This document shows, in pieces, positions 1-64,000 of a stretch of 64,000 bases of DNA (positions within the stretch are counted from its first letter, which is position 1; every line of letters starts with the position of its first letter). Source of the stretch: Neorhizobium galegae (lineage in GTDB: Bacteria; Pseudomonadota; Alphaproteobacteria; Rhizobiales; Rhizobiaceae); NCBI RefSeq assembly GCF_017877055.1, contig NZ_JAGIPG010000002.1, forward strand, positions 992,001-1,056,000, given 5' to 3'. The notes under the pieces are model-generated. The model was not told where the DNA came from. It ran no database searches and saw nothing but the letters and a program-made list of their open reading frames with translations. The position numbers and the translations under genes were made by a program.

Positions 1-91
1 ACCGCGTCGTCGACGATCTCCAGATCGTTCAGTAATATTGCGGAATTAGCGAAGTATAATTTAGAATATCTGCTGCGCCGTTTCAGTCCCG

Positions 92-679
92 TCAGAGCCA
101 TTCGATCCGGTTGTTGCGGGTATCGACCTCAAGGATGCGGTCCTGCGGGGTCGGAACGGTGGCCGCCTCGTCTTCGTCGAGGTTTCCGATCAGCCGGAAG
201 AGCGAGCGGATCACCCCGCCATGGCTGACGCAGACGGTCGGGCCGTCGAGGGATTGCAGCCATGCGCCGATCCGCCAGCAGAGGATCTCATAGCTCTCGG
301 CAGACGCCCCCGGCGGGATGAAACTCCACTTCTGCTCGGCCCGGGCGGTGAGCCGGTCCGGAGAAATGTGGCTGATTTCATCGAGGGTGTAGCCTTCCCA
401 GTCGCCGAAGGAGACTTCGACCAGCCGTTCGTCGGTTTCGTAAGCGAGGGGATCGAGGCCCATGGCGCTTCGTAGCCGTTCCATGGTTTCGCGGGTACGC
501 GACAGGGGGCTGGCGATGAAGCGGAAACCGTCGGCTGCGCCGATCATCTCGCGCAGCCGCTCGCCGTTCCGCGTTGCCTGGGAACGGCCGAGCGCATTGA
601 GCGGAATGTCCTGCTGGCCCTGGAGCCGGCCCTCGGCATTCCAGTCCGTCTGCCCGTGGCGGATCATGTAGATGAGCAC
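92..679 (-). CDS. Histidine phosphatase family protein (phosphoglycerate mutase-like)
   Basis: About 195 aa. The N-terminal RHGQTDWN motif is the RHG signature of the histidine phosphatase superfamily, and VSHGG near residue 150 supplies the second catalytic histidine. The family removes phosphate from small metabolites through a phosphohistidine; the substrate cannot be read from sequence. I chose the GTG at 677-679, which has an AGGGA element about 10 bases upstream; an ATG at 665-667 sits directly before RHG. Both lie just after the fabI stop on the same strand, so it is probably cotranscribed with fabI. An open frame continues upstream into fabI but is not needed for the domain. Confidence 0.85.
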   Translation of the reverse strand: MLIYMIRHGQTDWNAEGRLQGQQDIPLNALGRSQATRNGERLREMIGAADGFRFIASPLSRTRETMERLRSAMGLDPLAYETDERLVEVSFGDWEGYTLDEISHISPDRLTARAEQKWSFIPPGASAESYEILCWRIGAWLQSLDGPTVCVSHGGVIRSLFRLIGNLDEDEAATVPTPQDRILEVDTRNNRIEWL

Positions 680-701
680 GGCAGACGTCCCTGGAAGAGC
701 A

Positions 702-1520
702 TCAGTCCTTGATGACCGAAATGTCCGGCGCATCGACGGCCTTCATGCCGACGACATGGTAGCCGCTGTCGGCGTGATGGGTTTCGCCGGTGACGGAGCG
801 CGACAGGTCGGACAGCATGTAGAGGCCGACATCGCCCACTTCCTCGATGGTGACGGTACGGCGCAGCGGCGCATTGTATTCGTTCCACTTGAGGATGTAG
901 CGGAAGTCGCCGATGCCGGAAGCGGCAAGCGTCTTGATCGGCCCGGCCGAGATCGCGTTGACGCGGATGTTCTTCGGACCCAGATCGACGGCGAGATATT
1001 TGACGCTGGCTTCGAGCGCAGCCTTTGCGACGCCCATGACGTTGTAGTTCGGCATGACCTTTTCGGCACCATAATAGGTGAGGGTCAGCATCGAGCCGCC
1101 ATCGGTCATCAGCTTTTCCGCCCGCCTTGCGACGGACGTAAAGGAATAGACCGAGATCTGCATCGTCTTGGCGAAATTGTCCGCCGAGGTATCGACGTAA
1201 CGGCCTGTCAGCTCGTCCTTGTCGGAAAAACCGATCGCATGCACCAGGAAGTCGATCTTGCCCCAGTGCTTTTCGAGATTGGCGAAGACTTCGTCGATGG
1301 TCGATTCGTCGCCGACGTCGCAATGGCCGGCCATGTAGGCGCCAAGTTCGGCGGCGAGCGGCTCAACGCGCTTCTTGAGTGCATCGCCCTGGTAGGTGAA
1401 CGCGACTTCCCCCCCATGCTGGTGGATAGCCTTGGCAATGCCCCACGCGATCGAACGGTTGTTGGCAACGCCCATGATGAGACCGCGTTTGCCTGCCATG
1501 AGGCCGGAAGCCTGAACCAT
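702..1520 (-). CDS. fabI: Enoyl-[acyl-carrier-protein] reductase (NADH), FabI type
   Basis: 272 aa, normal for FabI. It catalyses the last reduction of each fatty-acid elongation cycle. The N-terminal GVANNRSIAWGIAKA is the FabI version of the Rossmann glycine-rich loop. The active-site pair is Tyr159 and Lys166 (Y-x6-K), in the FabI-specific context PNYNVMGVAKAAL. SAGPIKTLAASGI is the usual FabI substrate-loop region. The ATG at 1518-1520 is clear. It lies directly upstream of the histidine phosphatase gene. Some rhizobia have two FabI paralogues, so the specific role of this copy is not certain. Confidence 0.95.
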   Translation of the reverse strand: MVQASGLMAGKRGLIMGVANNRSIAWGIAKAIHQHGGEVAFTYQGDALKKRVEPLAAELGAYMAGHCDVGDESTIDEVFANLEKHWGKIDFLVHAIGFSDKDELTGRYVDTSADNFAKTMQISVYSFTSVARRAEKLMTDGGSMLTLTYYGAEKVMPNYNVMGVAKAALEASVKYLAVDLGPKNIRVNAISAGPIKTLAASGIGDFRYILKWNEYNAPLRRTVTIEEVGDVGLYMLSDLSRSVTGETHHADSGYHVVGMKAVDAPDISVIKD

Positions 1521-1670
1521 ACATAGTCCCCTGATACCTTAGATGAACGCTGCCTATGACATAGGCAGCTCTAGGGTTCAAGCAGACTTGGATCATCTCG
1601 TGTTAGTGGCCGTAACAAAGGGTGCGCAGCGGTGAATACCGACGCAAAACTGTCATACTCGGGGCCGCCT

Positions 1671-2795
1671 TCAGACATACAGCCCGTGGCGCATGTGCCT
1701 CATCAGATCGGTGACCTTTTCGTTCGGCTTTTCCCACAGGACGACGCGCAGTTCGACCACCAGATCGCCGCGACCGCCCGCATCGTCATGGAGGCCAAGG
1801 CCGTTCAGCCGGACCGTCTGGTCGGAACCGGACCATGCCGGAATGCTGATGTTGCGGTTGCCTTCCGGCGTCTCGACCGAGGCATCGCCGCCAAGCACGG
1901 CATCTTCGAGCGAGATCGACAAGGTCGTGTGGAGGTCGAAACCTTCGACGCGGAAACGGCTGTCGCGGGCAACCTTGATCGAGGCCAGAAGGTCGCCGGA
2001 TTTCATGCCGGTGAGCTTGAGGCCCTGGCCCTTCAGCCGTGCCACATGGCCATCTGTCATGCCCTTTTCCAAGGCGAAGCGCACGTCGCGGTCGTCGGCC
2101 ATTTTCAGGGTGATCGTGTTGAGTTTCAGGAGGTCCTCGACGGTCACCGTGGCCTCGACGGAGATATCCGGAGCCTTTTCCGGCGTCGGCGTCGTGCCGC
2201 GGAAGCGGCGCACGATGGATGCGATGAGGTCGATGGCAAGGGCGGGCAGGGGAGGTCTTTCGCCGCCGGATGCCTCAGTCTTGGCCGCTTCGGCCGATTC
2301 ACCATTTGCCTGCGACGAGCCGGTCGGGTGAGATTTTGCCTGTTCGGCTGCCGCAGCGCCGAAGATGCGCTCGATCATGTCTTCAGGCGTTTCGCCTGCC
2401 GGGCCGGACTGATTCTGGGGCTGAGCCTGCGATTGCGATTGGCCGCGAGCCTGCGCCTGCGACTTGGCGTTCTGCGCATTGGCCTTGGCGAGTTCTTCCA
2501 TGACCTTTTCGGCGTTGGCCTTGGCGACCTTGGCACGTTCGGCCGCTTCGCGGGCGGCATTGCGCTGCTGCATGATGGTCTGGTGCATCTCGGCGGCCTT
2601 GTCGTATCGCTTGCGGCGCTCAGGGTCCTTCAGGACCTCGTAGGCCTGGCCGATCTCTGCGAAACGGCTCGTCGCAGACGGATCGTCCTGGTTTTGGTCG
2701 GGATGAACGGTCTTGGCCTTGGCGCGCCAGGCTGCCTTGATTTCGTCGGGCTCGGCATTGCGCTTCACGCCAAGAAGAGAATAGGGATCACGCAT
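1671..2795 (-). CDS. J-domain co-chaperone, CbpA-like (DnaJ C-terminal domain)
   Basis: 374 aa. A J domain fills residues 1-70 with the HPD motif at 31-33, which stimulates DnaK ATPase activity. A low-complexity Ala/Gln/Lys-rich linker (about 75-200, coiled-coil-like then Q/S/A rich) follows, then a DnaJ C-terminal peptide-binding region from about 205 with the usual ITLKMADDRDVRFALEKG and GNRNISIPAW elements. There are no CxxCxGxG zinc-finger repeats, so it is a class II/CbpA-type protein rather than DnaJ itself. Its function as a DnaK partner is inferred from the family. Confidence 0.9.
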   Translation of the reverse strand: MRDPYSLLGVKRNAEPDEIKAAWRAKAKTVHPDQNQDDPSATSRFAEIGQAYEVLKDPERRKRYDKAAEMHQTIMQQRNAAREAAERAKVAKANAEKVMEELAKANAQNAKSQAQARGQSQSQAQPQNQSGPAGETPEDMIERIFGAAAAEQAKSHPTGSSQANGESAEAAKTEASGGERPPLPALAIDLIASIVRRFRGTTPTPEKAPDISVEATVTVEDLLKLNTITLKMADDRDVRFALEKGMTDGHVARLKGQGLKLTGMKSGDLLASIKVARDSRFRVEGFDLHTTLSISLEDAVLGGDASVETPEGNRNISIPAWSGSDQTVRLNGLGLHDDAGGRGDLVVELRVVLWEKPNEKVTDLMRHMRHGLYV

Positions 2796-3069
2796 TGTGG
2801 GACCACCGGTTACTTGAAACGGCAGGCCCCCGCTTGATCCTTGGACCCCCGATACTCGTCACAACTCCGACAGCCATCGGCCGGTTCCTCATGTTCCGGG
2901 CAGACTGCTGCTTACATCCAGCGAGCCTATGTTAGGACTTGTGAATCAGTAGTTACGCGGCCGCCAGTCGTAGTCGTTAAGGTAAACGAATGGTTTCCGG
3001 CGGTTTTCGCGGAACCGCCTGAAACGGATTTTGCAGCGCGCGAGTTTTTGGGGGAAGGCCGGACCACGA

Positions 3070-3561
3070 CTACTGGCGGTCGAAGGCCGTCAGCATCCAG
3101 TCCCCGCTATTGGTCAGGCAGGTCTGCCCGGAGAACATGGCGATACCCTCGTAGGAATGTCGCGTGGTCGTGAAGGCGCGGCAGATCTGCTCGCCGTTGC
3201 GGGCCTCGTGGATCTGGGAGACGACGCCGGCGCTGCCGGTTGCCGTATTGGCCCAGGGGACCGAGGCCGTGCCGACTTTGGCAAGGTCGGCCGAGGAGAC
3301 AGCGTTGCGCACCGTCGCTTCATCGGAAAGTGCCGCACCAGTATGCTGAGGCGCGCCAGGCACGGTGCCGGTCGCGATCGAGCGGTCGACTTTTGGGGAA
3401 CTTCCGAAGAGATCGAGGCTGCTGGTACAACCGGCAAGAGAAAGCCCTGCAAGGCAGAGGGCTCCCGCCCGTCTGCCGAGGAGAAACGACCTCTTTGTGC
3501 GGCTCTTCGACTTTGCTATCACTACCACCGTGCGTCCTGTCCGACTGAAAAACTCGGGCAT
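3070..3561 (-). CDS. Small lipoprotein, RT0821/Lpp0805-like surface protein
   Basis: 163 aa. A positively charged N-terminus and hydrophobic stretch lead to LSLAGC, a good lipobox with the lipidated Cys near residue 45. The mature part ends in a domain with [26 protein letters not shown], which resembles the RT0821/Lpp0805 surface-antigen family. It is probably outer-membrane anchored. It is divergent from pdxH with only about 30 bp between the starts, so the promoters overlap. The ATG at 3559-3561 gives a long n-region; a start further in is possible. Confidence 0.7.
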
Positions 3562-3592
3562 TTTTCATGAGATTGGGAGTATTTTAGTCAAT

Positions 3593-4213
3593 ATGTCTGA
3601 GAGCGGGTTAACAACTGGTGACTTCACCGCCGAGAACGAGCCTTTCGCGCTTTTCGGTTCCTGGCTGAAGGATGCCGAGAGCTCCGAACCCAACGATCCG
3701 AATGCCGTAGCGGTTGCGACCGTCGATGAGAACGGCATGCCGAACGTTCGCATGGTCCTGTTGAAGGGGTATGACGAGAACGGGTTTGTCTTCTATACCA
3801 ATTTCGAAAGCCAGAAGGGCCGCGAGATCCTCGGCCAGAAAAAGGCGGCCATGTGTTTCCACTGGAAATCGCTGCGCCGGCAGGTTCGCCTGCGCGGCGA
3901 GGTAGAGGTGGTGAGCGACGCGGAGGCGGACGCCTACTACGCCTCGCGCGCCCGCGGCAGCCGCATCGGCGCCTGGGCGTCGAAACAGTCCCGGCCGCTC
4001 GAAACCCGCTTCGCGCTCGAAAAATCGGTGGCCGAATACACCGCCCGCTACGCGATCGGCGACATTCCGCGCCCCCCCTACTGGTCCGGTTTCCGCATCA
4101 AGCCGGTATCGATCGAGTTCTGGCACGACCGCCAGTTCCGCCTCCACGACCGCATCGAATTCCGCCGCTCCGTCGCCGACGGTCCGTGGGAAAAGGTGCG
4201 GATGTATCCGTAA
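3593..4213 (+). CDS. pdxH: Pyridoxamine 5'-phosphate oxidase
   Basis: 206 aa. It oxidises pyridoxine/pyridoxamine 5'-phosphate to pyridoxal 5'-phosphate with FMN. Family hallmarks are present: [38 protein letters not shown] (FMN/substrate binding) and the C-terminal [12 protein letters not shown] and signature FRLHDR...WEKVRMYP ending exactly at the family C-terminus. The ATG at 3593 starts [11 protein letters not shown], the usual rhizobial N-terminus; the upstream extension of the frame overlaps the divergent lipoprotein and is not coding. Confidence 0.97.
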
Positions 4214-4228
4214 AGGGGAGGGCGGCTC

Positions 4229-5305
4229 TCACCGCCCGATTGCAAACGGGATGCCTGAGGCGAGCGCTGAGACGTAGCGCGGCTGCTGGTAATAACCGTT
4301 GAGCGAGATACGCGGCAGGCCGGTGAGCCTGCTCACGTATTTGGCGCAGAGCGTGCCGGGCTGCGTCGTCACCGCAACCGAAAAGCCGAGCTCCCTGGCG
4401 ATGCCGTAGTCGCGCTCGGAGACTGCGGCGCGGCTGCCATAGGGATAGGCGATCGTGTCCGGCCGATCGCCGGTCAGCGCCTCGATCCAGTCGGCCGACT
4501 GCTTCATCTCCGCGCGGGCGTCTTCCGCAGAAAGCCGGGCGACGGCCCTGTGGCTCGTCGTATGGGCACCGAGCGAAGCCAGCGGATGGGCGGCGACCGA
4601 GCGGAGTTCCTCGGCATTCATGGTGAGGTCGGCGGTGATCTTCAGCGGATCGACGTCGTGCTTTCTCGCCAGGGCATCGATCCGCGAGACCGCAGTCGAC
4701 TCCTCTACTTCCAGGACATAGCTTGAGAAGCGGTCGAAGGCATCGAATTTTCTCGCCTCGGAGGTAAGGTCGAGCACTTCAGGGCCGCCGCCGAAATCGA
4801 ACGTCACTTCCCGTTCGCGGCCGAGAAGTTCGGCGACCGTCTCCCACCACAGCGAATGGCTTCGTTCGGCAAACCCGCGGGTCACGAATATCGTGAAGGG
4901 CACGCCGTGGCGGGCAAATACGGGCAGCGCGTATTCGGCATTGTTGCGGTAGCCGTCATCGAGTGTGAAGGCCGCGAACGGCTGCTTGGTCGGCGCGGCA
5001 AGCCGTGCCGGCACGGCGCTCAAGGGGATAAACTCGTAGCCTTCGGCTGAAAGCCGTTCGATCGCTTCGCCGAGGAAATCCGGCGTCACTTCCAGATGGC
5101 CGCTCGGCTGCAGCGGCCGGCTCTGTTTCGGCCGCACGTGATGGAGCGTGAAGATGGCGCCGTGGCCGCGCGCATTGGGCATCATCCCGGCACGGGCGAG
5201 TGCCGCGGCCATGTCGAGGCCACCGGCGACAAGCCGGCGTTTGACATCCCGGCGCCAAAGCGCCTGAAACCTCTCCCTGGTATTCCCCACCGCGATCACG
5301 CCCAC
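4229..5305 (-). CDS. Polysaccharide deacetylase family protein (NodB homology domain)
   Basis: 358 aa. The NodB motif 1 TLDDGYRNN (Asp116/Asp117) and the H-x4-H element in GAHTTSHR (about residue 247) give the metal-binding triad of carbohydrate esterase family 4. No clear signal peptide is visible at the N-terminus; the start codon is a GTG at 5303-5305. It probably removes N- or O-acetyl groups from a polysaccharide. It converges on pdxH with only 15 bp between the stops; a small GGGCGG/CCGCCC hairpin at 4219-4236 covers that junction. The actual substrate is unknown. Confidence 0.85.
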   Translation of the reverse strand: MGVIAVGNTRERFQALWRRDVKRRLVAGGLDMAAALARAGMMPNARGHGAIFTLHHVRPKQSRPLQPSGHLEVTPDFLGEAIERLSAEGYEFIPLSAVPARLAAPTKQPFAAFTLDDGYRNNAEYALPVFARHGVPFTIFVTRGFAERSHSLWWETVAELLGREREVTFDFGGGPEVLDLTSEARKFDAFDRFSSYVLEVEESTAVSRIDALARKHDVDPLKITADLTMNAEELRSVAAHPLASLGAHTTSHRAVARLSAEDARAEMKQSADWIEALTGDRPDTIAYPYGSRAAVSERDYGIARELGFSVAVTTQPGTLCAKYVSRLTGLPRISLNGYYQQPRYVSALASGIPFAIGR

Positions 5306-5376
5306 GTTACTTCGGTGAGGGCGACCCTACCCCGGACCAGTTAAGTCTTGCTGAATAAGCAGAGGCCTGATCTTGG

Positions 5377-6168
5377 TCAGGGCCGCAGCGCATCGAAAAG
5401 CGGCAGGCTGACGATCGCCGCCATGGCGATCAGCAGGAAGCAGATGCGCCGAAAGGTGCCTTCGGAGGCAAAACCGAACAGTTTCGAACCGGCGATCACA
5501 CCGAGGCCGTAACCCGGCCCGGCGATCAGCGCGAGGGCAAGAACATCGAAGGTCAAAAGACCGCCGATGACATAGGCGGTGGCCGAGATCACCGTCGCAA
5601 GCGCGAAATAGAGGATCAGGTTGGCGCGCACGGTGAGCGGCGGAATGGCGCCACCGAGCCAGTAGGCGACGACCGGCGGACCGGAAAGCTGCGCCGCGCC
5701 GCCGAACAGGCCGGCAAGCGCCCCGACGCCGATCGTCAGCGGCGTCTTCGGCTTGCCATGATAACGCCAGCCGGAAATCAGGAAGATCAGCAGAAAGAGC
5801 ACGACGACCGAGATCAGCCACCTGAGCGCCGTCGGATCGATCAACGCCAGCAGCGTCGTGCCGGCCGGCACGCCGACCAGCGTACCGATCAGCATCGTGC
5901 CCACCTCGCGGCGGTTGGCGCGCTTCCAGCCGTCCGGCACCATGCCGAGCGTTGTCACTCCGTCGATGACAAGCAGCAGGGCAGGGGCAATCTTCGGCCC
6001 GACGGCGGCACCTGCGAGCGGCACGAAGATCAGCGCGCCGCCGAAACCCGAAAACCCGCGCGCCAGCCCGGCGATCAGCGCGGAGAGGAAAAGAAACACG
6101 AGCTGCGCCGGACCATGGCCCGGAATCCATGCGTCCAGGAGGGCGGAGATCGGGTTTGCGGTGTCCAT
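5377..6168 (-). CDS. Sulfite exporter TauE/SafE family permease
   Basis: 263 aa from the ATG at 6166-6168. Six to eight hydrophobic segments and the family features ARGFSGFGGALIFVPLAG near the N-terminus and GLFGGAAQLSGPPVVAYW in the middle identify a TauE/SafE (DUF81) membrane protein, which usually exports sulfite, sulfoacetate or other organosulfonates. The upstream extension of the frame overlaps the divergent MazG-like gene and was dropped. The cargo cannot be inferred from the neighbours. Confidence 0.88.
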   Translation of the reverse strand: MDTANPISALLDAWIPGHGPAQLVFLFLSALIAGLARGFSGFGGALIFVPLAGAAVGPKIAPALLLVIDGVTTLGMVPDGWKRANRREVGTMLIGTLVGVPAGTTLLALIDPTALRWLISVVVLFLLIFLISGWRYHGKPKTPLTIGVGALAGLFGGAAQLSGPPVVAYWLGGAIPPLTVRANLILYFALATVISATAYVIGGLLTFDVLALALIAGPGYGLGVIAGSKLFGFASEGTFRRICFLLIAMAAIVSLPLFDALRP

Positions 6169-6298
6169 GAAGAATGCCGTGATGCGGAGGGGCTTGGGAT
6201 GGCCCGCACCTGCCGGGATTTGCGCGGGTATGTCAAGCAAACCCTCTGGACAGGGGGCGAGAATCGGCATCCTTCTGTGGATACAAAAGGAGAACATC

Positions 6299-6607
6299 AT
6301 GCTGGCCAAGCTCACCGACCAATTCGAGGCGGCGTCCGCGACATATGCCGAAACCTATGGGATGGTGCGCGATCCGGACTGGTTTGTCCTGAAGCTGCAG
6401 GAAGAGATGGGCGAACTGACGCAGGCCTGGAACCGCAAGACCGGCCGCGGGAGGAAGAAGGGCAGGAGCGACGAGGATCTCAGCCGCGACCTCGCCGACG
6501 AAACCGCCGATCTGCTCGGCCATGTCCTGCTGTTTGCTCGTACGAACGGGCTCGATCTGGCGGCGGCGATCGAGCGGAAGTGGCTGTTCCGGCCGGATGA
6601 AGGGTGA
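6299..6607 (+). CDS. MazG-like nucleotide pyrophosphohydrolase
   Basis: 102 aa with a good ribosome site (AAAAGGAG, 6 bases before the ATG at 6299). The all-alpha NTP-pyrophosphatase signature is clear: KLQEEMGELTQAW (E-x2-E), followed by DLADETADLLGHVLLFA (E-x2-D), the four-acid Mg site of the MazG/dUTPase superfamily. Such proteins clean up non-canonical or alarmone nucleotides. It is divergent from the TauE gene and convergent with the GST gene (3 bp between stops). Confidence 0.85.
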   Translation: MLAKLTDQFEAASATYAETYGMVRDPDWFVLKLQEEMGELTQAWNRKTGRGRKKGRSDEDLSRDLADETADLLGHVLLFARTNGLDLAAAIERKWLFRPDEG

Positions 6608-6610
6608 GGC

Positions 6611-7252
6611 TCAGGGGCCAATTGTACCCGGAAAATCCGGCTGTGCCTCCGGGCGCGCTAGGCGGAAGGCCTCCAGGCCGATGCAGTTTTCTTCGACGGC
6701 CAACAGTTCCGGATAGATTGAAAGATCACAACCGAGCCTGCGCGCGTTGCTCAATTGCGGAACGAGATGCAGATCCGCCCATCCAGGTTCATCGCTGAAA
6801 CAGAAGGCAAAGCGTTCGTTTCGATCAAGCAGGCTTTCTTCCAGTGCGTTCAGTCCCAGCGTCAGCCAGTGCGAAACCCATTGATGCACTTTCGCTGGAT
6901 CGAGTTCCAAATCCGCCTGGAGAAACCGGCGTACCCGCTGAACGGTAATGGAGTGCATTTCGGATGCGATAAGCCCTGCGAAACCACGAGCTTGTGCTCG
7001 GAGCAGTGGATCTTTCGGCAGGAGCGCGGGCAGGGGATGGGTTTCCTCGAGATAGTCGAGGATCGCCGACGACTGGGGAATGATCTGCCCGCCAATATCG
7101 AGTGCCGGCAATAGTCCCTGCGGGTTGAGGCGCCGGTATTCCCCCGGCGCCAATGACCCTACAGGCACGTAGATATAAGGAATGGCTTTGAGGTTGAGCG
7201 CTATGCGCACCCGTTCGCCGGCTGAATTCTGCCATCGTGATAAAAGGCGCAT
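6611..7252 (-). CDS. Zeta-class glutathione S-transferase, maleylacetoacetate isomerase-like
   Basis: 213 aa. An N-terminal thioredoxin-fold domain carries GERVRIALNLKAIPY and RRLNPQGLLPALDIG, then PQSSAILDYLEETHP binds glutathione; an all-helical C-terminal domain follows. This is the MaiA/zeta-GST pattern, which isomerises maleylacetoacetate in tyrosine breakdown. No homogentisate-pathway gene is adjacent, so the assignment to that pathway is only by family. The usual SSAAYRVRIALN loop reads NSAGERVRIALN here, close but not identical. ATG at 7250-7252. Confidence 0.78.
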   Translation of the reverse strand: MRLLSRWQNSAGERVRIALNLKAIPYIYVPVGSLAPGEYRRLNPQGLLPALDIGGQIIPQSSAILDYLEETHPLPALLPKDPLLRAQARGFAGLIASEMHSITVQRVRRFLQADLELDPAKVHQWVSHWLTLGLNALEESLLDRNERFAFCFSDEPGWADLHLVPQLSNARRLGCDLSIYPELLAVEENCIGLEAFRLARPEAQPDFPGTIGP

Positions 7253-7270
7253 AGCATCTCCCGAAATGCC

Positions 7271-8686
7271 TTAAGCCTTCGTCCCACCCACTGTCACCTG
7301 ATCCATCCGCAGATGCGGTTGTCCCACGCCGACCGGAACCCATTGGCCGCCCTTGCCGCAATTGCCGATGCCGGTGTCGAGCTTCATGTCGTTGCCGACC
7401 ATCGAGACGCGGCGCATCGCATCCGGACCGTTGCCGATCAGCATCGCGCCCTTGATGGCGGGGCCGATCCTACCGTCCTCGATCATGTAGGCCTCGGTGC
7501 AGCCGAACACGAATTTGCCGGAGGTGATGTCAACCTGGCCGCCGCCGAAGGAAACCGCATAGATGCCCTTCTTCACCGAAGTGATGATCTCTTCCGGGGT
7601 TTTATCGCCGCCGAGCATGTAGGTGTTGGTCATGCGGGGCATCGGCGTATAGGCATAGCCCTGCCGGCGGCCGTTGCCGGTCGGTTGAACGCCCATCAGC
7701 CGGGCGTTCTGGCGGTCCTGCATGTAGCCGACCAGCCTGCCGTTTTCGATCAGCACGTTGTAGGCCGATGGAGTGCCTTCGTCGTCTATGGTGAGTGAGC
7801 CGCGGCGGTTGTCGATCGTGCCGTCATCGACGACCGTGACGCCGGGCGCCGCGACCATCTCACCCAGCAGGCCGGCAAAGGCCGAGGTTTTCTTGCGGTT
7901 GAAATCACCTTCCAGCCCGTGGCCGACGGCCTCGTGCAGCATCACGCCCGGCCAGCCGGAACCGAGCACGACATCCATCGTGCCGGCGGGTGCGTCGATG
8001 GCGGTGAGATTGACGAGCGCCTGGCGCAGCGCCTCGTCGGCGCCGGTCTGCCAGTTGCTTGTCGTCACGAAATCGCCGAACCCGATGCGGCCGCCGGTGC
8101 CGAACGAACCGCTCTCCTGCCGGTCGCCGTCACCGACGACGACGGAAATGTTGATGCGGGTCATCGGGCGGATGTCCTGCATGCGATGGCCGTCGGCGCG
8201 AAGGATGTCGACCACCTGCCAGCTTGCGGAAACGGTGGCCGTCACCTGCCGCACCTTGTCGTCCTTGGAGCGCAGATAGGCGTCAATATCGGTAAGCAGC
8301 TTGACCTTCTCTTCGAAGCTGGGGCTGCCGATCGGGTTCTCGTCGCCATAGTACTTCTTGTTGGTGCGCTGCGGGGCTGCCGCATAGGAGCCGGAATAAC
8401 CGGCGGTGACGGCGCGGACCGCATCGGAGGCGCGCGAAAGTGCTGCCGCCGAAAGTTCGCCCGCATGCGCATACCCGACCGCTTCACCGGCGACTGAGCG
8501 CAGGCCAAAGCCCTGGTCGGTGTTGAAGGAACCGCCCTTCAGGCGGCCGTTGTCGAAGGTCAGCGATTCCGCCTGGGCATGTTCCACGAAAAGCTCGCCG
8601 TCATCGGCGCCGGTGAGCGCCTCGGAGAGGATCGAGCGCAGCTTGGTCTCGTCGCAGTCGAAAAGGTTGAGAAGGTCGGTGTTCAT
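7271..8686 (-). CDS. tldD: Metalloprotease TldD
   Basis: 471 aa from the ATG at 8684-8686, which has GAAGGAG 6 bases upstream. TldD works with TldE/PmbA as a heterodimeric metalloprotease that trims unfolded peptides and matures some RiPPs. The zinc motif HEAVGH (His251, Glu252, His256) and the following GLEGDFNRKKTSAFAG are diagnostic of the TldD half. PmbA is not in this window. It follows surf1 on the same strand with a gap of about 80 bp. Confidence 0.96.
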   Translation of the reverse strand: MNTDLLNLFDCDETKLRSILSEALTGADDGELFVEHAQAESLTFDNGRLKGGSFNTDQGFGLRSVAGEAVGYAHAGELSAAALSRASDAVRAVTAGYSGSYAAAPQRTNKKYYGDENPIGSPSFEEKVKLLTDIDAYLRSKDDKVRQVTATVSASWQVVDILRADGHRMQDIRPMTRINISVVVGDGDRQESGSFGTGGRIGFGDFVTTSNWQTGADEALRQALVNLTAIDAPAGTMDVVLGSGWPGVMLHEAVGHGLEGDFNRKKTSAFAGLLGEMVAAPGVTVVDDGTIDNRRGSLTIDDEGTPSAYNVLIENGRLVGYMQDRQNARLMGVQPTGNGRRQGYAYTPMPRMTNTYMLGGDKTPEEIITSVKKGIYAVSFGGGQVDITSGKFVFGCTEAYMIEDGRIGPAIKGAMLIGNGPDAMRRVSMVGNDMKLDTGIGNCGKGGQWVPVGVGQPHLRMDQVTVGGTKA

Positions 8687-8767
8687 GGGTGCTCCTTCGG
8701 CGCTGTCCTTGTGAAGACGCGCGCTCTGTTCCAACCGATGTAGGTCCGGGGAGGGACCGAAGCAAGC

Positions 8768-9544
8768 CTATCCTGCGGGCCAGGCGCGTTTGCGGCGGAA
8801 GATCATGCCGATGACGACGGCGATCAGGGCCGCGGCAAGCCCGTACCAGGTCACTGCATATTGCAGGTGGCTGTTGGGGAGGTCGAACTGGGTGACGCCG
8901 CCTTTGGGCCAGCCGCCCGGATTGACGACCGACGCGTCCGCATCCACGAAGAACTGCACGACCCCGGCGGGGTCGATCCCGGTGGTGGAGGCCATGGCAT
9001 CGAGATCCTTCCAGTAGAAGATGTTCTTCGCCGTATCGTTGTTCGGCACGATGGAGGATGGCTTTTCGCCAAGCCGCACCCGCGCATAACCGGTGACGGT
9101 CTGCTGGCCGACAGCCTCTCCGGCGGCGCGGGTCTTCGGGTCCTTCATCTCATAGGGCACGAAACCGCGGTTGACGAAAAGGACGCGGCCATCGGCAAGC
9201 GTCATGGGGGTATAGACGTAGAATCCGGTCTGCCCATTGAAGGTCGCGAAGAAATGCCGCTCCCTGGCGTGATCGAATTTCCCGGTGACCGATACCCGGC
9301 GGTATTCGATATCCCCGCCGGATTTCCGGATCGCCTCGATATCCGATAGCGCAACGGGCGCGGCGGCGCGGCGCTCGGCGATATCGGCGAGCAGGCCCTC
9401 CTTCCAATGCAGCCGCTCCACCTGCCACGTGCCCAGCGACAACAGGATGGCGAGCGCCGCCAGCACCACGGCGGCAGTCGCGATCACCCGGCCACGGCCG
9501 GGTGCTTTATCCGATGCGGTCGGGAAGGGAGGCTTGGTTGCCAT
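8768..9544 (-). CDS. surf1: SURF1 family cytochrome oxidase biogenesis protein
   Basis: 258 aa with one transmembrane segment near each end (about 18-38 and 225-250) and a periplasmic domain between, the standard SURF1/Shy1 layout. The family helps insert heme a into subunit I of aa3 oxidase. Typical motifs: GTWQVERLHWKEGLL, GFYVYTPMTLADGRVLFVNRGFVP and the C-terminal NSHLQYAVTWYGLAAAL. It is the last gene of the oxidase cluster, separated from ctaE by a hairpin. Confidence 0.92.
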   Translation of the reverse strand: MATKPPFPTASDKAPGRGRVIATAAVVLAALAILLSLGTWQVERLHWKEGLLADIAERRAAAPVALSDIEAIRKSGGDIEYRRVSVTGKFDHARERHFFATFNGQTGFYVYTPMTLADGRVLFVNRGFVPYEMKDPKTRAAGEAVGQQTVTGYARVRLGEKPSSIVPNNDTAKNIFYWKDLDAMASTTGIDPAGVVQFFVDADASVVNPGGWPKGGVTQFDLPNSHLQYAVTWYGLAAALIAVVIGMIFRRKRAWPAG

Positions 9545-9559
9545 TCGTTTCGATCCTCA

Positions 9560-9589
9560 AAAAGCAGAAGGGCGGCTCATCGCCGCCCT
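9560..9589 (-). terminator. Intrinsic terminator-like hairpin after ctaE
   Basis: On the minus strand an 8-bp stem (AGGGCGGC/GCCGCCCT, plus-strand arms 9569-9576 and 9582-9589, loop of 5) is followed by TTTTT. It lies between the ctaE stop and the surf1 start, so it may end or attenuate oxidase-operon transcription before surf1. Confidence 0.55.
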
Positions 9590-9611
9590 CCCCGAATTCA
9601 TGTCCCCTCGG

Positions 9612-10487
9612 TCAGTGGGCGAGCGGTGCACCCCAGCCGCCCCAGACGTAGATGGCGAAGAACAGGAACAGCCAGACCACGTCGACGAAGTGCCAGTACC
9701 AGGCGGCCGCTTCGAAGCCGAAATGCTGGGTGGGCGTGAAGCCGCCGGCCACCGCGCGCAGCAGGCAGACCAACAGGAAGATCGTGCCGATCAGAACGTG
9801 GAAACCGTGGAAGCCGGTCGCCATGAAGAAGGTCGCACCGTAGATCGAGTTCGAGAACGCGAACGGAGCGTGCATGTATTCGTAGGCCTGGACGCTGGAG
9901 AACAGGATGCCGAGCGCGACGGTGAGCGCGAGGCCCGTCACCAGGCCCTTGCGGTCGCCGTGCAGCAGCGCATGGTGAGCCCAGGTGACGCAGGTTCCCG
10001 AGAGCAGCAGAATGATCGTGTTGTAGATCGGCAGGTGCCAGGGATCGAGCACCTCGACGCCCTTCGGCGGCCATTGACCGCCGAGGAACTCGACGCGAGT
10101 GGCCTGGATCGCCTCGTTGGCATAAAGGCTCGCATCGAAGAAGGCCCAGAACCATGCGACGAAGAACATCACTTCGGAAGCGATGAACATGATCATGCCG
10201 TAACGCAGATGCAGCGAGACGACGCGCGTATGCGCACCCGAATTGCCTTCCTTGATCGTGTCCGACCACCAGCCGACCATCGTATAGAGGATGATGGCAA
10301 GACCGATGTAGAAGAGCCACGGCGTGGCAAGATCCAGACCGAAGATGTGGAATTGGCCGCCATGCAGATAGCGCATGTAACCGACGCCGCCAAAGGTCAT
10401 GACGAAGGCGCCGATCGAGGCCAGGATCGGCCATGGGCTCGGATCGATGATGTGGTAGTCGTGATTTTTCTGATGCGCGTCGGCCAT
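9612..10487 (-). CDS. ctaE: Cytochrome c oxidase subunit III
   Basis: 291 aa, seven hydrophobic segments. It is a core subunit of the aa3 oxidase, stabilising subunit I. Recognisable family stretches are HPWPIL-like SPWPILASIGAF at the N-terminus, EVMFFVAWFWAFFDASL, and GFHGFHVLIGTIFLLVCLLRA, ending in DVVWLFLFFAIYVWGGWG. Fifth gene downstream of ctaC. In many rhizobia a DUF983 gene follows ctaE; none is present here. Confidence 0.97.
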   Translation of the reverse strand: MADAHQKNHDYHIIDPSPWPILASIGAFVMTFGGVGYMRYLHGGQFHIFGLDLATPWLFYIGLAIILYTMVGWWSDTIKEGNSGAHTRVVSLHLRYGMIMFIASEVMFFVAWFWAFFDASLYANEAIQATRVEFLGGQWPPKGVEVLDPWHLPIYNTIILLLSGTCVTWAHHALLHGDRKGLVTGLALTVALGILFSSVQAYEYMHAPFAFSNSIYGATFFMATGFHGFHVLIGTIFLLVCLLRAVAGGFTPTQHFGFEAAAWYWHFVDVVWLFLFFAIYVWGGWGAPLAH

Positions 10488-10538
10488 GTCAGAACCCCCG
10501 GATGAATGCCTGTTTCGCCGGAAAACCGGCGAATCCTC

Positions 10539-11174
10539 TTAAAGTTTCCCTGTGCCCGTCTTCGGGGCGTCTGTCTTCCGTCCTTCCGGCAGAGCGGCGA
10601 CCGGTTTGCCCGGCTCGCTCGGATAGAAGGTGTAGGACAGGGTGATCGTCTTGATGTTCTTGGTCTCTTGGGCCGTGGCGAACTCCGGGTCAACGAAGAA
10701 TACCACCGGCATCTGGACCGACTGGCCGGGCTGCAGCGTCTGCTCGGTGAAGCAGAAGCATTCGACCTTGTTGAAATAGGCGCCCGCTTCCATCGGCGTC
10801 ACATTGAACACGGCGCTTCCCGTCGTCGGCTTGGACGAACGGTTGGTCGCCGTATATTCGATCTGCACGGTCTCGCCGATCTTCGGGTTGACCGACTTGG
10901 CGGGCTTGAACTCCCAGTTCAGGCCCGGCGAGATGTTGGCGTCGAACGTGACTTGGACCGGCTTGTTCAGGATCTTGTCGGAATACTGTTCGACGCGCTG
11001 GGTCGTGCCGTTATAGCCGGTCACCTGGCAGAACAGCCGGTAGAGCGGCACCGAAGCATAGGCCGCGCCGACCATGCCGGCCACAAAAATGGCACAGCCG
11101 GCGAAGATCGCGCTGTTGCTGACCCGCTTTGCCTGCCCGTTCTGCGCCTGACCGTTCCGAACCACGTCCGTCAT
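10539..11174 (-). CDS. ctaG: Cytochrome c oxidase assembly protein CtaG (Cox11 family)
   Basis: 211 aa. One N-terminal transmembrane helix (about 24-45) anchors a periplasmic Ig-like copper chaperone domain that inserts CuB into subunit I. The copper-binding motif CFCF is present in [12 protein letters not shown], and [12 protein letters not shown] plus VFFVDPE are standard Cox11 elements. It starts 10 bp after the small membrane gene and is followed by ctaE. Confidence 0.96.
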
Positions 11175-11183
11175 CGCTTCACC

Positions 11184-11321
11184 CTAGTTCCCGACTCCGC
11201 CGATTTTCACCAGCGTCATGATGTAGAAGAGGACCACGAGCCCGGCGAGAACGATGCCGAGCGCGACATTGCGGTTGCGGCGCGACTTCCTCTGGGCTTC
11301 GCTGAGCTTGACGGTTTCCAT
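11184..11321 (-). CDS. Small single-span membrane protein in the oxidase operon (45 aa, CoxF-like)
   Basis: An ATG at 11319-11321 opens a 45-codon frame ending in TAG at 11184-11186. The product has a basic N-terminus (SEAQRKSRRNRN) and one hydrophobic helix (VALGIVLAGLVVLFYIM). Its ATG overlaps the ctaB stop in a TGATG junction, and ctaG starts 9 bp after its stop, so it is translationally coupled within the operon. Small genes of this kind sit between ctaB and ctaG in many alphaproteobacteria and are sometimes annotated CoxF; the role is probably in oxidase assembly, but that is inference. It is easily missed because of its size. Confidence 0.8.
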   Translation of the reverse strand: METVKLSEAQRKSRRNRNVALGIVLAGLVVLFYIMTLVKIGGVGN

Positions 11322-12277
11322 CACAGCAGACCTCCCACGAGGTGCGGCAGTCCGGCCAGCAGCCGGTCGGCCAGCAGGCCCGAGAAGATCGCAAAGAGGT
11401 AGACGATCGAATAGGCGAACATCTTCTTCGCCGGCATCATCTTCTCGTCGCCGTCGGGCATGCGCCGGACGGCGATGGAACAGATGACGAAGATCGCGCC
11501 GAGCACGGCCGCGAAGATGCCGTAACCGAGGCCGGCAAGGCCGGTGAAGGTCGGAGCAACCGCGATCACCGCGGTCAGCACCGCGTAGACGATGATCTGG
11601 TTTTTGGTCGAGGCCTCGCCTGCGACATTCGGCATCATCGGCACGCCGACCGAACCGTAGTCACGCATCTTGAAGAGCGCGAGCGCCCAGAAATGCGCAG
11701 GCGTCCACAGGAAGATGATCAGGAAAAGCAGGATGCTGTCGAGCGAGACGCCGCCCGTGACGCAGGCCCAGCCGATCATCGGCGGGAAGGCGCCCGAGGC
11801 GCCGCCGATGACGATGTTCTGCGGCGTCGAGCGCTTCAGCCACATCGTGTAGACGACGGCGTAGAAGAAGATCGTGAAGGCGAGCAGGCTGGCCGAGAAC
11901 CAGTTGACCGCGAGGCCGAGGATGACCACCGAGAAGACAGACAGCGTCAGGCCGAAGGCGAGCGCTTCCCGGGGCAGGATGCGGCCGGCCGGAATCGGGC
12001 GCTTGGCGGTGCGGGTCATGACCGCGTCGATATCGGCGTCATACCACATGTTGAGCGCCCCGGAGGCGCCGGCACCGACGGCAATGCAGAGAATGGAAAT
12101 CACGCCGAGGACGGGATTGATCTGACCCGGCGCGAGGATGAGACCGGCGAATGCGGTGAAGACCACGAGCGACATCACCCGTGGCTTCAGGAGTTCGAAG
12201 AAATCGCGCGCGCTCGCTTCCGAGAGGCGTGAGCCTCCATCGGTGCCGAGAGCGTCGTGATTGTCCATAACCGTCAT
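11321..12277 (-). CDS. ctaB: Protoheme IX farnesyltransferase
   Basis: 318 aa, a polytopic UbiA-family prenyltransferase that makes heme O from protoheme, the precursor of heme A for the oxidase. The prenyl-diphosphate motif [15 protein letters not shown] (D-x3-D) and the second loop with [20 protein letters not shown] and [14 protein letters not shown] are present. It starts at 12275-12277 or at the ATG three codons later. The stop overlaps the next gene by one base. Confidence 0.96.
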
Positions 12278-12344
12278 TAAACCGTCCTGTCTGGTATTTC
12301 AGGGTATCGCGTTGCCGCGATACCCTTCTTCAAAGATCGAGCGC

Positions 12345-14069
<1,725 letters not shown>

Positions 14070-14954
14070 TTACTTGGATACGTTTGCCGCGACGGCAAAA
14101 TTGCCGGCAGGCTTGTCGACCGCGGCCACGAGAGCCTTGTAGGCGCCCGGCAGGTCGGTCGCAGCAGCTGCGAGCCAGGTCTTGTACTTGTCTTCCGAGA
14201 CGACGCGGATGGCGATCGGCATGAACGCATGGTCCTTGCCGCACAGTTCGGAGCACTGGCCGTAATAAAGACCTTCCTTCTCGGCCTTGAACCAGGTTTC
14301 GTTCAGGCGGCCCGGAACGGCGTCGATCTTGACCCCGAAAGCCGGCATTGCGAAGGCGTGGATAACGTCCGACGGAGCGGCGGTCACCAGCACGCGGACC
14401 GTCTTGTTGACCGGAATGATCAGTTCGTTGTCGACGGCGAGAAGACGCGGATAGACGGCAGCATCGGTCTTGCCGGCGGCGGCGCGGTCCTGATCCTTCA
14501 GCATGAAGCTGTCGAAGGCGACCGGCGCCGGCGTGCCTTCATATTCGTAGTTCCACTGCCACTGGGTGGCGGTGGCCTTGACCGTCATGTCCGAGTCCGG
14601 AATTTCGAGCTGGGCATTCAGGAGATTGAAGGAGGGAATGGCGAGGAAGAAGAGGATGAGAACCGGACCAAGCGTCCAGATGATCTCGATCGCCGTATTG
14701 TGGCTGGTCCGCGACGGTACCGGATTGGCGCTGGCGCGGAACTTCACGACGACGACGACCAGCAGGGCCAGAACCAAAAGCGTGACCGGCACGATGAACC
14801 ACAGGGTATAGTGGTTGAACCAGCGGATCTGGTGCATGATCGGCGTTGCGGCCGCCTGGAAATCAATCTGCCACGGATGCGGCTGGTCCGCAAAACCTGC
14901 GGAAGCAAAGAGCAGACAGATGAGCGCCGTCATCACTGCAAAAGCCCTATTCAT
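14070..14954 (-). CDS. ctaC: Cytochrome c oxidase subunit II (CuA subunit)
   Basis: 294 aa. A signal peptide (ends near SAGFA), two transmembrane hairpin helices (about 45-70 and 85-115) and a periplasmic cupredoxin domain. The CuA site is intact: GQCSELCGKDHAFMPI supplies the Cys-x3-Cys, His and Met ligands, and an upstream HAFAMPAFGVK gives the other His. First gene of the oxidase operon. The ATG at 14952-14954 is favoured over a GTG one codon earlier; GGGGAG lies about 10 bases upstream. Confidence 0.97.
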   Translation of the reverse strand: MNRAFAVMTALICLLFASAGFADQPHPWQIDFQAAATPIMHQIRWFNHYTLWFIVPVTLLVLALLVVVVVKFRASANPVPSRTSHNTAIEIIWTLGPVLILFFLAIPSFNLLNAQLEIPDSDMTVKATATQWQWNYEYEGTPAPVAFDSFMLKDQDRAAAGKTDAAVYPRLLAVDNELIIPVNKTVRVLVTAAPSDVIHAFAMPAFGVKIDAVPGRLNETWFKAEKEGLYYGQCSELCGKDHAFMPIAIRVVSEDKYKTWLAAAATDLPGAYKALVAAVDKPAGNFAVAANVSK

Positions 14955-15363
14955 CACTAAAATCTCCCCATGCGTCTGATCCAGATCAAACCGAACGCAG
15001 AATCCAAGCTATATGGTCTGCTTCAATCACAGTTTGCCTGCCGCCGCAATATCTGGCGGGAAAAGCCCGTGCGGCATTTTGCGCCTCGCGGAAAAGCCCG
15101 GAATCCCCCGATAATCAGGGCGCATCGCCCGCCTTTTCGGCCGGGCCGAGGTCGTATTCCAAGGGCCCTGCACACCCCTGGCCGTGTCATTATAGACCGC
15201 ACGGCGGCCAAAATCCGGCGTTTTCCTGATAAAAGTGACGGCTGGGCCACGCGTCCTGGCGGGTCCCACTTTCGCCGTACTCCACTGGAAAGAGGTCAGG
15301 GCTTTTCATTTCGTCTAGTGAACGACAAGAATAGCCGCACTGATTCGTCTTCCAGAGGTTTCC
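14955..15363. other. Divergent intergenic region between ctaC and ialB
   Basis: 409 bp without a credible gene. It must hold the ctaC promoter (minus strand) and the ialB promoter (plus strand). At 14976-14989 the minus strand reads TTGATCTGGATCAG, one mismatch from the FNR/FixK consensus TTGAT-N4-ATCAA; it lies only about 22 bases ahead of the ctaC start codon, which would suit repression rather than activation. I see no other clear element. Confidence 0.4.
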
Positions 15364-16002
15364 ATGGGTCGTCCCTCCCTGATCTGCGCCGGTCTAGCCG
15401 TGATGCTTGCAGCCGCCGTTTCGCTTCCCGCGTTGGCGCAGCAGCCGCAGCCCGGCCCCCGGCCCGTGGCCCCCCAACCGGCTCAGGGCGCCAAGCCGGG
15501 ACCGCAGCCACCGCGGCCGGCGCCGAATGGCGGGCAGGCCCAGCAGCCTTCGGGGCAGCAGGCGCAGCCGCCGGGCAACGTGCGCGAGAACCATGGCGCA
15601 TGGTCGATCATCTGCGACCGGCCGGCCGGCGCTTCCGCCGACCAGTGCGCGCTGATGCAGAACGTCATCGCCGAGGACCGGCCCGAAGTCGGCCTGTCGG
15701 TGGTGGTGCTCAAAACCGCCGACCGCAAGGCACGCATCCTGCGCATCCTCGCACCGCTCGGCGTACTCCTGAAAGACGGCATGGAACTCTATGTCGACAA
15801 CAACAATATCGGCCGCGCCTATTTCACCCGCTGCTTCTCCGAGGGCTGTTATGTGGAAGTGGAGATCGACGAGGAACTGATGCGCATCCTGCGCGCCGGC
15901 AAGGCTGCGGTCTTTGCCCTGCGCGAATCCGCAGATCAGGACCGGGTCGGCATCCCGATCGAGTTGACTGGTTTCGGCCCCGGCTACGACGCGCTTCCGT
16001 GA
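15364..16002 (+). CDS. Invasion-associated locus B (IalB) family protein
   Basis: 212 aa. A clear signal peptide ends at ALAQQ. Residues 25-75 are a Pro/Gln/Gly-rich low-complexity linker, then an IalB domain begins at HGAWSIICDRPAG. Cys residues in IICD, DQCALMQ and RCFSEGCYVE are those usually paired in the family, and GIPIELTGFGPGYDAL is the conserved C-terminus. IalB proteins are periplasmic or envelope proteins of unknown molecular function, found widely in Rhizobiales. Confidence 0.88.
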   Translation: MGRPSLICAGLAVMLAAAVSLPALAQQPQPGPRPVAPQPAQGAKPGPQPPRPAPNGGQAQQPSGQQAQPPGNVRENHGAWSIICDRPAGASADQCALMQNVIAEDRPEVGLSVVVLKTADRKARILRILAPLGVLLKDGMELYVDNNNIGRAYFTRCFSEGCYVEVEIDEELMRILRAGKAAVFALRESADQDRVGIPIELTGFGPGYDALP

Positions 16003-16035
16003 TGTCATAAGAAGGCGATCGCAGCTTTATGGGCC

Positions 16036-16239
16036 TTGAGGGCAGTCGTGATTTCCCGTGGGCTTCGACAACGCGACGCGCGACGCGATCCCGCCTTCGC
16101 CTTCCAACTGAAGCTCTTCTTTCTTGTGTGCGTGACCATTGCCGCTATATATGGCGCGTGGTCGGTCAAGCCGCGCATCCTGCTCATCCAGGGCGGTCCG
16201 GCCATTTTCGCTCTCGTGCTGACAGTCCTGGCGTCCTGA
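16036..16239 (+). CDS. Predicted small membrane protein upstream of ispH
   Basis: 67 aa if the TTG at 16036 is used; a shorter start is possible. The N-terminal third is basic (RQRDARRDP), followed by two hydrophobic stretches, [18 protein letters not shown] and [14 protein letters not shown], separated by SVKPRIL. The stop is 5 bp before the ispH ATG, so it would be cotranscribed. I do not recognise the family. Support is the hydrophobic pattern and tight spacing; the lack of an ATG is against it. Confidence 0.45.
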
Positions 16240-16243
16240 TTTG

Positions 16244-17251
16244 ATGGCATCATCCATACCCGAAAAAAGCCCGCTCAAGATCCGTCTCTGCGGTCCGCGC
16301 GGTTTCTGCGCCGGCGTCGACAGGGCGATCCAGATCGTCGTGCTGGCGCTGAAGGCTTATGGCGCGCCGGTCTATGTCCGCCACGAGATCGTTCACAACC
16401 GCTATGTGGTCGAAGGGCTGGAAGCCAAGGGCGCCATCTTCGTCGAGGAACTGGACGAGATCCCCGCCGAGCACCGCGAGCAGCCGGTCGTCTTCTCGGC
16501 CCACGGGGTGCCGAAATCGGTGCCCGAGGATGCCGAGGCCCGCAATCTCTTCTACCTCGACGCGACCTGCCCGCTGGTCTCGAAAGTCCACAAGCAGGCG
16601 ATGCGCCACCAGCGCCTCGGTCGTCATGTGGTGCTGATCGGCCATGCCGGCCATCCGGAAGTGATCGGCACGATGGGCCAGCTGCCGCCCGGCACGGTGT
16701 CGCTCATCGACACGATCGCCGACGCGGAAGCCTATGTCCCGGAAGATCCGGACAACCTCGGCTACGTCACCCAGACGACGCTCTCGGTGGACGACACGGC
16801 AGGCGTCATCGCCAAGCTGCAGGAGCGTTTCCCGAACCTCACGGCGCCGGCTGCCGACAGCATCTGCTACGCCACCACCAACCGCCAGGAAGCGGTCAAG
16901 GAAGCGGCTCCCGGCTGCGACCTCTTCATCGTCGTCGGTGCCCCGAATTCGTCGAATTCCAAGCGGCTGGTCGAAGTGGCGCTGAGGGCAGGGGCCAAGC
17001 GCTCGCTCCTGGTGCAGCGCGCCTCCGAACTGAACTGGGACGAGATCGGCCGCATCGGCACGCTCGGCCTTTCCGCCGGCGCCTCCGCCCCGGAAGTCAT
17101 CGTCGACGAGATCATCGCCGCCTTCAAGGAGCGTTTCGATGCCGAGATCGAGCTCGCGATCACCGCGGAAGAAACCGAAAATTTCCTCGTCAACCGCGAG
17201 CTGCGCGGCGTGCCCTTGACGGTCGAGGACATGGCCTGGGTGAATGGGTGA
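16244..17251 (+). CDS. ispH: 4-hydroxy-3-methylbut-2-enyl diphosphate reductase
   Basis: 335 aa from the ATG at 16244 (a TTG one codon upstream is not needed). It is the last enzyme of the MEP isoprenoid pathway and makes IPP and DMAPP. The three [4Fe-4S] cysteines sit in [25 protein letters not shown] and [26 protein letters not shown] and [17 protein letters not shown] are standard IspH motifs. It heads the ispH-thrB-rnhA plus-strand cluster. Confidence 0.97.
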
Positions 17252-17393
17252 GAAGCGGTCCGGCGGAGCCGGAAAAATCGATAGAGTGGTCCGATTTCAG
17301 CTTCGAACGCCCTGACCTCTAGCGAAGGGCCGGGCGAGCCGCTAGGAAAGCGTCATCACCTATCTGCGCGGCAGAATCACAGCGGGAAGCACC

Positions 17394-18377
17394 TTGGCCG
17401 TTTACACCGATATCACCGAAGACGACCTGAAGCGGTTTCTGACCGAATACCAGGTCGGCGAGCTGACTTCCTACAAGGGGATTGCCGAGGGCGTTGAGAA
17501 TTCGAACTTCCTGCTGCACACGACCCGCGAACCGCTGATCCTGACGCTTTACGAAAAGCGGACGGATGAACGTGACCTGCCGTTTTTCCTCGGCCTGATG
17601 CAGCATCTGGCCGCCGGCGGGCTGTCCTGCCCGCTGCCCCTGCCGCGCAACGACGGAAATCTCTACGGCACCCTGTCCGGCCGGCCCGCCGCCCTCATCT
17701 CCTTCCTCGAAGGCATGTGGCTGAGGAAGCCGGAGGCGAAACATTGCCGCGAGGTCGGCAAGGCGCTCGCCCGGATGCACCTCTCCGGCCAGGATTTCGA
17801 GCTAACGCGCCCGAACTCGCTTTCCGTCGAGGGCTGGAAGACGCTTTGGGAAAAGTCTGCCGCGCGCGCCGACGAGGTCGAAACCGGCCTGCAGGACGAA
17901 ATTTCTTCGGAACTTGATCACCTGGACCGGAACTGGCCGAAGGACCTGGCCGCCGGCGTCATCCATGCCGATCTCTTCCAGGACAATGTCTTCTTCCTGG
18001 GCGACGAGCTGTCCGGCCTGATCGACTTCTATTTCGCATGCAACGACCTGCTCGCCTATGACGTCTCTATCTGCCTGAATGCCTGGTGTTTCGAAAAGGA
18101 CGGCGCCTACAATCTCACCAAGGGCCAGGCCCTGCTCGAAGGCTATCAGAGCGTCCGTCCGCTCAGCGTGCAGGAGATCGAGGCAATGCCGATCCTCGCC
18201 CGAGGTTCGGCGCTGCGATTTTTCCTGACGCGGCTCTACGACTGGCTGACGACCCCGGCCGGCGCGCTTGTCGTCAAGAAGGATCCACTCGAATACCTGC
18301 GCAAGCTGCGCTTCCACCGCCAAATCACGTCGGCCACCGAATACGGGCTGGCCGGGGAAAGACTGTCCGTATCATGA
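17394..18377 (+). CDS. thrB: Homoserine kinase (aminoglycoside-phosphotransferase fold)
   Basis: 327 aa, starting with TTG at 17394 ([12 protein letters not shown], the usual rhizobial N-terminus). It phosphorylates homoserine for threonine synthesis. Unlike the GHMP-type enterobacterial ThrB, this one has the APH/choline-kinase fold: the catalytic loop is [13 protein letters not shown] and the metal-binding loop is [11 protein letters not shown]. thrC, the next step, is also in the window at 36-37.7 kb. The stop overlaps the rnhA start (ATGA). Confidence 0.95.
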
Positions 18378-18814
18378 AGCAGGTAGAAATCTTCACCGAC
18401 GGTGCCTGTTCCGGCAATCCCGGCCCGGGAGGCTGGGGCGCCATCCTGCGTTATGGCGACACGGAAAAGGAAATGTTCGGCGGCGAGGCCGAGACGACCA
18501 ACAACCGCATGGAGCTGATGGCGGCGATCACCGCGCTGAACGCGCTGAAAACCCCGTGCGAGGTCAACCTTCACACCGACAGCAAATATGTGATGGACGG
18601 CATATCCAAGTGGATCTTCGGCTGGAAGAAGAACGGCTGGAAGACCGCCGACAAGAAACCGGTGAAGAATGCCGAACTCTGGCAGCAGCTGGAGGAAGCG
18701 CGCAACAGGCACAAGGTGACGCTGCACTGGGTGAAGGGCCATGCCGGCCATCCGGAAAACGAGCGCGCCGACGAGCTCGCCCGCCTCGGCATGGCGCCGT
18801 TCAAGAAAAAGTAG
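18374..18814 (+). CDS. rnhA: Ribonuclease HI
   Basis: 146 aa. It cuts RNA in RNA-DNA hybrids. The catalytic carboxylates lie in [17 protein letters not shown] (Asp9), [11 protein letters not shown] (Glu) and [11 protein letters not shown] (Asp), and the His of the flexible loop in [15 protein letters not shown]. Its ATG overlaps the thrB stop by four bases, so it is translationally coupled to thrB; this thrB-rnhA pairing is common in rhizobia. Confidence 0.97.
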
Positions 18815-18898
18815 CCGGCCAAGCCTGGGAGAGGACCAATACTTGCTGAAGAGATGGGCTGCCCGATGGTTCTGATGGTTTCCGTGGAGCGCTGAAAG

Positions 18899-19708
18899 AT
18901 GACCCTGAAGCTTATCTCGCTCAATGCCTGGGGTGGCCGCGTCCATGCGCCGCTGATGCAATATCTCAAGGACGCCGATCCGGATGTGCTCTGCCTCCAG
19001 GAAGTCACCCATGTCGCCGGATATGACGGCGGCTGGCTGACCTTTCGCGAAGGCGATTTCGAGCTGCCGCAGCGTGCCAGCCTGCTGGAGGACGTGACGG
19101 AGGTTCTGCCCGGGCACCAGGTTTTTTTCGCGCCCGCCGCGTGCGGTCCGCTCTATGACGGCGATCGGCAGGTGATGTCCGAATGGGGGCTCGCGACCTT
19201 CGTCCGGCAGGGCTTGCCGGTGATCGGCCAGGCGCAGGGTTTCATCCACGGTGATTTTCCGCTCTCCGGTTTCGGAGAACATCCGCGTCCTCGCAACGCG
19301 CACGGCATTCGTATCTTTCGTCATGATACCGGTTCACTGGTGACGATCGTGCAGATGCACGGGCTGCGGGATCTGGCCGGAAAGGGCGATACCCCCGCCC
19401 GGTTGGCCCAGGCGAACGCGCTGGTCGGCCTGATCGAGAAGGTCTGGCGGCCCGGTGAACCATTAGTCGTCTGCGGCGATCTCAACCTTCTGCCCGATAG
19501 CGAGACCTTCACGATCCTCGACCGGCTGGGCCTCACCGATCTCGTCACTACGCGCGGCTTCACCGATACCCGCACTTCCTGGTATCCGAAGGACGGTCGT
19601 TATGCCGACTATCTGCTGGTGACGCCGAATGTGAAAGTCGAAAACTTCGCTGTGGTCGCCGAGCCGGAAGTCTCCGATCACCGCGCGCTTCTTCTGGAAA
19701 TCGCCTGA
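18899..19708 (+). CDS. Endonuclease/exonuclease/phosphatase family protein
   Basis: 269 aa. The DNase I-like fold is shown by LISLNAWGGRVHAPL at the N-terminus, DVLCLQEV (catalytic Glu), VVCGDLNLLPDS (GDxN) and SDHRALLLEI (SDH) at the C-terminus. Substrates in this superfamily range from DNA to phospholipids, so the specific function is open. It begins 84 bp after rnhA and may belong to the same transcript. Confidence 0.85.
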   Translation: MTLKLISLNAWGGRVHAPLMQYLKDADPDVLCLQEVTHVAGYDGGWLTFREGDFELPQRASLLEDVTEVLPGHQVFFAPAACGPLYDGDRQVMSEWGLATFVRQGLPVIGQAQGFIHGDFPLSGFGEHPRPRNAHGIRIFRHDTGSLVTIVQMHGLRDLAGKGDTPARLAQANALVGLIEKVWRPGEPLVVCGDLNLLPDSETFTILDRLGLTDLVTTRGFTDTRTSWYPKDGRYADYLLVTPNVKVENFAVVAEPEVSDHRALLLEIA

Positions 19709-19771
19709 GCCGCTGTTGCGCTCCGAGCATCAGTCACTATTGTGCGGCCAACAACTCGTGGAGGTCCGCTG

Positions 19772-20080
19772 ATGATCCTGCATTGCGTATTCGTTCGGTT
19801 TAAGGCGGCCATCCAGCAGGCCGACAAGCAGTCGATCTACGATGCGGTTGCCGCGCTGAAGGATGTCACGCCTGGCATCCTCGACGTGAAATTCGGCCAG
19901 AATGTTTCGCCCGAAGGCCTGAACGGCGGCTTTCTCGACGGTTTCATCGTGACCTTCGAGAACCCCGAGGCGCGCGACGCCTATCTCGTCCATCCGGACC
20001 ATATAGCTGTCGGCGACCGGATCATCGGTTCTGCGGATGGCGGTCTGTCGGGGCTTCTGGTCTTCGATATGGCGGTCTGA
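19772..20080 (+). CDS. Dabb (stress-responsive alpha/beta barrel) family protein
   Basis: 102 aa from the ATG at 19772, with GTGGAGG 7 bases upstream. MILHCVFVRFKAA and the central GFIVTFENPEARDAYLVHPDHIAVGDRI are the ferredoxin-like Dabb signature (HPxH). These form dimeric alpha/beta barrels; most have no assigned reaction. It converges on the zinc transporter operon. Confidence 0.85.
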   Translation: MILHCVFVRFKAAIQQADKQSIYDAVAALKDVTPGILDVKFGQNVSPEGLNGGFLDGFIVTFENPEARDAYLVHPDHIAVGDRIIGSADGGLSGLLVFDMAV

Positions 20081-20123
20081 GAAAAAGGCCGCGGACATTT
20101 GCCCGCAGCCTCCTCTTGCAGGA

Positions 20124-21023
20124 TCAGCTCGATTTCGCCATCGCCGCGGCGATCTGGTCGACATTGTAGCGGAACATCTTTTCATAGGTCGGCGCCGGAC
20201 CCTTGGCGTCCGAGAGCGATTCGACATAAAGCTCACCGCCCGGCTGGGCCGCCGTCGCCTTGGCGATCTGCTTCACCAGCCGTGGATCGTTGGAGTTCTC
20301 GAGGAAATAGGTTTTTATTCCCTCCGCCTTGATCTGCTCGATCAGCTTGGCGACGTCGGCAGCGGAAGCTTCTGTTTCGGTCGAGAGGCCGAGCGGCGCC
20401 AAAAAGCTGACATTGTATTCGCGGCCGAAATAACCGAAGGCGTCGTGGCTCGTCAGCACCTTGCGGCGGTCGGCCGGCACCGCGTCGAATTTGGAATGCG
20501 CGTAGGCATTCATCGCGTCGAGTTTCTGGAGATAGGCCTCGGCATTCGCCTTGAAGGTGCCCGCATCGGCGGGGTCTGCCTCCGACAGCGCCTTCTCGAT
20601 GTTGGCGACCCAGACTTTCACGTTGACGGGACTGTTCCACACATGCGGATCGGTCACCGTCTTGCCGTCTTCGTCCATGCTGCGCGTATTGACGCCTTGC
20701 GAGACCACCACCGGCCTGCCCTTGTAGCCCGACGCGGTGATCAGCCGGTCCATCCAGCCTTCCAGGCCTTCGCCGCTGACGAAGGCCACCTGCGCCGCCT
20801 TGAGGTTGCGGGCGTCCGTCGGCGACGGCTCGAATTCATGGGGATCGCCGTTCGGGCCGACGAGGTTCGTCACCTTCACATGTTTGCCGCCCACCTGGGA
20901 GACGACGTCGCCGAGCACCGTGAAGGAGGCGACGACCTTGAGCGTGTCCGCGAAGGCCGGGGCTGCGGAAAGGGCCATCAGCGCCGGAAGCGCGACGGAG
21001 AGAAGCAGTCTGCGGGGTATCAT
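20124..21023 (-). CDS. Zinc ABC transporter substrate-binding protein (AztC/ZnuA type)
   Basis: 299 aa from the ATG at 21021-21023, with a signal peptide ending at APAFA. The cluster A-I metal-binding fold is shown by VVASFTVLGDVV, NGDPHEFEPSPTD (first His), DPHVWNSPVN (second His), LTSHDAFGYFGREY (third His) and a C-terminal LYVESLSD (Asp). There is no His-rich loop between the first two ligands, which fits AztC more than classical ZnuA. It is the last gene of a Zur-boxed operon, so zinc is the likely metal. Confidence 0.88.
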   Translation of the reverse strand: MIPRRLLLSVALPALMALSAAPAFADTLKVVASFTVLGDVVSQVGGKHVKVTNLVGPNGDPHEFEPSPTDARNLKAAQVAFVSGEGLEGWMDRLITASGYKGRPVVVSQGVNTRSMDEDGKTVTDPHVWNSPVNVKVWVANIEKALSEADPADAGTFKANAEAYLQKLDAMNAYAHSKFDAVPADRRKVLTSHDAFGYFGREYNVSFLAPLGLSTETEASAADVAKLIEQIKAEGIKTYFLENSNDPRLVKQIAKATAAQPGGELYVESLSDAKGPAPTYEKMFRYNVDQIAAAMAKSS

Positions 21024-21039
21024 GGAAGTCTCCTTGAGG

Positions 21040-21912
21040 TCAGCCCGCGAGATGCGGGCGGGGAAAGAGCCGCCGGACAAGGCCGGACGGTGCGAAGAGG
21101 ATGGAAAAACCGTAGATCACCGCCGCCGTCATGATGATCGTCGGGCCGGAGGCGAGTTCGAGGTGATAGGAGGCGACCAGCCCGACATAGCCGGAGACGG
21201 CGGCCGTGACGGCGGCAAGAGTTATCATCGCGGTCAAGCTGCGGCCCCAGAGCTGCGCCACCGCCGCCGGCAACATCATCAGCCCGACCGCCATCAGCGT
21301 GCCAAGCGCCTGGAAGCTCGCGACCATGTTCAGCACCACGAGCAGCAGAAACAGCGCGTGATAGACCGGCCCGCGGCCGCCGACGGTGCGCAGGAAACCC
21401 GGATCGAAACATTCCGCCACCAGCGGCCGGTAGACGAGGGCAAGGGCGACGAGCGTCACCGAGGTGATCGAGCCGATGAGGGCGAGTGCCGGGCCGTCGA
21501 TGGCGAGAATGGTGCCGAACAGCACGTGCAGCAGATCGATGTTGGAACCGCGCAGCGAGACGATCAGCACGCCGAGTGCCAGTGAGGTCAGGTAGAAGCT
21601 TGCAAAGCTCGCATCCTCCTGCAGCACGGTGGCCCGGCTGACGATGCCGGAAAGCAGAGCCACGGAAAGGCCCGCCACAAGCCCGCCGATCCCCATCGCG
21701 GTCAGCGACAGCGAGCCGGCGACGAGATACCCGATCGCCGCGCCCGGCAGCACCGCATGGCTCATCGCATCGCCCATCAGGCTCATGCGCCGCAGCATCA
21801 GGAAGACGCCGATCGGGCCGGAGCCGAGCGCCAGGCACAGGCAGGCGATCAGCGCCCGGCGCATGAAGCCGTAGTCGGCAAACGGCGCGATCAGCAGATC
21901 GTAGGCGCTCAT
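21040..21912 (-). CDS. Zinc ABC transporter permease (AztB/ZnuB type)
   Basis: 290 aa, about eight hydrophobic helices. ABC-3 family motifs: LGSGPIGVFLMLRRMSLMGDAMSHAVLPGAAIGYL near residue 50 and GTLMAVGLMMLPAAVAQLWGRS near residue 220. The start overlaps the ATPase stop (21909-21912), so the two are translationally coupled. It forms the membrane channel of the transporter with the ATPase and the binding protein downstream. Confidence 0.92.
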   Translation of the reverse strand: MSAYDLLIAPFADYGFMRRALIACLCLALGSGPIGVFLMLRRMSLMGDAMSHAVLPGAAIGYLVAGSLSLTAMGIGGLVAGLSVALLSGIVSRATVLQEDASFASFYLTSLALGVLIVSLRGSNIDLLHVLFGTILAIDGPALALIGSITSVTLVALALVYRPLVAECFDPGFLRTVGGRGPVYHALFLLLVVLNMVASFQALGTLMAVGLMMLPAAVAQLWGRSLTAMITLAAVTAAVSGYVGLVASYHLELASGPTIIMTAAVIYGFSILFAPSGLVRRLFPRPHLAG

Positions 21913-22676
21913 GCGACAACCCCGTTGCTCGAAGCGTCACTGACCGGCGGTTCGCAGGTTCCGGCACCGTCGTCCCATCGCTCCGCCATCATCCGCGCCC
22001 TGAGCAGATTGCCGGCCGACATCACCTCCGCCGTCGGCCCCCAGGCGATGCATTCGCGGGCCAGAAGCAAGGTTTCGGGAAAATGCGTCCGCACCTGTTC
22101 GAGGTCGTGCAGCACGGCGATTACGGTGCGGCCCTCGCCGTGCCAGTGCGCCACGATGTCGAGCAGGTCCTGCGTGGTGCGTGCGTCGATCGCGGTGAAG
22201 GGCTCGTCGAGCAGGATGACCTTCGCATCCTGAAGCAGGAGGCGCGCAAACAGCACACGCTGGAACTGCCCGGCCGAAAGCGAGCCGATCGGCCGCCGTT
22301 CGAACCCGCCGAGGCCGACGGCGGCGAGCGTCTCGGTCGCATGGGCATGTTCCTTCGATCCGTTCGCCTTGAACGCCCCCGTATGCCGCCAGGCGCCGAG
22401 CAGCACCGTATCGAGGACGGAGATCGGGAAGCGCCGGTTGATGTCCGCCGCCTGCGGCAGGTAACCGAAATCGCTGCGGACGAGCTGATGCTGCAGCCGT
22501 CCTTCCGCTGGCAGCAATTCGCCCATGATCGCTTTCATCAGCGTCGATTTTCCGGCTCCGTTCGGCCCGGCAATGGCGGTCAGGCTGCCGGCCCGGAAGA
22601 AACCCGATACGTGATGGACGGCGGGATGACGGTCGTAGGTCACCGTGAGATTATCGAGCGTGAGAAGGGCGTTCAC
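21909..22676 (-). CDS. Zinc ABC transporter ATP-binding protein (AztA/ZnuC type)
   Basis: 255 aa with Walker A GPNGAGKST, signature LSAGQFQRVLFAR, Walker B VILLDEPFTAID and the H-loop in VIAVLHDLEQV. FGYLPQ is the Q-loop region typical of metal transporters. It starts with GTG at 22674-22676, which overlaps the TGA of the small upstream ORF, so translation is probably coupled to that ORF. Confidence 0.92.
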   Translation of the reverse strand: MNALLTLDNLTVTYDRHPAVHHVSGFFRAGSLTAIAGPNGAGKSTLMKAIMGELLPAEGRLQHQLVRSDFGYLPQAADINRRFPISVLDTVLLGAWRHTGAFKANGSKEHAHATETLAAVGLGGFERRPIGSLSAGQFQRVLFARLLLQDAKVILLDEPFTAIDARTTQDLLDIVAHWHGEGRTVIAVLHDLEQVRTHFPETLLLARECIAWGPTAEVMSAGNLLRARMMAERWDDGAGTCEPPVSDASSNGVVA

Positions 22677-22807
22677 GGCAGCATCGCCGCCCAGCCGATT
22701 GCCATCCAGAGAAGGCCGAGGAGCAGCGCGACGTAGGCGAGGCGGCCAAGAGCCGAACTGCCGACAAGGCTGGAGGAGGGAGAAAGTCGTTCCATTGAAG
22801 CCGCCAT
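22673..22807 (-). CDS. Predicted 44-aa membrane leader gene of the zinc-uptake operon
   Basis: ATG at 22805-22807, TGA at 22673-22675 overlapping the GTG of the ATPase gene (GTGA). The product is a Ser-rich N-terminus plus one hydrophobic helix (LAYVALLLGLLWMAIGWAAM). It is the first open frame after the Zur-like boxes, only 3 bp from them, so these would cover the promoter or leader of this ORF. It could be a small transporter subunit or a translational-coupling leader. I know of no family name; the coupling geometry is the main support. Confidence 0.6.
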   Translation of the reverse strand: MAASMERLSPSSSLVGSSALGRLAYVALLLGLLWMAIGWAAMLP

Positions 22808-22810
22808 TTT

Positions 22811-22840
22811 TGTAATAACATTACATGTTATGTTATAACA
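22811..22840 (-). promoter_or_regulatory. Two abutting Zur-type operators
   Basis: Two 15-bp palindromes lie end to end: TGTAATAACATTACA at 22811-22825 and TGTTATGTTATAACA at 22826-22840. Each is a perfect 6-3-6 inverted repeat. They match the alphaproteobacterial Zur box pattern (TGTTAT-N3-ATAACA) and sit immediately ahead of the zinc transporter operon, so zinc-dependent repression by Zur is expected. Confidence 0.75.
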
Positions 22841-22982
22841 AATGTGGCTAAAAGAGGGCGAGTACCTAATCTCGTGTCGGAGGCGGCACGCGCCACGCCG
22901 CCTGATGGGGTCACGGCGCGGCGTTGCGACTGTATATTAGCGGTTCTGACGCTTCAAAGCTGGAAGTGCGTTTTGATCGGAA

Positions 22983-23015
22983 GATCCAAACAAGAAGGAC
23001 GCCCGGCAGGCGTCC
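22983..23015 (-). terminator. Intrinsic terminator after the peroxiredoxin gene
   Basis: A 7-bp GC stem (GGACGCC/GGCGTCC, arms 22997-23003 and 23009-23015) followed on the minus strand by TTCTTGTTT. It lies 23 bp after the peroxiredoxin stop and would insulate the zinc operon promoter. Confidence 0.55.
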
Positions 23016-23037
23016 CTCGAAAGCAAAATGGTGTACC

Positions 23038-23523
23038 TCAGAGCTGTTCCAGCATCGCCGCCGCGCCGGAGACGGTGGCCTGGCCGGGGCTTTCCTCGAC
23101 GTTGAGCGACTTCACCACGCCGTTTTCGACCAGCATCGAATAGCGCTTCGAGCGCACACCGAGGCCTCCGGCGGAAAGGTCGGCGTCGAGGCCGAGCGCC
23201 TTGGTGAAGGCGCCGTCCCAGTCGGCCAGAAAATGGATCTTTCCAAGACCGCCGGTCTGGGTCGCCCAGGCACCCATCACGTGCCAATCGTTGACGGCGA
23301 GGACGGCGATGTCGTCCACTCCCTTGGAGAGGATCGCGTCGCGGTTTTCCAGATAGCCCGGCAGGTGGTTCAGCGTGCAGGTGGGCGTGAAGGCACCGGG
23401 AACGGCGAAGACAACCACCTTCTTGCCGTCGAAAAGCTGTTCGGTGGTGATCTCCACCGGACCGTCCGCGGTCTTTTCCTTGAACTTGGCTGTGGGAAGT
23501 TTGTCGCCGATGGCAATCGTCAT
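23038..23523 (-). CDS. Peroxiredoxin (Prx5 / AhpE-like redoxin)
   Basis: 161 aa. Thioredoxin-fold peroxidase of the Prx5 subfamily: the peroxidatic Cys49 is in VPGAFTPTCTLNHLPGY, and GLGVRSKRYSMLVENGVVKSLNVEESPG is the conserved second half. It reduces hydrogen peroxide or alkyl hydroperoxides with a thiol donor. No second obvious resolving Cys is visible, so it may be a 1-Cys enzyme or use glutathione/glutaredoxin. Monocistronic by its position. Confidence 0.92.
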   Translation of the reverse strand: MTIAIGDKLPTAKFKEKTADGPVEITTEQLFDGKKVVVFAVPGAFTPTCTLNHLPGYLENRDAILSKGVDDIAVLAVNDWHVMGAWATQTGGLGKIHFLADWDGAFTKALGLDADLSAGGLGVRSKRYSMLVENGVVKSLNVEESPGQATVSGAAAMLEQL

Positions 23524-23662
23524 GGGGCTCTCCTCGGTTGGGCGAGCGCCTGGTTCAGGCCCGCCATTCGCGGCGCACTATAGAGCGCACTTGGCGCAAG
23601 ACAAGGGAAAGGCCGCAATGCGACAGGCCGCCGGACGCGGGACCGATCAACAGGACGTGACG

Positions 23663-24520
23663 TCACTCGAAGGCGAGCGAGGTTTCCATGGCCCGGTTGC
23701 CGGCGATCACCAGAATGCCCCAGCGCTTACCCTTGATGTCGTAGTTCTTCGGCAATTTGCCAACCGGCATGTCGAGCGCATAGGCGTCGCCGTCGCGCCG
23801 GCCGTTGACGCCGTCGAAGAGCACGTGGCCCTGCGGACCGGTGACGATCACCTGCGGCGGCTCCGAGGCTTCGGGCGGCAGTTTCAGCTTCAAGGCAAGC
23901 TTGTCGCGCCCCTGCGTCATCGCGTAGTAGGTGACCGCGAAATCGTCCGAGGGCGCTTCCGGGAGCTTCGAGGCCGCGGCGTTGAGGATCATCGCTTCCT
24001 CGACGGGCGTGCCCTTGGTGGCTCCAAGCTGCAGCGAGAATTCCGCCTGGAACGGAATGCAGATGTTGCGGCAAAGGCCGACGAAGGCGGAAGCGCCGAG
24101 GTTCAGCGGCCTTCCGGGATCCTCCATCTTGAGCTCGAAGGGCAGCGTGACTGCATGGTCATAGCCGATATCGCGCAGCTTGCCGTTGTCGATCCGCTTC
24201 GGCACGGGATAACTCATGCTGTTGAGCGTCACGCCGCTTGCCTTGGAAAACACCATCTGCGGCGGAATGCCCGCATCGCCCGGCTCCTTCCAATAGGTGA
24301 TCCAGCCGGCCTTCGGTTCGATCTGCAGCGCGCCGCGCACCATGCCGTCGGGCTCGGGCGGCATCGCCACCACCCGCATCCGGCCGCCCTCGTTGCTCGC
24401 CCACGGCGTGGTCTCGGCGCAGCTCATCGAGGCAATACCCAGGACGACGCCTGCAGTGATGCATGCGACGACCGCGGCGGGTGGGCGGGACGGAAGGCTG
24501 CTTAGCGAAATTCTCTTCAT
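23663..24520 (-). CDS. DsbD alpha-domain-like secreted protein
   Basis: 285 aa from the ATG at 24518-24520. A signal peptide ends at SMSCAE. The rest resembles the N-terminal (alpha) domain of DsbD/ScsB: GWITYWKEPGDAGIPP near residue 60 and the redox pair in FVGLCRNICIPFQAEF near residue 145. No transmembrane DsbD core is fused, which is common in rhizobial homologues. It may accept electrons in the periplasm; the partner is not in this window. Divergent from the yqgE-like gene. Confidence 0.8.
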   Translation of the reverse strand: MKRISLSSLPSRPPAAVVACITAGVVLGIASMSCAETTPWASNEGGRMRVVAMPPEPDGMVRGALQIEPKAGWITYWKEPGDAGIPPQMVFSKASGVTLNSMSYPVPKRIDNGKLRDIGYDHAVTLPFELKMEDPGRPLNLGASAFVGLCRNICIPFQAEFSLQLGATKGTPVEEAMILNAAASKLPEAPSDDFAVTYYAMTQGRDKLALKLKLPPEASEPPQVIVTGPQGHVLFDGVNGRRDGDAYALDMPVGKLPKNYDIKGKRWGILVIAGNRAMETSLAFE

Positions 24521-24681
24521 CGACCAAGCATTTAACCGATTGGCTTTGCCCGAACCAGTCACGAGCCCTCGCGAGCCGATCATTTTCGGTTGATTGATCG
24601 GGCGGACTGCCCCATCTTGATGGAATTGCAATTGACGCTCTCCAGCCCGTTGGCCGGGCCGGAAGGCAGGCTGGAGGCATC

Positions 24682-25287
24682 ATGTCTTTCTCGACCCTCG
24701 GGGAAAAGAGCGAACGGGGCTTCCTGGACGGACAGTTCCTGATAGCCATGCCGGGCATGCAGGACAGCAATTTCACCCGTGCCGTCGTTTATATCTGTGC
24801 CCATTCGTCGGCTGGCGCGATGGGTTTCATCATCAATCGTGCGCAGCAGATTTCGTTCACCGACGTTCTCCTCCACTTGAAGATCATGGATCAGGCCGAT
24901 GCGATCATGCTGCCGGTGCAGACCCGTGATCTGCCGATCCTTTCCGGTGGTCCGGTGGAGACCGGCCGCGGTTTCGTGCTGCATTCGGACGATTTCGTAA
25001 GCGAGTCCTCCATCCCCGTGAGTGACGACATCTCTCTCACCGCCACGCTCGATATCATCCGCGCCATCTGCGACGGGCGGGGACCGGCGCGTGCCACGAT
25101 GCTGCTCGGTTATGCCGGCTGGGGCGCCGGCCAGCTGGAACTGGAAATCGCCAACAACGGCTGGCTGAATTGCCCTGCCAGCGAAGCGCTGATCTTTGAC
25201 CGGGCGCTGGAAGGCAAATACGAGCGCGCGCTGGCGCTCCTCGGCGTCAGCCCGGAAATGCTCTCCAGCGAAGCCGGCCACGCCTGA
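24682..25287 (+). CDS. YqgE/AlgH family protein
   Basis: 201 aa. The DUF179 signature is present: [37 protein letters not shown], then [16 protein letters not shown] and [22 protein letters not shown]. The family is widespread and cytoplasmic; a precise biochemical function is not established. The ATG at 24682 follows GGAGG. Confidence 0.93.
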
Positions 25288-25386
25288 TCATCCAAATCAT
25301 CCAATTTTAGAAGATTTCCGGAACGAAGCCTCCAGCCCGGAGTTCTTTTCCCAGCAGGACGATGGGCGTCCTCACCGAGGAGAAGC

Positions 25387-25581
25387 ATGATGGGTAGCAC
25401 CAGTGACAAGATGGCCGGCAAGGCGAACGAAATGACCGGCAAGGCCAAGCAGGCGGCCGGTGACATGACCGACAATCCGAAGCTCAAGGCAAAGGGTGCC
25501 GGCCAGGAAGCCAAGGGCCATGCGCAACAGGCCAAGGGCAAGGTCAAGGATGCGGCGAAGGGCGTTGTCGACCGCATGTAA
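25387..25581 (+). CDS. CsbD family stress-response protein
   Basis: 64 aa, very Lys/Ala/Gly-rich with repeating KAxxxxGKAKQAAGD units, the CsbD pattern. These small, largely disordered proteins rise under general stress in many bacteria; function is not known. Ribosome site GAGGAGAAGC precedes the ATG; a second ATG follows one codon later. Followed by the metallopeptidase gene on the same strand. Confidence 0.9.
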   Translation: MMGSTSDKMAGKANEMTGKAKQAAGDMTDNPKLKAKGAGQEAKGHAQQAKGKVKDAAKGVVDRM

Positions 25582-25674
25582 CGGTTGCTTTACTAGCTTA
25601 GAATGCGAACCTGTTCCGGCTCCGGCCGGAGCAGGTTTTGTGTATCCGGCCCTTTTAAAACTCACGGATTTTCC

Positions 25675-26742
25675 ATGCGCCTCTACGACTGCGATCATTG
25701 CGGCCAGACCATCCATTTCGACAATCGCTCCTGCGTGAACTGCGGCCACCGGTTGGCTTTCGTCCCGGAGCATATGGCCATGCATGCGCTTGCGCAGGAT
25801 GAAGGGGAGGGAACCTGGCATCTCGTCGCCCGGCCGGACTATAAAGTGCGTCACTGCTCCAATGCCGCGATGGACATCTGCAACTGGACGGTCAGCGCAG
25901 ACGATCCTCATCCGTTCTGCCCTGCCTGCCGGCATAACCGCCTGGTTCCGGATGCCTCGACCGAGATCGGCCTCAGCCAGTGGCGGCGTATCAGCCAGGC
26001 ACAGCGGCATCTCTTCTACTCGCTGATGCGCTGGAACCTGCCGCACACCAATCGCGACGAGGATCCGCGGGGCGGCCTGGTCTTCGACTTCCTCGTCGAC
26101 GAGGTGCAGCCGGACGGCACCATCGTGCCGGCCATGACCGGCCACGAGGACGGCCTGATCGCGATCCGCGCCGCCGAGGCCGACGATGCGACCCGCGAGC
26201 AGGTGCGCGTCTCGATGAACGAGCCCTACCGCACAATGCTCGGACATTTTCGCCATGAAACAGGCCACTATATCTGGGACAAGCTTGTGCGCGACGGCGG
26301 CAGGCTGGAAGAGTTCCGCGCCATCTTCGGCGAGGAGACGGTCGATTACGGCGCGGCGCTGCAGAGAAATTACGTGCAGGGCCCGCCGCCCGGCTGGCAG
26401 GATTTCTACATCAGCACCTACGCCAGCACCCATCCCTGGGAAGATTTCGCCGAGTGCTTCGCCCACTACCTGCATATCGTCGATACGCTGGAGACCGCCC
26501 GTGCCTATGGCATGGTGATCGAGCCGCGCGGCCACGCGGAAATGGCCGCTGAAGTGGCTTTCAACCCTTATGCGGCGCGTGATGCGGAACAGCTCATCTC
26601 GGCCTGGGTCCCGTTCAGCATGGCGCTCAACAGCATCCACCGGTCGATGGGCCAGCCGGATCTCTATCCATTCGTCCTTTCGCAGGCCGTCATGGTCAAG
26701 CTGGAATATATTCACCGGCTCATTCAGGCCCAGGGAAGATAG
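25675..26742 (+). CDS. Zinc-ribbon putative metallopeptidase
   Basis: 355 aa from the ATG at 25675. The first 20-40 residues form a zinc ribbon (CDHCGQ...CVNCGH), and a second ribbon half follows with CSNAA...CPACRH. The zinc-protease motif HETGH (in RHETGHYIWDKLV) lies near residue 200, with conserved ISTYASTHPWEDFAECFAHYLHI downstream. This is the putative zinc-binding metallopeptidase family with an N-terminal zinc ribbon; substrates are unknown. Confidence 0.85.
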   Translation: MRLYDCDHCGQTIHFDNRSCVNCGHRLAFVPEHMAMHALAQDEGEGTWHLVARPDYKVRHCSNAAMDICNWTVSADDPHPFCPACRHNRLVPDASTEIGLSQWRRISQAQRHLFYSLMRWNLPHTNRDEDPRGGLVFDFLVDEVQPDGTIVPAMTGHEDGLIAIRAAEADDATREQVRVSMNEPYRTMLGHFRHETGHYIWDKLVRDGGRLEEFRAIFGEETVDYGAALQRNYVQGPPPGWQDFYISTYASTHPWEDFAECFAHYLHIVDTLETARAYGMVIEPRGHAEMAAEVAFNPYAARDAEQLISAWVPFSMALNSIHRSMGQPDLYPFVLSQAVMVKLEYIHRLIQAQGR

Positions 26743-26762
26743 ACTCCCGCCCAAAAAGAAAA

Positions 26763-26790
26763 CCCGCCTTTCGGTGGATCGAAAGGCGGG
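26763..26790. terminator. Bidirectional terminator between convergent genes
   Basis: An 11-bp perfect stem (CCCGCCTTTCG at 26763-26773, CGAAAGGCGGG at 26780-26790). On the minus strand it is followed by TTTTCTTTTT, a strong T-tract for the acyl-CoA dehydrogenase transcript; on the plus strand the tail is weaker. It separates the metallopeptidase and dehydrogenase genes. Confidence 0.75.
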
Positions 26791-26984
26791 AAGTAGTTTA
26801 TGGGGCGCATTCAGAGACCCCTGGGAATTAGGGGGCAAGATCACGATTTCGTCAACTCAAAAACATGCATTTTCATATTTTAAAGATGCTACCTTGCGTT
26901 GAAGCCGCTCCCTTGGCCTCCCATTCTGGGCAAAATGCAGCCTATGCTGGTCCTTGTGCGTCACTACCTCAAGTTCTTTGTTTC

Positions 26985-28139
26985 TCAAAAGGTCCTGAGC
27001 GTATCGAGACCCAGGGCCATGCGGCCGGAAAATTCCTGCTGCCCTCCGGTTCTCATGGGGTGGTAACGGGCGCCCTGAATGTCGCGGAACCGGCGTTCGA
27101 GACCCTTGTCCCGATAGAAGGCTGCGCCGCCTGCGGTCTCCATGGCGAGTTCCGTCGCGGCGATCGCGTGGCGGGCGACCAGCGTGCGGCCGATCATGAT
27201 CTCGTTGGTCGTGGCCGGCGAAGGTTCGCCGCGCTCGGCCGCCGCGATCATGCCGGCATGGGCGTATTGCGCAGCCCTGAGTTCGGTCTCCATCCGCCCG
27301 GCAAGCTCGATCACGTGGGCGTCCGGCGCCTTCCGTTTCGCCATCTCCACCGCGATATTGCGAGCGCTTTCGGCAACGCCGAGATAGGCCGAGTAGATCA
27401 GCGGGAAGGCGATCATCGAGATGATGTGGAAAAGCATGTGCCATTCGCCCTGGTTGCGCTTCAGCGCCACCGCCTCCTCCGGCACCACATGGCCTTCGAT
27501 CATCACGTCGTTCGAACCTGTGCCGCGCATCCCCATCACCTTCCAGGTGTCGAGAACCTTGATATGCGGGGAGTTCATTGGCAGGCCGAAATGCAGGACC
27601 TTCGGCCCGTCCGGTTCGTCGAACACCGCGCCGGTCATCAGGATGTCGCCGATCGGCGAGCCCGAGGTGAAGATCTTGCGGGCGGTGATCCGGTAACCGC
27701 CATCGACCTTTTCGGCCTTGCCGGACCCTTCGATCCAGTCCGAGCCGCCGCTCGACAGCAGGATGACCCGCTCTGCCGCCACGCGCTTGAGAAGCGGCAT
27801 CACCGGCGCCGCCTTCTGACGGGTCCAGCGCCAGGCGGGGATCGCCACCTGATGCGTGTGCATCGAAAAGGCGAGCGCCGTCGATCCGCAATGATGCGCA
27901 AGCTCCCGGATCATGTCGCAGAGTTCGCGGACCTCAGCGCCGCCGCCGCCGAGATCGGCGGGAACGCCGGCCTCGATCAGGCCGGAATGGCGCAGGTCCC
28001 GATAGTTCTCGGCGACAAAGGCATCACCGTCATCGGCCTTCGCGGCGCGTGCGGCAAAGACCGGCCCGAGCGATCTGGCAATGCCGATCGCATTCGAATG
28101 GACCGAGTGGGCGGGTTTGAGTTCGGTTGCTGGTGTCAT
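26985..28139 (-). CDS. Acyl-CoA dehydrogenase-family flavoprotein
   Basis: 384 aa from the ATG at 28137-28139; the upstream extension is not supported. N-terminal helical domain, middle beta domain with DGGYRITARKIFTSGSPIGDILM and GTGSNDVMIEGHVVPEEA, and a C-terminal four-helix domain. The usual catalytic Glu context is not obvious, and the sequence resembles the DszC/SfnC-like and pigment/monooxygenase branch, so it may be a flavin monooxygenase rather than a beta-oxidation enzyme. No CoA-ligase or enoyl-CoA hydratase neighbour helps. Confidence 0.75.
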   Translation of the reverse strand: MTPATELKPAHSVHSNAIGIARSLGPVFAARAAKADDGDAFVAENYRDLRHSGLIEAGVPADLGGGGAEVRELCDMIRELAHHCGSTALAFSMHTHQVAIPAWRWTRQKAAPVMPLLKRVAAERVILLSSGGSDWIEGSGKAEKVDGGYRITARKIFTSGSPIGDILMTGAVFDEPDGPKVLHFGLPMNSPHIKVLDTWKVMGMRGTGSNDVMIEGHVVPEEAVALKRNQGEWHMLFHIISMIAFPLIYSAYLGVAESARNIAVEMAKRKAPDAHVIELAGRMETELRAAQYAHAGMIAAAERGEPSPATTNEIMIGRTLVARHAIAATELAMETAGGAAFYRDKGLERRFRDIQGARYHPMRTGGQQEFSGRMALGLDTLRTF

Positions 28140-28342
28140 TTTCTTCTCCTCCCATTTGTCGAGAATGGGCGGAGTGTTGGCCGCTCGGCGAGCAGCCGCA
28201 AGTACAGGAAATGGACTAGACCCTGCCGGATATCGACCGCCGCCACCGCGGCGCCGCGATGGTCGGGGCAAGCCAAGTAACTCGAAGCCCCTTGATCACG
28301 GCGGTGGAAAGCGGATCGGTCGCCGCCGTTTAGCGATGCTTT

Positions 28343-28777
28343 TCAGGCGGTTTTCGGCTTCTTCTTCGAGCGGGCGGTATTCAGCGCCGCGGCAGCACGA
28401 ATGAGTGCCTTCAGTGCCTCTTCGTCGATCTTGTCGCCCTCGTGAAAATCGATGGCACGCCTGGTATTTCCGTCGAGGCTGGAGTTGAAGAGGCCGGAAG
28501 GGTCTTCCAGCGAGGCCCCCTTGGCAAAGGTCAGTTTCACGGCGGCCTTATAAGTCTCGCCAGTGCAGATGATGCCGGCAAGCTCCCAGACCGGAACCCC
28601 TCGCCACTTCCATTCCTCGACCACGTCAGGCTCGGCCTGCTTGATCAGGAACCGGACCCGGGCGAGCGTCTCGCCCCGCCAATCGCCGAGTTCGCGGATC
28701 CTCGCATCGATCAACTGCGCCGGAGAGGGTTCCTTGTTCGTCGAAATGCTTTCCATGGTGGTTGTCGCTTTCTTCAT
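28343..28777 (-). CDS. DUF1801 domain protein (1)
   Basis: 144 aa. DUF1801/YdhG-like fold: LIDARIRELGDWRGETLARVRFLIKQAEPDVVEEWKW, then VKLTFAKGASLEDPSGLFN and a conserved IDFHEGDKIDEEALKALIRAA. C-terminus ends in a Lys-rich tail. Last gene of the ArsR/SRPBCC operon; it follows the second DUF1801 gene after 25 bp. Function unknown. Confidence 0.82.
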   Translation of the reverse strand: MKKATTTMESISTNKEPSPAQLIDARIRELGDWRGETLARVRFLIKQAEPDVVEEWKWRGVPVWELAGIICTGETYKAAVKLTFAKGASLEDPSGLFNSSLDGNTRRAIDFHEGDKIDEEALKALIRAAAALNTARSKKKPKTA

Positions 28778-28802
28778 GCTGTCGCCGTTCGCCCGTCGCT
28801 AC

Positions 28803-29258
28803 CTACATCCGTTCGCCGGGTAACTGGCTGGCCTGCTTCATCCAATCGGCAAGCTGTCTTTCGTCCAGTTCGTCGCCCTCGTGGATATGGAAGTAGCGCG
28901 TCTGCGGAGTTTTGGACGTGCCGGGAGGGACTGGGCTGAGCGACGTGCCGCGGAAGAAGGCCAGCTTGATGTAGTTCGTGAAGCAATGGACGCCGAGAAA
29001 CCAGCCATCGCCCTCGATGCCGTAGAGCGGCGAGTTCCATTTGACCGCCTTGTAGACGTTGGGGACGGTGCTGGTGACGAGTGCGTCGATGCGGCGGCCG
29101 ACATCGCTTTTCCAGCCCGGCATGGCCGCGATATAGGCTTGCACGGGTGCGTCGCCGTAACCCTTGGCGATCTGCGGGTTGCCGCCTGAGAGGAGAGCGG
29201 GCTCCGCAGCGATGTGCCCGGCGGCCTTCCCGGATTTCGTCGACGTCTTTCCAACCAT
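28803..29258 (-). CDS. DUF1801 domain protein (2)
   Basis: 151 aa from the ATG at 29256-29258 (AGGAG nine bases upstream; a GTG three codons earlier overlaps the ribosome site). YIAAMPGWKSDVGRRIDALV, VKWNSPLYGIEGDGWFLGVHCFTNYIKLAFFRG and HIHEGDELDERQLADWMKQA are the DUF1801 core. It is a divergent paralogue of the next gene, giving a tandem pair. Function unknown. Confidence 0.85.
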   Translation of the reverse strand: MVGKTSTKSGKAAGHIAAEPALLSGGNPQIAKGYGDAPVQAYIAAMPGWKSDVGRRIDALVTSTVPNVYKAVKWNSPLYGIEGDGWFLGVHCFTNYIKLAFFRGTSLSPVPPGTSKTPQTRYFHIHEGDELDERQLADWMKQASQLPGERM

Positions 29259-29269
29259 TGGGTTCACTC

Positions 29270-29485
29270 CTATCCGCCGGTACGTTGCCCGCTACGAGGG
29301 GCGTATGGCAGCGCGAACAGATAAAGACCGCTCGACAATAACAGGAACAGCGGGAGCAGGGGAGAGTAGACGACCCACATGGGCGGTTCCCCGAAGCCCA
29401 TGGCGACGAAGTTCGCCACGACGGTCACCGTAAAGACAATCGACAGCCAGCGGTGGACCTGCCGCGTTAACGTGTTCCAGTTCAA
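29270..29485 (-). CDS. Small two-span membrane protein in the ArsR/SRPBCC operon
   Basis: 71 aa from a TTG at 29483-29485, supported by GGGGAGG seven bases upstream. Two hydrophobic helices: WLSIVFTVTVVANFVAMGF and VVYSPLLPLFLLLSSGLYLFALPY, with a short GEPPMW loop. The stop is 11 bp before the DUF1801 start. I do not know a named family, but it is tightly placed between the SRPBCC and DUF1801 genes. Confidence 0.65.
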   Translation of the reverse strand: MNWNTLTRQVHRWLSIVFTVTVVANFVAMGFGEPPMWVVYSPLLPLFLLLSSGLYLFALPYAPRSGQRTGG

Positions 29486-29554
29486 CGATAATACCTCCCC
29501 TGAAAACGAACGGCACAACCGCTCTCTAAAAAAAGTCCGGCCTCTCGCAAGGCC

Positions 29555-29986
29555 TCAGTCCAGGCCTGCCAAAACCGTCTCCAGCGCCCCGAAGAACCCC
29601 TGCCATCCGTGGCGGGCGCCGTTGTAGGCGAGCTTCTGCTCCGGGCGGAAGCCCGACTGCTCAACGCGCAGACTGGTTCCTGTGCTAGTCGGGGTGAGCG
29701 TCAGGGTCACCACGCTTTTCAGATTGTAGGCCGCATCGTCATGCGCATGGTCCCAGGTGTAGGAAAGCTTCCTGTAGAGTTCCACGGCCAGCACTTCGCA
29801 GTCCAGGACGCCACCCCACTCGCCGCGAAGATTGAAACGGTGACCCACGACCGGCTGGAAATCGTTCTTCATCAGCCATTCCTCGATCAGATGCTGTTGC
29901 GTGAGCGCGCGCCAGACCTTTTCCGCCGGGTGGGGAATCTCGCGTTCGACGACGACGGTGCGTGTTTCGGTCGAGGTCTCGTTCAT
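29555..29986 (-). CDS. SRPBCC family protein, AHSA1-like
   Basis: 143 aa. START/Bet v1-like hydrophobic-ligand fold of the AHSA1 group: VEREIPHPAEKVWRALTQQHLIEEWLM at the N-terminus and GWQGFFGALETVLAGL at the end. These often sit next to an ArsR regulator, as here: the ATG overlaps the ArsR stop (ATGA at 29983-29986). Ligand unknown. Confidence 0.9.
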   Translation of the reverse strand: MNETSTETRTVVVEREIPHPAEKVWRALTQQHLIEEWLMKNDFQPVVGHRFNLRGEWGGVLDCEVLAVELYRKLSYTWDHAHDDAAYNLKSVVTLTLTPTSTGTSLRVEQSGFRPEQKLAYNGARHGWQGFFGALETVLAGLD

Positions 29987-30306
29987 TGGTCCATCCTTTT
30001 AAGCAGGTCTTCGAGACGGTCGAAGCGATTTTGCCAGAACTCCGCCATCTGGCTCGTCCAGTCGACCAGCGGGGCGAGCGCGCCGAGCTGGGCGCTGTAA
30101 TGCGTCTGGCGGCCTTGGTGGCGGTCGCGCACCAGTCCGGCCCGCTTCAGCACGCCGAGATGTTTCGAGACGACCGGCTGAGAAACCCCGGCCTGTGCCG
30201 TCAACGCCCCGACCGTCTTCTCGCCTTCACGGCACAGCCGCTCGAAGATTGCCCGGCGCGTCGGGTCGGCGAGCGTTCTGAAGAGCACGTCGTGAGCGTT
30301 CGACAC
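29983..30306 (-). CDS. ArsR-family winged-helix regulator
   Basis: 107 aa. The HTH reads LFRTLADPTRRAIFERLCREGEKTVGALTAQAGVSQPVVSKHLGVLKRAGLV, without the metal-binding ELCVCDL motif, so it is of the non-metal ArsR branch that regulates SRPBCC operons. It is the first of five overlapping or closely spaced minus-strand genes and likely autoregulates from the palindrome at 30342-30357. Confidence 0.92.
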   Translation of the reverse strand: MSNAHDVLFRTLADPTRRAIFERLCREGEKTVGALTAQAGVSQPVVSKHLGVLKRAGLVRDRHQGRQTHYSAQLGALAPLVDWTSQMAEFWQNRFDRLEDLLKRMDQ

Positions 30307-30341
30307 TTGGAATTCATACCTCGTTGGCTATGGATTTTCGT

Positions 30342-30357
30342 ATAGCTAGAGAGCTAT
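30342..30357 (-). promoter_or_regulatory. Candidate operator of the ArsR regulator
   Basis: ATAGCT-N4-AGCTAT, a perfect 6-4-6 inverted repeat 36-51 bases upstream of the ArsR start codon, in a promoter-like position. Inferred autoregulation only. Confidence 0.4.
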
Positions 30358-30600
30358 GAATGAGTCAAGTAGAAATGACGCCCATGGGCCGTATCCCTTG
30401 GCTCGGAATGGTCATGTTGGATTTGCCATGCCCTGATGGCTATGCATCGTGGTCGATCGTGCGGGCGCCGGGCTGGATCATGTCCTTCATATCCGGCAGT
30501 CCGCAGCCGCTCCGATATCAGATCAATAGTCCATAAAGTGGACTTGGCCAGTTTCCGGAACGGGATTAATCTGCCTTGGGGCATGCCGAGGAGATTGGCG

Positions 30601-31305
30601 ATGTTGGAAGTGACCGCGAGCTACGGCCAGTTCTGCCCGGTCGCAATGGCGGCGGAGATATTCTGCACCCGTTGGACACCGCTCGTCCTTCGCGAGCTTC
30701 TGTGTGGCAGCTGCCGTTTCAATGACCTCCGGCGCGGCGTGCCGCGCATGTCGCCGACCCTGCTTTCGAAACGGTTGAAGGAACTGGTCCAGGCCGGCAT
30801 CGTCGAAAACCGCAAGGCGGCCGATGGGGTAATGGAATATCACCTGACGCCGGCCGGCGAGGATCTGCGCGAGGTGGTGATGACCCTCGGCTTCTGGGGG
30901 CAGCATTGGGTCGAGACCCAGCATTCGCTTCAGAAACTCGATCCGTCGCTGCTGATGTGGGACATGCGCCGCCATCTCGATCCGACCCCGATGCCGTCCC
31001 GGCGTTGCACCGTCCTGTTTCTATATCCCGACCGGCCGCCCGCGCAGCAACGTTACTGGCTGGTCGTCGACGGCCGTGAAGTCGATGTCTGCTCCACCGA
31101 CCCCGGTTTCGAGATTGACCTCTACGTGACCTGTTCGCTGCGAACGATGACGGCGATCTGGATGGGTATCGCGACGGTGCGGGCTGAAACGGCGCAGGGA
31201 AGGTTGGAGCTCGACGGCGATCCGGAAATGGCAAGCGCCATGCAGCAATGGCTGGGTTTGAGCCCCTTCGCCCGCGAGCGCCCGAGGACGGGCAAGGCTG
31301 CATAA
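30601..31305 (+). CDS. HxlR-family transcriptional regulator with C-terminal domain
   Basis: 234 aa from the ATG at 30601 (GAGGAG seven bases upstream); an ATG 18 bp earlier is possible. The HxlR winged helix occupies residues 1-100: CPVAMAAEIFCTRWTPLVLRELLCGSCRFNDLRRGVPRMSPTLLSKRLKEL. A further ~130-residue domain (VLFLYPDRPP to AMQQWLGL) resembles an SCP2/sterol-carrier-like ligand domain, larger than a bare HxlR. The regulated gene is not evident from the neighbours. Confidence 0.85.
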   Translation: MLEVTASYGQFCPVAMAAEIFCTRWTPLVLRELLCGSCRFNDLRRGVPRMSPTLLSKRLKELVQAGIVENRKAADGVMEYHLTPAGEDLREVVMTLGFWGQHWVETQHSLQKLDPSLLMWDMRRHLDPTPMPSRRCTVLFLYPDRPPAQQRYWLVVDGREVDVCSTDPGFEIDLYVTCSLRTMTAIWMGIATVRAETAQGRLELDGDPEMASAMQQWLGLSPFARERPRTGKAA

Positions 31306-31376
31306 CCGTCGGAGAATGGAAAAGCGCAAAAGCTGCGGCGGGCTTCCTATGATCTCCCTCACATGATCGTCGAATT

Positions 31377-34289
31377 TCATGCCCGCTTGGTCAGCGGAAA
31401 ACGTTCTTTCAGAAGCCGGAGCACTGCGTCTCCCGGGGCCGGCGGGCCGAACAGATAGCTCTGGCCGAAATGGCAGCCCATCTTGGCGAGTTCCGCCGCA
31501 TCCTCGTCGGTCTCGACACCCTCCGCCACCACGGTCATTTCCAGCGCGCGGGCCATGGCGATCACCGAGCGCAGCAGGACAGCCCGCTTCTCCGTCGCAT
31601 TCCTGACCAGCGCCTTGTCGAGCTTGATCGTGTCGAACGGGAACTGCGTAAGGTAGGCGAGCGACGAATAGCCGGTGCCGAAATCGTCGAGCGCCAGGCT
31701 GAGGCCCGTCTGCTTGAGCTTGCCGAGCACCAGCCGCGCCTGTTCCGGGTTCTCCATCATCAGCGACTCGGTGAGCTCAAGCTTCAACTGGCTCGGATTG
31801 ACCTGGGTCTTCTGCAGCAGCGCGCGCACGTCGTTGTAGAGGTCGGCGTTGAGAAGCTGCGCGCTGGACAGGTTGACCGACACGAAGACCGGCAGGTCGC
31901 CGGCCTGTTGTTGCCAGACCATCAGGTCGGAGGCGGCACGGTCGATGGCGAACAGGCCGAGCGGGCCGATCAGGTCCGACATCTCGGCGATCGGTATGAA
32001 TTCCGAGGGCGGGATGCTGCCGCGCTTGGGATGATCCCAGCGCATCAGCGCCTCGAAGCCGGCAATCTCGCCATCCTTCAGGCTGATGATCGGCTGATAG
32101 GCAAGAAACAGTTCCTTGCGCTCGATGGCGCGGCGAAGGTCGGTCTCAATCTGCAGCTTGTCGGCTCCGGCGGCGCGAAAGGCGGGCCGGAAGGGTTCGA
32201 CACGGTTGCCGCCGGAGCGTTTCGCCCGGTACATGGCAAGTTCCGCGTCAGCGAGCATGCCGGAGGCACTTTCCTGCTGGTCGACCCAGGAGGACAGGCC
32301 GATCGAGGCGGTCAGGATGATTTCGCGATTGGCGAAGTTGATCGGCACCATGATCGCCTTGGAGACAGCGTCGGCAAAATCCGCCACCTTGGCCGGATCG
32401 CGCTCCGAGACGAGGATCAGTCCGAACTGGTCCCCGGCAAGCCGCGCCAGCGTGTCCTGCGGCTTCAGGAGCCGGCGCAGGCGACGGGTCAGCGCGATCA
32501 GGATATTGTCGCCGGCCGCAATGCCGAGTGAGTCGTTGACCTGCTTGTAGCGGTCGATGTCGATCGCCATGACGGTCGGCCGCACGGTGTCGCCGCCCGG
32601 CGCCAGCGTCAGGACCGATTGCAGCCGGTCGAGGAAGACCTGGCGGTTCGGCAGGCCGGTCAGGTTGTCGTGCAGCGCGTCCTGCAGCAGGCGTTCGACG
32701 GAATTCTTCTGTTCGGTCACATCGATGATCGTGCCGACGCAACGGATGATTTCGCCGTTCGAGCCAAGCACCGGCCGGGCGCGGATTTGCAGCCAGTGGA
32801 AATGCCCGTCCTCGGCGCGGATGCGGAATTCGTGGTTCAGACGGCCGCGGCGGTGTTCGAGCAGCACGTCCAGTGTCGCGCGAAATCGGTCGCGATCGTC
32901 GGGGTGCAGCCGCGGCACCCAGTTGCGCACCGGACCGTGCATGGCGCCGATATCGAGGCCGAGGCGGGTCGAGATGTCGGGCGTGGTGATGACGCGGTCG
33001 CGAGCCACGTCCCAGTCCCAGACGGTATCGCCGCTACCGGTCAGCGCCAGCGATTGCCGTTCGAGGTCGGAGAACAGGCCCTGCTGGTAGGCGCCGCCGG
33101 CAAAGGCGTGCTGCATGACCGTGAAGCCGATCAGGAGAACGATGAGGACCAGACCGCCGCCCAGCGCCGGCTGGATGATGTCGTTGTCGAGCTTGCCGGT
33201 CACCGTCAGCCAGCCGGCGAACAGCCAGACCAGGATCAGCGCCCAGGTCGGCACCAGCAGGATCGCGCGATCGTAGCGGTTGAAGCCGAGATAGATGATC
33301 AACAGGATGCCGACCGTGCCTGTCAACGCAAACGAGATGCGGGCAATGCCTGCCGCGACCGACGGATCGTAGATCGCCACGCCGCCGAGCAGCACCAGGC
33401 CGACCACCCAGGCCAGCGTCGCATAACCGAGATGCACATGCCAGCGGTTGAGGTTGAGGTAGGTGAACAGGAAGATGACCAGCGACGAAGCGAGCGCCAC
33501 TTCAGCCGCTGCGCGCCAGATGCGCTGGTCGCCGGACGTGACGGTGATCAGCTTGTCGAGGAAACCGAAATCGACGCAGATATAGGCGAGCACCGCCCAA
33601 GCAAGGGCGGCTGCCGCCGGCAGCATCGACGTGCCCTTGACGACGAAGAGAATGGTCAGAAACACCGCCAGCAGGCCGGCAATGCCAAGCACGATGCCGC
33701 GATAGAGCGTGAACGAGTTGACCGTGTCCTTGTAGGCATCCGGTTGCCAGAGGTAGATCTGCGGCAGCGACGGCGTCGCGAGTTCGGCGACGAATGTGAT
33801 GGTCGAACCGGGGTTCAGCGTGATCCGGAAAACATCGGCATCCGGGCTCGGTATCCGGTCGAGCGCAAAACCTTCCGAGGGCGTGATCGAGATGATGCGC
33901 TGCGAGCCGAGGTCCGGCCAGAACATTTTCGAGTTGGCGAGCCGGAAATGCGGCGCGACGATCACCCGTTCGAGCTGTTCTTCGGAAACGTTGGAGAGTG
34001 CAAAGACCGCCCAGTCGCCCTGGTGGCCGGGGGAGCTGGCGCGCACCTCGATGCGGCGGCGGATACCGTCCGCGCCGGCGGCGGTCGAGACCTGGAAGGC
34101 CTCGCCCTGGTTGACGTAGATATCGGTGGTTCTCGTGAGGTCGAGCGCCGTGTCGTCTCGCGAGATCTTGACCGGCTCCGCGGCGCGCGCACCGGGCGCC
34201 GCCGTCAGGAACATGGCGGCAGCAAGGAGAGCGATGATCGCCGGGAAAAAGCGGATCAGCGACGCAAGAGGCAGGGCAGGGGTTCTCAT
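31377..34289 (-). CDS. Membrane sensor with PAS, degenerate GGDEF and EAL domains
   Basis: 970 aa from the ATG at 34287-34289, which overlaps the upstream GNAT stop (ATGA). Signal peptide to about 37, periplasmic beta domain 38-190, seven transmembrane helices 193-395 (7TMR-DISM-like), PAS 410-530, GGDEF 540-700, EAL 715-960. The cyclase motif reads AGDQF (618-622) rather than GGDEF, so c-di-GMP synthesis is unlikely; the EAL motif (Glu746), ELTES (Glu838), DDFGTG (868-869) and EGVE (Glu923) are intact, so phosphodiesterase activity is expected. The frame stays open another 1.1 kb upstream across two other genes, but that part is not coding. Confidence 0.92.
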   Translation of the reverse strand: MRTPALPLASLIRFFPAIIALLAAAMFLTAAPGARAAEPVKISRDDTALDLTRTTDIYVNQGEAFQVSTAAGADGIRRRIEVRASSPGHQGDWAVFALSNVSEEQLERVIVAPHFRLANSKMFWPDLGSQRIISITPSEGFALDRIPSPDADVFRITLNPGSTITFVAELATPSLPQIYLWQPDAYKDTVNSFTLYRGIVLGIAGLLAVFLTILFVVKGTSMLPAAAALAWAVLAYICVDFGFLDKLITVTSGDQRIWRAAAEVALASSLVIFLFTYLNLNRWHVHLGYATLAWVVGLVLLGGVAIYDPSVAAGIARISFALTGTVGILLIIYLGFNRYDRAILLVPTWALILVWLFAGWLTVTGKLDNDIIQPALGGGLVLIVLLIGFTVMQHAFAGGAYQQGLFSDLERQSLALTGSGDTVWDWDVARDRVITTPDISTRLGLDIGAMHGPVRNWVPRLHPDDRDRFRATLDVLLEHRRGRLNHEFRIRAEDGHFHWLQIRARPVLGSNGEIIRCVGTIIDVTEQKNSVERLLQDALHDNLTGLPNRQVFLDRLQSVLTLAPGGDTVRPTVMAIDIDRYKQVNDSLGIAAGDNILIALTRRLRRLLKPQDTLARLAGDQFGLILVSERDPAKVADFADAVSKAIMVPINFANREIILTASIGLSSWVDQQESASGMLADAELAMYRAKRSGGNRVEPFRPAFRAAGADKLQIETDLRRAIERKELFLAYQPIISLKDGEIAGFEALMRWDHPKRGSIPPSEFIPIAEMSDLIGPLGLFAIDRAASDLMVWQQQAGDLPVFVSVNLSSAQLLNADLYNDVRALLQKTQVNPSQLKLELTESLMMENPEQARLVLGKLKQTGLSLALDDFGTGYSSLAYLTQFPFDTIKLDKALVRNATEKRAVLLRSVIAMARALEMTVVAEGVETDEDAAELAKMGCHFGQSYLFGPPAPGDAVLRLLKERFPLTKRA

Positions 34290-34897
34290 GGTTTCAGCAT
34301 CTTCCCGAACTCGCCGTCTTCCGGCAACCGGGAAAACATCAGGTGGTCGCGCCATTCGCCATTGATTTTGAGATACTTGCGCAAAAGACCTTCCTGCTCG
34401 AAGCCGGCTTTTTCCAAAAGCCGAACACTTTTCCAGTTCTCCGGAATACAGGCTGCCTCGATCCGGTGCAACTGAAGTCCGCCGTAGATATACGGGATAG
34501 CCACCTTCAATGCGGCCAACATATGGCCCTGGCCGGAATGTTTCTCGCCCATCCAGTAGCCGATCATGCAGCTCTGCGCTGCACCCCGCCGGATATAACC
34601 GATGGTCAGGCCCCCGAGCAGCACCTGGTCGTCGCGGCGGAAGAGGAGCAGCGGCACGGCAAGGCCCGAGGCATATTCCTGGCCGCTTCTGACGACACGC
34701 AGGCGGAACGCCCCCTCGGTCAGTTCGTCCGGCCGCCAGATCGGCTCCCAGGGTTGCAGGAAAGGGCGGCTTTCCGAGCGCAGCCGCTGCCACTGTTTGT
34801 AGTCCGAATAACGGGGAAGCCGGAGCAGGTGGTTCTCGCCATAAAGCTCTGGTGTGTCCGGCTGTCGCGACAGGAACCGAAACACCGACTTGTTCAT
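34286..34897 (-). CDS. GNAT acetyltransferase, RimJ/RimL-like
   Basis: 203 aa. Ribosomal-protein-alanine acetyltransferase-like: LLRLPRYSDYKQWQRLRSESRPFLQPWEP at the N-terminus and MIGYWMGEKHSGQGHMLAALKVAIPYIYGGLQLHRIEAACIPENWKSVRLLEKAGF (acetyl-CoA P-loop QGHM). It acetylates a protein or small amine; the target cannot be read. Overlaps the c-di-GMP gene by four bases. Confidence 0.9.
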   Translation of the reverse strand: MNKSVFRFLSRQPDTPELYGENHLLRLPRYSDYKQWQRLRSESRPFLQPWEPIWRPDELTEGAFRLRVVRSGQEYASGLAVPLLLFRRDDQVLLGGLTIGYIRRGAAQSCMIGYWMGEKHSGQGHMLAALKVAIPYIYGGLQLHRIEAACIPENWKSVRLLEKAGFEQEGLLRKYLKINGEWRDHLMFSRLPEDGEFGKMLKP

Positions 34898-34927
34898 ACT
34901 GGCGCTGCTCCGAGCAGGGCGGCCGGT

Positions 34928-36226
34928 TTAACCGGCAGCCTTCTTCGTTTGGATCCCCGGCGTGGCAAGCGCCGTGGTGATGTCGTTCAACGGTGCAAGC
35001 TGCTCGATCGGGCCGACCGCCGACAATGTCGGAACCGTATCGAAAAACAGCCGTCCGGCAAGGTCGGTGAGCCGCTCGGTGGTGATGCCCTCCAGCCGTT
35101 CCATCATTTCCGGGTTCGGGATCGGGCGCCCATAGAGCATCATCTGGCGGGCGATCTGACCGGCGCGGGCGGCCGGGCTCTCCTGGCCCATCAGAAGCTG
35201 GGCGCGGATCTGGGCGCGGGCACGGTCGATTTCCTGTTGGTCGATCGTCTCCGAGGACTTGCGCAGCTCGTCGATGATGACGGGCACCAGCGTCGGCAAC
35301 TCGTTGCCGCCGGTTGCCGCATGGATGCCGAAGATGCCGGTATCGGAAAAACCCCAGTGGAAGGCATAGACCGAATAACACAGGCCGCGACGTTCGCGCA
35401 CTTCCTGGAACAGGCGCGAGGACATGCCGCCGCCGAGGATGTTGGCGAGGATCTGCGAGCAGTAGAAGTCGCGCATGTGGTAGGCCTTGCCCTCGAAACC
35501 GAGCAGGACCTGCGCGTCCATGAGGTCGCGGGTTTCACGCACGTCGCCGCCGATATAGCGCGCGGCTTCGAGCACCGGCGGAGCGCTCGGGGTCATCGGC
35601 AGGCTGGCGAAGCGCTCCTCCACCTGCTTGACGAACGTCGCGTGGTCCACGGCGCCGGCGGCGACCACGAACATCCGGTCCGTCGTGTAATTGCGCGAAA
35701 GATAGTTGCGGATCTGCCCGGGCGTAAAACCCTTGACCGTATCCGGCGTGCCGAGGATCGGTCGGCCGAGCGTCTGGCCCCGATAGGCGACCTCGGAAAA
35801 CTTGTCGAACACCACGTCGTCGGGCGTGTCGTTGGCAGCCCCGATCTCCTGGAGGATGACGTGCTTTTCGCGACGCAGTTCTTCCTCGTCGAAAGCCGAT
35901 TCCGTCAGGATGTCGGCGAGGATATCGACCGCGAGCGGTACGTTGTCCCTGAGCACCCGGGCGTAATAGGAGGTGGTTTCGGTGGATGTTGCGGCATTGA
36001 GTTCGCCGCCGACATTCTCGATCTCTTCGGCGATGTCACGGGCGCTGCGGCGGGCGGTGCCCTTGAAGGCCATGTGCTCGAGGAGGTGGGCGATCCCATG
36101 TTCGTCATCGGTCTCGTTACGCGATCCGGACTTGATCCAGACACCCAGCGCAACGCTCTCCAGATGCGGCATGGTTTCGGTGACGACCGTCAACCCGGAG
36201 GCGAGCCGGGTGATTTCTACATTCAT
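34928..36226 (-). CDS. M16 family zinc peptidase (processing-peptidase-like)
   Basis: 432 aa. The inverted zinc motif HLLEH (47-51) is in HGIAHLLEHMAFKG, and the family features RDIAEEIENVGGELNAATSTETTSYY and GGGMSSRLFQEVRERRGLCYSVYAF are present. A mitochondrial processing-peptidase-like enzyme, normally about 430 aa. It follows thrC (33 bp) on the same strand, an order conserved in many rhizobia. Confidence 0.95.
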   Translation of the reverse strand: MNVEITRLASGLTVVTETMPHLESVALGVWIKSGSRNETDDEHGIAHLLEHMAFKGTARRSARDIAEEIENVGGELNAATSTETTSYYARVLRDNVPLAVDILADILTESAFDEEELRREKHVILQEIGAANDTPDDVVFDKFSEVAYRGQTLGRPILGTPDTVKGFTPGQIRNYLSRNYTTDRMFVVAAGAVDHATFVKQVEERFASLPMTPSAPPVLEAARYIGGDVRETRDLMDAQVLLGFEGKAYHMRDFYCSQILANILGGGMSSRLFQEVRERRGLCYSVYAFHWGFSDTGIFGIHAATGGNELPTLVPVIIDELRKSSETIDQQEIDRARAQIRAQLLMGQESPAARAGQIARQMMLYGRPIPNPEMMERLEGITTERLTDLAGRLFFDTVPTLSAVGPIEQLAPLNDITTALATPGIQTKKAAG

Positions 36227-36259
36227 GTTTACGTCTTTCCGGCGCCGCCGATACCTCTA

Positions 36260-37660
36260 TTACTTAGCGCGGGCATGCTGGCCGATGAAGGTTTCGACGG
36301 CCTTAAGCTCAGGCTCCAAGATATCGAAGCGCTCCTCCCTTTGCATAAGATCAGCAAGCCATGATGGAAGCGCCGGATCAATTCCGCAAGCGGATTTTAC
36401 CGAGGCCGGAAATTTGGCCGGGTGGGCGGTGGCGAGAGTGACCATCGGGCTTGCCGGTTTTGCATTCTTGCCTGCAACGAAAACGCCGGTCGCAGTGTGG
36501 GGATCGAGGAGGTATCCGGTCTCGGCAAGCGTCTCGCGGATCGTGGCGGCGACCTGCCGCTCCGTTGCCCGCCCCGCACGGAACTCGCGGCGGATCGCTT
36601 TGAGCGCGTCCGGCTTGATCTCGAAGCTGCCGGATTGCTTGAGGCCGGCCATTGCTGCGCGAACCGAGCCGGCATCGCGGCCATAGGCTTCGAACAGCAG
36701 CCGCTCGAAATTGGACGAGATCTGGATGTCCATCGACGGCGAGGTGGTCGCCTTGACGTCGCGCATCTCGTAGCGCCCGCTCTTCAGAGTCCGGGCGAGG
36801 ATGTCGTTGTCATTCGTGGCGATCACCAGCCGGTCGATCGGCAGGCCCATCTTCTTGGCCACATAACCGGCGAAGATATCGCCGAAATTGCCGGTCGGCA
36901 CCGTGAAGGAGATTTTCCGGTCCGGCCCGCCGAGCGAAACGGCGGCGGTGAAATAATAGACCACCTGCGCCATGATGCGCGCCCAGTTGATCGAGTTGAC
37001 GCCCGAGAGCCTGACCCGGTCGCGGAAGGCGACGTCGTTGAACATCTCCTTGACGATGTTCTGGCAGTCGTCGAAATTGCCTTTCAGCGCCAGCGCATGC
37101 ACGTTGGCGGCAGTGGAGGTGGTCATCTGCCGCTGCTGCACGGGCGAGACCTTGCCATGCGGGAAAAGGATGAAGATGTCGGTGCGCTCGCGGCCCGCGA
37201 ATGCGTCGATCGCCGCCCCGCCGGTATCGCCCGACGTGGCGCCGACGATGGTGGCCCGTTCGCCGCGCTCGGCCAGCACATAGTCCATCAGGCGGGCGAG
37301 CAGCTGCATCGCCACGTCCTTGAAGGCGAGCGTGGTGCCATGGAAGAGTTCGAGCACGAAGTCGTTCGGCCCGGTCTGCACCAGCGGCACGACGGCCGGA
37401 TGCCGGAACGTGGCATAGGCTTCCGTGATCATTCCCTTCAGCTTGTCAGCGGGGATTTCATCGCCGACGAAGTGCTTGAGGATCTCGAAGGCGACCTCCT
37501 GATAGGTCTTGCCGCGTAGCGCGCGGATCTCCTTCTTGGAGAGCGAAGGCCATTGACGTGGCACGTAAAGGCCGCCGTCGCGGGCAAGGCCCGCCATCAG
37601 CGCATCCCGGAATCCGAGCGGAGCGGCTTCGCCCCGGGTAGAAATATAGTCCACGACCAT
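36260..37660 (-). CDS. thrC: Threonine synthase
   Basis: 466 aa from the ATG at 37658-37660 (MVVDYISTRG, the normal rhizobial N-terminus; a TTG three codons upstream is unlikely). PLP enzyme converting O-phosphohomoserine to threonine. The PLP lysine is in HGTTLAFKDVAMQLLARLMDY and the phosphate cleft in VGATSGDTGGAAIDAF. It complements thrB elsewhere in the window. Confidence 0.97.
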   Translation of the reverse strand: MVVDYISTRGEAAPLGFRDALMAGLARDGGLYVPRQWPSLSKKEIRALRGKTYQEVAFEILKHFVGDEIPADKLKGMITEAYATFRHPAVVPLVQTGPNDFVLELFHGTTLAFKDVAMQLLARLMDYVLAERGERATIVGATSGDTGGAAIDAFAGRERTDIFILFPHGKVSPVQQRQMTTSTAANVHALALKGNFDDCQNIVKEMFNDVAFRDRVRLSGVNSINWARIMAQVVYYFTAAVSLGGPDRKISFTVPTGNFGDIFAGYVAKKMGLPIDRLVIATNDNDILARTLKSGRYEMRDVKATTSPSMDIQISSNFERLLFEAYGRDAGSVRAAMAGLKQSGSFEIKPDALKAIRREFRAGRATERQVAATIRETLAETGYLLDPHTATGVFVAGKNAKPASPMVTLATAHPAKFPASVKSACGIDPALPSWLADLMQREERFDILEPELKAVETFIGQHARAK

Positions 37661-37789
37661 CAACCCCAATCGATTTTTATTCGCGCCGCTGATATAGACC
37701 AGGAAAATGGGCGGTGAAAGACCGGAAAGTGACGCTCCGGTTCGCCAGGTAAATGGCCCAGATATTGGGATGGAAGAGGGTTGAGTACG

Positions 37790-38359
37790 GTGTTTGCAAA
37801 GATTTCGCGTGGTCTTCTAGCGGTGTCGCTCGTGGCGGTTCTCGCAAGCTGCAATTCCTCGGCGCCGACAGAAGGGCTGACCCCGACCGCTACCGCCGCC
37901 CCCGCCGCTGAGGCGGCAACTCCCGTCGTGCAGGCATTCTGCCCGCCGGTCGTCATGCTGGAACAGACCGCCGTTCACCGCGCCTATGCCCGCGGCGGGG
38001 AGAACAAGCCGGAAAAACTGCTCTATCAGGCCTCGCTCGCCGACGCGACGCGCCAGTGCACCGCCAATGAGACGACGCTGACCATCAATGTCGTCGCGCA
38101 AGGACGTCTCGTCCAGGGCCCGGTCGGCGTTCCCGGCAAGGTCACCTTGCCGATCCTCGTCGAGGTGGTCGATGGCGACAGCGTCATCTATTCGCAGAAG
38201 GTGGCATTCCCGGTCGAGATGCCGGCCGGTGGCACCCAGTTCATCTTCAACAAGGCGGATGTGCAAATCCCGAACGCGCAAGGCGGCGCCTCGCGCTTCA
38301 CGCGCGTCCGCCTCGGCTTCGACACCGGCCCTGCAAAGAAGCCGGCCCGCCGGAGCTGA
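37790..38359 (+). CDS. Lipoprotein of unknown function
   Basis: About 189 aa. The N-terminus has a lipobox (VAVLASC), followed by a Thr/Ala/Pro-rich linker and a domain with AFCPPVVMLEQTAVHRAYARGGENKPEKLLYQASLADATRQC and a beta-sandwich-like second half (GKVTLPILVEVVDGDSVIYSQKVAFPVEM). I chose the GTG at 37790 because the GGAAGAGGG element lies 9 bases upstream; a TTG at 37781 abuts it. It is divergent from thrC. No named family recognised; anchored to the outer membrane by inference. Confidence 0.7.
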   Translation: MFAKISRGLLAVSLVAVLASCNSSAPTEGLTPTATAAPAAEAATPVVQAFCPPVVMLEQTAVHRAYARGGENKPEKLLYQASLADATRQCTANETTLTINVVAQGRLVQGPVGVPGKVTLPILVEVVDGDSVIYSQKVAFPVEMPAGGTQFIFNKADVQIPNAQGGASRFTRVRLGFDTGPAKKPARRS

Positions 38360-38376
38360 TCGAGAAAGAACTGATC

Positions 38377-38395
38377 GGGGCGCTTAGAGCGCCCC
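38377..38395. terminator. Hairpin at the convergent lipoprotein/HAD junction
   Basis: GGGGCGCT-TAG-AGCGCCCC, an 8-bp stem with a 3-base loop, covering the HAD stop codon. No clear T-tract, so the terminator role is tentative. Confidence 0.35.
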
Positions 38396-39073
38396 GGCCC
38401 ATTCGCCGAGCGCGGCGATGACGGCCGGCAGATCCATCATCCGTGAGATCACCGTTTCGGCACCGGCGTCCGTCAGCCGGTCGGCATGGCTCGGATAGGT
38501 GTGCGATGCGCCGGTAAAGCCGACGACGCGCATGCCTGCCGCCTTGGCGCCATGGACGCCATGGGTGGAATCCTCGATCACCAGGCACTTCTCCGGCGCA
38601 ACTTTGAACTGCTCGGCGGCGTGCAGGAAGATATCCGGCTTCGGCTTGACCCGATCCGGCCCGAGATCCTTGGCCGAATAGACATGCGGCGCGAAATAGG
38701 GTTTCAGGCCGACCTTTTCGAGCATCACGTCGAGGCGGTGGGTACTTGAGTTGGAGCAGATGCAGCGTTGCGTCGTCAGCCTTGCCAGCGCGAATTTCAC
38801 GCCGTCGATGATCTTCACGTCGCGGGCAAGCCGCGCGTCGAGCAGCGCCTCGGACTTGTCGAGCAGCGAGGCGGACAAGGGAATATCGGCTTCCTTTTCC
38901 ACGGCCAGCAGAATGTTCTTCCAGGTCATGCCGGCGAACCGCTCGCCCATTTCCTCGACGCTGATCGGATAACCCGCTTCGGTGAGCAGTCTGGATTCCA
39001 CCTGCGCCGCGATGATTTCTGAATCGACGAGAACGCCGTCGCAGTCGAAGATGATGAGGTCGAAGCTGCTCAT
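38384..39073 (-). CDS. HAD-family phosphatase (phosphoglycolate-phosphatase-like)
   Basis: 229 aa. Motif I FDCDGVLVDSE (Asp10 and Asp12), motif II CSNSSTHR, motif III VKPKPDIFLHA and motif IV VIEDSTHGVHGAKAAGM are complete. A helical cap follows motif I. It resembles beta-phosphoglucomutase/GpmH-like phosphatases; the substrate is unknown. Convergent with the lipoprotein gene. Confidence 0.9.
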   Translation of the reverse strand: MSSFDLIIFDCDGVLVDSEIIAAQVESRLLTEAGYPISVEEMGERFAGMTWKNILLAVEKEADIPLSASLLDKSEALLDARLARDVKIIDGVKFALARLTTQRCICSNSSTHRLDVMLEKVGLKPYFAPHVYSAKDLGPDRVKPKPDIFLHAAEQFKVAPEKCLVIEDSTHGVHGAKAAGMRVVGFTGASHTYPSHADRLTDAGAETVISRMMDLPAVIAALGEWAGAL

Positions 39074-39220
39074 GAGGAAATGCCTTCCATGGGCCTAATA
39101 TAAGGTGAGGCGGCCTTTTATACGATGGCAGGACAAACCTCAACCAACCGTCGCGCATGGCTGGGGCAAGCGTAGCGGGCGGCTCTCGACAAGCGGAAAC
39201 CGGCGCACTAAGGAACGCTG

Positions 39221-39889
39221 ATGGGCAAGGAACCGGAAGACACTATCGCCAGCCGCATCAGCCGCGTGCTTGCCGACCGCATCGTGCGCGGCGAGCTCGC
39301 CCCCGGTGCCCGTCTCCGCCAGGATCATATCGCCGAGGAATTCGAAACCAGCCATGTGCCGGTGCGCGAGGCATTTCGCCGGCTGGAAGCGCAAGGCCTG
39401 GCGATCAGCGAGCCGCGCCGCGGTGTGCGTGTGGCCTCTTTCGATCTCGCCGAAGTCCGCGAGGTGGCGGAAATGCGCGCCGTGTTGGAGGTGCTGGCGC
39501 TCCGGCATGCCGCACGCCACCTGACCCCGGCCATCCTCGATGCGGCGGAAGACGCGGCCCGCGAGGGCGATGCCGCTGCCGACGTGCATGCCTGGGAAGA
39601 GGCGAACCGTCGTTTCCACCGGCTGATCCTCGCCCCGTGCGGCATGAAGCGGCTGCTCGCCTCGATCGATGACCTGCATGCGGCGAGCGCGCGCTTCCTG
39701 TTCTCGGCCTGGCAGTCCGGTTGGGAAAAGCGCACCGACCACGACCACCGCGCCATCCTGGCCGCTCTCCGGCAGGGCAAGACCGACGAGGCCGCCGCCA
39801 TCCTGCAGAAACACGTTCAATGGATCGGCCGTGGCCCGCAACCGGCCAAGACGGGCGCTCCGCGGGAGATTTTTGCCATCGTCGGCTGA
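39221..39889 (+). CDS. bioR: GntR-family regulator, biotin repressor BioR
   Basis: 222 aa. Winged helix RISRVLADRIVRGELAPGARLRQDHIAEEFETSHVPVREAFRRLEAQGLA plus a FadR/FCD all-helical C-terminal domain (from about 90). It lies directly upstream of bioY, and two perfect BioR-type sites (TTATCTATAA) flank the intergenic region. In alphaproteobacteria that site is recognised by the GntR-family BioR repressor, so I assign bioR by regulator family plus sites plus neighbour; the sequence alone does not prove it. Confidence 0.78.
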   Translation: MGKEPEDTIASRISRVLADRIVRGELAPGARLRQDHIAEEFETSHVPVREAFRRLEAQGLAISEPRRGVRVASFDLAEVREVAEMRAVLEVLALRHAARHLTPAILDAAEDAAREGDAAADVHAWEEANRRFHRLILAPCGMKRLLASIDDLHAASARFLFSAWQSGWEKRTDHDHRAILAALRQGKTDEAAAILQKHVQWIGRGPQPAKTGAPREIFAIVG

Positions 39890-39900
39890 TCATTCCAAAA

Positions 39901-39910
39901 TTATAGATAA
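39901..39910 (+). promoter_or_regulatory. BioR box 1
   Basis: TTATAGATAA, the BioR consensus in reverse orientation, 11 bp after the bioR stop. With flanking bases the 16-mer AAATTATAGATAATTT (39898-39913) is the exact reverse complement of the 16-mer around box 2. Its position is far from the bioY start, so it may act as an auxiliary site. Confidence 0.7.
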
Positions 39911-40041
39911 TTTAATTTCCAATGAGTTTCCTCGGAAACATTGGGAATATGCGTCCCCATGCTTGATGTCTGGCGATCAAGCGCGGACGGAGCGCTTGTC
40001 AACAGCCAAGAATCCTTTCATAAAATAGATGGGAATCAAAA

Positions 40042-40051
40042 TTATCTATAA
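40042..40051 (+). promoter_or_regulatory. BioR box 2, proximal to bioY
   Basis: TTATCTATAA, a perfect match to the known alphaproteobacterial BioR site, 20 bases before the bioY start codon. Binding here would block transcription or its start. The extended 16-mer spans 40039-40054. Confidence 0.8.
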
Positions 40052-40070
40052 TTTGAAAAGGAGAGAATTG

Positions 40071-40658
40071 ATGTCCCTGACCAACTCCCATCAGACCCTT
40101 GGCTTTGATCCGCTGCGGTTGGCCGAAAGGTCGTTCGTGATCAAGGCCGTGTTCGTACTTGCGGGCACGCTGGTTCTGGCGATTGCCTCCCGGATCGCCG
40201 TGCCGATGGTTCCGGTGCCGATCACCATGCAGACCTTCGCCGTGACCATGATCGGCGCGCTTTACGGCTGGCGGCTTGGCGCCTTGACCGTGCTTGCGTG
40301 GCTGGGAGAAGCAGCGCTTGGAGCACCGGTGCTGGCGGGTGGGGCGGGCAGCCTTGCCGCCTTCGCTGGGCCGACCGCCGGTTATCTCTTTTCCTTTCCG
40401 GTGATTGCCGCCCTTGCCGGCTGGCTTGCCGAACGCGGCTGGACCGGGCGGCGCATCCTCGCCAGCTTCTCGGCGCATCTGATCGCAAACCTTCTATGCC
40501 TTGCGCTCGGCTGGGCCTGGCTCGCGGCACTGATCGGCGCTGACAAGGCGTTATGGGCCGGCGTTGCCCCGTTCATCCTCGGTGCGGCACTGAAATCGGG
40601 CCTGGCGGCGGCCATCCTTGCCGCGGTCGCTTCCCGCAATCGTGCTGCCGCAGAATGA
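40071..40658 (+). CDS. bioY: Biotin transporter BioY
   Basis: 195 aa, six hydrophobic segments; the S-component of an energy-coupling-factor biotin transporter. SRIAVPMVPVPITMQTFAVTMIGALYGWRLGALTVLAWLGEAALGAPV is the BioY signature. No BioM/BioN energising genes are adjacent, so it may act alone or use units elsewhere. Start ATG 40071 with AAAGGAGAG 7 bases upstream. Overlaps the DUF1284 start (ATGA). Confidence 0.95.
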   Translation: MSLTNSHQTLGFDPLRLAERSFVIKAVFVLAGTLVLAIASRIAVPMVPVPITMQTFAVTMIGALYGWRLGALTVLAWLGEAALGAPVLAGGAGSLAAFAGPTAGYLFSFPVIAALAGWLAERGWTGRRILASFSAHLIANLLCLALGWAWLAALIGADKALWAGVAPFILGAALKSGLAAAILAAVASRNRAAAE

Positions 40659-41125
40659 CGGTGAGGCTGCGGCCGCATCATCTTCTCTGCATGCTGACTT
40701 TCGTTGGCGAGGGCTACAGCCCGGCCTTCGTCGCCAACTACCGTCGTCTCGCCGGCCGGCTTTCTGCCGGCGAGCCGATCGAGATCGTCTCCGGCCCCGA
40801 CGATATCTGCGCCCCGCTTCTGTCCGATGAAGATGCGCATTGTTTCGGTGCTTCGGTTGCCGGTCGGGATGCAGCGGCATCGGCGGATATTGCCTGCCTG
40901 CTTGGGCGGGAGCTAGAGATCGGCGCGGTGATCGCCTCCGATCCGGCGCTGTTTGAGAAAATGCGCCGCGCCTTCTCCGCCGACCTGACGCGCCGCGCTT
41001 GCACGGGCTGCGAATGGAGCAGCCTTTGTGATCGCATCGCGGGAGATGATTATGCGGGCGCGCTGGTCATGAAGATCAGCCGGTCGGAAACAGCGCCAGG
41101 AATTTCCGCTCGCCTTCGGGCGTGA
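40655..41125 (+). CDS. DUF1284 protein coupled to bioY
   Basis: 156 aa. The DUF1284 signature is present: MTVRLRPHHLLCMLTFVGEGYSPAFVANYRRL at the N-terminus and RACTGCEWSSLC near residue 115, a Cys-x2-Cys-x5-Cys cluster that could hold a metal or Fe-S centre. The ATG overlaps the bioY stop, so it is under the same BioR control and translationally coupled. The function is not known; a biotin-linked role is inferred from the coupling. Its 3' end overlaps the convergent ArsR gene by 50 bp. Confidence 0.85.
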   Translation: MTVRLRPHHLLCMLTFVGEGYSPAFVANYRRLAGRLSAGEPIEIVSGPDDICAPLLSDEDAHCFGASVAGRDAAASADIACLLGRELEIGAVIASDPALFEKMRRAFSADLTRRACTGCEWSSLCDRIAGDDYAGALVMKISRSETAPGISARLRA

Positions 41126-41759
41126 ACAGCACGGCGCGGCTTTCCCCGCTGCGCCGTGCCCAGCCCTTTTCGAGAAAATGGGCAAGCAGCGCCTTGCCGA
41201 GCGTGCCGGCCAGGTGCGAACGCCGCTCGCTCCAGTCGAGGCAGGATTTGCAGAGCGGCCTGCGGCTGGATGTCAATGCAGCGACATCGATGCCGAGCGT
41301 GTCGAGTTCCGCGCGGCCTTCCGCGGTCATCGCCAGGTTCTCGCCGTCGCTCTCGATCGCGCCGCGGGCGACAAAACTGTCGAGCATCCGCACACCGTAA
41401 TCACCGGCCAGATGATCGTAGCAGACACGCGCCTTGCGCAGCGCCGGATCCTTCGGTCCCGGCCTGTGGCGCAGATGGCCCCTGCTTGCCGCAAACCCCA
41501 TGATGTTTTCGAGCAACGCGCCGGCGGCCGCATCGGCAAGCGTGAAATAGCGGTGCCGGCCCTGCTTGCGCTGGGCGAGAATACCACCTTCCTCAAGCTT
41601 GGAGAGATGTGAACTCGCCGTCTGCACCGTCACGCCCGCGGCCTGCGCAAGCTCGGTCGCTGTCAGCGCCTGGCCGCCCATCAGGGCGGTCAGCATATTG
41701 GCGCGGGCGGGATCGCCGAACAGCGTCCCGATGCGGGCAATGTCTGGACCTTCTTTCAT
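41076..41759 (-). CDS. ArsR-like winged-helix regulator with C-terminal domain
   Basis: 227 aa. The N-terminal winged helix is FGDPARANMLTALMGGQALTATELAQAAGVTVQTASSHLSKLEEGGI, then a C-terminal domain of about 100 residues with RARVCYDHLAGDYG-like and RPLCKSCLDWSERRSHLAGTLGKALLAHFLEKGW, containing a Cys-x2-Cys. It is divergent from the NIPSNAP/monooxygenase pair (73 bp apart), so it probably controls them and itself. Confidence 0.88.
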   Translation of the reverse strand: MKEGPDIARIGTLFGDPARANMLTALMGGQALTATELAQAAGVTVQTASSHLSKLEEGGILAQRKQGRHRYFTLADAAAGALLENIMGFAASRGHLRHRPGPKDPALRKARVCYDHLAGDYGVRMLDSFVARGAIESDGENLAMTAEGRAELDTLGIDVAALTSSRRPLCKSCLDWSERRSHLAGTLGKALLAHFLEKGWARRSGESRAVLFTPEGERKFLALFPTG

Positions 41760-41781
41760 ACTTCGATCGTAACCGAAGCAT
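41758..41781. promoter_or_regulatory. Candidate operator between the ArsR gene and NIPSNAP
   Basis: ATACTTCG-N8-CGAAGCAT, an inverted repeat with one mismatch in the outer bases, directly upstream of the ArsR start codon and 52 bases before the NIPSNAP start. Fits an autoregulatory operator; not proven. Confidence 0.35.
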
Positions 41782-41832
41782 CTTCGTCAGGCAATATGGC
41801 AAAACACCTCCACAACACAAGGAGGCGAAGCC

Positions 41833-42162
41833 ATGATCACCTGTTTCATTCGCTACGAGATCGACCCGTTCAAGAAGGATGAATTCACTGAGTATGCCCG
41901 CAACTGGGGCCAGGCAATCCCGCGCTGCGGCGCCGACCTGATCGGTTATTTCGGCCCGCACGAGGGTTCGGCGACGACGGCTTACGGCGTCTACAATATC
42001 GACAGCCTTGCCGCCTATGAAACCTATCGCGCCCGGCTGATGGCCGATCCGCTCGGCCAGGAGAATTACGCATTTTCCAAGCGCGAGCGTTTCATCCTGA
42101 AGGAGGACCGCATCTTCCTCAAGAACGTATCCATGCCCCACGGAGCTTTGGTAAAGCCATGA
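41833..42162 (+). CDS. NIPSNAP family protein
   Basis: 109 aa. NIPSNAP ferredoxin-like fold: ITCFIRYEIDPFKKDEFTEYARNWGQAIPRCGADLIGYFGPHEGS and AAYETYRARLMADPLGQENYAF. Function is generally unknown. AAGGAGGCGAAGCC precedes the ATG. The stop overlaps the ABM gene (ATGA). Confidence 0.92.
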   Translation: MITCFIRYEIDPFKKDEFTEYARNWGQAIPRCGADLIGYFGPHEGSATTAYGVYNIDSLAAYETYRARLMADPLGQENYAFSKRERFILKEDRIFLKNVSMPHGALVKP

Positions 42163-42506
42163 TCGCCGTCATTTTCGAAGTCATCCCCTATATGGGCGAG
42201 CGTCACAAATATCTCGACCTTGCCGGCGAACTGCGACCCGAACTGGAAACCATCGACGGCTTCATCTCGATCGAGCGTTTCGAAAGCCTGACGCTGCGCG
42301 GAAAAATCCTTTCCCTGTCGTTCTGGCGGGACGAGGAGGCGGTCAAGGCATGGCGCAACCTCGAAAGCCATCGCGCGGCCCAGAAAGCCGGCCGCGGCGG
42401 CGTCTTCGCCGACTACCGCCTGCGGATTGGCCATATCGTCAGGGATTACGGCATGTTCGAGAGGGACGAGGCGCCGAAGGACAGCCGCGAGGTGCATGCG
42501 GCTTAG
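42159..42506 (+). CDS. Antibiotic biosynthesis monooxygenase (ABM) domain protein
   Basis: 115 aa. ABM alpha/beta-barrel: VIFEVIPYMGERHKYLDLAGELRPELETIDGFISIERFESL and LSLSFWRDEEAVKAWRNLESHRAAQKAGRGGVFADYRLRI. Translationally coupled to the NIPSNAP gene; its stop overlaps the convergent hepT stop by three bases. Such pairs are often redox or heme/quinone linked; the substrate is unknown. Confidence 0.9.
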   Translation: MIAVIFEVIPYMGERHKYLDLAGELRPELETIDGFISIERFESLTLRGKILSLSFWRDEEAVKAWRNLESHRAAQKAGRGGVFADYRLRIGHIVRDYGMFERDEAPKDSREVHAA

Positions 42507-42856
42507 TTGGCTACTTTCGGGAGGCCCCTTCGGAACGAGAGGAGCACTACCTTCAGGGTCGGAAGGTCATGCATGACGACGTCCCAAATGACGTCATCCG
42601 CAATGCGGTGATACTCGTGACGCAAGACATTACCCATCCCTCGGATTGATCGCCACGCAATTTCCGGAGCCTGTTCCAACAGCTCATCCGGAATGTGCCT
42701 GCTTGCTTCCGAAATGATTTCGATTGCGCGCTGGATTGCAAGCCGCAAGATATGATCGCCGTCGAAATCTTCTCGCATTTTTCCGAGCACGGACTTCTCG
42801 ATCAGAGCAATCATTTCGAGGATGTCATCTAGGATCAATTCGATATCGCGCGCCAT
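42503..42856 (-). CDS. HepT-like HEPN ribonuclease (toxin)
   Basis: 117 aa, DUF86 family, all alpha. The expected toxin motif is R-x4-H-x-Y (usually GMRNxLxHxY). Here the matching stretch reads GMGNVLRHEY, so His80 and Tyr82 are kept but the Arg position is Gly75, with Arg residues at 72 and 79. It is paired with an MntA-type nucleotidyltransferase antitoxin gene, TGATG overlapping. The missing Arg may leave the toxin weak or inactive. Confidence 0.85.
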   Translation of the reverse strand: MARDIELILDDILEMIALIEKSVLGKMREDFDGDHILRLAIQRAIEIISEASRHIPDELLEQAPEIAWRSIRGMGNVLRHEYHRIADDVIWDVVMHDLPTLKVVLLSFRRGLPKVAN

Positions 42857-43152
42857 CAGAAAATCCGGATCGCCGAATGTTCGATTTTATCTTTCAGGCG
42901 CGGATGTAAACTGTTCCGTGTCGTCACGTCCACGTCCGTGGACAATTCATCTTCCAGGAAAAGCTTGATACCCGTCAGATCCACAAGAGAGAACTTTTTG
43001 TCAGGATCATAATCGATAAACAGATCGAGATCGCTCGACGGCCCCGCCTCGTCGCGGGCGACCGACCCGAAAAGAAAAAGCGAGGTCGCGCCGAGCGCCC
43101 GGATGGCGTCGGCCTGCTGCCTCAGTTTTTCGATCGCTTCGTTTCTGGTCAT
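42856..43152 (-). CDS. MntA-type nucleotidyltransferase antitoxin
   Basis: 98 aa, minimal nucleotidyltransferase fold. The catalytic GS-x10-D-x-D pattern is intact in LFGSVARDEAGPSSDLDLF (Gly29, Ser30, Asp41, Asp43). In the MntA/HepT type VII system the MntA enzyme AMPylates HepT to neutralise it. It is upstream of hepT with overlapping start and stop. Confidence 0.88.
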   Translation of the reverse strand: MTRNEAIEKLRQQADAIRALGATSLFLFGSVARDEAGPSSDLDLFIDYDPDKKFSLVDLTGIKLFLEDELSTDVDVTTRNSLHPRLKDKIEHSAIRIF

Positions 43153-43230
43153 GAGGCGATTTTAGCGCAACGGACGCCATCTTTCCACGTCCCGAAATTT
43201 TTCCCGAAATCGTGCACCGCTTCAGTCTTT

Positions 43231-43250
43231 GGTAACCAAAATAGGTAACC
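43231..43250 (+). promoter_or_regulatory. Direct repeat in front of ccrM (possible CtrA-type sites)
   Basis: GGTAACC occurs at 43231-43237 and again at 43244-43250, 13 bp apart, 48 to 67 bases before the ccrM start codon. CtrA activates ccrM in alphaproteobacteria through TTAA-N7-TTAA-type sites; these GTAACC halves are near-matches to the TTAACC half-site. The link is inferred. Confidence 0.45.
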
Positions 43251-43294
43251 ATAACAGTCAGTAAAGTTCGTATCGAGTAGAGCGTAGCGAGTAG

Positions 43295-44428
<1,134 letters not shown>

Positions 44429-44458
44429 TCCACCGGTCCCCGCCACACCGACCGAATG

Positions 44459-44537
44459 CCTCGTCCGGTTTCGTACCTCTAGTCCCGGACGAGGATAATT
44501 GGCGCCCGGGAAGGCTGACCCGGGCGCCATTTCTTTT
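44459..44537 (+). terminator. Tandem hairpins after ccrM
   Basis: Two perfect inverted repeats in a row: CCTCGTCCGG/CCGGACGAGG (44459-44468 and 44485-44494), then GGCGCCCGGG/CCCGGGCGCC (44501-44510 and 44519-44528) followed by ATTTCTTTT. The second is a strong intrinsic terminator and the first may add to it. Confidence 0.85.
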
Positions 44538-44671
44538 CGGCATGGCGTCGACAGCCTCTGCCGCACGGCCAAACTCGACGTTGCGAAATTTCAGGTATTC
44601 CCGCCGTCACCTGCGCTTGATATCGTAGGTTGTACGGGGTTGAACGAATTTCGAATTTAGCGTCTTTCAGA

Positions 44672-45451
44672 ATGTCCATGCCTGTCAATGGCGAGCTGCG
44701 CCACCGGATCGAGCGTGCGTTGGCGCGGTTCTCTCCAAGCTGGGAGGGCAGGGATGCCGCGCGCCGGGCCGTGGCGCTGAAGATGCTGATCCTCTGCGAG
44801 TTGGCCGGCGGCCGCCTGCGCGTCGTCGATGCGCTCGGCCTTAACGACAACACGCTCGACAACTACCGTCACGGCAAGACGGAGCCACGCCACAGCACGC
44901 TCAACATGATGGCGGAACTCGCCGAAGTGCCGATCGAATATCTCGGCAATGACTGGTCGGTCGAAGATGGAGTCATCCATTTTTCAACCCCGGAAATCCC
45001 GTCGGCCGGGTTTTCGGAGCCGAGCCCGATCTGGGATGTCGCTGATCGCATCGTCATCCCCGCTTATGAAGACCTCGGGTCCGGACAGTCTTCGCTCGAA
45101 CGGCACGACATCACATGGGCGGCCATCCCCAGAGGCTTCTGGGCGATACTCTCGGTCGATCCGGAGAACATGCGGGTCGTATCCGCAAGCGGCGACAGCA
45201 TGTCGCCGACGATCCTCGACGGTGCGCCGATGTTCGTCGATATCGGCGACCGCAAGTTGGAAGACGGGAGCGTCTATCTGTTCGATGTCGGCGAGGAACT
45301 GATCGCACGACGGGTGCAGCGTCTGGTGGACGGCAGCCTCGAACTCCTGCCGGACAATCTGGAACGCTATCGCCCGCAGCATGTCCTCAAGGACGGCCTA
45401 CGGGAGCTGAAAGTCGTCGGGCGCGTCTGCGCCGCGAGCCGGATCCTCTAG
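44672..45451 (+). CDS. XRE-type repressor with S24 (LexA-like) C-terminal domain
   Basis: 259 aa from the ATG at 44672 (a second ATG two codons later). HTH near residues 45-70 (VVDALGLNDNTLDNYRHGKTEP), then an S24 fold with the catalytic Ser176 in SASGDSMSPTILDG. The expected general base Lys of the S24 VKRL element is Arg213 here (LIARRVQRL), so self-cleavage may be lost. It may be a stand-alone regulator with a peptide-like sensor domain. No phage genes are around it. Confidence 0.85.
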   Translation: MSMPVNGELRHRIERALARFSPSWEGRDAARRAVALKMLILCELAGGRLRVVDALGLNDNTLDNYRHGKTEPRHSTLNMMAELAEVPIEYLGNDWSVEDGVIHFSTPEIPSAGFSEPSPIWDVADRIVIPAYEDLGSGQSSLERHDITWAAIPRGFWAILSVDPENMRVVSASGDSMSPTILDGAPMFVDIGDRKLEDGSVYLFDVGEELIARRVQRLVDGSLELLPDNLERYRPQHVLKDGLRELKVVGRVCAASRIL

Positions 45452-45476
45452 GGACCGGCCCCGCAACCGGAAGCAC

Positions 45477-46091
45477 TTACACTTCGATGCCGTGGGCGAG
45501 GAGGTCCTGCCGCAGGGTCTCGGGATCCTTGAAATGCACCGCCTGCCAGCCGGCGGCGCGCGCACCTTCGACATTCGCATGGCTGTCGTCGATGAAGATC
45601 GAGGCTTCCGGCGTCAGCCCGAAGTCGCGGGCATGCTTTTCGTAGATCGCCACGTCCGGCTTGATCAGGCCGATCTCGCCGGACACGGTCACGCCGCGTG
45701 GCTTGTTGAGAAAGGGGAAGATTTTTCTGGCCTCGACGAATGTGTCGGCGGCGAAATTGGTCAGCATCGTCACGTCGCGGCCCTTGTCGATCAGGCCTTC
45801 CATGATCGCGACCGAGTCGTCATAGGCATATGGCACCATTTCGTGCCAGTATTTGCGGAAGGCGCGGATCTGCTCCTCGCGCTCCGGATATTGCCCGACC
45901 AGCAGCGCCTCGGCGTCTTCCCACTTGCGGCCGCGATCCTGTTCCAGGTTCCATTCATGGGTGCAGACGTTCTCAAAGAACCATCGGCGCTCCTCTTCGT
46001 CGGGAATGACGCGGGCAAAGGGAAGGTTCGGATCGTAGTGGATCAGCACCTTGCCGATGTCGAAGACGATGTGGTCGATCTTGGCTGCCAT
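45477..46091 (-). CDS. HAD-family hydrolase, YihX-like
   Basis: 204 aa. Motif I is FDIGKVLIHYD with the nucleophile Asp11 but Gly instead of the second Asp (DxG), as in the YihX/glucose-1-phosphatase branch. TNFA (motif II), KPDVAIYEKHA (III) and IFIDDSHANVEGARAAGW (IV) follow. Probably in an operon with mutY (33 bp). Substrate not identified. Confidence 0.87.
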   Translation of the reverse strand: MAAKIDHIVFDIGKVLIHYDPNLPFARVIPDEEERRWFFENVCTHEWNLEQDRGRKWEDAEALLVGQYPEREEQIRAFRKYWHEMVPYAYDDSVAIMEGLIDKGRDVTMLTNFAADTFVEARKIFPFLNKPRGVTVSGEIGLIKPDVAIYEKHARDFGLTPEASIFIDDSHANVEGARAAGWQAVHFKDPETLRQDLLAHGIEV

Positions 46092-46124
46092 GACTATGTC
46101 CTGGGAATTGAAGGCGTTTTTGAA

Positions 46125-47210
46125 TCAGTTCGGAGATTTTTCGAAGGCCAGGGGAAGAGCCTGGGTGATGGCCTTTTTCATCACCGTCGGCAAGGCCTGG
46201 GCCTCGAGATTTGTAACCGGTTCCCACCATCCGTCGGTGGTGGCGACCCTTTCGGTCTTCGTCCGGAAGACCGAAAGCCTAAGCTCGAAATGAGTGAAGA
46301 CGTGGGTGACGGTGCCGGATGCCTCCCATGCGGCCGGGAAGGGGGCGTGGTCGGTTGTCGTGCCGCCATCGATGCGGGAGGTCCAGGCGGTGGTCGGCAC
46401 TTCGGTCATGCCGCCGAGCAGGCCGCTGTCGATCCGTCGCCGCAGCAGTACTTCGCCCTCGGGCGTCACGGCCACGAACACGGCGCCAAGCCGCACGGGC
46501 TTTTCCTTCTTCGCCGCCTTCACCGGAAACCTTTCGGGATCGTGTTCGGCAAAGGCGAGACAATCATCACGGAAGGGACAGAGTGCGCAGGTCGGCCGTT
46601 TCGGAGTACAGATCGTCGCGCCGAGATCCATCATCGCCTGCGCGAAATCCCCCGGGCGGTCGGCAGGCGTCAGCTCCGCGACTTTCGCCTTCATGACGGG
46701 TTTTGAGCCCGGAAGCGGTGCGTCGATGGCGTAGAGCCGCGAAATCACCCGCTCGACATTGCCGTCCATGACCGCTGACTGCCGGTTGAAGGCGATGGCC
46801 GAGACGGCCGCTGACGTATAGTCGCCGATGCCGGGCAGCGTGCGCAAGCCGTCCTCGGTGTCCGGAAATACGCCGCCATGCTCGGAGGCGACGGCTTCGG
46901 CGCATTTCTTCAGGTTGCGGGCGCGGGCGTAATAGCCGAGGCCCGCCCAGGCGGCCATCACGTCCTCGACCGGTGCTGCGGCGAGGTCGGTCACCCTGGG
47001 CCACAGCGTCAGGAACTTGGCGAAATAGGGTTTGACGGCCTGCACGGTCGTCTGCTGCAGCATCACTTCCGAAAGCCAGACGTGATAGGGATCTGCCCGT
47101 TTCCCCGCCTTCGCGGCAGCCGGGCTCACCCGCCATGGCAGCTCCCGGTGGTGCCGGTCGTACCAGGTCAGCAGCTTCTGGGCATGGGTGATGGGGAGCG
47201 TCTGGAGCAT
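46125..47210 (-). CDS. mutY: Adenine DNA glycosylase
   Basis: 361 aa. Removes adenine opposite 8-oxoguanine. VMLQQTTVQAVKPYFAKFL, the HhH element LPGIGDYTSAAVSAIAF with the catalytic Asp (VMDGNVERVISRL), and the Fe-S cluster Cys-x6-Cys-x2-Cys-x5-Cys in CTPKRPTCALCPFRDDC are present; the C-terminal NUDIX-like 8-oxoG domain follows from about 230. Divergent from the DUF721 gene. Confidence 0.97.
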   Translation of the reverse strand: MLQTLPITHAQKLLTWYDRHHRELPWRVSPAAAKAGKRADPYHVWLSEVMLQQTTVQAVKPYFAKFLTLWPRVTDLAAAPVEDVMAAWAGLGYYARARNLKKCAEAVASEHGGVFPDTEDGLRTLPGIGDYTSAAVSAIAFNRQSAVMDGNVERVISRLYAIDAPLPGSKPVMKAKVAELTPADRPGDFAQAMMDLGATICTPKRPTCALCPFRDDCLAFAEHDPERFPVKAAKKEKPVRLGAVFVAVTPEGEVLLRRRIDSGLLGGMTEVPTTAWTSRIDGGTTTDHAPFPAAWEASGTVTHVFTHFELRLSVFRTKTERVATTDGWWEPVTNLEAQALPTVMKKAITQALPLAFEKSPN

Positions 47211-47297
47211 CGTTTGCCGTAATGGGAAGAGATGGCGTATAGTTGTGGGAAGAGTGCGCCGGCATCAAGGCCTGCCGGCGCCACAATGGCAGGCGTC

Positions 47298-47801
47298 ATG
47301 ACTTATCCCAAGAAACGCGAGCTGCAGATATCGGAAGTGGCGAACGGCATCATCGATCCGGTGCTCGCCCGCCGCGCCGGCATATCGACGGCGCTGCTCG
47401 GCTCGTGGGACGAGATCGCCGGCGAGGATTTTGCCGATTGCACCCGGCCGGAAAAGATCGCCTGGCCGCGCCGCGACGAGGGCACCGGTTCGGGCGGCGG
47501 CCACCAGGCAGGCGTGCTGACGATCGCCTGCGAGGGTGCCCGCGCGCTTTTCCTCACCCATGCCCAGGGCGAGCTGATCGCCCGCATCAACGGCTTTTTC
47601 GGTTTTCCGGCCGTGCGCCAGATCCGCATCGTCCAGAAACCGGTGTCCCAGACCTTCAAGCATCCCCGCAAGCCGCCGCCCTTGAAGGGCGAAGCCGCCA
47701 AGCGGCTGGAAACCATGCTGGAGGGCATCGAAAGCGATGCGCTCAAGAAGGCCGTGGCAAGGCTCGGCACCGCGGTGCTGCAGCAGAAACGCAAGGTCTG
47801 A
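47298..47801 (+). CDS. DUF721 protein, DciA-like
   Basis: 167 aa from the ATG at 47298; an ATG four codons upstream (47286) is also possible. LGSWDEIAGEDFADCTRPEKIAWPRRD and GVLTIACEGARALFLTHAQGELIARINGFFGFPAVRQIRIVQ are the DciA/DUF721 core, which in other bacteria recruits the replicative helicase; a charged, basic C-terminal tail follows. Conserved between mutY and smc in rhizobia. Confidence 0.88.
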   Translation: MTYPKKRELQISEVANGIIDPVLARRAGISTALLGSWDEIAGEDFADCTRPEKIAWPRRDEGTGSGGGHQAGVLTIACEGARALFLTHAQGELIARINGFFGFPAVRQIRIVQKPVSQTFKHPRKPPPLKGEAAKRLETMLEGIESDALKKAVARLGTAVLQQKRKV

Positions 47802-47945
47802 GAGATAAACCCGCCGATCCTCTTGATAGACCTCCGATTTGTCACAATTGTTTGAAGAGATTTGCCTATCGACAGCTTGTTCGCGTTGGGGCGCCGCGAT
47901 ACGGAATGTCACCTTTATTGAAGATCTCTCGCACACGGGTGTTCC

Positions 47946-48650
47946 ATGCAGATGAACGAAATGACCATGACCAGGCGCGCGCTTCTCGGCGGAGCGGCCG
48001 TCACCGCTCTTTGCCTGGCGCTGCCGCTTGGCGCTTCTGAAGCCTTCGCGCAGGAAATGCCGGAATCCCAGGGCGACGTGGACATGGCCGCTGCACTGAA
48101 GCCGGGCCCGCTGCCGGAAATGGCGCTGGGCGATGAAAAGGCCAAGGTGACGATCATCGAATACATGTCGATGACCTGCCCGCATTGTGCCAATTTCCAC
48201 AACAAGACCTTCGACGCGATCAAGACCAAGTATATCGACACCGGCAAAGTGCGCTTCATCATCCGCGAGTTCCCGTTCGATCCGGTCGCGACCGCCGCTT
48301 TCATGCTTGCCCGCTGCAGCCCGCAGAACGCCGCCGAGCTTGCAACGCCCGCCCAGTATTTCCCGATGGTTTCGATGCTCTTCAAGCAGCAGCGTGGCTG
48401 GGCGTCGCCTGCGGACGGAAATGTGCGCAATGCGCTGCTCCAGACGGTCAAACTCGCTGGTTACTCACAGCAGACTTTCGAGGCCTGCTTGACGAACCAG
48501 AAGCTTCTCGATCAAGTGAATGCCGTCGTTAAGAGGGGAGCGGATGAATTCGGCGTCAATTCCACGCCGACCTTCCTGATCGGCGGCAAGAAGTATTCGG
48601 GAGATATGTCGGTTGAATCCATGTCGAAGCTCATCGACAGCCTGTCGTGA
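47946..48650 (+). CDS. DsbA-family thiol:disulfide interchange protein
   Basis: 234 aa. A signal peptide of twin-arginine type (MTRRALLGGAAVTALCLALP) ends at FAQE. The thioredoxin-fold active site is CPHC (Cys78-Cys81) in EYMSMTCPHCANFHNKTF, and the cis-Pro loop is in NSTPTFLIGGKKYSG. It oxidises or isomerises periplasmic disulfides. Several ATGs lie at the N-terminus; the first is used here. Followed by smc after 36 bp. Confidence 0.94.
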   Translation: MQMNEMTMTRRALLGGAAVTALCLALPLGASEAFAQEMPESQGDVDMAAALKPGPLPEMALGDEKAKVTIIEYMSMTCPHCANFHNKTFDAIKTKYIDTGKVRFIIREFPFDPVATAAFMLARCSPQNAAELATPAQYFPMVSMLFKQQRGWASPADGNVRNALLQTVKLAGYSQQTFEACLTNQKLLDQVNAVVKRGADEFGVNSTPTFLIGGKKYSGDMSVESMSKLIDSLS

Positions 48651-48686
48651 GTGCGCCTTCCCTGACGGGAAGGTGAGGGCCGCGGC

Positions 48687-51600
48687 ATGAAGTTCAACAA
48701 GCTGCGCGTTCTGGGGTTCAAGTCTTTCGTCGAACCGACGGAATTCATCATCGAGCGCGGGCTGACCGGCGTGGTCGGCCCGAACGGCTGCGGCAAGTCG
48801 AACCTCGTCGAGGCGCTGCGCTGGGTGATGGGGGAAAACTCCTACAAGAACATGCGCGCGTCCGGCATGGACGACGTGATCTTTTCGGGTTCCGGCAACC
48901 GGCCGGCACGCAATACTGCCGAAGTCGGCCTCTATCTCGACAATGCCGACCGCACGGCGCCTGCCGCCTTCAACGATTCCGACGAAATCCAGGTGACGCG
49001 CCGCATCGAGCGCGAGTCCGGCTCCGTGTATCGCATCAATGGCAAGGAAGCCCGCGCCAAGGATGTGCAGCTCCTGTTCGCCGATGCCTCGACGGGCGCC
49101 CGCTCGCCTTCCATGGTCGGCCAGGGTCGCATCGGCGAGCTGATCCAGGCAAAACCTCAGGCTCGCCGCCAGCTTCTCGAAGAAGCGGCCGGCATTTCCG
49201 GCCTGCATTCCCGCCGACACGAGGCGGAACTTCGCCTGAGAGCGGCCGAAGGCAATCTCGAACGGCTGGACGACGTGCTGTCACAGCTCGAAAGCCAGAT
49301 CGAGAGCCTGAAGCGGCAGGCCCGCCAGGCTAACCGTTTCAAGACCCTGTCGGCTGATATCCGCGCCCGCGAGGCGATGCTCCTGCATATCCGCTGGGTA
49401 CAGGCCAAGGAGGCGGAAGGCGAGGCGGAAAGCGCGCTCAACCAGGTCACCAACGTCGTTGCCGAAAAGGCGCAGGCGCAGATGGAGGCCGCCAAGCAAC
49501 AGGCAATCGCCAGCCTCAAGCTGCCGGAACTGCGCGAAGAGGAGGCGAAGGCCGGTGCCGCCCTGCAGCGCCTGCAGATCGCCCGCGGCCAGCTGGAGGA
49601 AGAGGCAAACCGCCTCCTGAAGCGCCGGGACGAACTGACCCGCCGGCTCGTCCAGCTCGGCGAAGATATCAGCCGCGAAGAACGGCTTGCGGCCGACAAT
49701 ACCGCCTTCCTCGAAAAGCTCGGCGAGGAAGAGGCAGAGCTCAACGACATGCTGGCCGATTCCGGCGCCGAAGCCGAGGAGATGCGCGAGGTTTTCGAGG
49801 CTGCTGCGGCGTCGCTTGCGGCGAGCGAAGCGCTGTTTTCGTCAATCACCGCCGAGCGCGCCGAAGCCGCCGCCGGCCGCAACCAGCTCGAACGGCTGAT
49901 CCGCGATCTCGCGGAGCGCCGCCAGCGCCTCGACCGCCAGCTCGGCGATGCCACGGGCGAACTTGACGCGATCAACGAGCGGCTGTCCGGCCTCGACGAT
50001 CCGGCCGAAAGGCGTGACGCGGTCGAGGCGGCGGAAATCGCCGTCGAGGATGCGACGATCGCGGTCGAAGACGTGGAGGCGGCACTTTCCGCCGCCCGCT
50101 CGGCCGAGATGATGGCCCGCGGCCCGGTGGAAGCTGCCCGCTCGGCGCTCAATGCGCTGGAGACCGAGGCCCGCACCATTTCGAAAATGCTTGCAGCCGG
50201 TGCCACATCGGGGGATTTCGTCGCGGTCGCCGACATGATCCGCGTCGATCGCGGTTTCGAGGCAGCCCTAGGTGCAGCCCTAGGGGAGGATCTCGAAAGC
50301 CCCGTTGATGCGTCGGCCCCGACCTACTGGTCGGTGAACGGCGACGGTTCCGGTGATCCCGGCCTGCCCCAGGGCGCTCAGCCGTTGATCGCGCATGTCA
50401 CCGCGCCGCCGGAACTGTCCCGCAGCCTTGCCCAGATCGGCGTCGTCGCAGCGACGGACGCCCAGCGGCTGATGCGCCTGCTGCGTCCCGGCCAGCGCCT
50501 GGTGACCCGCGAAGGCGCCGTCTATCGCTGGGACGGCCACGTTACCGGCTCCGAGGCTCCGGGTGCGGCCGCTTTGCGCCTGTCCCAGAAGAACCGGCTT
50601 TCGGAGCTGGAAGCCGAGATCGACGAAGCGCGCATCGTGCTTTCCGAAACCGAGGTGGCGCTCGCCGCCGCCGCGTCCGAAATCGTCTCTGCGGAACGCC
50701 GCCTCACGGATGCCCGCGACCGTGCCCGCATCGCCGCCCGCCAGCTATCCGAAGCCCGCGATGCGCTGGCTGCCGCCGAACGCGCCGCCGGAGACCTGAT
50801 GCGCCGCCGCGACGTGGCCGGCGAGGCGGTGAACCAGGTGACCGCGCAGATCGAGGATCTCGGCGTCCAGGAAGAAAACGCCCGCATCGAGCTCGAGGAT
50901 GCGCCCGATATTTCCCATCTCGACAACAGGCTGCGCGACCAGCAGGCGGTCGTCGCGACCGATCGCGGCTTGCTCGCCGAAGCGCGCGCCCGTTACGAGG
51001 GCCTGAGCCGCGAGACCGAGGCCCGCAAGCGCCGCCTTGCCGCGATCGCCCAGGAACGCGCCTCCTGGACCGCCCGGGCGGCAAGCGCCGCCGATCATAT
51101 CGCCAGCCTTCGAGAACGCGAGGAAGAGGCACGCGAAGAAATCGCCGATCTCGAAGCTGCGCCCGAGGAATTCGACGACAAGCGCCGCGCGCTGCTGACG
51201 GAATTGCAGAAGGCGGAAGAGGCCCGCCGCGCCGCCGCCGATCGGTTGGCCGAAGCGGAAACCCATCAGCGCGAGTCGGACCGGATTGCCGCCGTCGCGC
51301 TGTCCGAACTCGCCGAGGTGCGCGAAAAGCGTGGCCGTGCCGAGGAGCGTCTGGTTTCGGCCGCCGAGAAGCGCCATGAGAGCGAGAACCGCATCCGCGA
51401 GGCACTCAGTGTCGCACCCCACGAGGTCCTGCGGCTGGCGGGCCTGAAGCCCGACTCGGCCCTGCCGGATGTCCGCGAGATCGAGCGCGAGGTAGACCGC
51501 CTGCGCATGGAGCGGGAACGGCTCGGTGCCGTCAACCTGCGGGCCGACGAGGAACAGAAGGAACTTTCCGACAAGCTCGACAACCTGATGCGCGAGCGCG

Positions 51601-52148
51601 CCGACGTGATCGACGCGATCCGCAAGCTGCGCGGCGCGATCCAGAGCCTCAATCGCGAAGGCCGCGAACGGCTGCTGGCCGCCTTCGACGTGGTCAATGA
51701 GCAGTTCCAGCGGCTCTTCACCCATCTTTTCGGCGGCGGTACGGCGGAACTGCAGCTGATCGAATCTGACGATCCGCTCGAAGCCGGTCTCGAAATCCTC
51801 GCCCGCCCGCCGGGCAAGAAGCCGCAGACCATGACGCTGCTCTCGGGCGGCGAGCAGGCGCTGACGGCGATGGCGCTGATCTTCGCCGTCTTTCTCACCA
51901 ATCCCGCGCCGATCTGCGTGCTGGACGAGGTCGATGCGCCGCTCGATGACCACAATGTGGAACGTTATTGCAATCTGATGGACGAGATGGCGGCATCGAC
52001 CGAAACCCGCTTCATCATCATCACCCACAATCCCATCACCATGGCCCGCATGAACCGCCTTTTCGGCGTAACGATGGGCGAGCAGGGCGTGTCCCAGCTC
52101 GTTTCCGTCGATCTCCAGACCGCGGAACTTCTGCGCGAGGCGAGCTGA
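48687..52148 (+). CDS. smc: Chromosome segregation protein SMC
   Basis: 1153 aa. Walker A GPNGCGKSN (31-39), long coiled coils, a hinge from about residue 500 to 660 (LGAALGEDLESPVD ... VTREGAVYRWDGHVTGSE), and the C-terminal ABC signature LLSGGEQALTAMALIFAVF with Walker B VLDEVDAPLDDHNV. It is the condensin that organises the chromosome; the ScpA/ScpB genes are not in the window. Length is typical for alphaproteobacteria. Confidence 0.97.
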   Translation: MKFNKLRVLGFKSFVEPTEFIIERGLTGVVGPNGCGKSNLVEALRWVMGENSYKNMRASGMDDVIFSGSGNRPARNTAEVGLYLDNADRTAPAAFNDSDEIQVTRRIERESGSVYRINGKEARAKDVQLLFADASTGARSPSMVGQGRIGELIQAKPQARRQLLEEAAGISGLHSRRHEAELRLRAAEGNLERLDDVLSQLESQIESLKRQARQANRFKTLSADIRAREAMLLHIRWVQAKEAEGEAESALNQVTNVVAEKAQAQMEAAKQQAIASLKLPELREEEAKAGAALQRLQIARGQLEEEANRLLKRRDELTRRLVQLGEDISREERLAADNTAFLEKLGEEEAELNDMLADSGAEAEEMREVFEAAAASLAASEALFSSITAERAEAAAGRNQLERLIRDLAERRQRLDRQLGDATGELDAINERLSGLDDPAERRDAVEAAEIAVEDATIAVEDVEAALSAARSAEMMARGPVEAARSALNALETEARTISKMLAAGATSGDFVAVADMIRVDRGFEAALGAALGEDLESPVDASAPTYWSVNGDGSGDPGLPQGAQPLIAHVTAPPELSRSLAQIGVVAATDAQRLMRLLRPGQRLVTREGAVYRWDGHVTGSEAPGAAALRLSQKNRLSELEAEIDEARIVLSETEVALAAAASEIVSAERRLTDARDRARIAARQLSEARDALAAAERAAGDLMRRRDVAGEAVNQVTAQIEDLGVQEENARIELEDAPDISHLDNRLRDQQAVVATDRGLLAEARARYEGLSRETEARKRRLAAIAQERASWTARAASAADHIASLREREEEAREEIADLEAAPEEFDDKRRALLTELQKAEEARRAAADRLAEAETHQRESDRIAAVALSELAEVREKRGRAEERLVSAAEKRHESENRIREALSVAPHEVLRLAGLKPDSALPDVREIEREVDRLRMERERLGAVNLRADEEQKELSDKLDNLMRERADVIDAIRKLRGAIQSLNREGRERLLAAFDVVNEQFQRLFTHLFGGGTAELQLIESDDPLEAGLEILARPPGKKPQTMTLLSGGEQALTAMALIFAVFLTNPAPICVLDEVDAPLDDHNVERYCNLMDEMAASTETRFIIITHNPITMARMNRLFGVTMGEQGVSQLVSVDLQTAELLREAS

Positions 52149-52299
52149 ATGGTGCAGTTGAGGCGAGTTGCATTCTCTAGCGACGTGATTTACGTCAATT
52201 CATTGACTAGCATCAATTTTTAAAGCTGCATTCGGGGGTAAAGTACCTACAACCTACGTAGAATCACCCATATGGGGGATGTGGTTTTTCGATTATTGT

Positions 52300-52448
52300 T
52301 ATTTTGTGGACCGTGGAATTGGAACGCGCTTGAGCGTCCACACGCTTCGCAGTCCGACTTAAAGTTCCCCACCCCCCGTCCGGGTTTCCTGTCCCGGGCG
52401 GAAAGCTTTGCGGGGCCGCCTGTGATCCGGCCCCGCAAAGCTTTGTTT
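52300..52448 (+). ncRNA. Candidate small RNA ending in two stacked hairpins
   Basis: Hairpin 1: CCGTCCGGG/CCCGGGCGG (52376-52384 and 52393-52401; one G-U pair). Hairpin 2: a perfect 16-bp stem AAAGCTTTGCGGGGCC/GGCCCCGCAAAGCTTT (52402-52417 and 52429-52444) then GTTTTAA. CCCCACCCCCCG just ahead of hairpin 1 would be a single-stranded C-rich stretch able to pair with Shine-Dalgarno sequences, a trait of some rhizobial sRNAs. The 5' end and expression are unknown; the 52300 start is a guess. Confidence 0.4.
52402..52448 (+). terminator. Strong intrinsic terminator between smc and ppdK
   Basis: A perfect 16-bp stem with an 11-base loop and a short T-tract (GTTTT). It is 250 bp past the smc stop, which suits the end of the smc transcript or of a separate small RNA. 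Confidence 0.8.
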
Positions 52449-52587
52449 TAAGCGTGACCCGGTCCATTTGATGACCGTATCCGACCGCTTTTGTTGCGAC
52501 GCAACATAATCCTGCCGTCATCCGTTTCCAAACCGTCATAAAACTTGTAGTTATTGCGCAAAAGACTGCGACGGGTGGAGAGCAGCA

Positions 52588-55256
<2,669 letters not shown>

Positions 55257-55260
<4 letters not shown>

Positions 55261-55688
55261 GCCAAGTTACCGTTCTCGCCGTGCCCGTCTTCAGCACGCT
55301 CTGCAACGAAGGTTTTCGCCTGCGCCGTGAAGTCTTCATCGTCGAGCAGAACGTGCCCGCCGACATGGAATTCGACGCCGACGACCTGACCGCCTTTCAT
55401 TTCGTCGCTGTCGTCTCCGGCGAAGTTTGCGGCACGCTGCGGGTCATCCATGCGGAAGACTGCGTCAAGATCGGCCGGGTCGCCGTTACCCGGCCCTGGC
55501 GCGGCAAGGGTGTGGCGAGCGCCATGATCCGCGCCGCCATGGAGGCGCATAGGGACGCGAGGGAGAACCGCTTCCATCTCGCCGCCCAGAGCGACAAGAT
55601 CTCCATGTATGAACGCTTCGGCTTCAAGGCGTATGGCGAGGAGTTCTTCGATGTCGGCATCCCCCACTACGACATGAAGAATTTTTAG
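55257..55688 (+). CDS. GNAT N-acetyltransferase, ElaA-like
   Basis: 143 aa. LCNEGFRLRREVFIVEQNVPADMEFDADDLTAFHFVAV and KIGRVAVTRPWRGKGVASAMIRAAMEAH (acetyl-CoA loop RGKGVA) mark a GNAT of the ElaA-like type. Coupled to ppdK by a four-base overlap. Target unknown. Confidence 0.9.
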
Positions 55689-55763
55689 CTCCCGATCTTT
55701 CCCTCATCCCTCCCGGATGCTGTGTTATGCTCGGTACAGACGTGCGACAAAGGGGAGGGGTAT

Positions 55764-56123
55764 ATGCCGCGCTTGGACCACGTGACGATCCGTACCCGCG
55801 ATGCGGGGCCGATGATGGTGTTTCTTGAGAAGGTGCTGGGAGCAAAGGAAGGGTTTCGGCCGCCATTCCCTTTCCCCGGCCACTGGCTCTATATCGACGG
55901 CCATTCGTGCATTCACCTGCTGATCACCGAGCGGAAAGACGATCCTCCGGTCGGCATCTACGACCACGCGGCGTTCTCGTTTTACGATCGCGATGTCGCC
56001 GTCAAGGACATCGAAGCTACCGGTTATCGCTTCGAACACGACGCCATTCCCGATACCGACATCGGTCAGATCTTCGTCTACGGCCCGGAAGGCGTGAAGA
56101 TCGAGCTGCAATATCGCCGGTGA
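55764..56123 (+). CDS. VOC superfamily (glyoxalase-like) protein
   Basis: 119 aa from the ATG at 55764 (GGGAGGGG 5 bases upstream). VOC fold: LDHVTIRTRDAGPMMVFLEKVLG, HWLYIDGHSCIHLL, YDHAAFSFYDRDVAVKDIEATGY and a C-terminal GVKIELQY. His and Glu at the usual metal positions suggest a metal enzyme. Reaction unknown. Confidence 0.88.
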   Translation: MPRLDHVTIRTRDAGPMMVFLEKVLGAKEGFRPPFPFPGHWLYIDGHSCIHLLITERKDDPPVGIYDHAAFSFYDRDVAVKDIEATGYRFEHDAIPDTDIGQIFVYGPEGVKIELQYRR

Positions 56124-56174
56124 TCGAGCGGGCTTTCGCTTTCGAAGCCGGATATCCCTGGGGCTGATCGCGAA

Positions 56175-56447
56175 TCAACGCCGCTCGACGATCACCCGGC
56201 GCTCCACCACCATCGGCCGCCACATCATCGCGTCGGCACGGGACTGCATCGAGCGGCCTTCGGCGCGGCGGTCGAGCTCGATATCGAGCATGCAGCGCGC
56301 CATGGCATCCGTGCCCCGCCTGAAGCCGTAGCTGGCGCAGGTGGTTTCGTCAGCCGCGCGGCGTTCCTCCGGCGTCATCGTCTGGCAGCCTGCCAGCAGC
56401 GCGGCCAGTGGTGCGATGAGGAGAAGGCTGTGAGGGCGCATGGGCAT
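56175..56447 (-). CDS. Small lipoprotein
   Basis: 90 aa from the ATG at 56445-56447 (AAGGAG 5 bases upstream; a second ATG two codons later). Lipobox LLAGC in LLIAPLAALLAGCQTMTPEERRAADETTC, followed by a short helical, charged domain with CASYGFRRGTDAMARCMLD and an Arg-rich VERRVIVERR tail. No recognised function; lipid anchoring is inferred from the lipobox. Confidence 0.72.
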   Translation of the reverse strand: MPMRPHSLLLIAPLAALLAGCQTMTPEERRAADETTCASYGFRRGTDAMARCMLDIELDRRAEGRSMQSRADAMMWRPMVVERRVIVERR

Positions 56448-56551
56448 GAACTCCTTTTCATTCAGCCGGGCTGCAACCATGGGATTCCATTCCGGGCGAA
56501 GCTGTTTTACACAGGAGCAAGCGCTTTTGCCATGGAGCCTTTGCCGATCTG

Positions 56552-57445
56552 ATGCCCGTCCGTTTTGTCCGGCCCGTTTCCCACTCGGCCTATACGGCCC
56601 GCAGGCTGGCCTTATCGGCCTTGGCGCTGTTCGTCATCGCCACGCTGGCGCATCGTTTCGGGCCCCTGGCGACGCCGGATTTCCTGGCCCTGCTGTTTCT
56701 CTCGGCGGCGATTGCCGCCGTTTCCGTGCCCCTGTCGCTGATCGGCCTGATGCGGCTCTGGCAGGTCGGCGCAAGCGGCGGCGTCGCGGCGACCAAGGGG
56801 CTGGTCTATGCCGCTGTCCCGCTTGCCGTCGTGGCGATCGGCGCCTTTTATTATTACACCTTGCCGCCGCTCCACGACATTTCCACCGATATTGCCGATC
56901 CGCCGCCCTGGGTCGCGGCACCGAAGGCCAACCAGAAATGGCTGCCGCGCTCGACGGTGATCACGCCTGCCGATCGGCGGGTGCAGTTCGCCGCCTATCC
57001 CGGTCTTACCGGCAGGCGTTACGAGGGCGCCCTCGACCGCGTCTATCAGGGTGTACAGAAGGCGGTGCTTTCCGCCCGGATCGCGATCACCAGGAAGGAA
57101 GGCGTCGAGCTGATCGCACCGGACATCTCTCAGCGCCCCGCGCCGCCGGACGAACAGGCGCCGGTGCCGGATGTGGCGCCGATCCCGCTGCCGCGCCCGG
57201 AACCGTCGCTTGCACCGGTTTTCGTCAATGCCGGCGATGTGCTGCTGCAGGGGGAGACCCGCACCCTGGTTCTCGGCCTGCGTTTCGACCTGGTGATCCG
57301 GCTGCGCGAAGATGCCGAGACGACCTCCGTCGATATCCGCGTTGCTTCGCGCTACGGGCCGCATGATCTCGGGATGAGCGAAACCATCGCCGAGGATTTC
57401 CTCGACCGGCTCGATACCGAACTTCTGGGGATTGCCGGGAACTGA
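56552..57445 (+). CDS. DUF1499 membrane protein
   Basis: 297 aa. Three hydrophobic segments at the N-terminus (about 20-40, 48-72, 85-110), then a DUF1499 domain from about 125 (DISTDIADPPPWVAAP, AAYPGLTGRRYEGALDRVYQ, GLRFDLVIRLREDAETTSVDIRVASRYGPHDLGMS). A Pro-rich linker sits at 190-220. The family is widespread in alphaproteobacteria; function unknown. Confidence 0.87.
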   Translation: MPVRFVRPVSHSAYTARRLALSALALFVIATLAHRFGPLATPDFLALLFLSAAIAAVSVPLSLIGLMRLWQVGASGGVAATKGLVYAAVPLAVVAIGAFYYYTLPPLHDISTDIADPPPWVAAPKANQKWLPRSTVITPADRRVQFAAYPGLTGRRYEGALDRVYQGVQKAVLSARIAITRKEGVELIAPDISQRPAPPDEQAPVPDVAPIPLPRPEPSLAPVFVNAGDVLLQGETRTLVLGLRFDLVIRLREDAETTSVDIRVASRYGPHDLGMSETIAEDFLDRLDTELLGIAGN

Positions 57446-57495
57446 CGCATGTCGCTCAAAGCGGGCCAAGTGAACCCGACGGATCGCGGCCCGCT

Positions 57496-58407
57496 TCAAG
57501 CGGGCCAGTACGTGCCCGCGAGCGAGGCCGGGCCTTCCGTCAGCACGCGGCCCTTTTCGACAAGGTCTTCCAGATGCGCGAGCACCGAGAGTGCCGCCGC
57601 ACCATGCAGGCGCGGATCGGTGCTTGCATAGATCACCTTGACCATGTCGGGGATCAGCCTATCGCCGGCCTTGACACGCTCCAGCACGGCGCGTTCGCGC
57701 ATGCGCCGATGGGTGCGAAGCCCCCGCAGGAACGAGCCCGGTTCTTTCACCGGGCCGCCATGACCCGGAAAGAAGATGCGGTCCTCGCGCGGCAGCAGTT
57801 TTTCGATCGAAGCCATGAAATCCGCCATTGACCCATCCGGTGGCGCGACGATCGTGGTTGCCCAGGCCATCACATGATCGGCGGAAAACAGGACGCCCGT
57901 TCCCTCCAGCCCGAAGGCGGAATGGTTGGCCGTGTGGCCGGGCGTATGCACGGCCGCCAGCGCCCAGCCGTCCCCCTCGATCACCTGCCCGTCTGCAACC
58001 GCGATATCGGGCATGAAACCGTTGTCGGCGCTTTCGGCGAACGGATTGACCTCGCCGGCGTGCAGCGGCCGCGAGGCCCGATGCGGTCCTTCGGCGACGG
58101 TGATCGCCCCGGTTTCTTCGCTCAGCCGGCGGGCGAGCGGGGAATGGTCGCGGTGGGTGTGGCTGACGAAGATATGGGTGACCTCGCGTCCCTTCAGCGC
58201 CGCCATCAGCGCTTCGAAATGCGCCTCGTTCTCGGGGCCGGGATCGATGACCGCAACCGAGGAGCCGCCGACGATATAGGTATTGGTGCCGTGAAAGGTG
58301 AAGGGCGAGGGATTGTTGACGGTAAGCCGCTGCACGCCGTCGGCAACAGGGACCGGCACGCCGTAGGAAGGGGTGAATTCCATGTCGAAGGTAATGTCTT
58401 CCGCCAT
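57496..58407 (-). CDS. Metallo-beta-lactamase fold hydrolase
   Basis: 303 aa from the ATG at 58405-58407. The metal motif SHTHRDHSPLARRL (HxHxDH), a later HTPGHTANHSAF and SADHVMAW, and FFPGHGGPV match the RNase Z/LACTB2-like branch. LACTB2-type proteins cleave RNA or hydrolyse thioesters; the substrate here cannot be read. The in-frame extension upstream was not used. Confidence 0.88.
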   Translation of the reverse strand: MAEDITFDMEFTPSYGVPVPVADGVQRLTVNNPSPFTFHGTNTYIVGGSSVAVIDPGPENEAHFEALMAALKGREVTHIFVSHTHRDHSPLARRLSEETGAITVAEGPHRASRPLHAGEVNPFAESADNGFMPDIAVADGQVIEGDGWALAAVHTPGHTANHSAFGLEGTGVLFSADHVMAWATTIVAPPDGSMADFMASIEKLLPREDRIFFPGHGGPVKEPGSFLRGLRTHRRMRERAVLERVKAGDRLIPDMVKVIYASTDPRLHGAAALSVLAHLEDLVEKGRVLTEGPASLAGTYWPA

Positions 58408-58631
58408 GCCGGGCCTCCGCGCCTGATGCGATCTCGATGACGGCCATCGCGGCGTTGCCGGTTCTGCGCCAGATCTCTGATCGCGTCGGTTAAGCTGTTC
58501 AAAGCGCTCGGGAGATCTAGCATCGCTTTCGCTGCGGTGCATTCAAAAATTGCCGCCGGCCGTCACCCTGTCTGGCCGCAGCCGGCGGCTTTCATACCTT
58601 ATTTTCACCCGCTTGCGCGGGCCTACTCGCC

Positions 58632-58991
58632 TCAGCCGGCGGTCAGCAGTTCCGTGCAGTAGCTCGGGCCATTGGCACCCGGACGATCGGAGACGATGGT
58701 GATGTCGCGGATCACATAGCTGGAGGAAACGGTGATCTTGGCCGTGCAGCTCACGCTCACGGTGCGGTTGCTGCCCTGCTGCTTGATCCGGTTGTAGCCG
58801 CCGCGCCAGGTGTAGACGGTCGTGGACCCGTCATCGACATCGCTGATCGGCGGGCTGAATTTCGCGAAGAACTCGCCGGCCGAGTGACCCACCCAGCGGG
58901 ATTCGATCGGATTGCTGGCAACGCTGACGGTGGTGCAGGCCGAAAGGGCGAGCGCGAAAAGGGCAGTCGATGCGATGACGCGGCGGCTCAT
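58632..58991 (-). CDS. Small lipoprotein
   Basis: 119 aa from the ATG at 58989-58991. Signal with lipobox LALSAC, then a small globular domain with a central WRGGYNRIKQQGSNRTVSVSCTAKITVSS and Cys near the C-terminus (PSYCTELL), likely forming a disulfide. Unknown function; periplasmic or outer membrane by inference. Confidence 0.7.
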   Translation of the reverse strand: MSRRVIASTALFALALSACTTVSVASNPIESRWVGHSAGEFFAKFSPPISDVDDGSTTVYTWRGGYNRIKQQGSNRTVSVSCTAKITVSSSYVIRDITIVSDRPGANGPSYCTELLTAG

Positions 58992-59264
58992 GATCCTGAA
59001 AAATCCTTCATGTCTTCTGTTGTGCCTGGGAGGCAAGGCTTTTGAGGCAAGTCTTTCGAGACTGCACGTAACAGATTTTTGTCAGGCTTCGCGAGGCGAT
59101 GAGCGCCCATCGACATCAAATTTATCCTGCGCCGCTTTTTTGCAACGCCTTGGTTTTCCGCCTTTCCGGAGCCGGTGTGCCGGCGATCACGCCGCTGTCG
59201 CATATTTTTCATGAGCGGCGCTTGTACAATGAAAAATGCTGGTCTATAGAGGCGCCGCTGGTCA

Positions 59265-59341
59265 CGGAGTGTAGCGCAGTCTGGTAGCGCACCACGTTCG
59301 GGACGTGGGGGTCGAGTGTTCGAATCACTCCACTCCGACCA
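59265..59341 (+). tRNA. tRNA-Pro (anticodon CGG)
   Basis: 77 nt including an encoded CCA. Acceptor stem CGGAGTG/CACTCCG, D-arm around GCGCAGTCTGGTAGCGC, anticodon stem CCACG/CGTGG with loop TTCGGGA (anticodon CGG, reading CCG), and T-arm with GTTCGAATC. The gene is intact, and the adjacent integrase suggests its 3' part is the attachment site of the downstream element. Confidence 0.96.
59318..59341 (+). other. Putative left attachment site (attL) in the tRNA-Pro 3' end
   Basis: The T-loop to CCA end of tRNA-Pro is the usual integration target for tyrosine integrases. The integrase gene begins 70 bp to the right and is oriented toward the tRNA. The matching right repeat is not in this window, so the core size is not known. 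Confidence 0.45.
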
Positions 59342-59409
59342 GCTTGAACGCTTGATCTACGGGCGTTTGGTTATAATCCCGATCCTTCTTCAGATGTTTG
59401 CGGCAATGA

Positions 59410-60534
59410 TTACGGCAACGATTGAGCGGTTTTCCGGCCAGCTCGTCCGCTCGTGAATGCTGCTCCTACGCCTGCCTGGTGGTCTGGGTGGTGATGCCCG
59501 TAGGTCTTCTCTAGGGTCTCAAGGGTCATTCCAAGGTATCCGGACGCTTCCCACTTATCCGTCGCTGCCTGCATTAGCCAAGTTGCCGAGGTGTGCCGGA
59601 GAGTATGACGAACAATGCCATTGGCGTCCTCGCCGAGGGTCTCATCGACGAGGTTGCGGAAGGCTCTCTTCGGATCTACCGGCCCACCGCGGAACTCGAC
59701 AACATATTTGGCGCCTAGGCGGTGCCATCTGCGCATGTGGGCAAGCAGGCGAGCAGGAAGCCTTATAGGAGGAGCCCGCTTATTCGCAGCGACCACCTCG
59801 CCATCCCAAGCCCGGTAGAACACGCCGGCCTCGAGATCGATATAAGGGCGACCCTCTTCCTTGATGAAGGACGCCTGCCAGATACGTGACGAGCGGCTGC
59901 CGGTATAGACTGCGGCCAACGCGAAACGCGCGATATGAATGGTCGGACGCCATTTGTTGGGCTTACCGCGGTAGGTGCTGCGCTTCCGATACGCTGCCCA
60001 AATGAGTTTGGCCAGTGTAGAGCGGTCCAGATGCTTGACGCGACCTTTAGCCTTGGGCGGAAGGGTGACGGTCACCGCTTGCCGCGTCACGTTGTCCGCG
60101 ATGGCCTGACGACATGCGGCCCGCAGATCCTCGAGTTCGCGTCGGCTACCATTCTGGTTGCCTCGCTTCTTCACGTACTCTGCGCATGTGCCACTTGTGA
60201 TATCATCAAGCGTCTTATCGCCCCAGTAGGCGAGCAGGTTCTCAGCGCGCGCGGCCAGTTCCTTCGGCCGAGTGGCAGTGTCGCGCTTGAGCTTAAGATA
60301 ATGCGCGATAACCTCAGCGACCGCTACGTCTCGAGCGGATCGGTCTTTCTTGGTCGGCGCCGCGATGAATTGCCTGGCGATGTGTTCGGCAAGCGCTCTC
60401 TCAGCTCCTTGACGATCAGACGCGCCGCAAGCAGTGCCGAACTGCTTTCCGCCGTCGAGGATGACCCATGTTGCGGCTCGATCCTTGCTGGCTGGTCTAA
60501 GCCAGAGCCGAGCTGGTTTGCGGGCACGCGACAT
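59410..60534 (-). CDS. Tyrosine-type site-specific integrase
   Basis: 374 aa. C-terminal catalytic domain with Arg214 (YTGSRSSR), His310/Arg313 (HTLRH) and the nucleophile Tyr345 (TYGHHHPDH). The position of the second conserved His in the usual LGH is Met (LGM), as in this rhizobial integrase group. An N-terminal SAM-like domain spans about 70-145. It drives integration and excision at the tRNA-Pro site. The 5' 211 bp overlap the excisionase-like gene in another frame. Confidence 0.92.
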   Translation of the reverse strand: MSRARKPARLWLRPASKDRAATWVILDGGKQFGTACGASDRQGAERALAEHIARQFIAAPTKKDRSARDVAVAEVIAHYLKLKRDTATRPKELAARAENLLAYWGDKTLDDITSGTCAEYVKKRGNQNGSRRELEDLRAACRQAIADNVTRQAVTVTLPPKAKGRVKHLDRSTLAKLIWAAYRKRSTYRGKPNKWRPTIHIARFALAAVYTGSRSSRIWQASFIKEEGRPYIDLEAGVFYRAWDGEVVAANKRAPPIRLPARLLAHMRRWHRLGAKYVVEFRGGPVDPKRAFRNLVDETLGEDANGIVRHTLRHTSATWLMQAATDKWEASGYLGMTLETLEKTYGHHHPDHQAGVGAAFTSGRAGRKTAQSLP

Positions 60535-60761
60535 TTCTCTTTCATCTCCTCAATCGATCGCAGGGTCGTAAAGTCTTTGCCGGCGATACGCATGATAGTT
60601 AGTCGGCCACGAGCGGCTTCCTTGCGAAGACCGTTTACGGACATGCCGCCATGCGGAAAGGCGAGGGGGACAGCCTGGGCTAGTCTTACTGGATCGTCAG
60701 GACGATAATTGTCATTTGCAGCCACGGGCCACGCGTACTCGGCCAGAGCCGCGGCGCTCAT
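60324..60761 (-). CDS. Excisionase-like DNA-binding protein
   Basis: 145 aa. A central winged-helix-like segment, MSVNGLRKEAARGRLTIMRIAGKDFTTLRSIEEMKEKC, resembles MerR-type/excisionase proteins found beside integrases of rhizobial islands. The C-terminus is Ser-rich and low complexity (GSSSTAESSSALLAARLIV) and lies entirely within the overlap with the integrase start. Both genes are plausible, so the overlap is likely real. It would steer the integrase toward excision. Confidence 0.72.
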   Translation of the reverse strand: MSAAALAEYAWPVAANDNYRPDDPVRLAQAVPLAFPHGGMSVNGLRKEAARGRLTIMRIAGKDFTTLRSIEEMKEKCRVPANQLGSGLDQPARIEPQHGSSSTAESSSALLAARLIVKELRERLPNTSPGNSSRRRPRKTDPLET

Positions 60762-60907
60762 GCACTCGCCGCCTGCGGATTATCGTTGGCCGGCCGTGGA
60801 GGTCGGCGCGACGGCGCTTGGCGAATGATGCACATCGCCGTCAGCAACTCGAGGGAAGGTTGAACCGGGTTCCCCGGCCAGAAAGTAATTCGACAACCTA
60901 GTTTCAT
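60758..60907 (-). CDS. Small island protein
   Basis: 49 aa from the ATG at 60905-60907, with GAGAGGAGG 5 bases upstream. Its stop overlaps the excisionase-like start (ATGA). Composition: a hydrophobic N-terminal half, then basic, ending in RPANDNPQAASA. The ANDN motif recurs in small rhizobial island proteins. No function recognised. Confidence 0.5.
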   Translation of the reverse strand: MKLGCRITFWPGNPVQPSLELLTAMCIIRQAPSRRPPRPANDNPQAASA

Positions 60908-61079
60908 CTTGCCTCCTCTCGCTCGGTCATGGGCATGCGTCTTCTCAGGAACGGCACTGCGCAAGTGCAGGTTCTTCTTCTGGTCGATGTGGTGGTGGTA
61001 GTCATCTTGATCTCCTCTTGTGGTGGCGAGAGGAGGAATGGCCGATTCAGTCAGGGAAGTTTACGCAAAGAAACCCCAT

Positions 61080-61454
61080 TTAATTGCCCGAGGCTTCATC
61101 AGCCGCAGCCTTGGCTTCGTCGTACTGCGTAATAGCATTCCGGCAGTGGGATTCACTGTATCCAAACTTATCAGCCACGGCGGCAAGCGCTTCTTCATAT
61201 CGCTCGCCTGCCCATCGGCGGTGATAAAATTCTTCTGCTATTTCAAACCAATAAGCCGGCATTGTCCTTCGTCGACCCCGGCCACGCTTGGGCGGGGAAA
61301 GCATTTCAGCCGCTATAGCCTGGACGACATCGTCGGCTTTGCCCGTCTTCAGCAGGTCCACAACCATCCGCTTGGCGTCGTGAACCCGGCCTTCTGACAC
61401 GGCAGATTTGATCGGCGAGGCTTGCAGAGAGAAGCCAGGGGGGAACTTGGCCAT
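61080..61454 (-). CDS. Uncharacterised island protein, possible HTH at the C-terminus
   Basis: 124 aa. The middle is basic (PPKRGRGRRRT), and the C-terminal part (EEALAAVADKFGYSESHCRNAITQYDEA) looks like a helix-turn-helix of the kind that begins many phage-type small regulators. No family could be assigned. It ends 4 bp before the next gene stop... its start is 5 bp downstream of the 61459 gene's stop, so the two are probably cotranscribed. Confidence 0.55.
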   Translation of the reverse strand: MAKFPPGFSLQASPIKSAVSEGRVHDAKRMVVDLLKTGKADDVVQAIAAEMLSPPKRGRGRRRTMPAYWFEIAEEFYHRRWAGERYEEALAAVADKFGYSESHCRNAITQYDEAKAAADEASGN

Positions 61455-61458
61455 TGAT

Positions 61459-61974
61459 CTACCTAATTCTTCGAAAGGCTGTCGTTCTCTGGATCTCGCT
61501 CATGAGGAGAGCAAGTGGCTCGCTATAATCCACCTCGTCATCTGGTGTTTCAACGACATCCCGCCACACCTGAAGTTTGATCACCAGGTCGTCGATGTCC
61601 GTGGCATGGCTCTCGGTGATCCGCACCTGAGTTTCGAAAAACCGACCGCAAACATATTCCACTTCCTGCGAGTCTCGCTCTGTCACGTTGTCCTCCATCG
61701 CAGCTTTGAAGATGCGATAGGAATCAAAGAGAGAACTGATTGGCGTCGCTTGTCGCGCGACCAACCCTTGGCCGAAAATAACCCGGAATGGACGTCCGGC
61801 CGCATCCTCCGGTATCACATAGACACCATAGACTTCGCCGCCGCTACCGGTTCGTTGCCTATCGGCAATGACGGACCGCATCCAGCCCGATCTGTGCTCG
61901 ACCGCTTGGCCGACGGTGAATCTGAATGGCTCTTCGATTGCTTCTGCTGTTTCGATGCTGACGTGCGAGTTCAT
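61459..61974 (-). CDS. Uncharacterised island protein
   Basis: 171 aa from the ATG at 61972-61974 (GGGGA about 5 bases upstream; an ATG four codons earlier lacks a ribosome site). The N-terminal 85 residues form a beta-rich region (FRFTVGQAVEHRSGWMRSVIADR, GGEVYGVYVIPEDAAGRPFRVIFGQGLV), the rest is helical (SSLFDSYRIFKAAMEDN, DIDDLVIKLQVWRDVV). I do not recognise the family. It is divergent from the XRE gene with about 130 bp between the starts, and its operator may include the repeat at 62070. Confidence 0.55.
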   Translation of the reverse strand: MNSHVSIETAEAIEEPFRFTVGQAVEHRSGWMRSVIADRQRTGSGGEVYGVYVIPEDAAGRPFRVIFGQGLVARQATPISSLFDSYRIFKAAMEDNVTERDSQEVEYVCGRFFETQVRITESHATDIDDLVIKLQVWRDVVETPDDEVDYSEPLALLMSEIQRTTAFRRIR

Positions 61975-62069
61975 CGTTGTCCCCATTTTTAAATGATGTC
62001 ATAGTAAAAACATGATTCGGGCAAAGAGTAAACTGAAAAATATGATGTCCGTTCAAAGATCCAGCCTTC

Positions 62070-62086
62070 TTGACAAATTTGTAGAA
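62070..62086. repeat. Operator-like 17-bp repeat, copy 1
   Basis: TTGACAAATTTGTAGAA, containing the 10-bp palindrome ACAAATTTGT. It lies 18 bases before the start codon of the XRE gene and between it and the divergent gene. The same 17 bases recur at 62343-62359. TTGACA also matches a -35 box, so the site would place a repressor over a promoter. Confidence 0.65.
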
Positions 62087-62103
62087 TTTGCAATTTGGAG
62101 GAT

Positions 62104-62346
62104 ATGGCAATTACACCAGCGCAAAGCCGGGCGGCTCGTGCCCTATTGAATATCAGTCAGCCGGAATTGGCCGCCCTGAGCGGTGCGTCGGTCTCCACAA
62201 TCAGGGATTTCGAGACCGGGAAACGGTCCCCCATCGCTAACAATCTAACCGCTATCAAAGCGGCCTTGGAGGCAGCGGGCATCGCTTTCTTGGCCGAGGG
62301 GGACCTGGCTGCTGGCCCGGGGGTCGCTAAGCGAGCTCAAGTTTGA
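62104..62346 (+). CDS. XRE-family transcriptional repressor
   Basis: 80 aa from the ATG at 62104 (GGAGG three bases upstream; TTG nine bases earlier is less likely). Helix-turn-helix: AARALLNISQPELAALSGASVSTIRDFETGKRSP, then a short helical part. It is flanked on both sides by the same 17-bp palindrome-containing repeat, so it probably represses itself and the nuclease gene downstream. Confidence 0.85.
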   Translation: MAITPAQSRAARALLNISQPELAALSGASVSTIRDFETGKRSPIANNLTAIKAALEAAGIAFLAEGDLAAGPGVAKRAQV

Positions 62347-62359
62347 CAAATTTGTAGAA
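62343..62359. repeat. Operator-like 17-bp repeat, copy 2
   Basis: Identical to 62070-62086 (TTGACAAATTTGTAGAA); it starts at the TGA of the XRE gene. It precedes the nuclease gene by about 95 bases, consistent with a repressor site in the promoter of that gene. Confidence 0.65.
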
Positions 62360-62452
62360 ATTGAGCCGCCGAAATACCGGTGAGTTGCGCCGCGCGGCGC
62401 TGGACAACTTAATCTACTTAACGAAGACTGCCGCCTCACACGGGAGAGTGGC

Positions 62453-64000
62453 ATGCGCTACAAAAAGTTCAGAATTCGGAACTTCAAGGGAATAAAGGAC
62501 ACCACTGTTAATCTCGGAAACAACAACAATGTTGGGGTTTATACATTTGTAGGCTTAAACGAGAGTGGCAAGACAACTGTCTTGGAAGCAATCCATAGCT
62601 TTTCTCCTGAGTTCGCCACCAGTCGGTTGATCGGAAGCGATGGTGGATCTGGAATACCCTTCACTGAACGCGTTCCTCGCCACCTTATTTCCAACTTTAC
62701 CGGCGATGTCTCCGTCGAAGCGACACTTGTAACCGAGCCGGGGGAAATATCGAAGATTATCAAGGAAATCGAAGCATCCCGGAAAATCATCATCGATGTC
62801 GATTGCCTTCCGAATGAACTGATTTTTGAGCGTATACAGCGCTTCGTGAAAGGCGATTTCCAATCTTCCTACTTCTCTCTCTCTCACGCGCTCCGTGTAA
62901 AATCACCGAAAGAGAAAAAATGGAGGAAGGCTACAACGGAAGAGGTCACTGCCGTCCGTGACATCATTTATGCTCACACCCCGGATATTGCGTATTTTCC
63001 CACCTTTGTATTCGACTTTCCGAAGCAGATCATGCTGACCGGCGCTAGGGGCGGAGCTGTTAACAATTTCTATAAGAAGCTATTCCAAGATATATTAGAC
63101 TTTGACGGTAAGGGACATACGATCGAAGACGATATTCTTCGACGCGTTCGCGAGCCAAGCTTGATCGGCCCGTGGATGCAATTTCTGAGCCTGTGGAATG
63201 GCAAGGATGATCGCGAAAAAATTCAACATGTAATTGACAGAGCAAGTGCGACGGTAACCCAAGTTGTTTTCGGCCGGTGGAATAAGATCTTTCGCGACGA
63301 TGCCGGCAGCAAAGAGGTCCTTATTCTTTGGGAAGTTGTCGAAGGCGAAAAGAGGGACGGGAAAGGAGTTCTGATCAAGACCGAGGAACACGATGTCTCG
63401 ATCAAGTTTCAGATCAAAGACGGCACCAGAAGATTCGACGTTAATGATCGGTCGCTAGGTTTTCGCTGGTTTTTTGCATTCATGCTTTTCACCCAATTTA
63501 GGGTCGCACGAGGATCTGCAAGGCCGATCGTCTTTCTCTTCGATGAACCTGCGTCGAACTTGCATGCTGCAGCACAGCAGAAACTCATTGAAAGTTTTCC
63601 CGAGGTTGCAAGGGGGAATCACAAGCTAATGTATACCACCCATAGCCACTATATGATCGAGCCTAAGTGGCTTGAACAGACGTTTATCGTCACCAACAGA
63701 GCCGATGCGCCTACGGAATCAGTGATTGATGCCATTTCCTTGGACGATGAATCACTTGACATAAAAGTGGCAACTTACCGCGACTTCGTTGACAAAAACC
63801 CCAAAAAAACGAGTTACTTCCAGCCAGTCCTTGATCGACTTGAAGTCGTCCCCTCTCGCCTTGATATCAGTAGATCTTCGATCGTGGTCGAGGGAAAGTC
63901 GGACTACTTCATAATTCAATACGCAGCGAAAATGCATGATGTGAAGGATCTCCCGGTTGTCCCCGGTTTAGGTGCGGGCACGTTAGGGGCCTTGGTGGCG
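62453..64000 (+). CDS. AAA-ATPase/TOPRIM (OLD-family) nuclease, cut by the window edge
   Basis: Open from the ATG at 62453 (GGGAGAG six bases upstream) to the window end: 516 codons, no stop. Walker A GLNESGKTT (residues 34-42), a long helical insertion, signature-like DRSLGFRWFFAFMLF, Walker B IVFLFDEPASNLH (Asp364, Glu365), H-loop YTTHSHYMIE, then a TOPRIM start SSIVVEGKSDYFI with EGKSD at 480-484 and a GLGAGTLG element at the right end. This is the domain order of OLD-family overcoming-lysogenisation-defect nucleases. In mobile elements they often act in phage defence. The gene is more AT-rich than its neighbours. The rest of the gene, and any partner, lies beyond 64000. Confidence 0.85.
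   Translation, partial: MRYKKFRIRNFKGIKDTTVNLGNNNNVGVYTFVGLNESGKTTVLEAIHSFSPEFATSRLIGSDGGSGIPFTERVPRHLISNFTGDVSVEATLVTEPGEISKIIKEIEASRKIIIDVDCLPNELIFERIQRFVKGDFQSSYFSLSHALRVKSPKEKKWRKATTEEVTAVRDIIYAHTPDIAYFPTFVFDFPKQIMLTGARGGAVNNFYKKLFQDILDFDGKGHTIEDDILRRVREPSLIGPWMQFLSLWNGKDDREKIQHVIDRASATVTQVVFGRWNKIFRDDAGSKEVLILWEVVEGEKRDGKGVLIKTEEHDVSIKFQIKDGTRRFDVNDRSLGFRWFFAFMLFTQFRVARGSARPIVFLFDEPASNLHAAAQQKLIESFPEVARGNHKLMYTTHSHYMIEPKWLEQTFIVTNRADAPTESVIDAISLDDESLDIKVATYRDFVDKNPKKTSYFQPVLDRLEVVPSRLDISRSSIVVEGKSDYFIIQYAAKMHDVKDLPVVPGLGAGTLGALVA

Follow-up and report, generated by a model that had tools for sequence, protein, structure and literature searches.

The window analysed here, a 64,000-nucleotide stretch of the Neorhizobium galegae genome, ends inside a gene for a member of the OLD family, in which an N-terminal Rad50/SMC-like ABC ATPase is fused to a C-terminal TOPRIM nuclease domain. 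It is a complete solitary OLD protein carried as cargo by a phage 16-3-type element, and by analogy with characterised relatives it probably serves as a P2 Old-like superinfection-exclusion or abortive-infection device. The initial annotation had described an edge-truncated ATPase-TOPRIM nuclease of likely defence function in an integrated element, and that interpretation is supported overall. The features of the region are listed in Table 1.

Table 1. Features of the tRNA-Pro locus and the nuclease gene (positions in the window).
Feature	Position	Strand	Basis
tRNA-Pro (anticodon CGG), integration site	59265..59341	+	ARAGORN; Rfam tRNA, 64.6 bits
attL core, 47-bp exact direct repeat	59296..59342	+	Repeat search
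Tyrosine integrase	59410..60534	-	PHROG phrog_1, 8e-23; blastn to int/xis of Rhizobium phage 16-3
ORF at the position of phage 16-3 xis	60324..60761	-	Overlaps int in the same way
Small Xre/HTH_3 regulator, 83 aa	62095..62346	+	Pfam HTH_3, 7.4e-7; PHROG regulator matches
OLD-family ABC ATPase-TOPRIM protein	62453..64000 (gene to 64345)	+	ORF calls, Pfam, alignment, profile and Foldseek searches

The frame of the nuclease gene is open up to the window edge, and 345 more bases of the same genome bring it to a stop codon. The truncation was therefore real, and the complete gene (62453-64345; L002:3954-5846) encodes 630 amino acids, the first 516 of which lie in the window. Its GC content is 48.1%, compared with 62.1% for the window, which makes it an AT-rich gene. 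A promoter scan found 0 promoters, fewer than in shuffled sequences.

Both domains are present in the one chain. The ATPase part matched the Pfam families AAA_15 (1.2e-25) and AAA_21 (1e-10), and the Pfam model for OLD-like TOPRIM domains matched residues 473-532 at 0.042, under its cut-off. The TOPRIM residues are E480, D484, D530, D532, E567 and K590. The EGKSD motif lies at residues 480-484, where the initial annotation had placed it, and the DxD pair (D530, D532) and the conserved lysine K590 are encoded beyond the window edge. The catalytic set, which that annotation could follow only as far as the edge, is complete.

These residues are also conserved among relatives. The Walker A lysine (K40 in the window protein), the Walker B DE and the H-loop histidine were found in all 71 aligned relatives, as were the TOPRIM glutamate and aspartate, both aspartates of the DxD and the C-terminal lysine. 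A metal-B-like glutamate is kept in 68 of the 71, and no conserved serine or threonine stands two residues before it in these sequences. All of the conserved residues, the metal-B-like glutamate included, are present in the window protein. In Thermus OLD, the metal-B ligands are D381, S478 and E480 and the basic catalytic residue is R487 (PMC7049728); judged by sequence order, the metal-B-like glutamate and the C-terminal lysine may be the counterparts of the Thermus residues. Between TOPRIM helix 3 and strand 4, all 71 relatives have 5-7 residues and no helical insert, with the ends of these elements taken from structure models of the L016 relative, which is 63% identical to the window protein. 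A stretch of the form SxGFxWFF precedes Walker B where LSGGQ would stand, and we read it as a degenerate ABC signature.

The sample of relatives is biased towards this last feature. Relatives were retrieved by a genome scan with two peptide patterns, one being the SxGFRWFF stretch and the other including the H-loop. The scan gave 133 relatives, the best 80 of which were kept. The alignment holds 71 of the 80, leaving out L033 (split frame), L088 (no complete gene called), L017, L029, L041, L056, L063, L083 and L086. Since 69 of the 71 rows match the SxGF retrieval pattern (21 match the H-loop pattern), the invariance of SxGFRWFF in the alignment proves little. Ten relatives were retrieved without the SxGF pattern; SxGFxWFF is present in all ten and SxGFRWFF in six. 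The split-frame copy, from Sphingomonas glacialis (L033:7001-8897), consists of two overlapping frames of 348 and 290 amino acids and looks broken or mis-sequenced.

Among solved structures, the closest match is Thermus OLD. It ranked first in a profile search (7.2e-10), ahead of the retron and Septu PtuA proteins, UvrA and transporter ATPases; a search of solved structures with the single sequence gave 0 matches. Thermus OLD also ranked first, followed by GajA, in a Foldseek search with the full-length model of the L016 relative. A VIA-align run with the full model tested mainly residues 1-466 and had no 6p74 entry among the 50 matches listed. For this reason, a separate C-terminal model was used. 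Like Thermus scotoductus OLD (Class 1, PDB 6P74), the window protein is the product of a single gene with the ABC ATPase followed by the TOPRIM, possesses the E, D and DxD ligands, lacks the TOPRIM helical insert, and carries a basic residue after the DxD, at a distance of 58 compared with 54 (numbering of PMC7049728). Class 1 proteins have an arginine or a lysine at the catalytic basic position, so the lysine of the window protein fits this class; a degenerate ABC signature is a further Class 1 feature (both PMC7049728). The two proteins differ in length (528 amino acids in Thermus, 630 here) and in a Walker B glutamate of Thermus that is an aspartate here. The metal-B serine of Thermus is not conserved in the window clade, of which the SxGFxWFF stretch before Walker B is typical. 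We considered and dropped the idea that the C-terminus is a mosaic of Class 1 and Class 2, because Class 1 proteins can also carry the lysine (PMC7049728) and Z scores of 10.4 and 8.4 are not far apart.

The family profile aligned to P2 Old with a probability of 96.8% over 166 columns, from Walker B to the DxD (hhalign), and with 71.5% for the C-terminal part alone. P2 Old and the window protein are both solitary, prophage-borne ATPase-TOPRIM proteins, and the Walker B DEP, the EGK and the DxD align. One relative of the window protein lies directly after the portal gene in a phage contig, and P2 old sits in the interval between gpA and the portal gene gpQ (PMC9122126). A tblastn search of the window protein against a phage collection that included P2 gave no match. 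Its best PHROG matches were families 7507 (1.8e-25) and 4747 (8.6e-22), the latter spanning the end of the ATPase and the start of the TOPRIM; neither family has a named function. Other single-gene ATPase-TOPRIM proteins are E. coli YbjD (OldB; 552 amino acids), the plasmid protein IbfA (518 amino acids, likened here by description only) and HEC-04, all with reported anti-phage effects (PMC13261556, PMC12111858). The alignment to YbjD covered only the TOPRIM core (hhalign, 74 columns, 64%, E 6.4e-5). PMC12796447 names OLD clades U1-U11, of which the present clade may be one.

Which defence type the gene belongs to had been left to the sequence to the right of position 64000. Two ORFs on the opposite strand follow there: a convergent ORF of 210 amino acids (64448-65080), which had no PHROG match, and a second ORF (65077-65655) matching a PHROG tail-fibre family (1.5e-16). 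Neither is a helicase or a reverse transcriptase. Gabija was therefore rejected, as the neighbours of the gene are the 83-aa HTH gene and the 210-aa convergent ORF, without a helicase. In contrast to GajA, a Class 2 OLD protein, no GajB-like helicase adjoins the gene or recurs among its relatives, and the window clade is without the TOPRIM helical insert. The retron OLD effectors (Class 3) share the ATPase and TOPRIM modules, but no gene of the size or name of a reverse transcriptase adjoins the nuclease gene, and an Rfam search of the surrounding 8.8 kb at the gathering threshold found no RNA except the tRNA, so a retron was rejected as well. AriA and AriB of PARIS (Class 4) also have ATPase and TOPRIM modules; here both domains are in one chain with no AriB partner gene, which excluded a two-gene PARIS system.

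A fused PARIS-type protein, with AriA joined to an AriB-like TOPRIM, would sense a phage anti-restriction protein and cleave tRNA. Single-gene PARIS fusions exist (PMC9122126), and AriA gave the best PADLOC E-value of the window protein (5.5e-27). The AriA model matched all 71 relatives, and so did the PADLOC Old model. The AriA models PDLC02979 and PDLC02980 are 373 and 304 positions long, compared with 374 and 304 for Pfam AAA_15 and AAA_21, and give similar E-values. They look like these generic ATPase profiles, and we have set the AriA name aside as probably reflecting one of them. The best stretch of the fused AriAB model covers only residues 1-50, and among the 25 of 105 PADLOC-DB models listed, none has a best stretch spanning the whole ATPase and the whole TOPRIM. 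The Pfam search, at E-values up to 1, found no AriB-type domain, which we take to be DUF4435. In the profile search of solved structures, AriA was a poor match (0.038), far behind Thermus OLD. We consider a PARIS fusion highly improbable. Scans with PADLOC-DB may nevertheless call members of this clade AriA, or miss the clade.

The surroundings of the relatives were compared at 81 loci where the gene was called: 79 of the 80 genome loci, the window and one viral contig. With the viral contig set aside, 8 of 74 loci have a gene on the same strand no more than 30 bp upstream, and 6 of 75 have one at that distance downstream. The neighbours up to three genes away number 433; the largest cluster found at more than one locus comprises six of them, and no partner gene recurs. 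In a crude motif check, no neighbour was clearly a GajB or a reverse transcriptase; by eye, the P-loop proteins picked up resemble UvrB, RecG and others. A Pfam scan of 115 of the 141 adjacent proteins of at least 60 amino acids found Mrr_cat in four, ResIII in four, HTH_3 in three, HSDR_N in two and Methylase_S in two, among the 25 of 132 families listed. In a wider scan near the closest loci (109 of 146 proteins, from 17 of the 21 loci), resolvases were found three times, phage integrases twice, T4SS conjugation proteins twice and a phage capsid once, and most of the 25 families listed (of 105) were ordinary chromosomal ones. Both scans took minus-strand proteins without their first residue, in the correct frame. 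As no partner gene recurs, the nuclease is a solitary, Class 1-style OLD protein.

This also bears on the regulator. The HTH gene, which the initial annotation took to be the gene's own repressor, does lie 106 bp upstream on the same strand. It is not a fixed companion, since the three adjacent proteins with HTH_3 (of 115) include the window's own, and we no longer count it as a fixed part of the system. Two distant relatives (L037:2424-9289 and L081:5716-12013) appear to lie between hsdS-like and hsdR-like genes, in L081 overlapped by the upstream gene; they are apparently inside type I restriction operons, going by gene names that we inferred.

The nuclease gene is part of an integrated element at the tRNA-Pro gene. 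The 47-bp repeat matches the 3' part of the tRNA, and a second copy (attR), 100% identical, lies beyond the window at 78124-78170 (G000:C2:1070124-1070170), so that the repeats enclose an insertion of 18.8 kb. Over 1.2 kb, the integrase region shares about 69% nucleotide identity with int/xis of Rhizobium phage 16-3, whose record shows the order of attachment site, int and xis that is also seen in the element. From its position and a partial nucleotide match, we infer that the ORF overlapping the integrase gene encodes the excisionase; it had no Pfam or PHROG match of its own. No PHROG match was found for the two ORFs (61083-61454 and 61462-61986) that separate the integrase region from the HTH gene.

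Counting the own genome, 20 same-genus genomes were searched, and all have the left flank or the tRNA. We determined how far the tRNA match lies from the next conserved block, read from its sequence as a cysN-like ORF, in the own genome (20.96 kb) and in three congeners, G394 (1.85 kb), G397 (4.3 kb) and G407 (49.2 kb). G394 has one attachment copy in the 11.6 kb taken, and because of this single copy we regard it as an empty site; a blast search of the right flank against the short loci of the congeners gave no matches. Together with the integrase and the exact repeats, the empty site confirms the integrated element at tRNA-Pro that had been proposed. In G407, 49 kb separate the same tRNA-Pro from the block (G407:C1:639529-688733), with a second tRNA-like repeat at 686784-686868. 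This is apparently a different, larger insertion, and the tRNA-Pro locus seems to be a hotspot that receives various insertions.

In the subset of element ORFs whose proteins were scanned, we found the integrase, a tail fibre, a weak match to a head-maturation protease (7.1e-6) and an Mrr-like nuclease, and the element looks like a phage remnant. The Mrr-type restriction-endonuclease-like protein (L002:7740-8663, 66239-67162; Pfam Mrr_cat, 1.4e-11) may be a second defence gene. Other cargo includes a DUF4145 protein (L002:14685-15371, 73184-73870; 2e-9) and a pentapeptide-repeat protein (L002:15777-16781, 74276-75280; 5.8e-25). The small size of the element and a late region represented, among the proteins scanned, by only the tail fibre and the weak head-protease match would suit a nuclease gene that is inert cargo of a decaying prophage. 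This we judge very unlikely, as the ORF is full length and its catalytic residues are kept.

The gene is sporadic in related genomes. It occurs in 4 of 394 family genomes (E <=1e-20) and 4 of 385 class genomes (E <=1e-30), the own genome counted in each, or about 1% of the sampled related genomes. None of the seven other same-genus genomes listed carries it, and this sporadic distribution, with the empty site, led us to reject a core housekeeping role, which the initial annotation had considered as the opposing case. In a tree of 78 relatives and the window protein, the relatives carry 12 phylum labels. The window protein groups with nine Pseudomonadota rows from several families (support 99), and a Shinella copy, from the same family as the host, falls outside that group at the next fork (support 96). 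This topology suggests horizontal transfer, of which a tree alone is no proof. The horizontal acquisition that had been proposed is borne out as probable.

Several of the nearest relatives are in phages. On its viral contig, L004 is flanked by an integrase and, on the opposite side, by a head protease and a major head protein, L005 lies downstream of terminase, portal and methylase genes, and L025 adjoins tape-measure and tail-fibre genes. The three contexts are not the same, and the window element offers a further, different one, in keeping with a cargo gene that moves between phages. The context is mobile for some of the relatives, not for all.

Two further roles would separate the protein from phage defence. 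It could maintain DNA, either that of the element (phage recombination or repair) or that of the host, as Cran1 does in Sulfolobales. Rad50/SMC-type ABC heads dominate the structural matches, and Cran1 shows that cell-cycle roles are possible for OLD proteins (PMC12796447). Patchy presence, varied phage contexts and type I restriction loci, together with a GC content below that of the own genome and a mixed gene tree, make this reading improbable. Alternatively, plasmids or other mobile elements could be the main target rather than phages. Distant relatives do occur on plasmids, three of the five looked at being typed as conjugative, and one distant relative adjoins Tni/Mu-type transposition genes. 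Of 52 plasmid records matched, the 40 listed align over just 16-40% of the protein, at an identity of at most 35%, and phage contexts were found among the closest relatives examined. There is thus very little chance that plasmids are the main target.

By analogy with studied OLD proteins, the most likely function is that of an ATP-gated two-metal nuclease in superinfection exclusion or abortive infection. The ATPase part would hold the TOPRIM in check and would detect an effect of another phage's infection. The freed TOPRIM would then cut nucleic acid, either host tRNA or DNA, and this would stop phage production and shield the lysogen against other phages. Killing of recBC cells by P2 Old requires both ATPase and TOPRIM residues (PMC7049728, PMC10568477), and once activated P2 Old is reported to cleave a host tRNA (PMC13261556, citing another paper). 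Defence of the P2 Old type also comprises the exclusion of lambda. GajA is held off by ATP and fired by nucleotide loss (PMC10568477, PMC12796447). In YbjD the TOPRIM is described as dispensable (PMC13261556), and for this reason the nuclease step is the least safe part of the proposal.

A wider reading would make the clade a coherent class of its own: solitary OLD-like proteins of about 600-650 amino acids, with SxGFxWFF before Walker B and a TOPRIM without the insert, found on phages, plasmids and restriction islands in a dozen phyla, and acting as single-gene defences with a trigger unlike the RecBCD guard of P2 Old. We hold this to be unlikely; its odds are lowered by the partly built-in invariance of SxGFRWFF (69 of 71 rows) and by the C-terminal lysine, which is not specific to Class 2. 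The family is a known one, and the window protein is a further member of a widespread, little-studied branch of it. A literature search, mostly outside the subscription literature, found no paper tied to the clade.

Of all parts of the family, the single-gene proteins are the least well understood, and isolated OLD genes are described as poorly understood and rare (PMC13261556). What the present case adds is a mobile carrier with clear boundaries, together with 71 aligned relatives in which the catalytic residues are marked. These allow one to ask whether a solitary OLD protein needs its nuclease, what its trigger is, and whether the RecBCD guard seen in P2 Old extends to other members.
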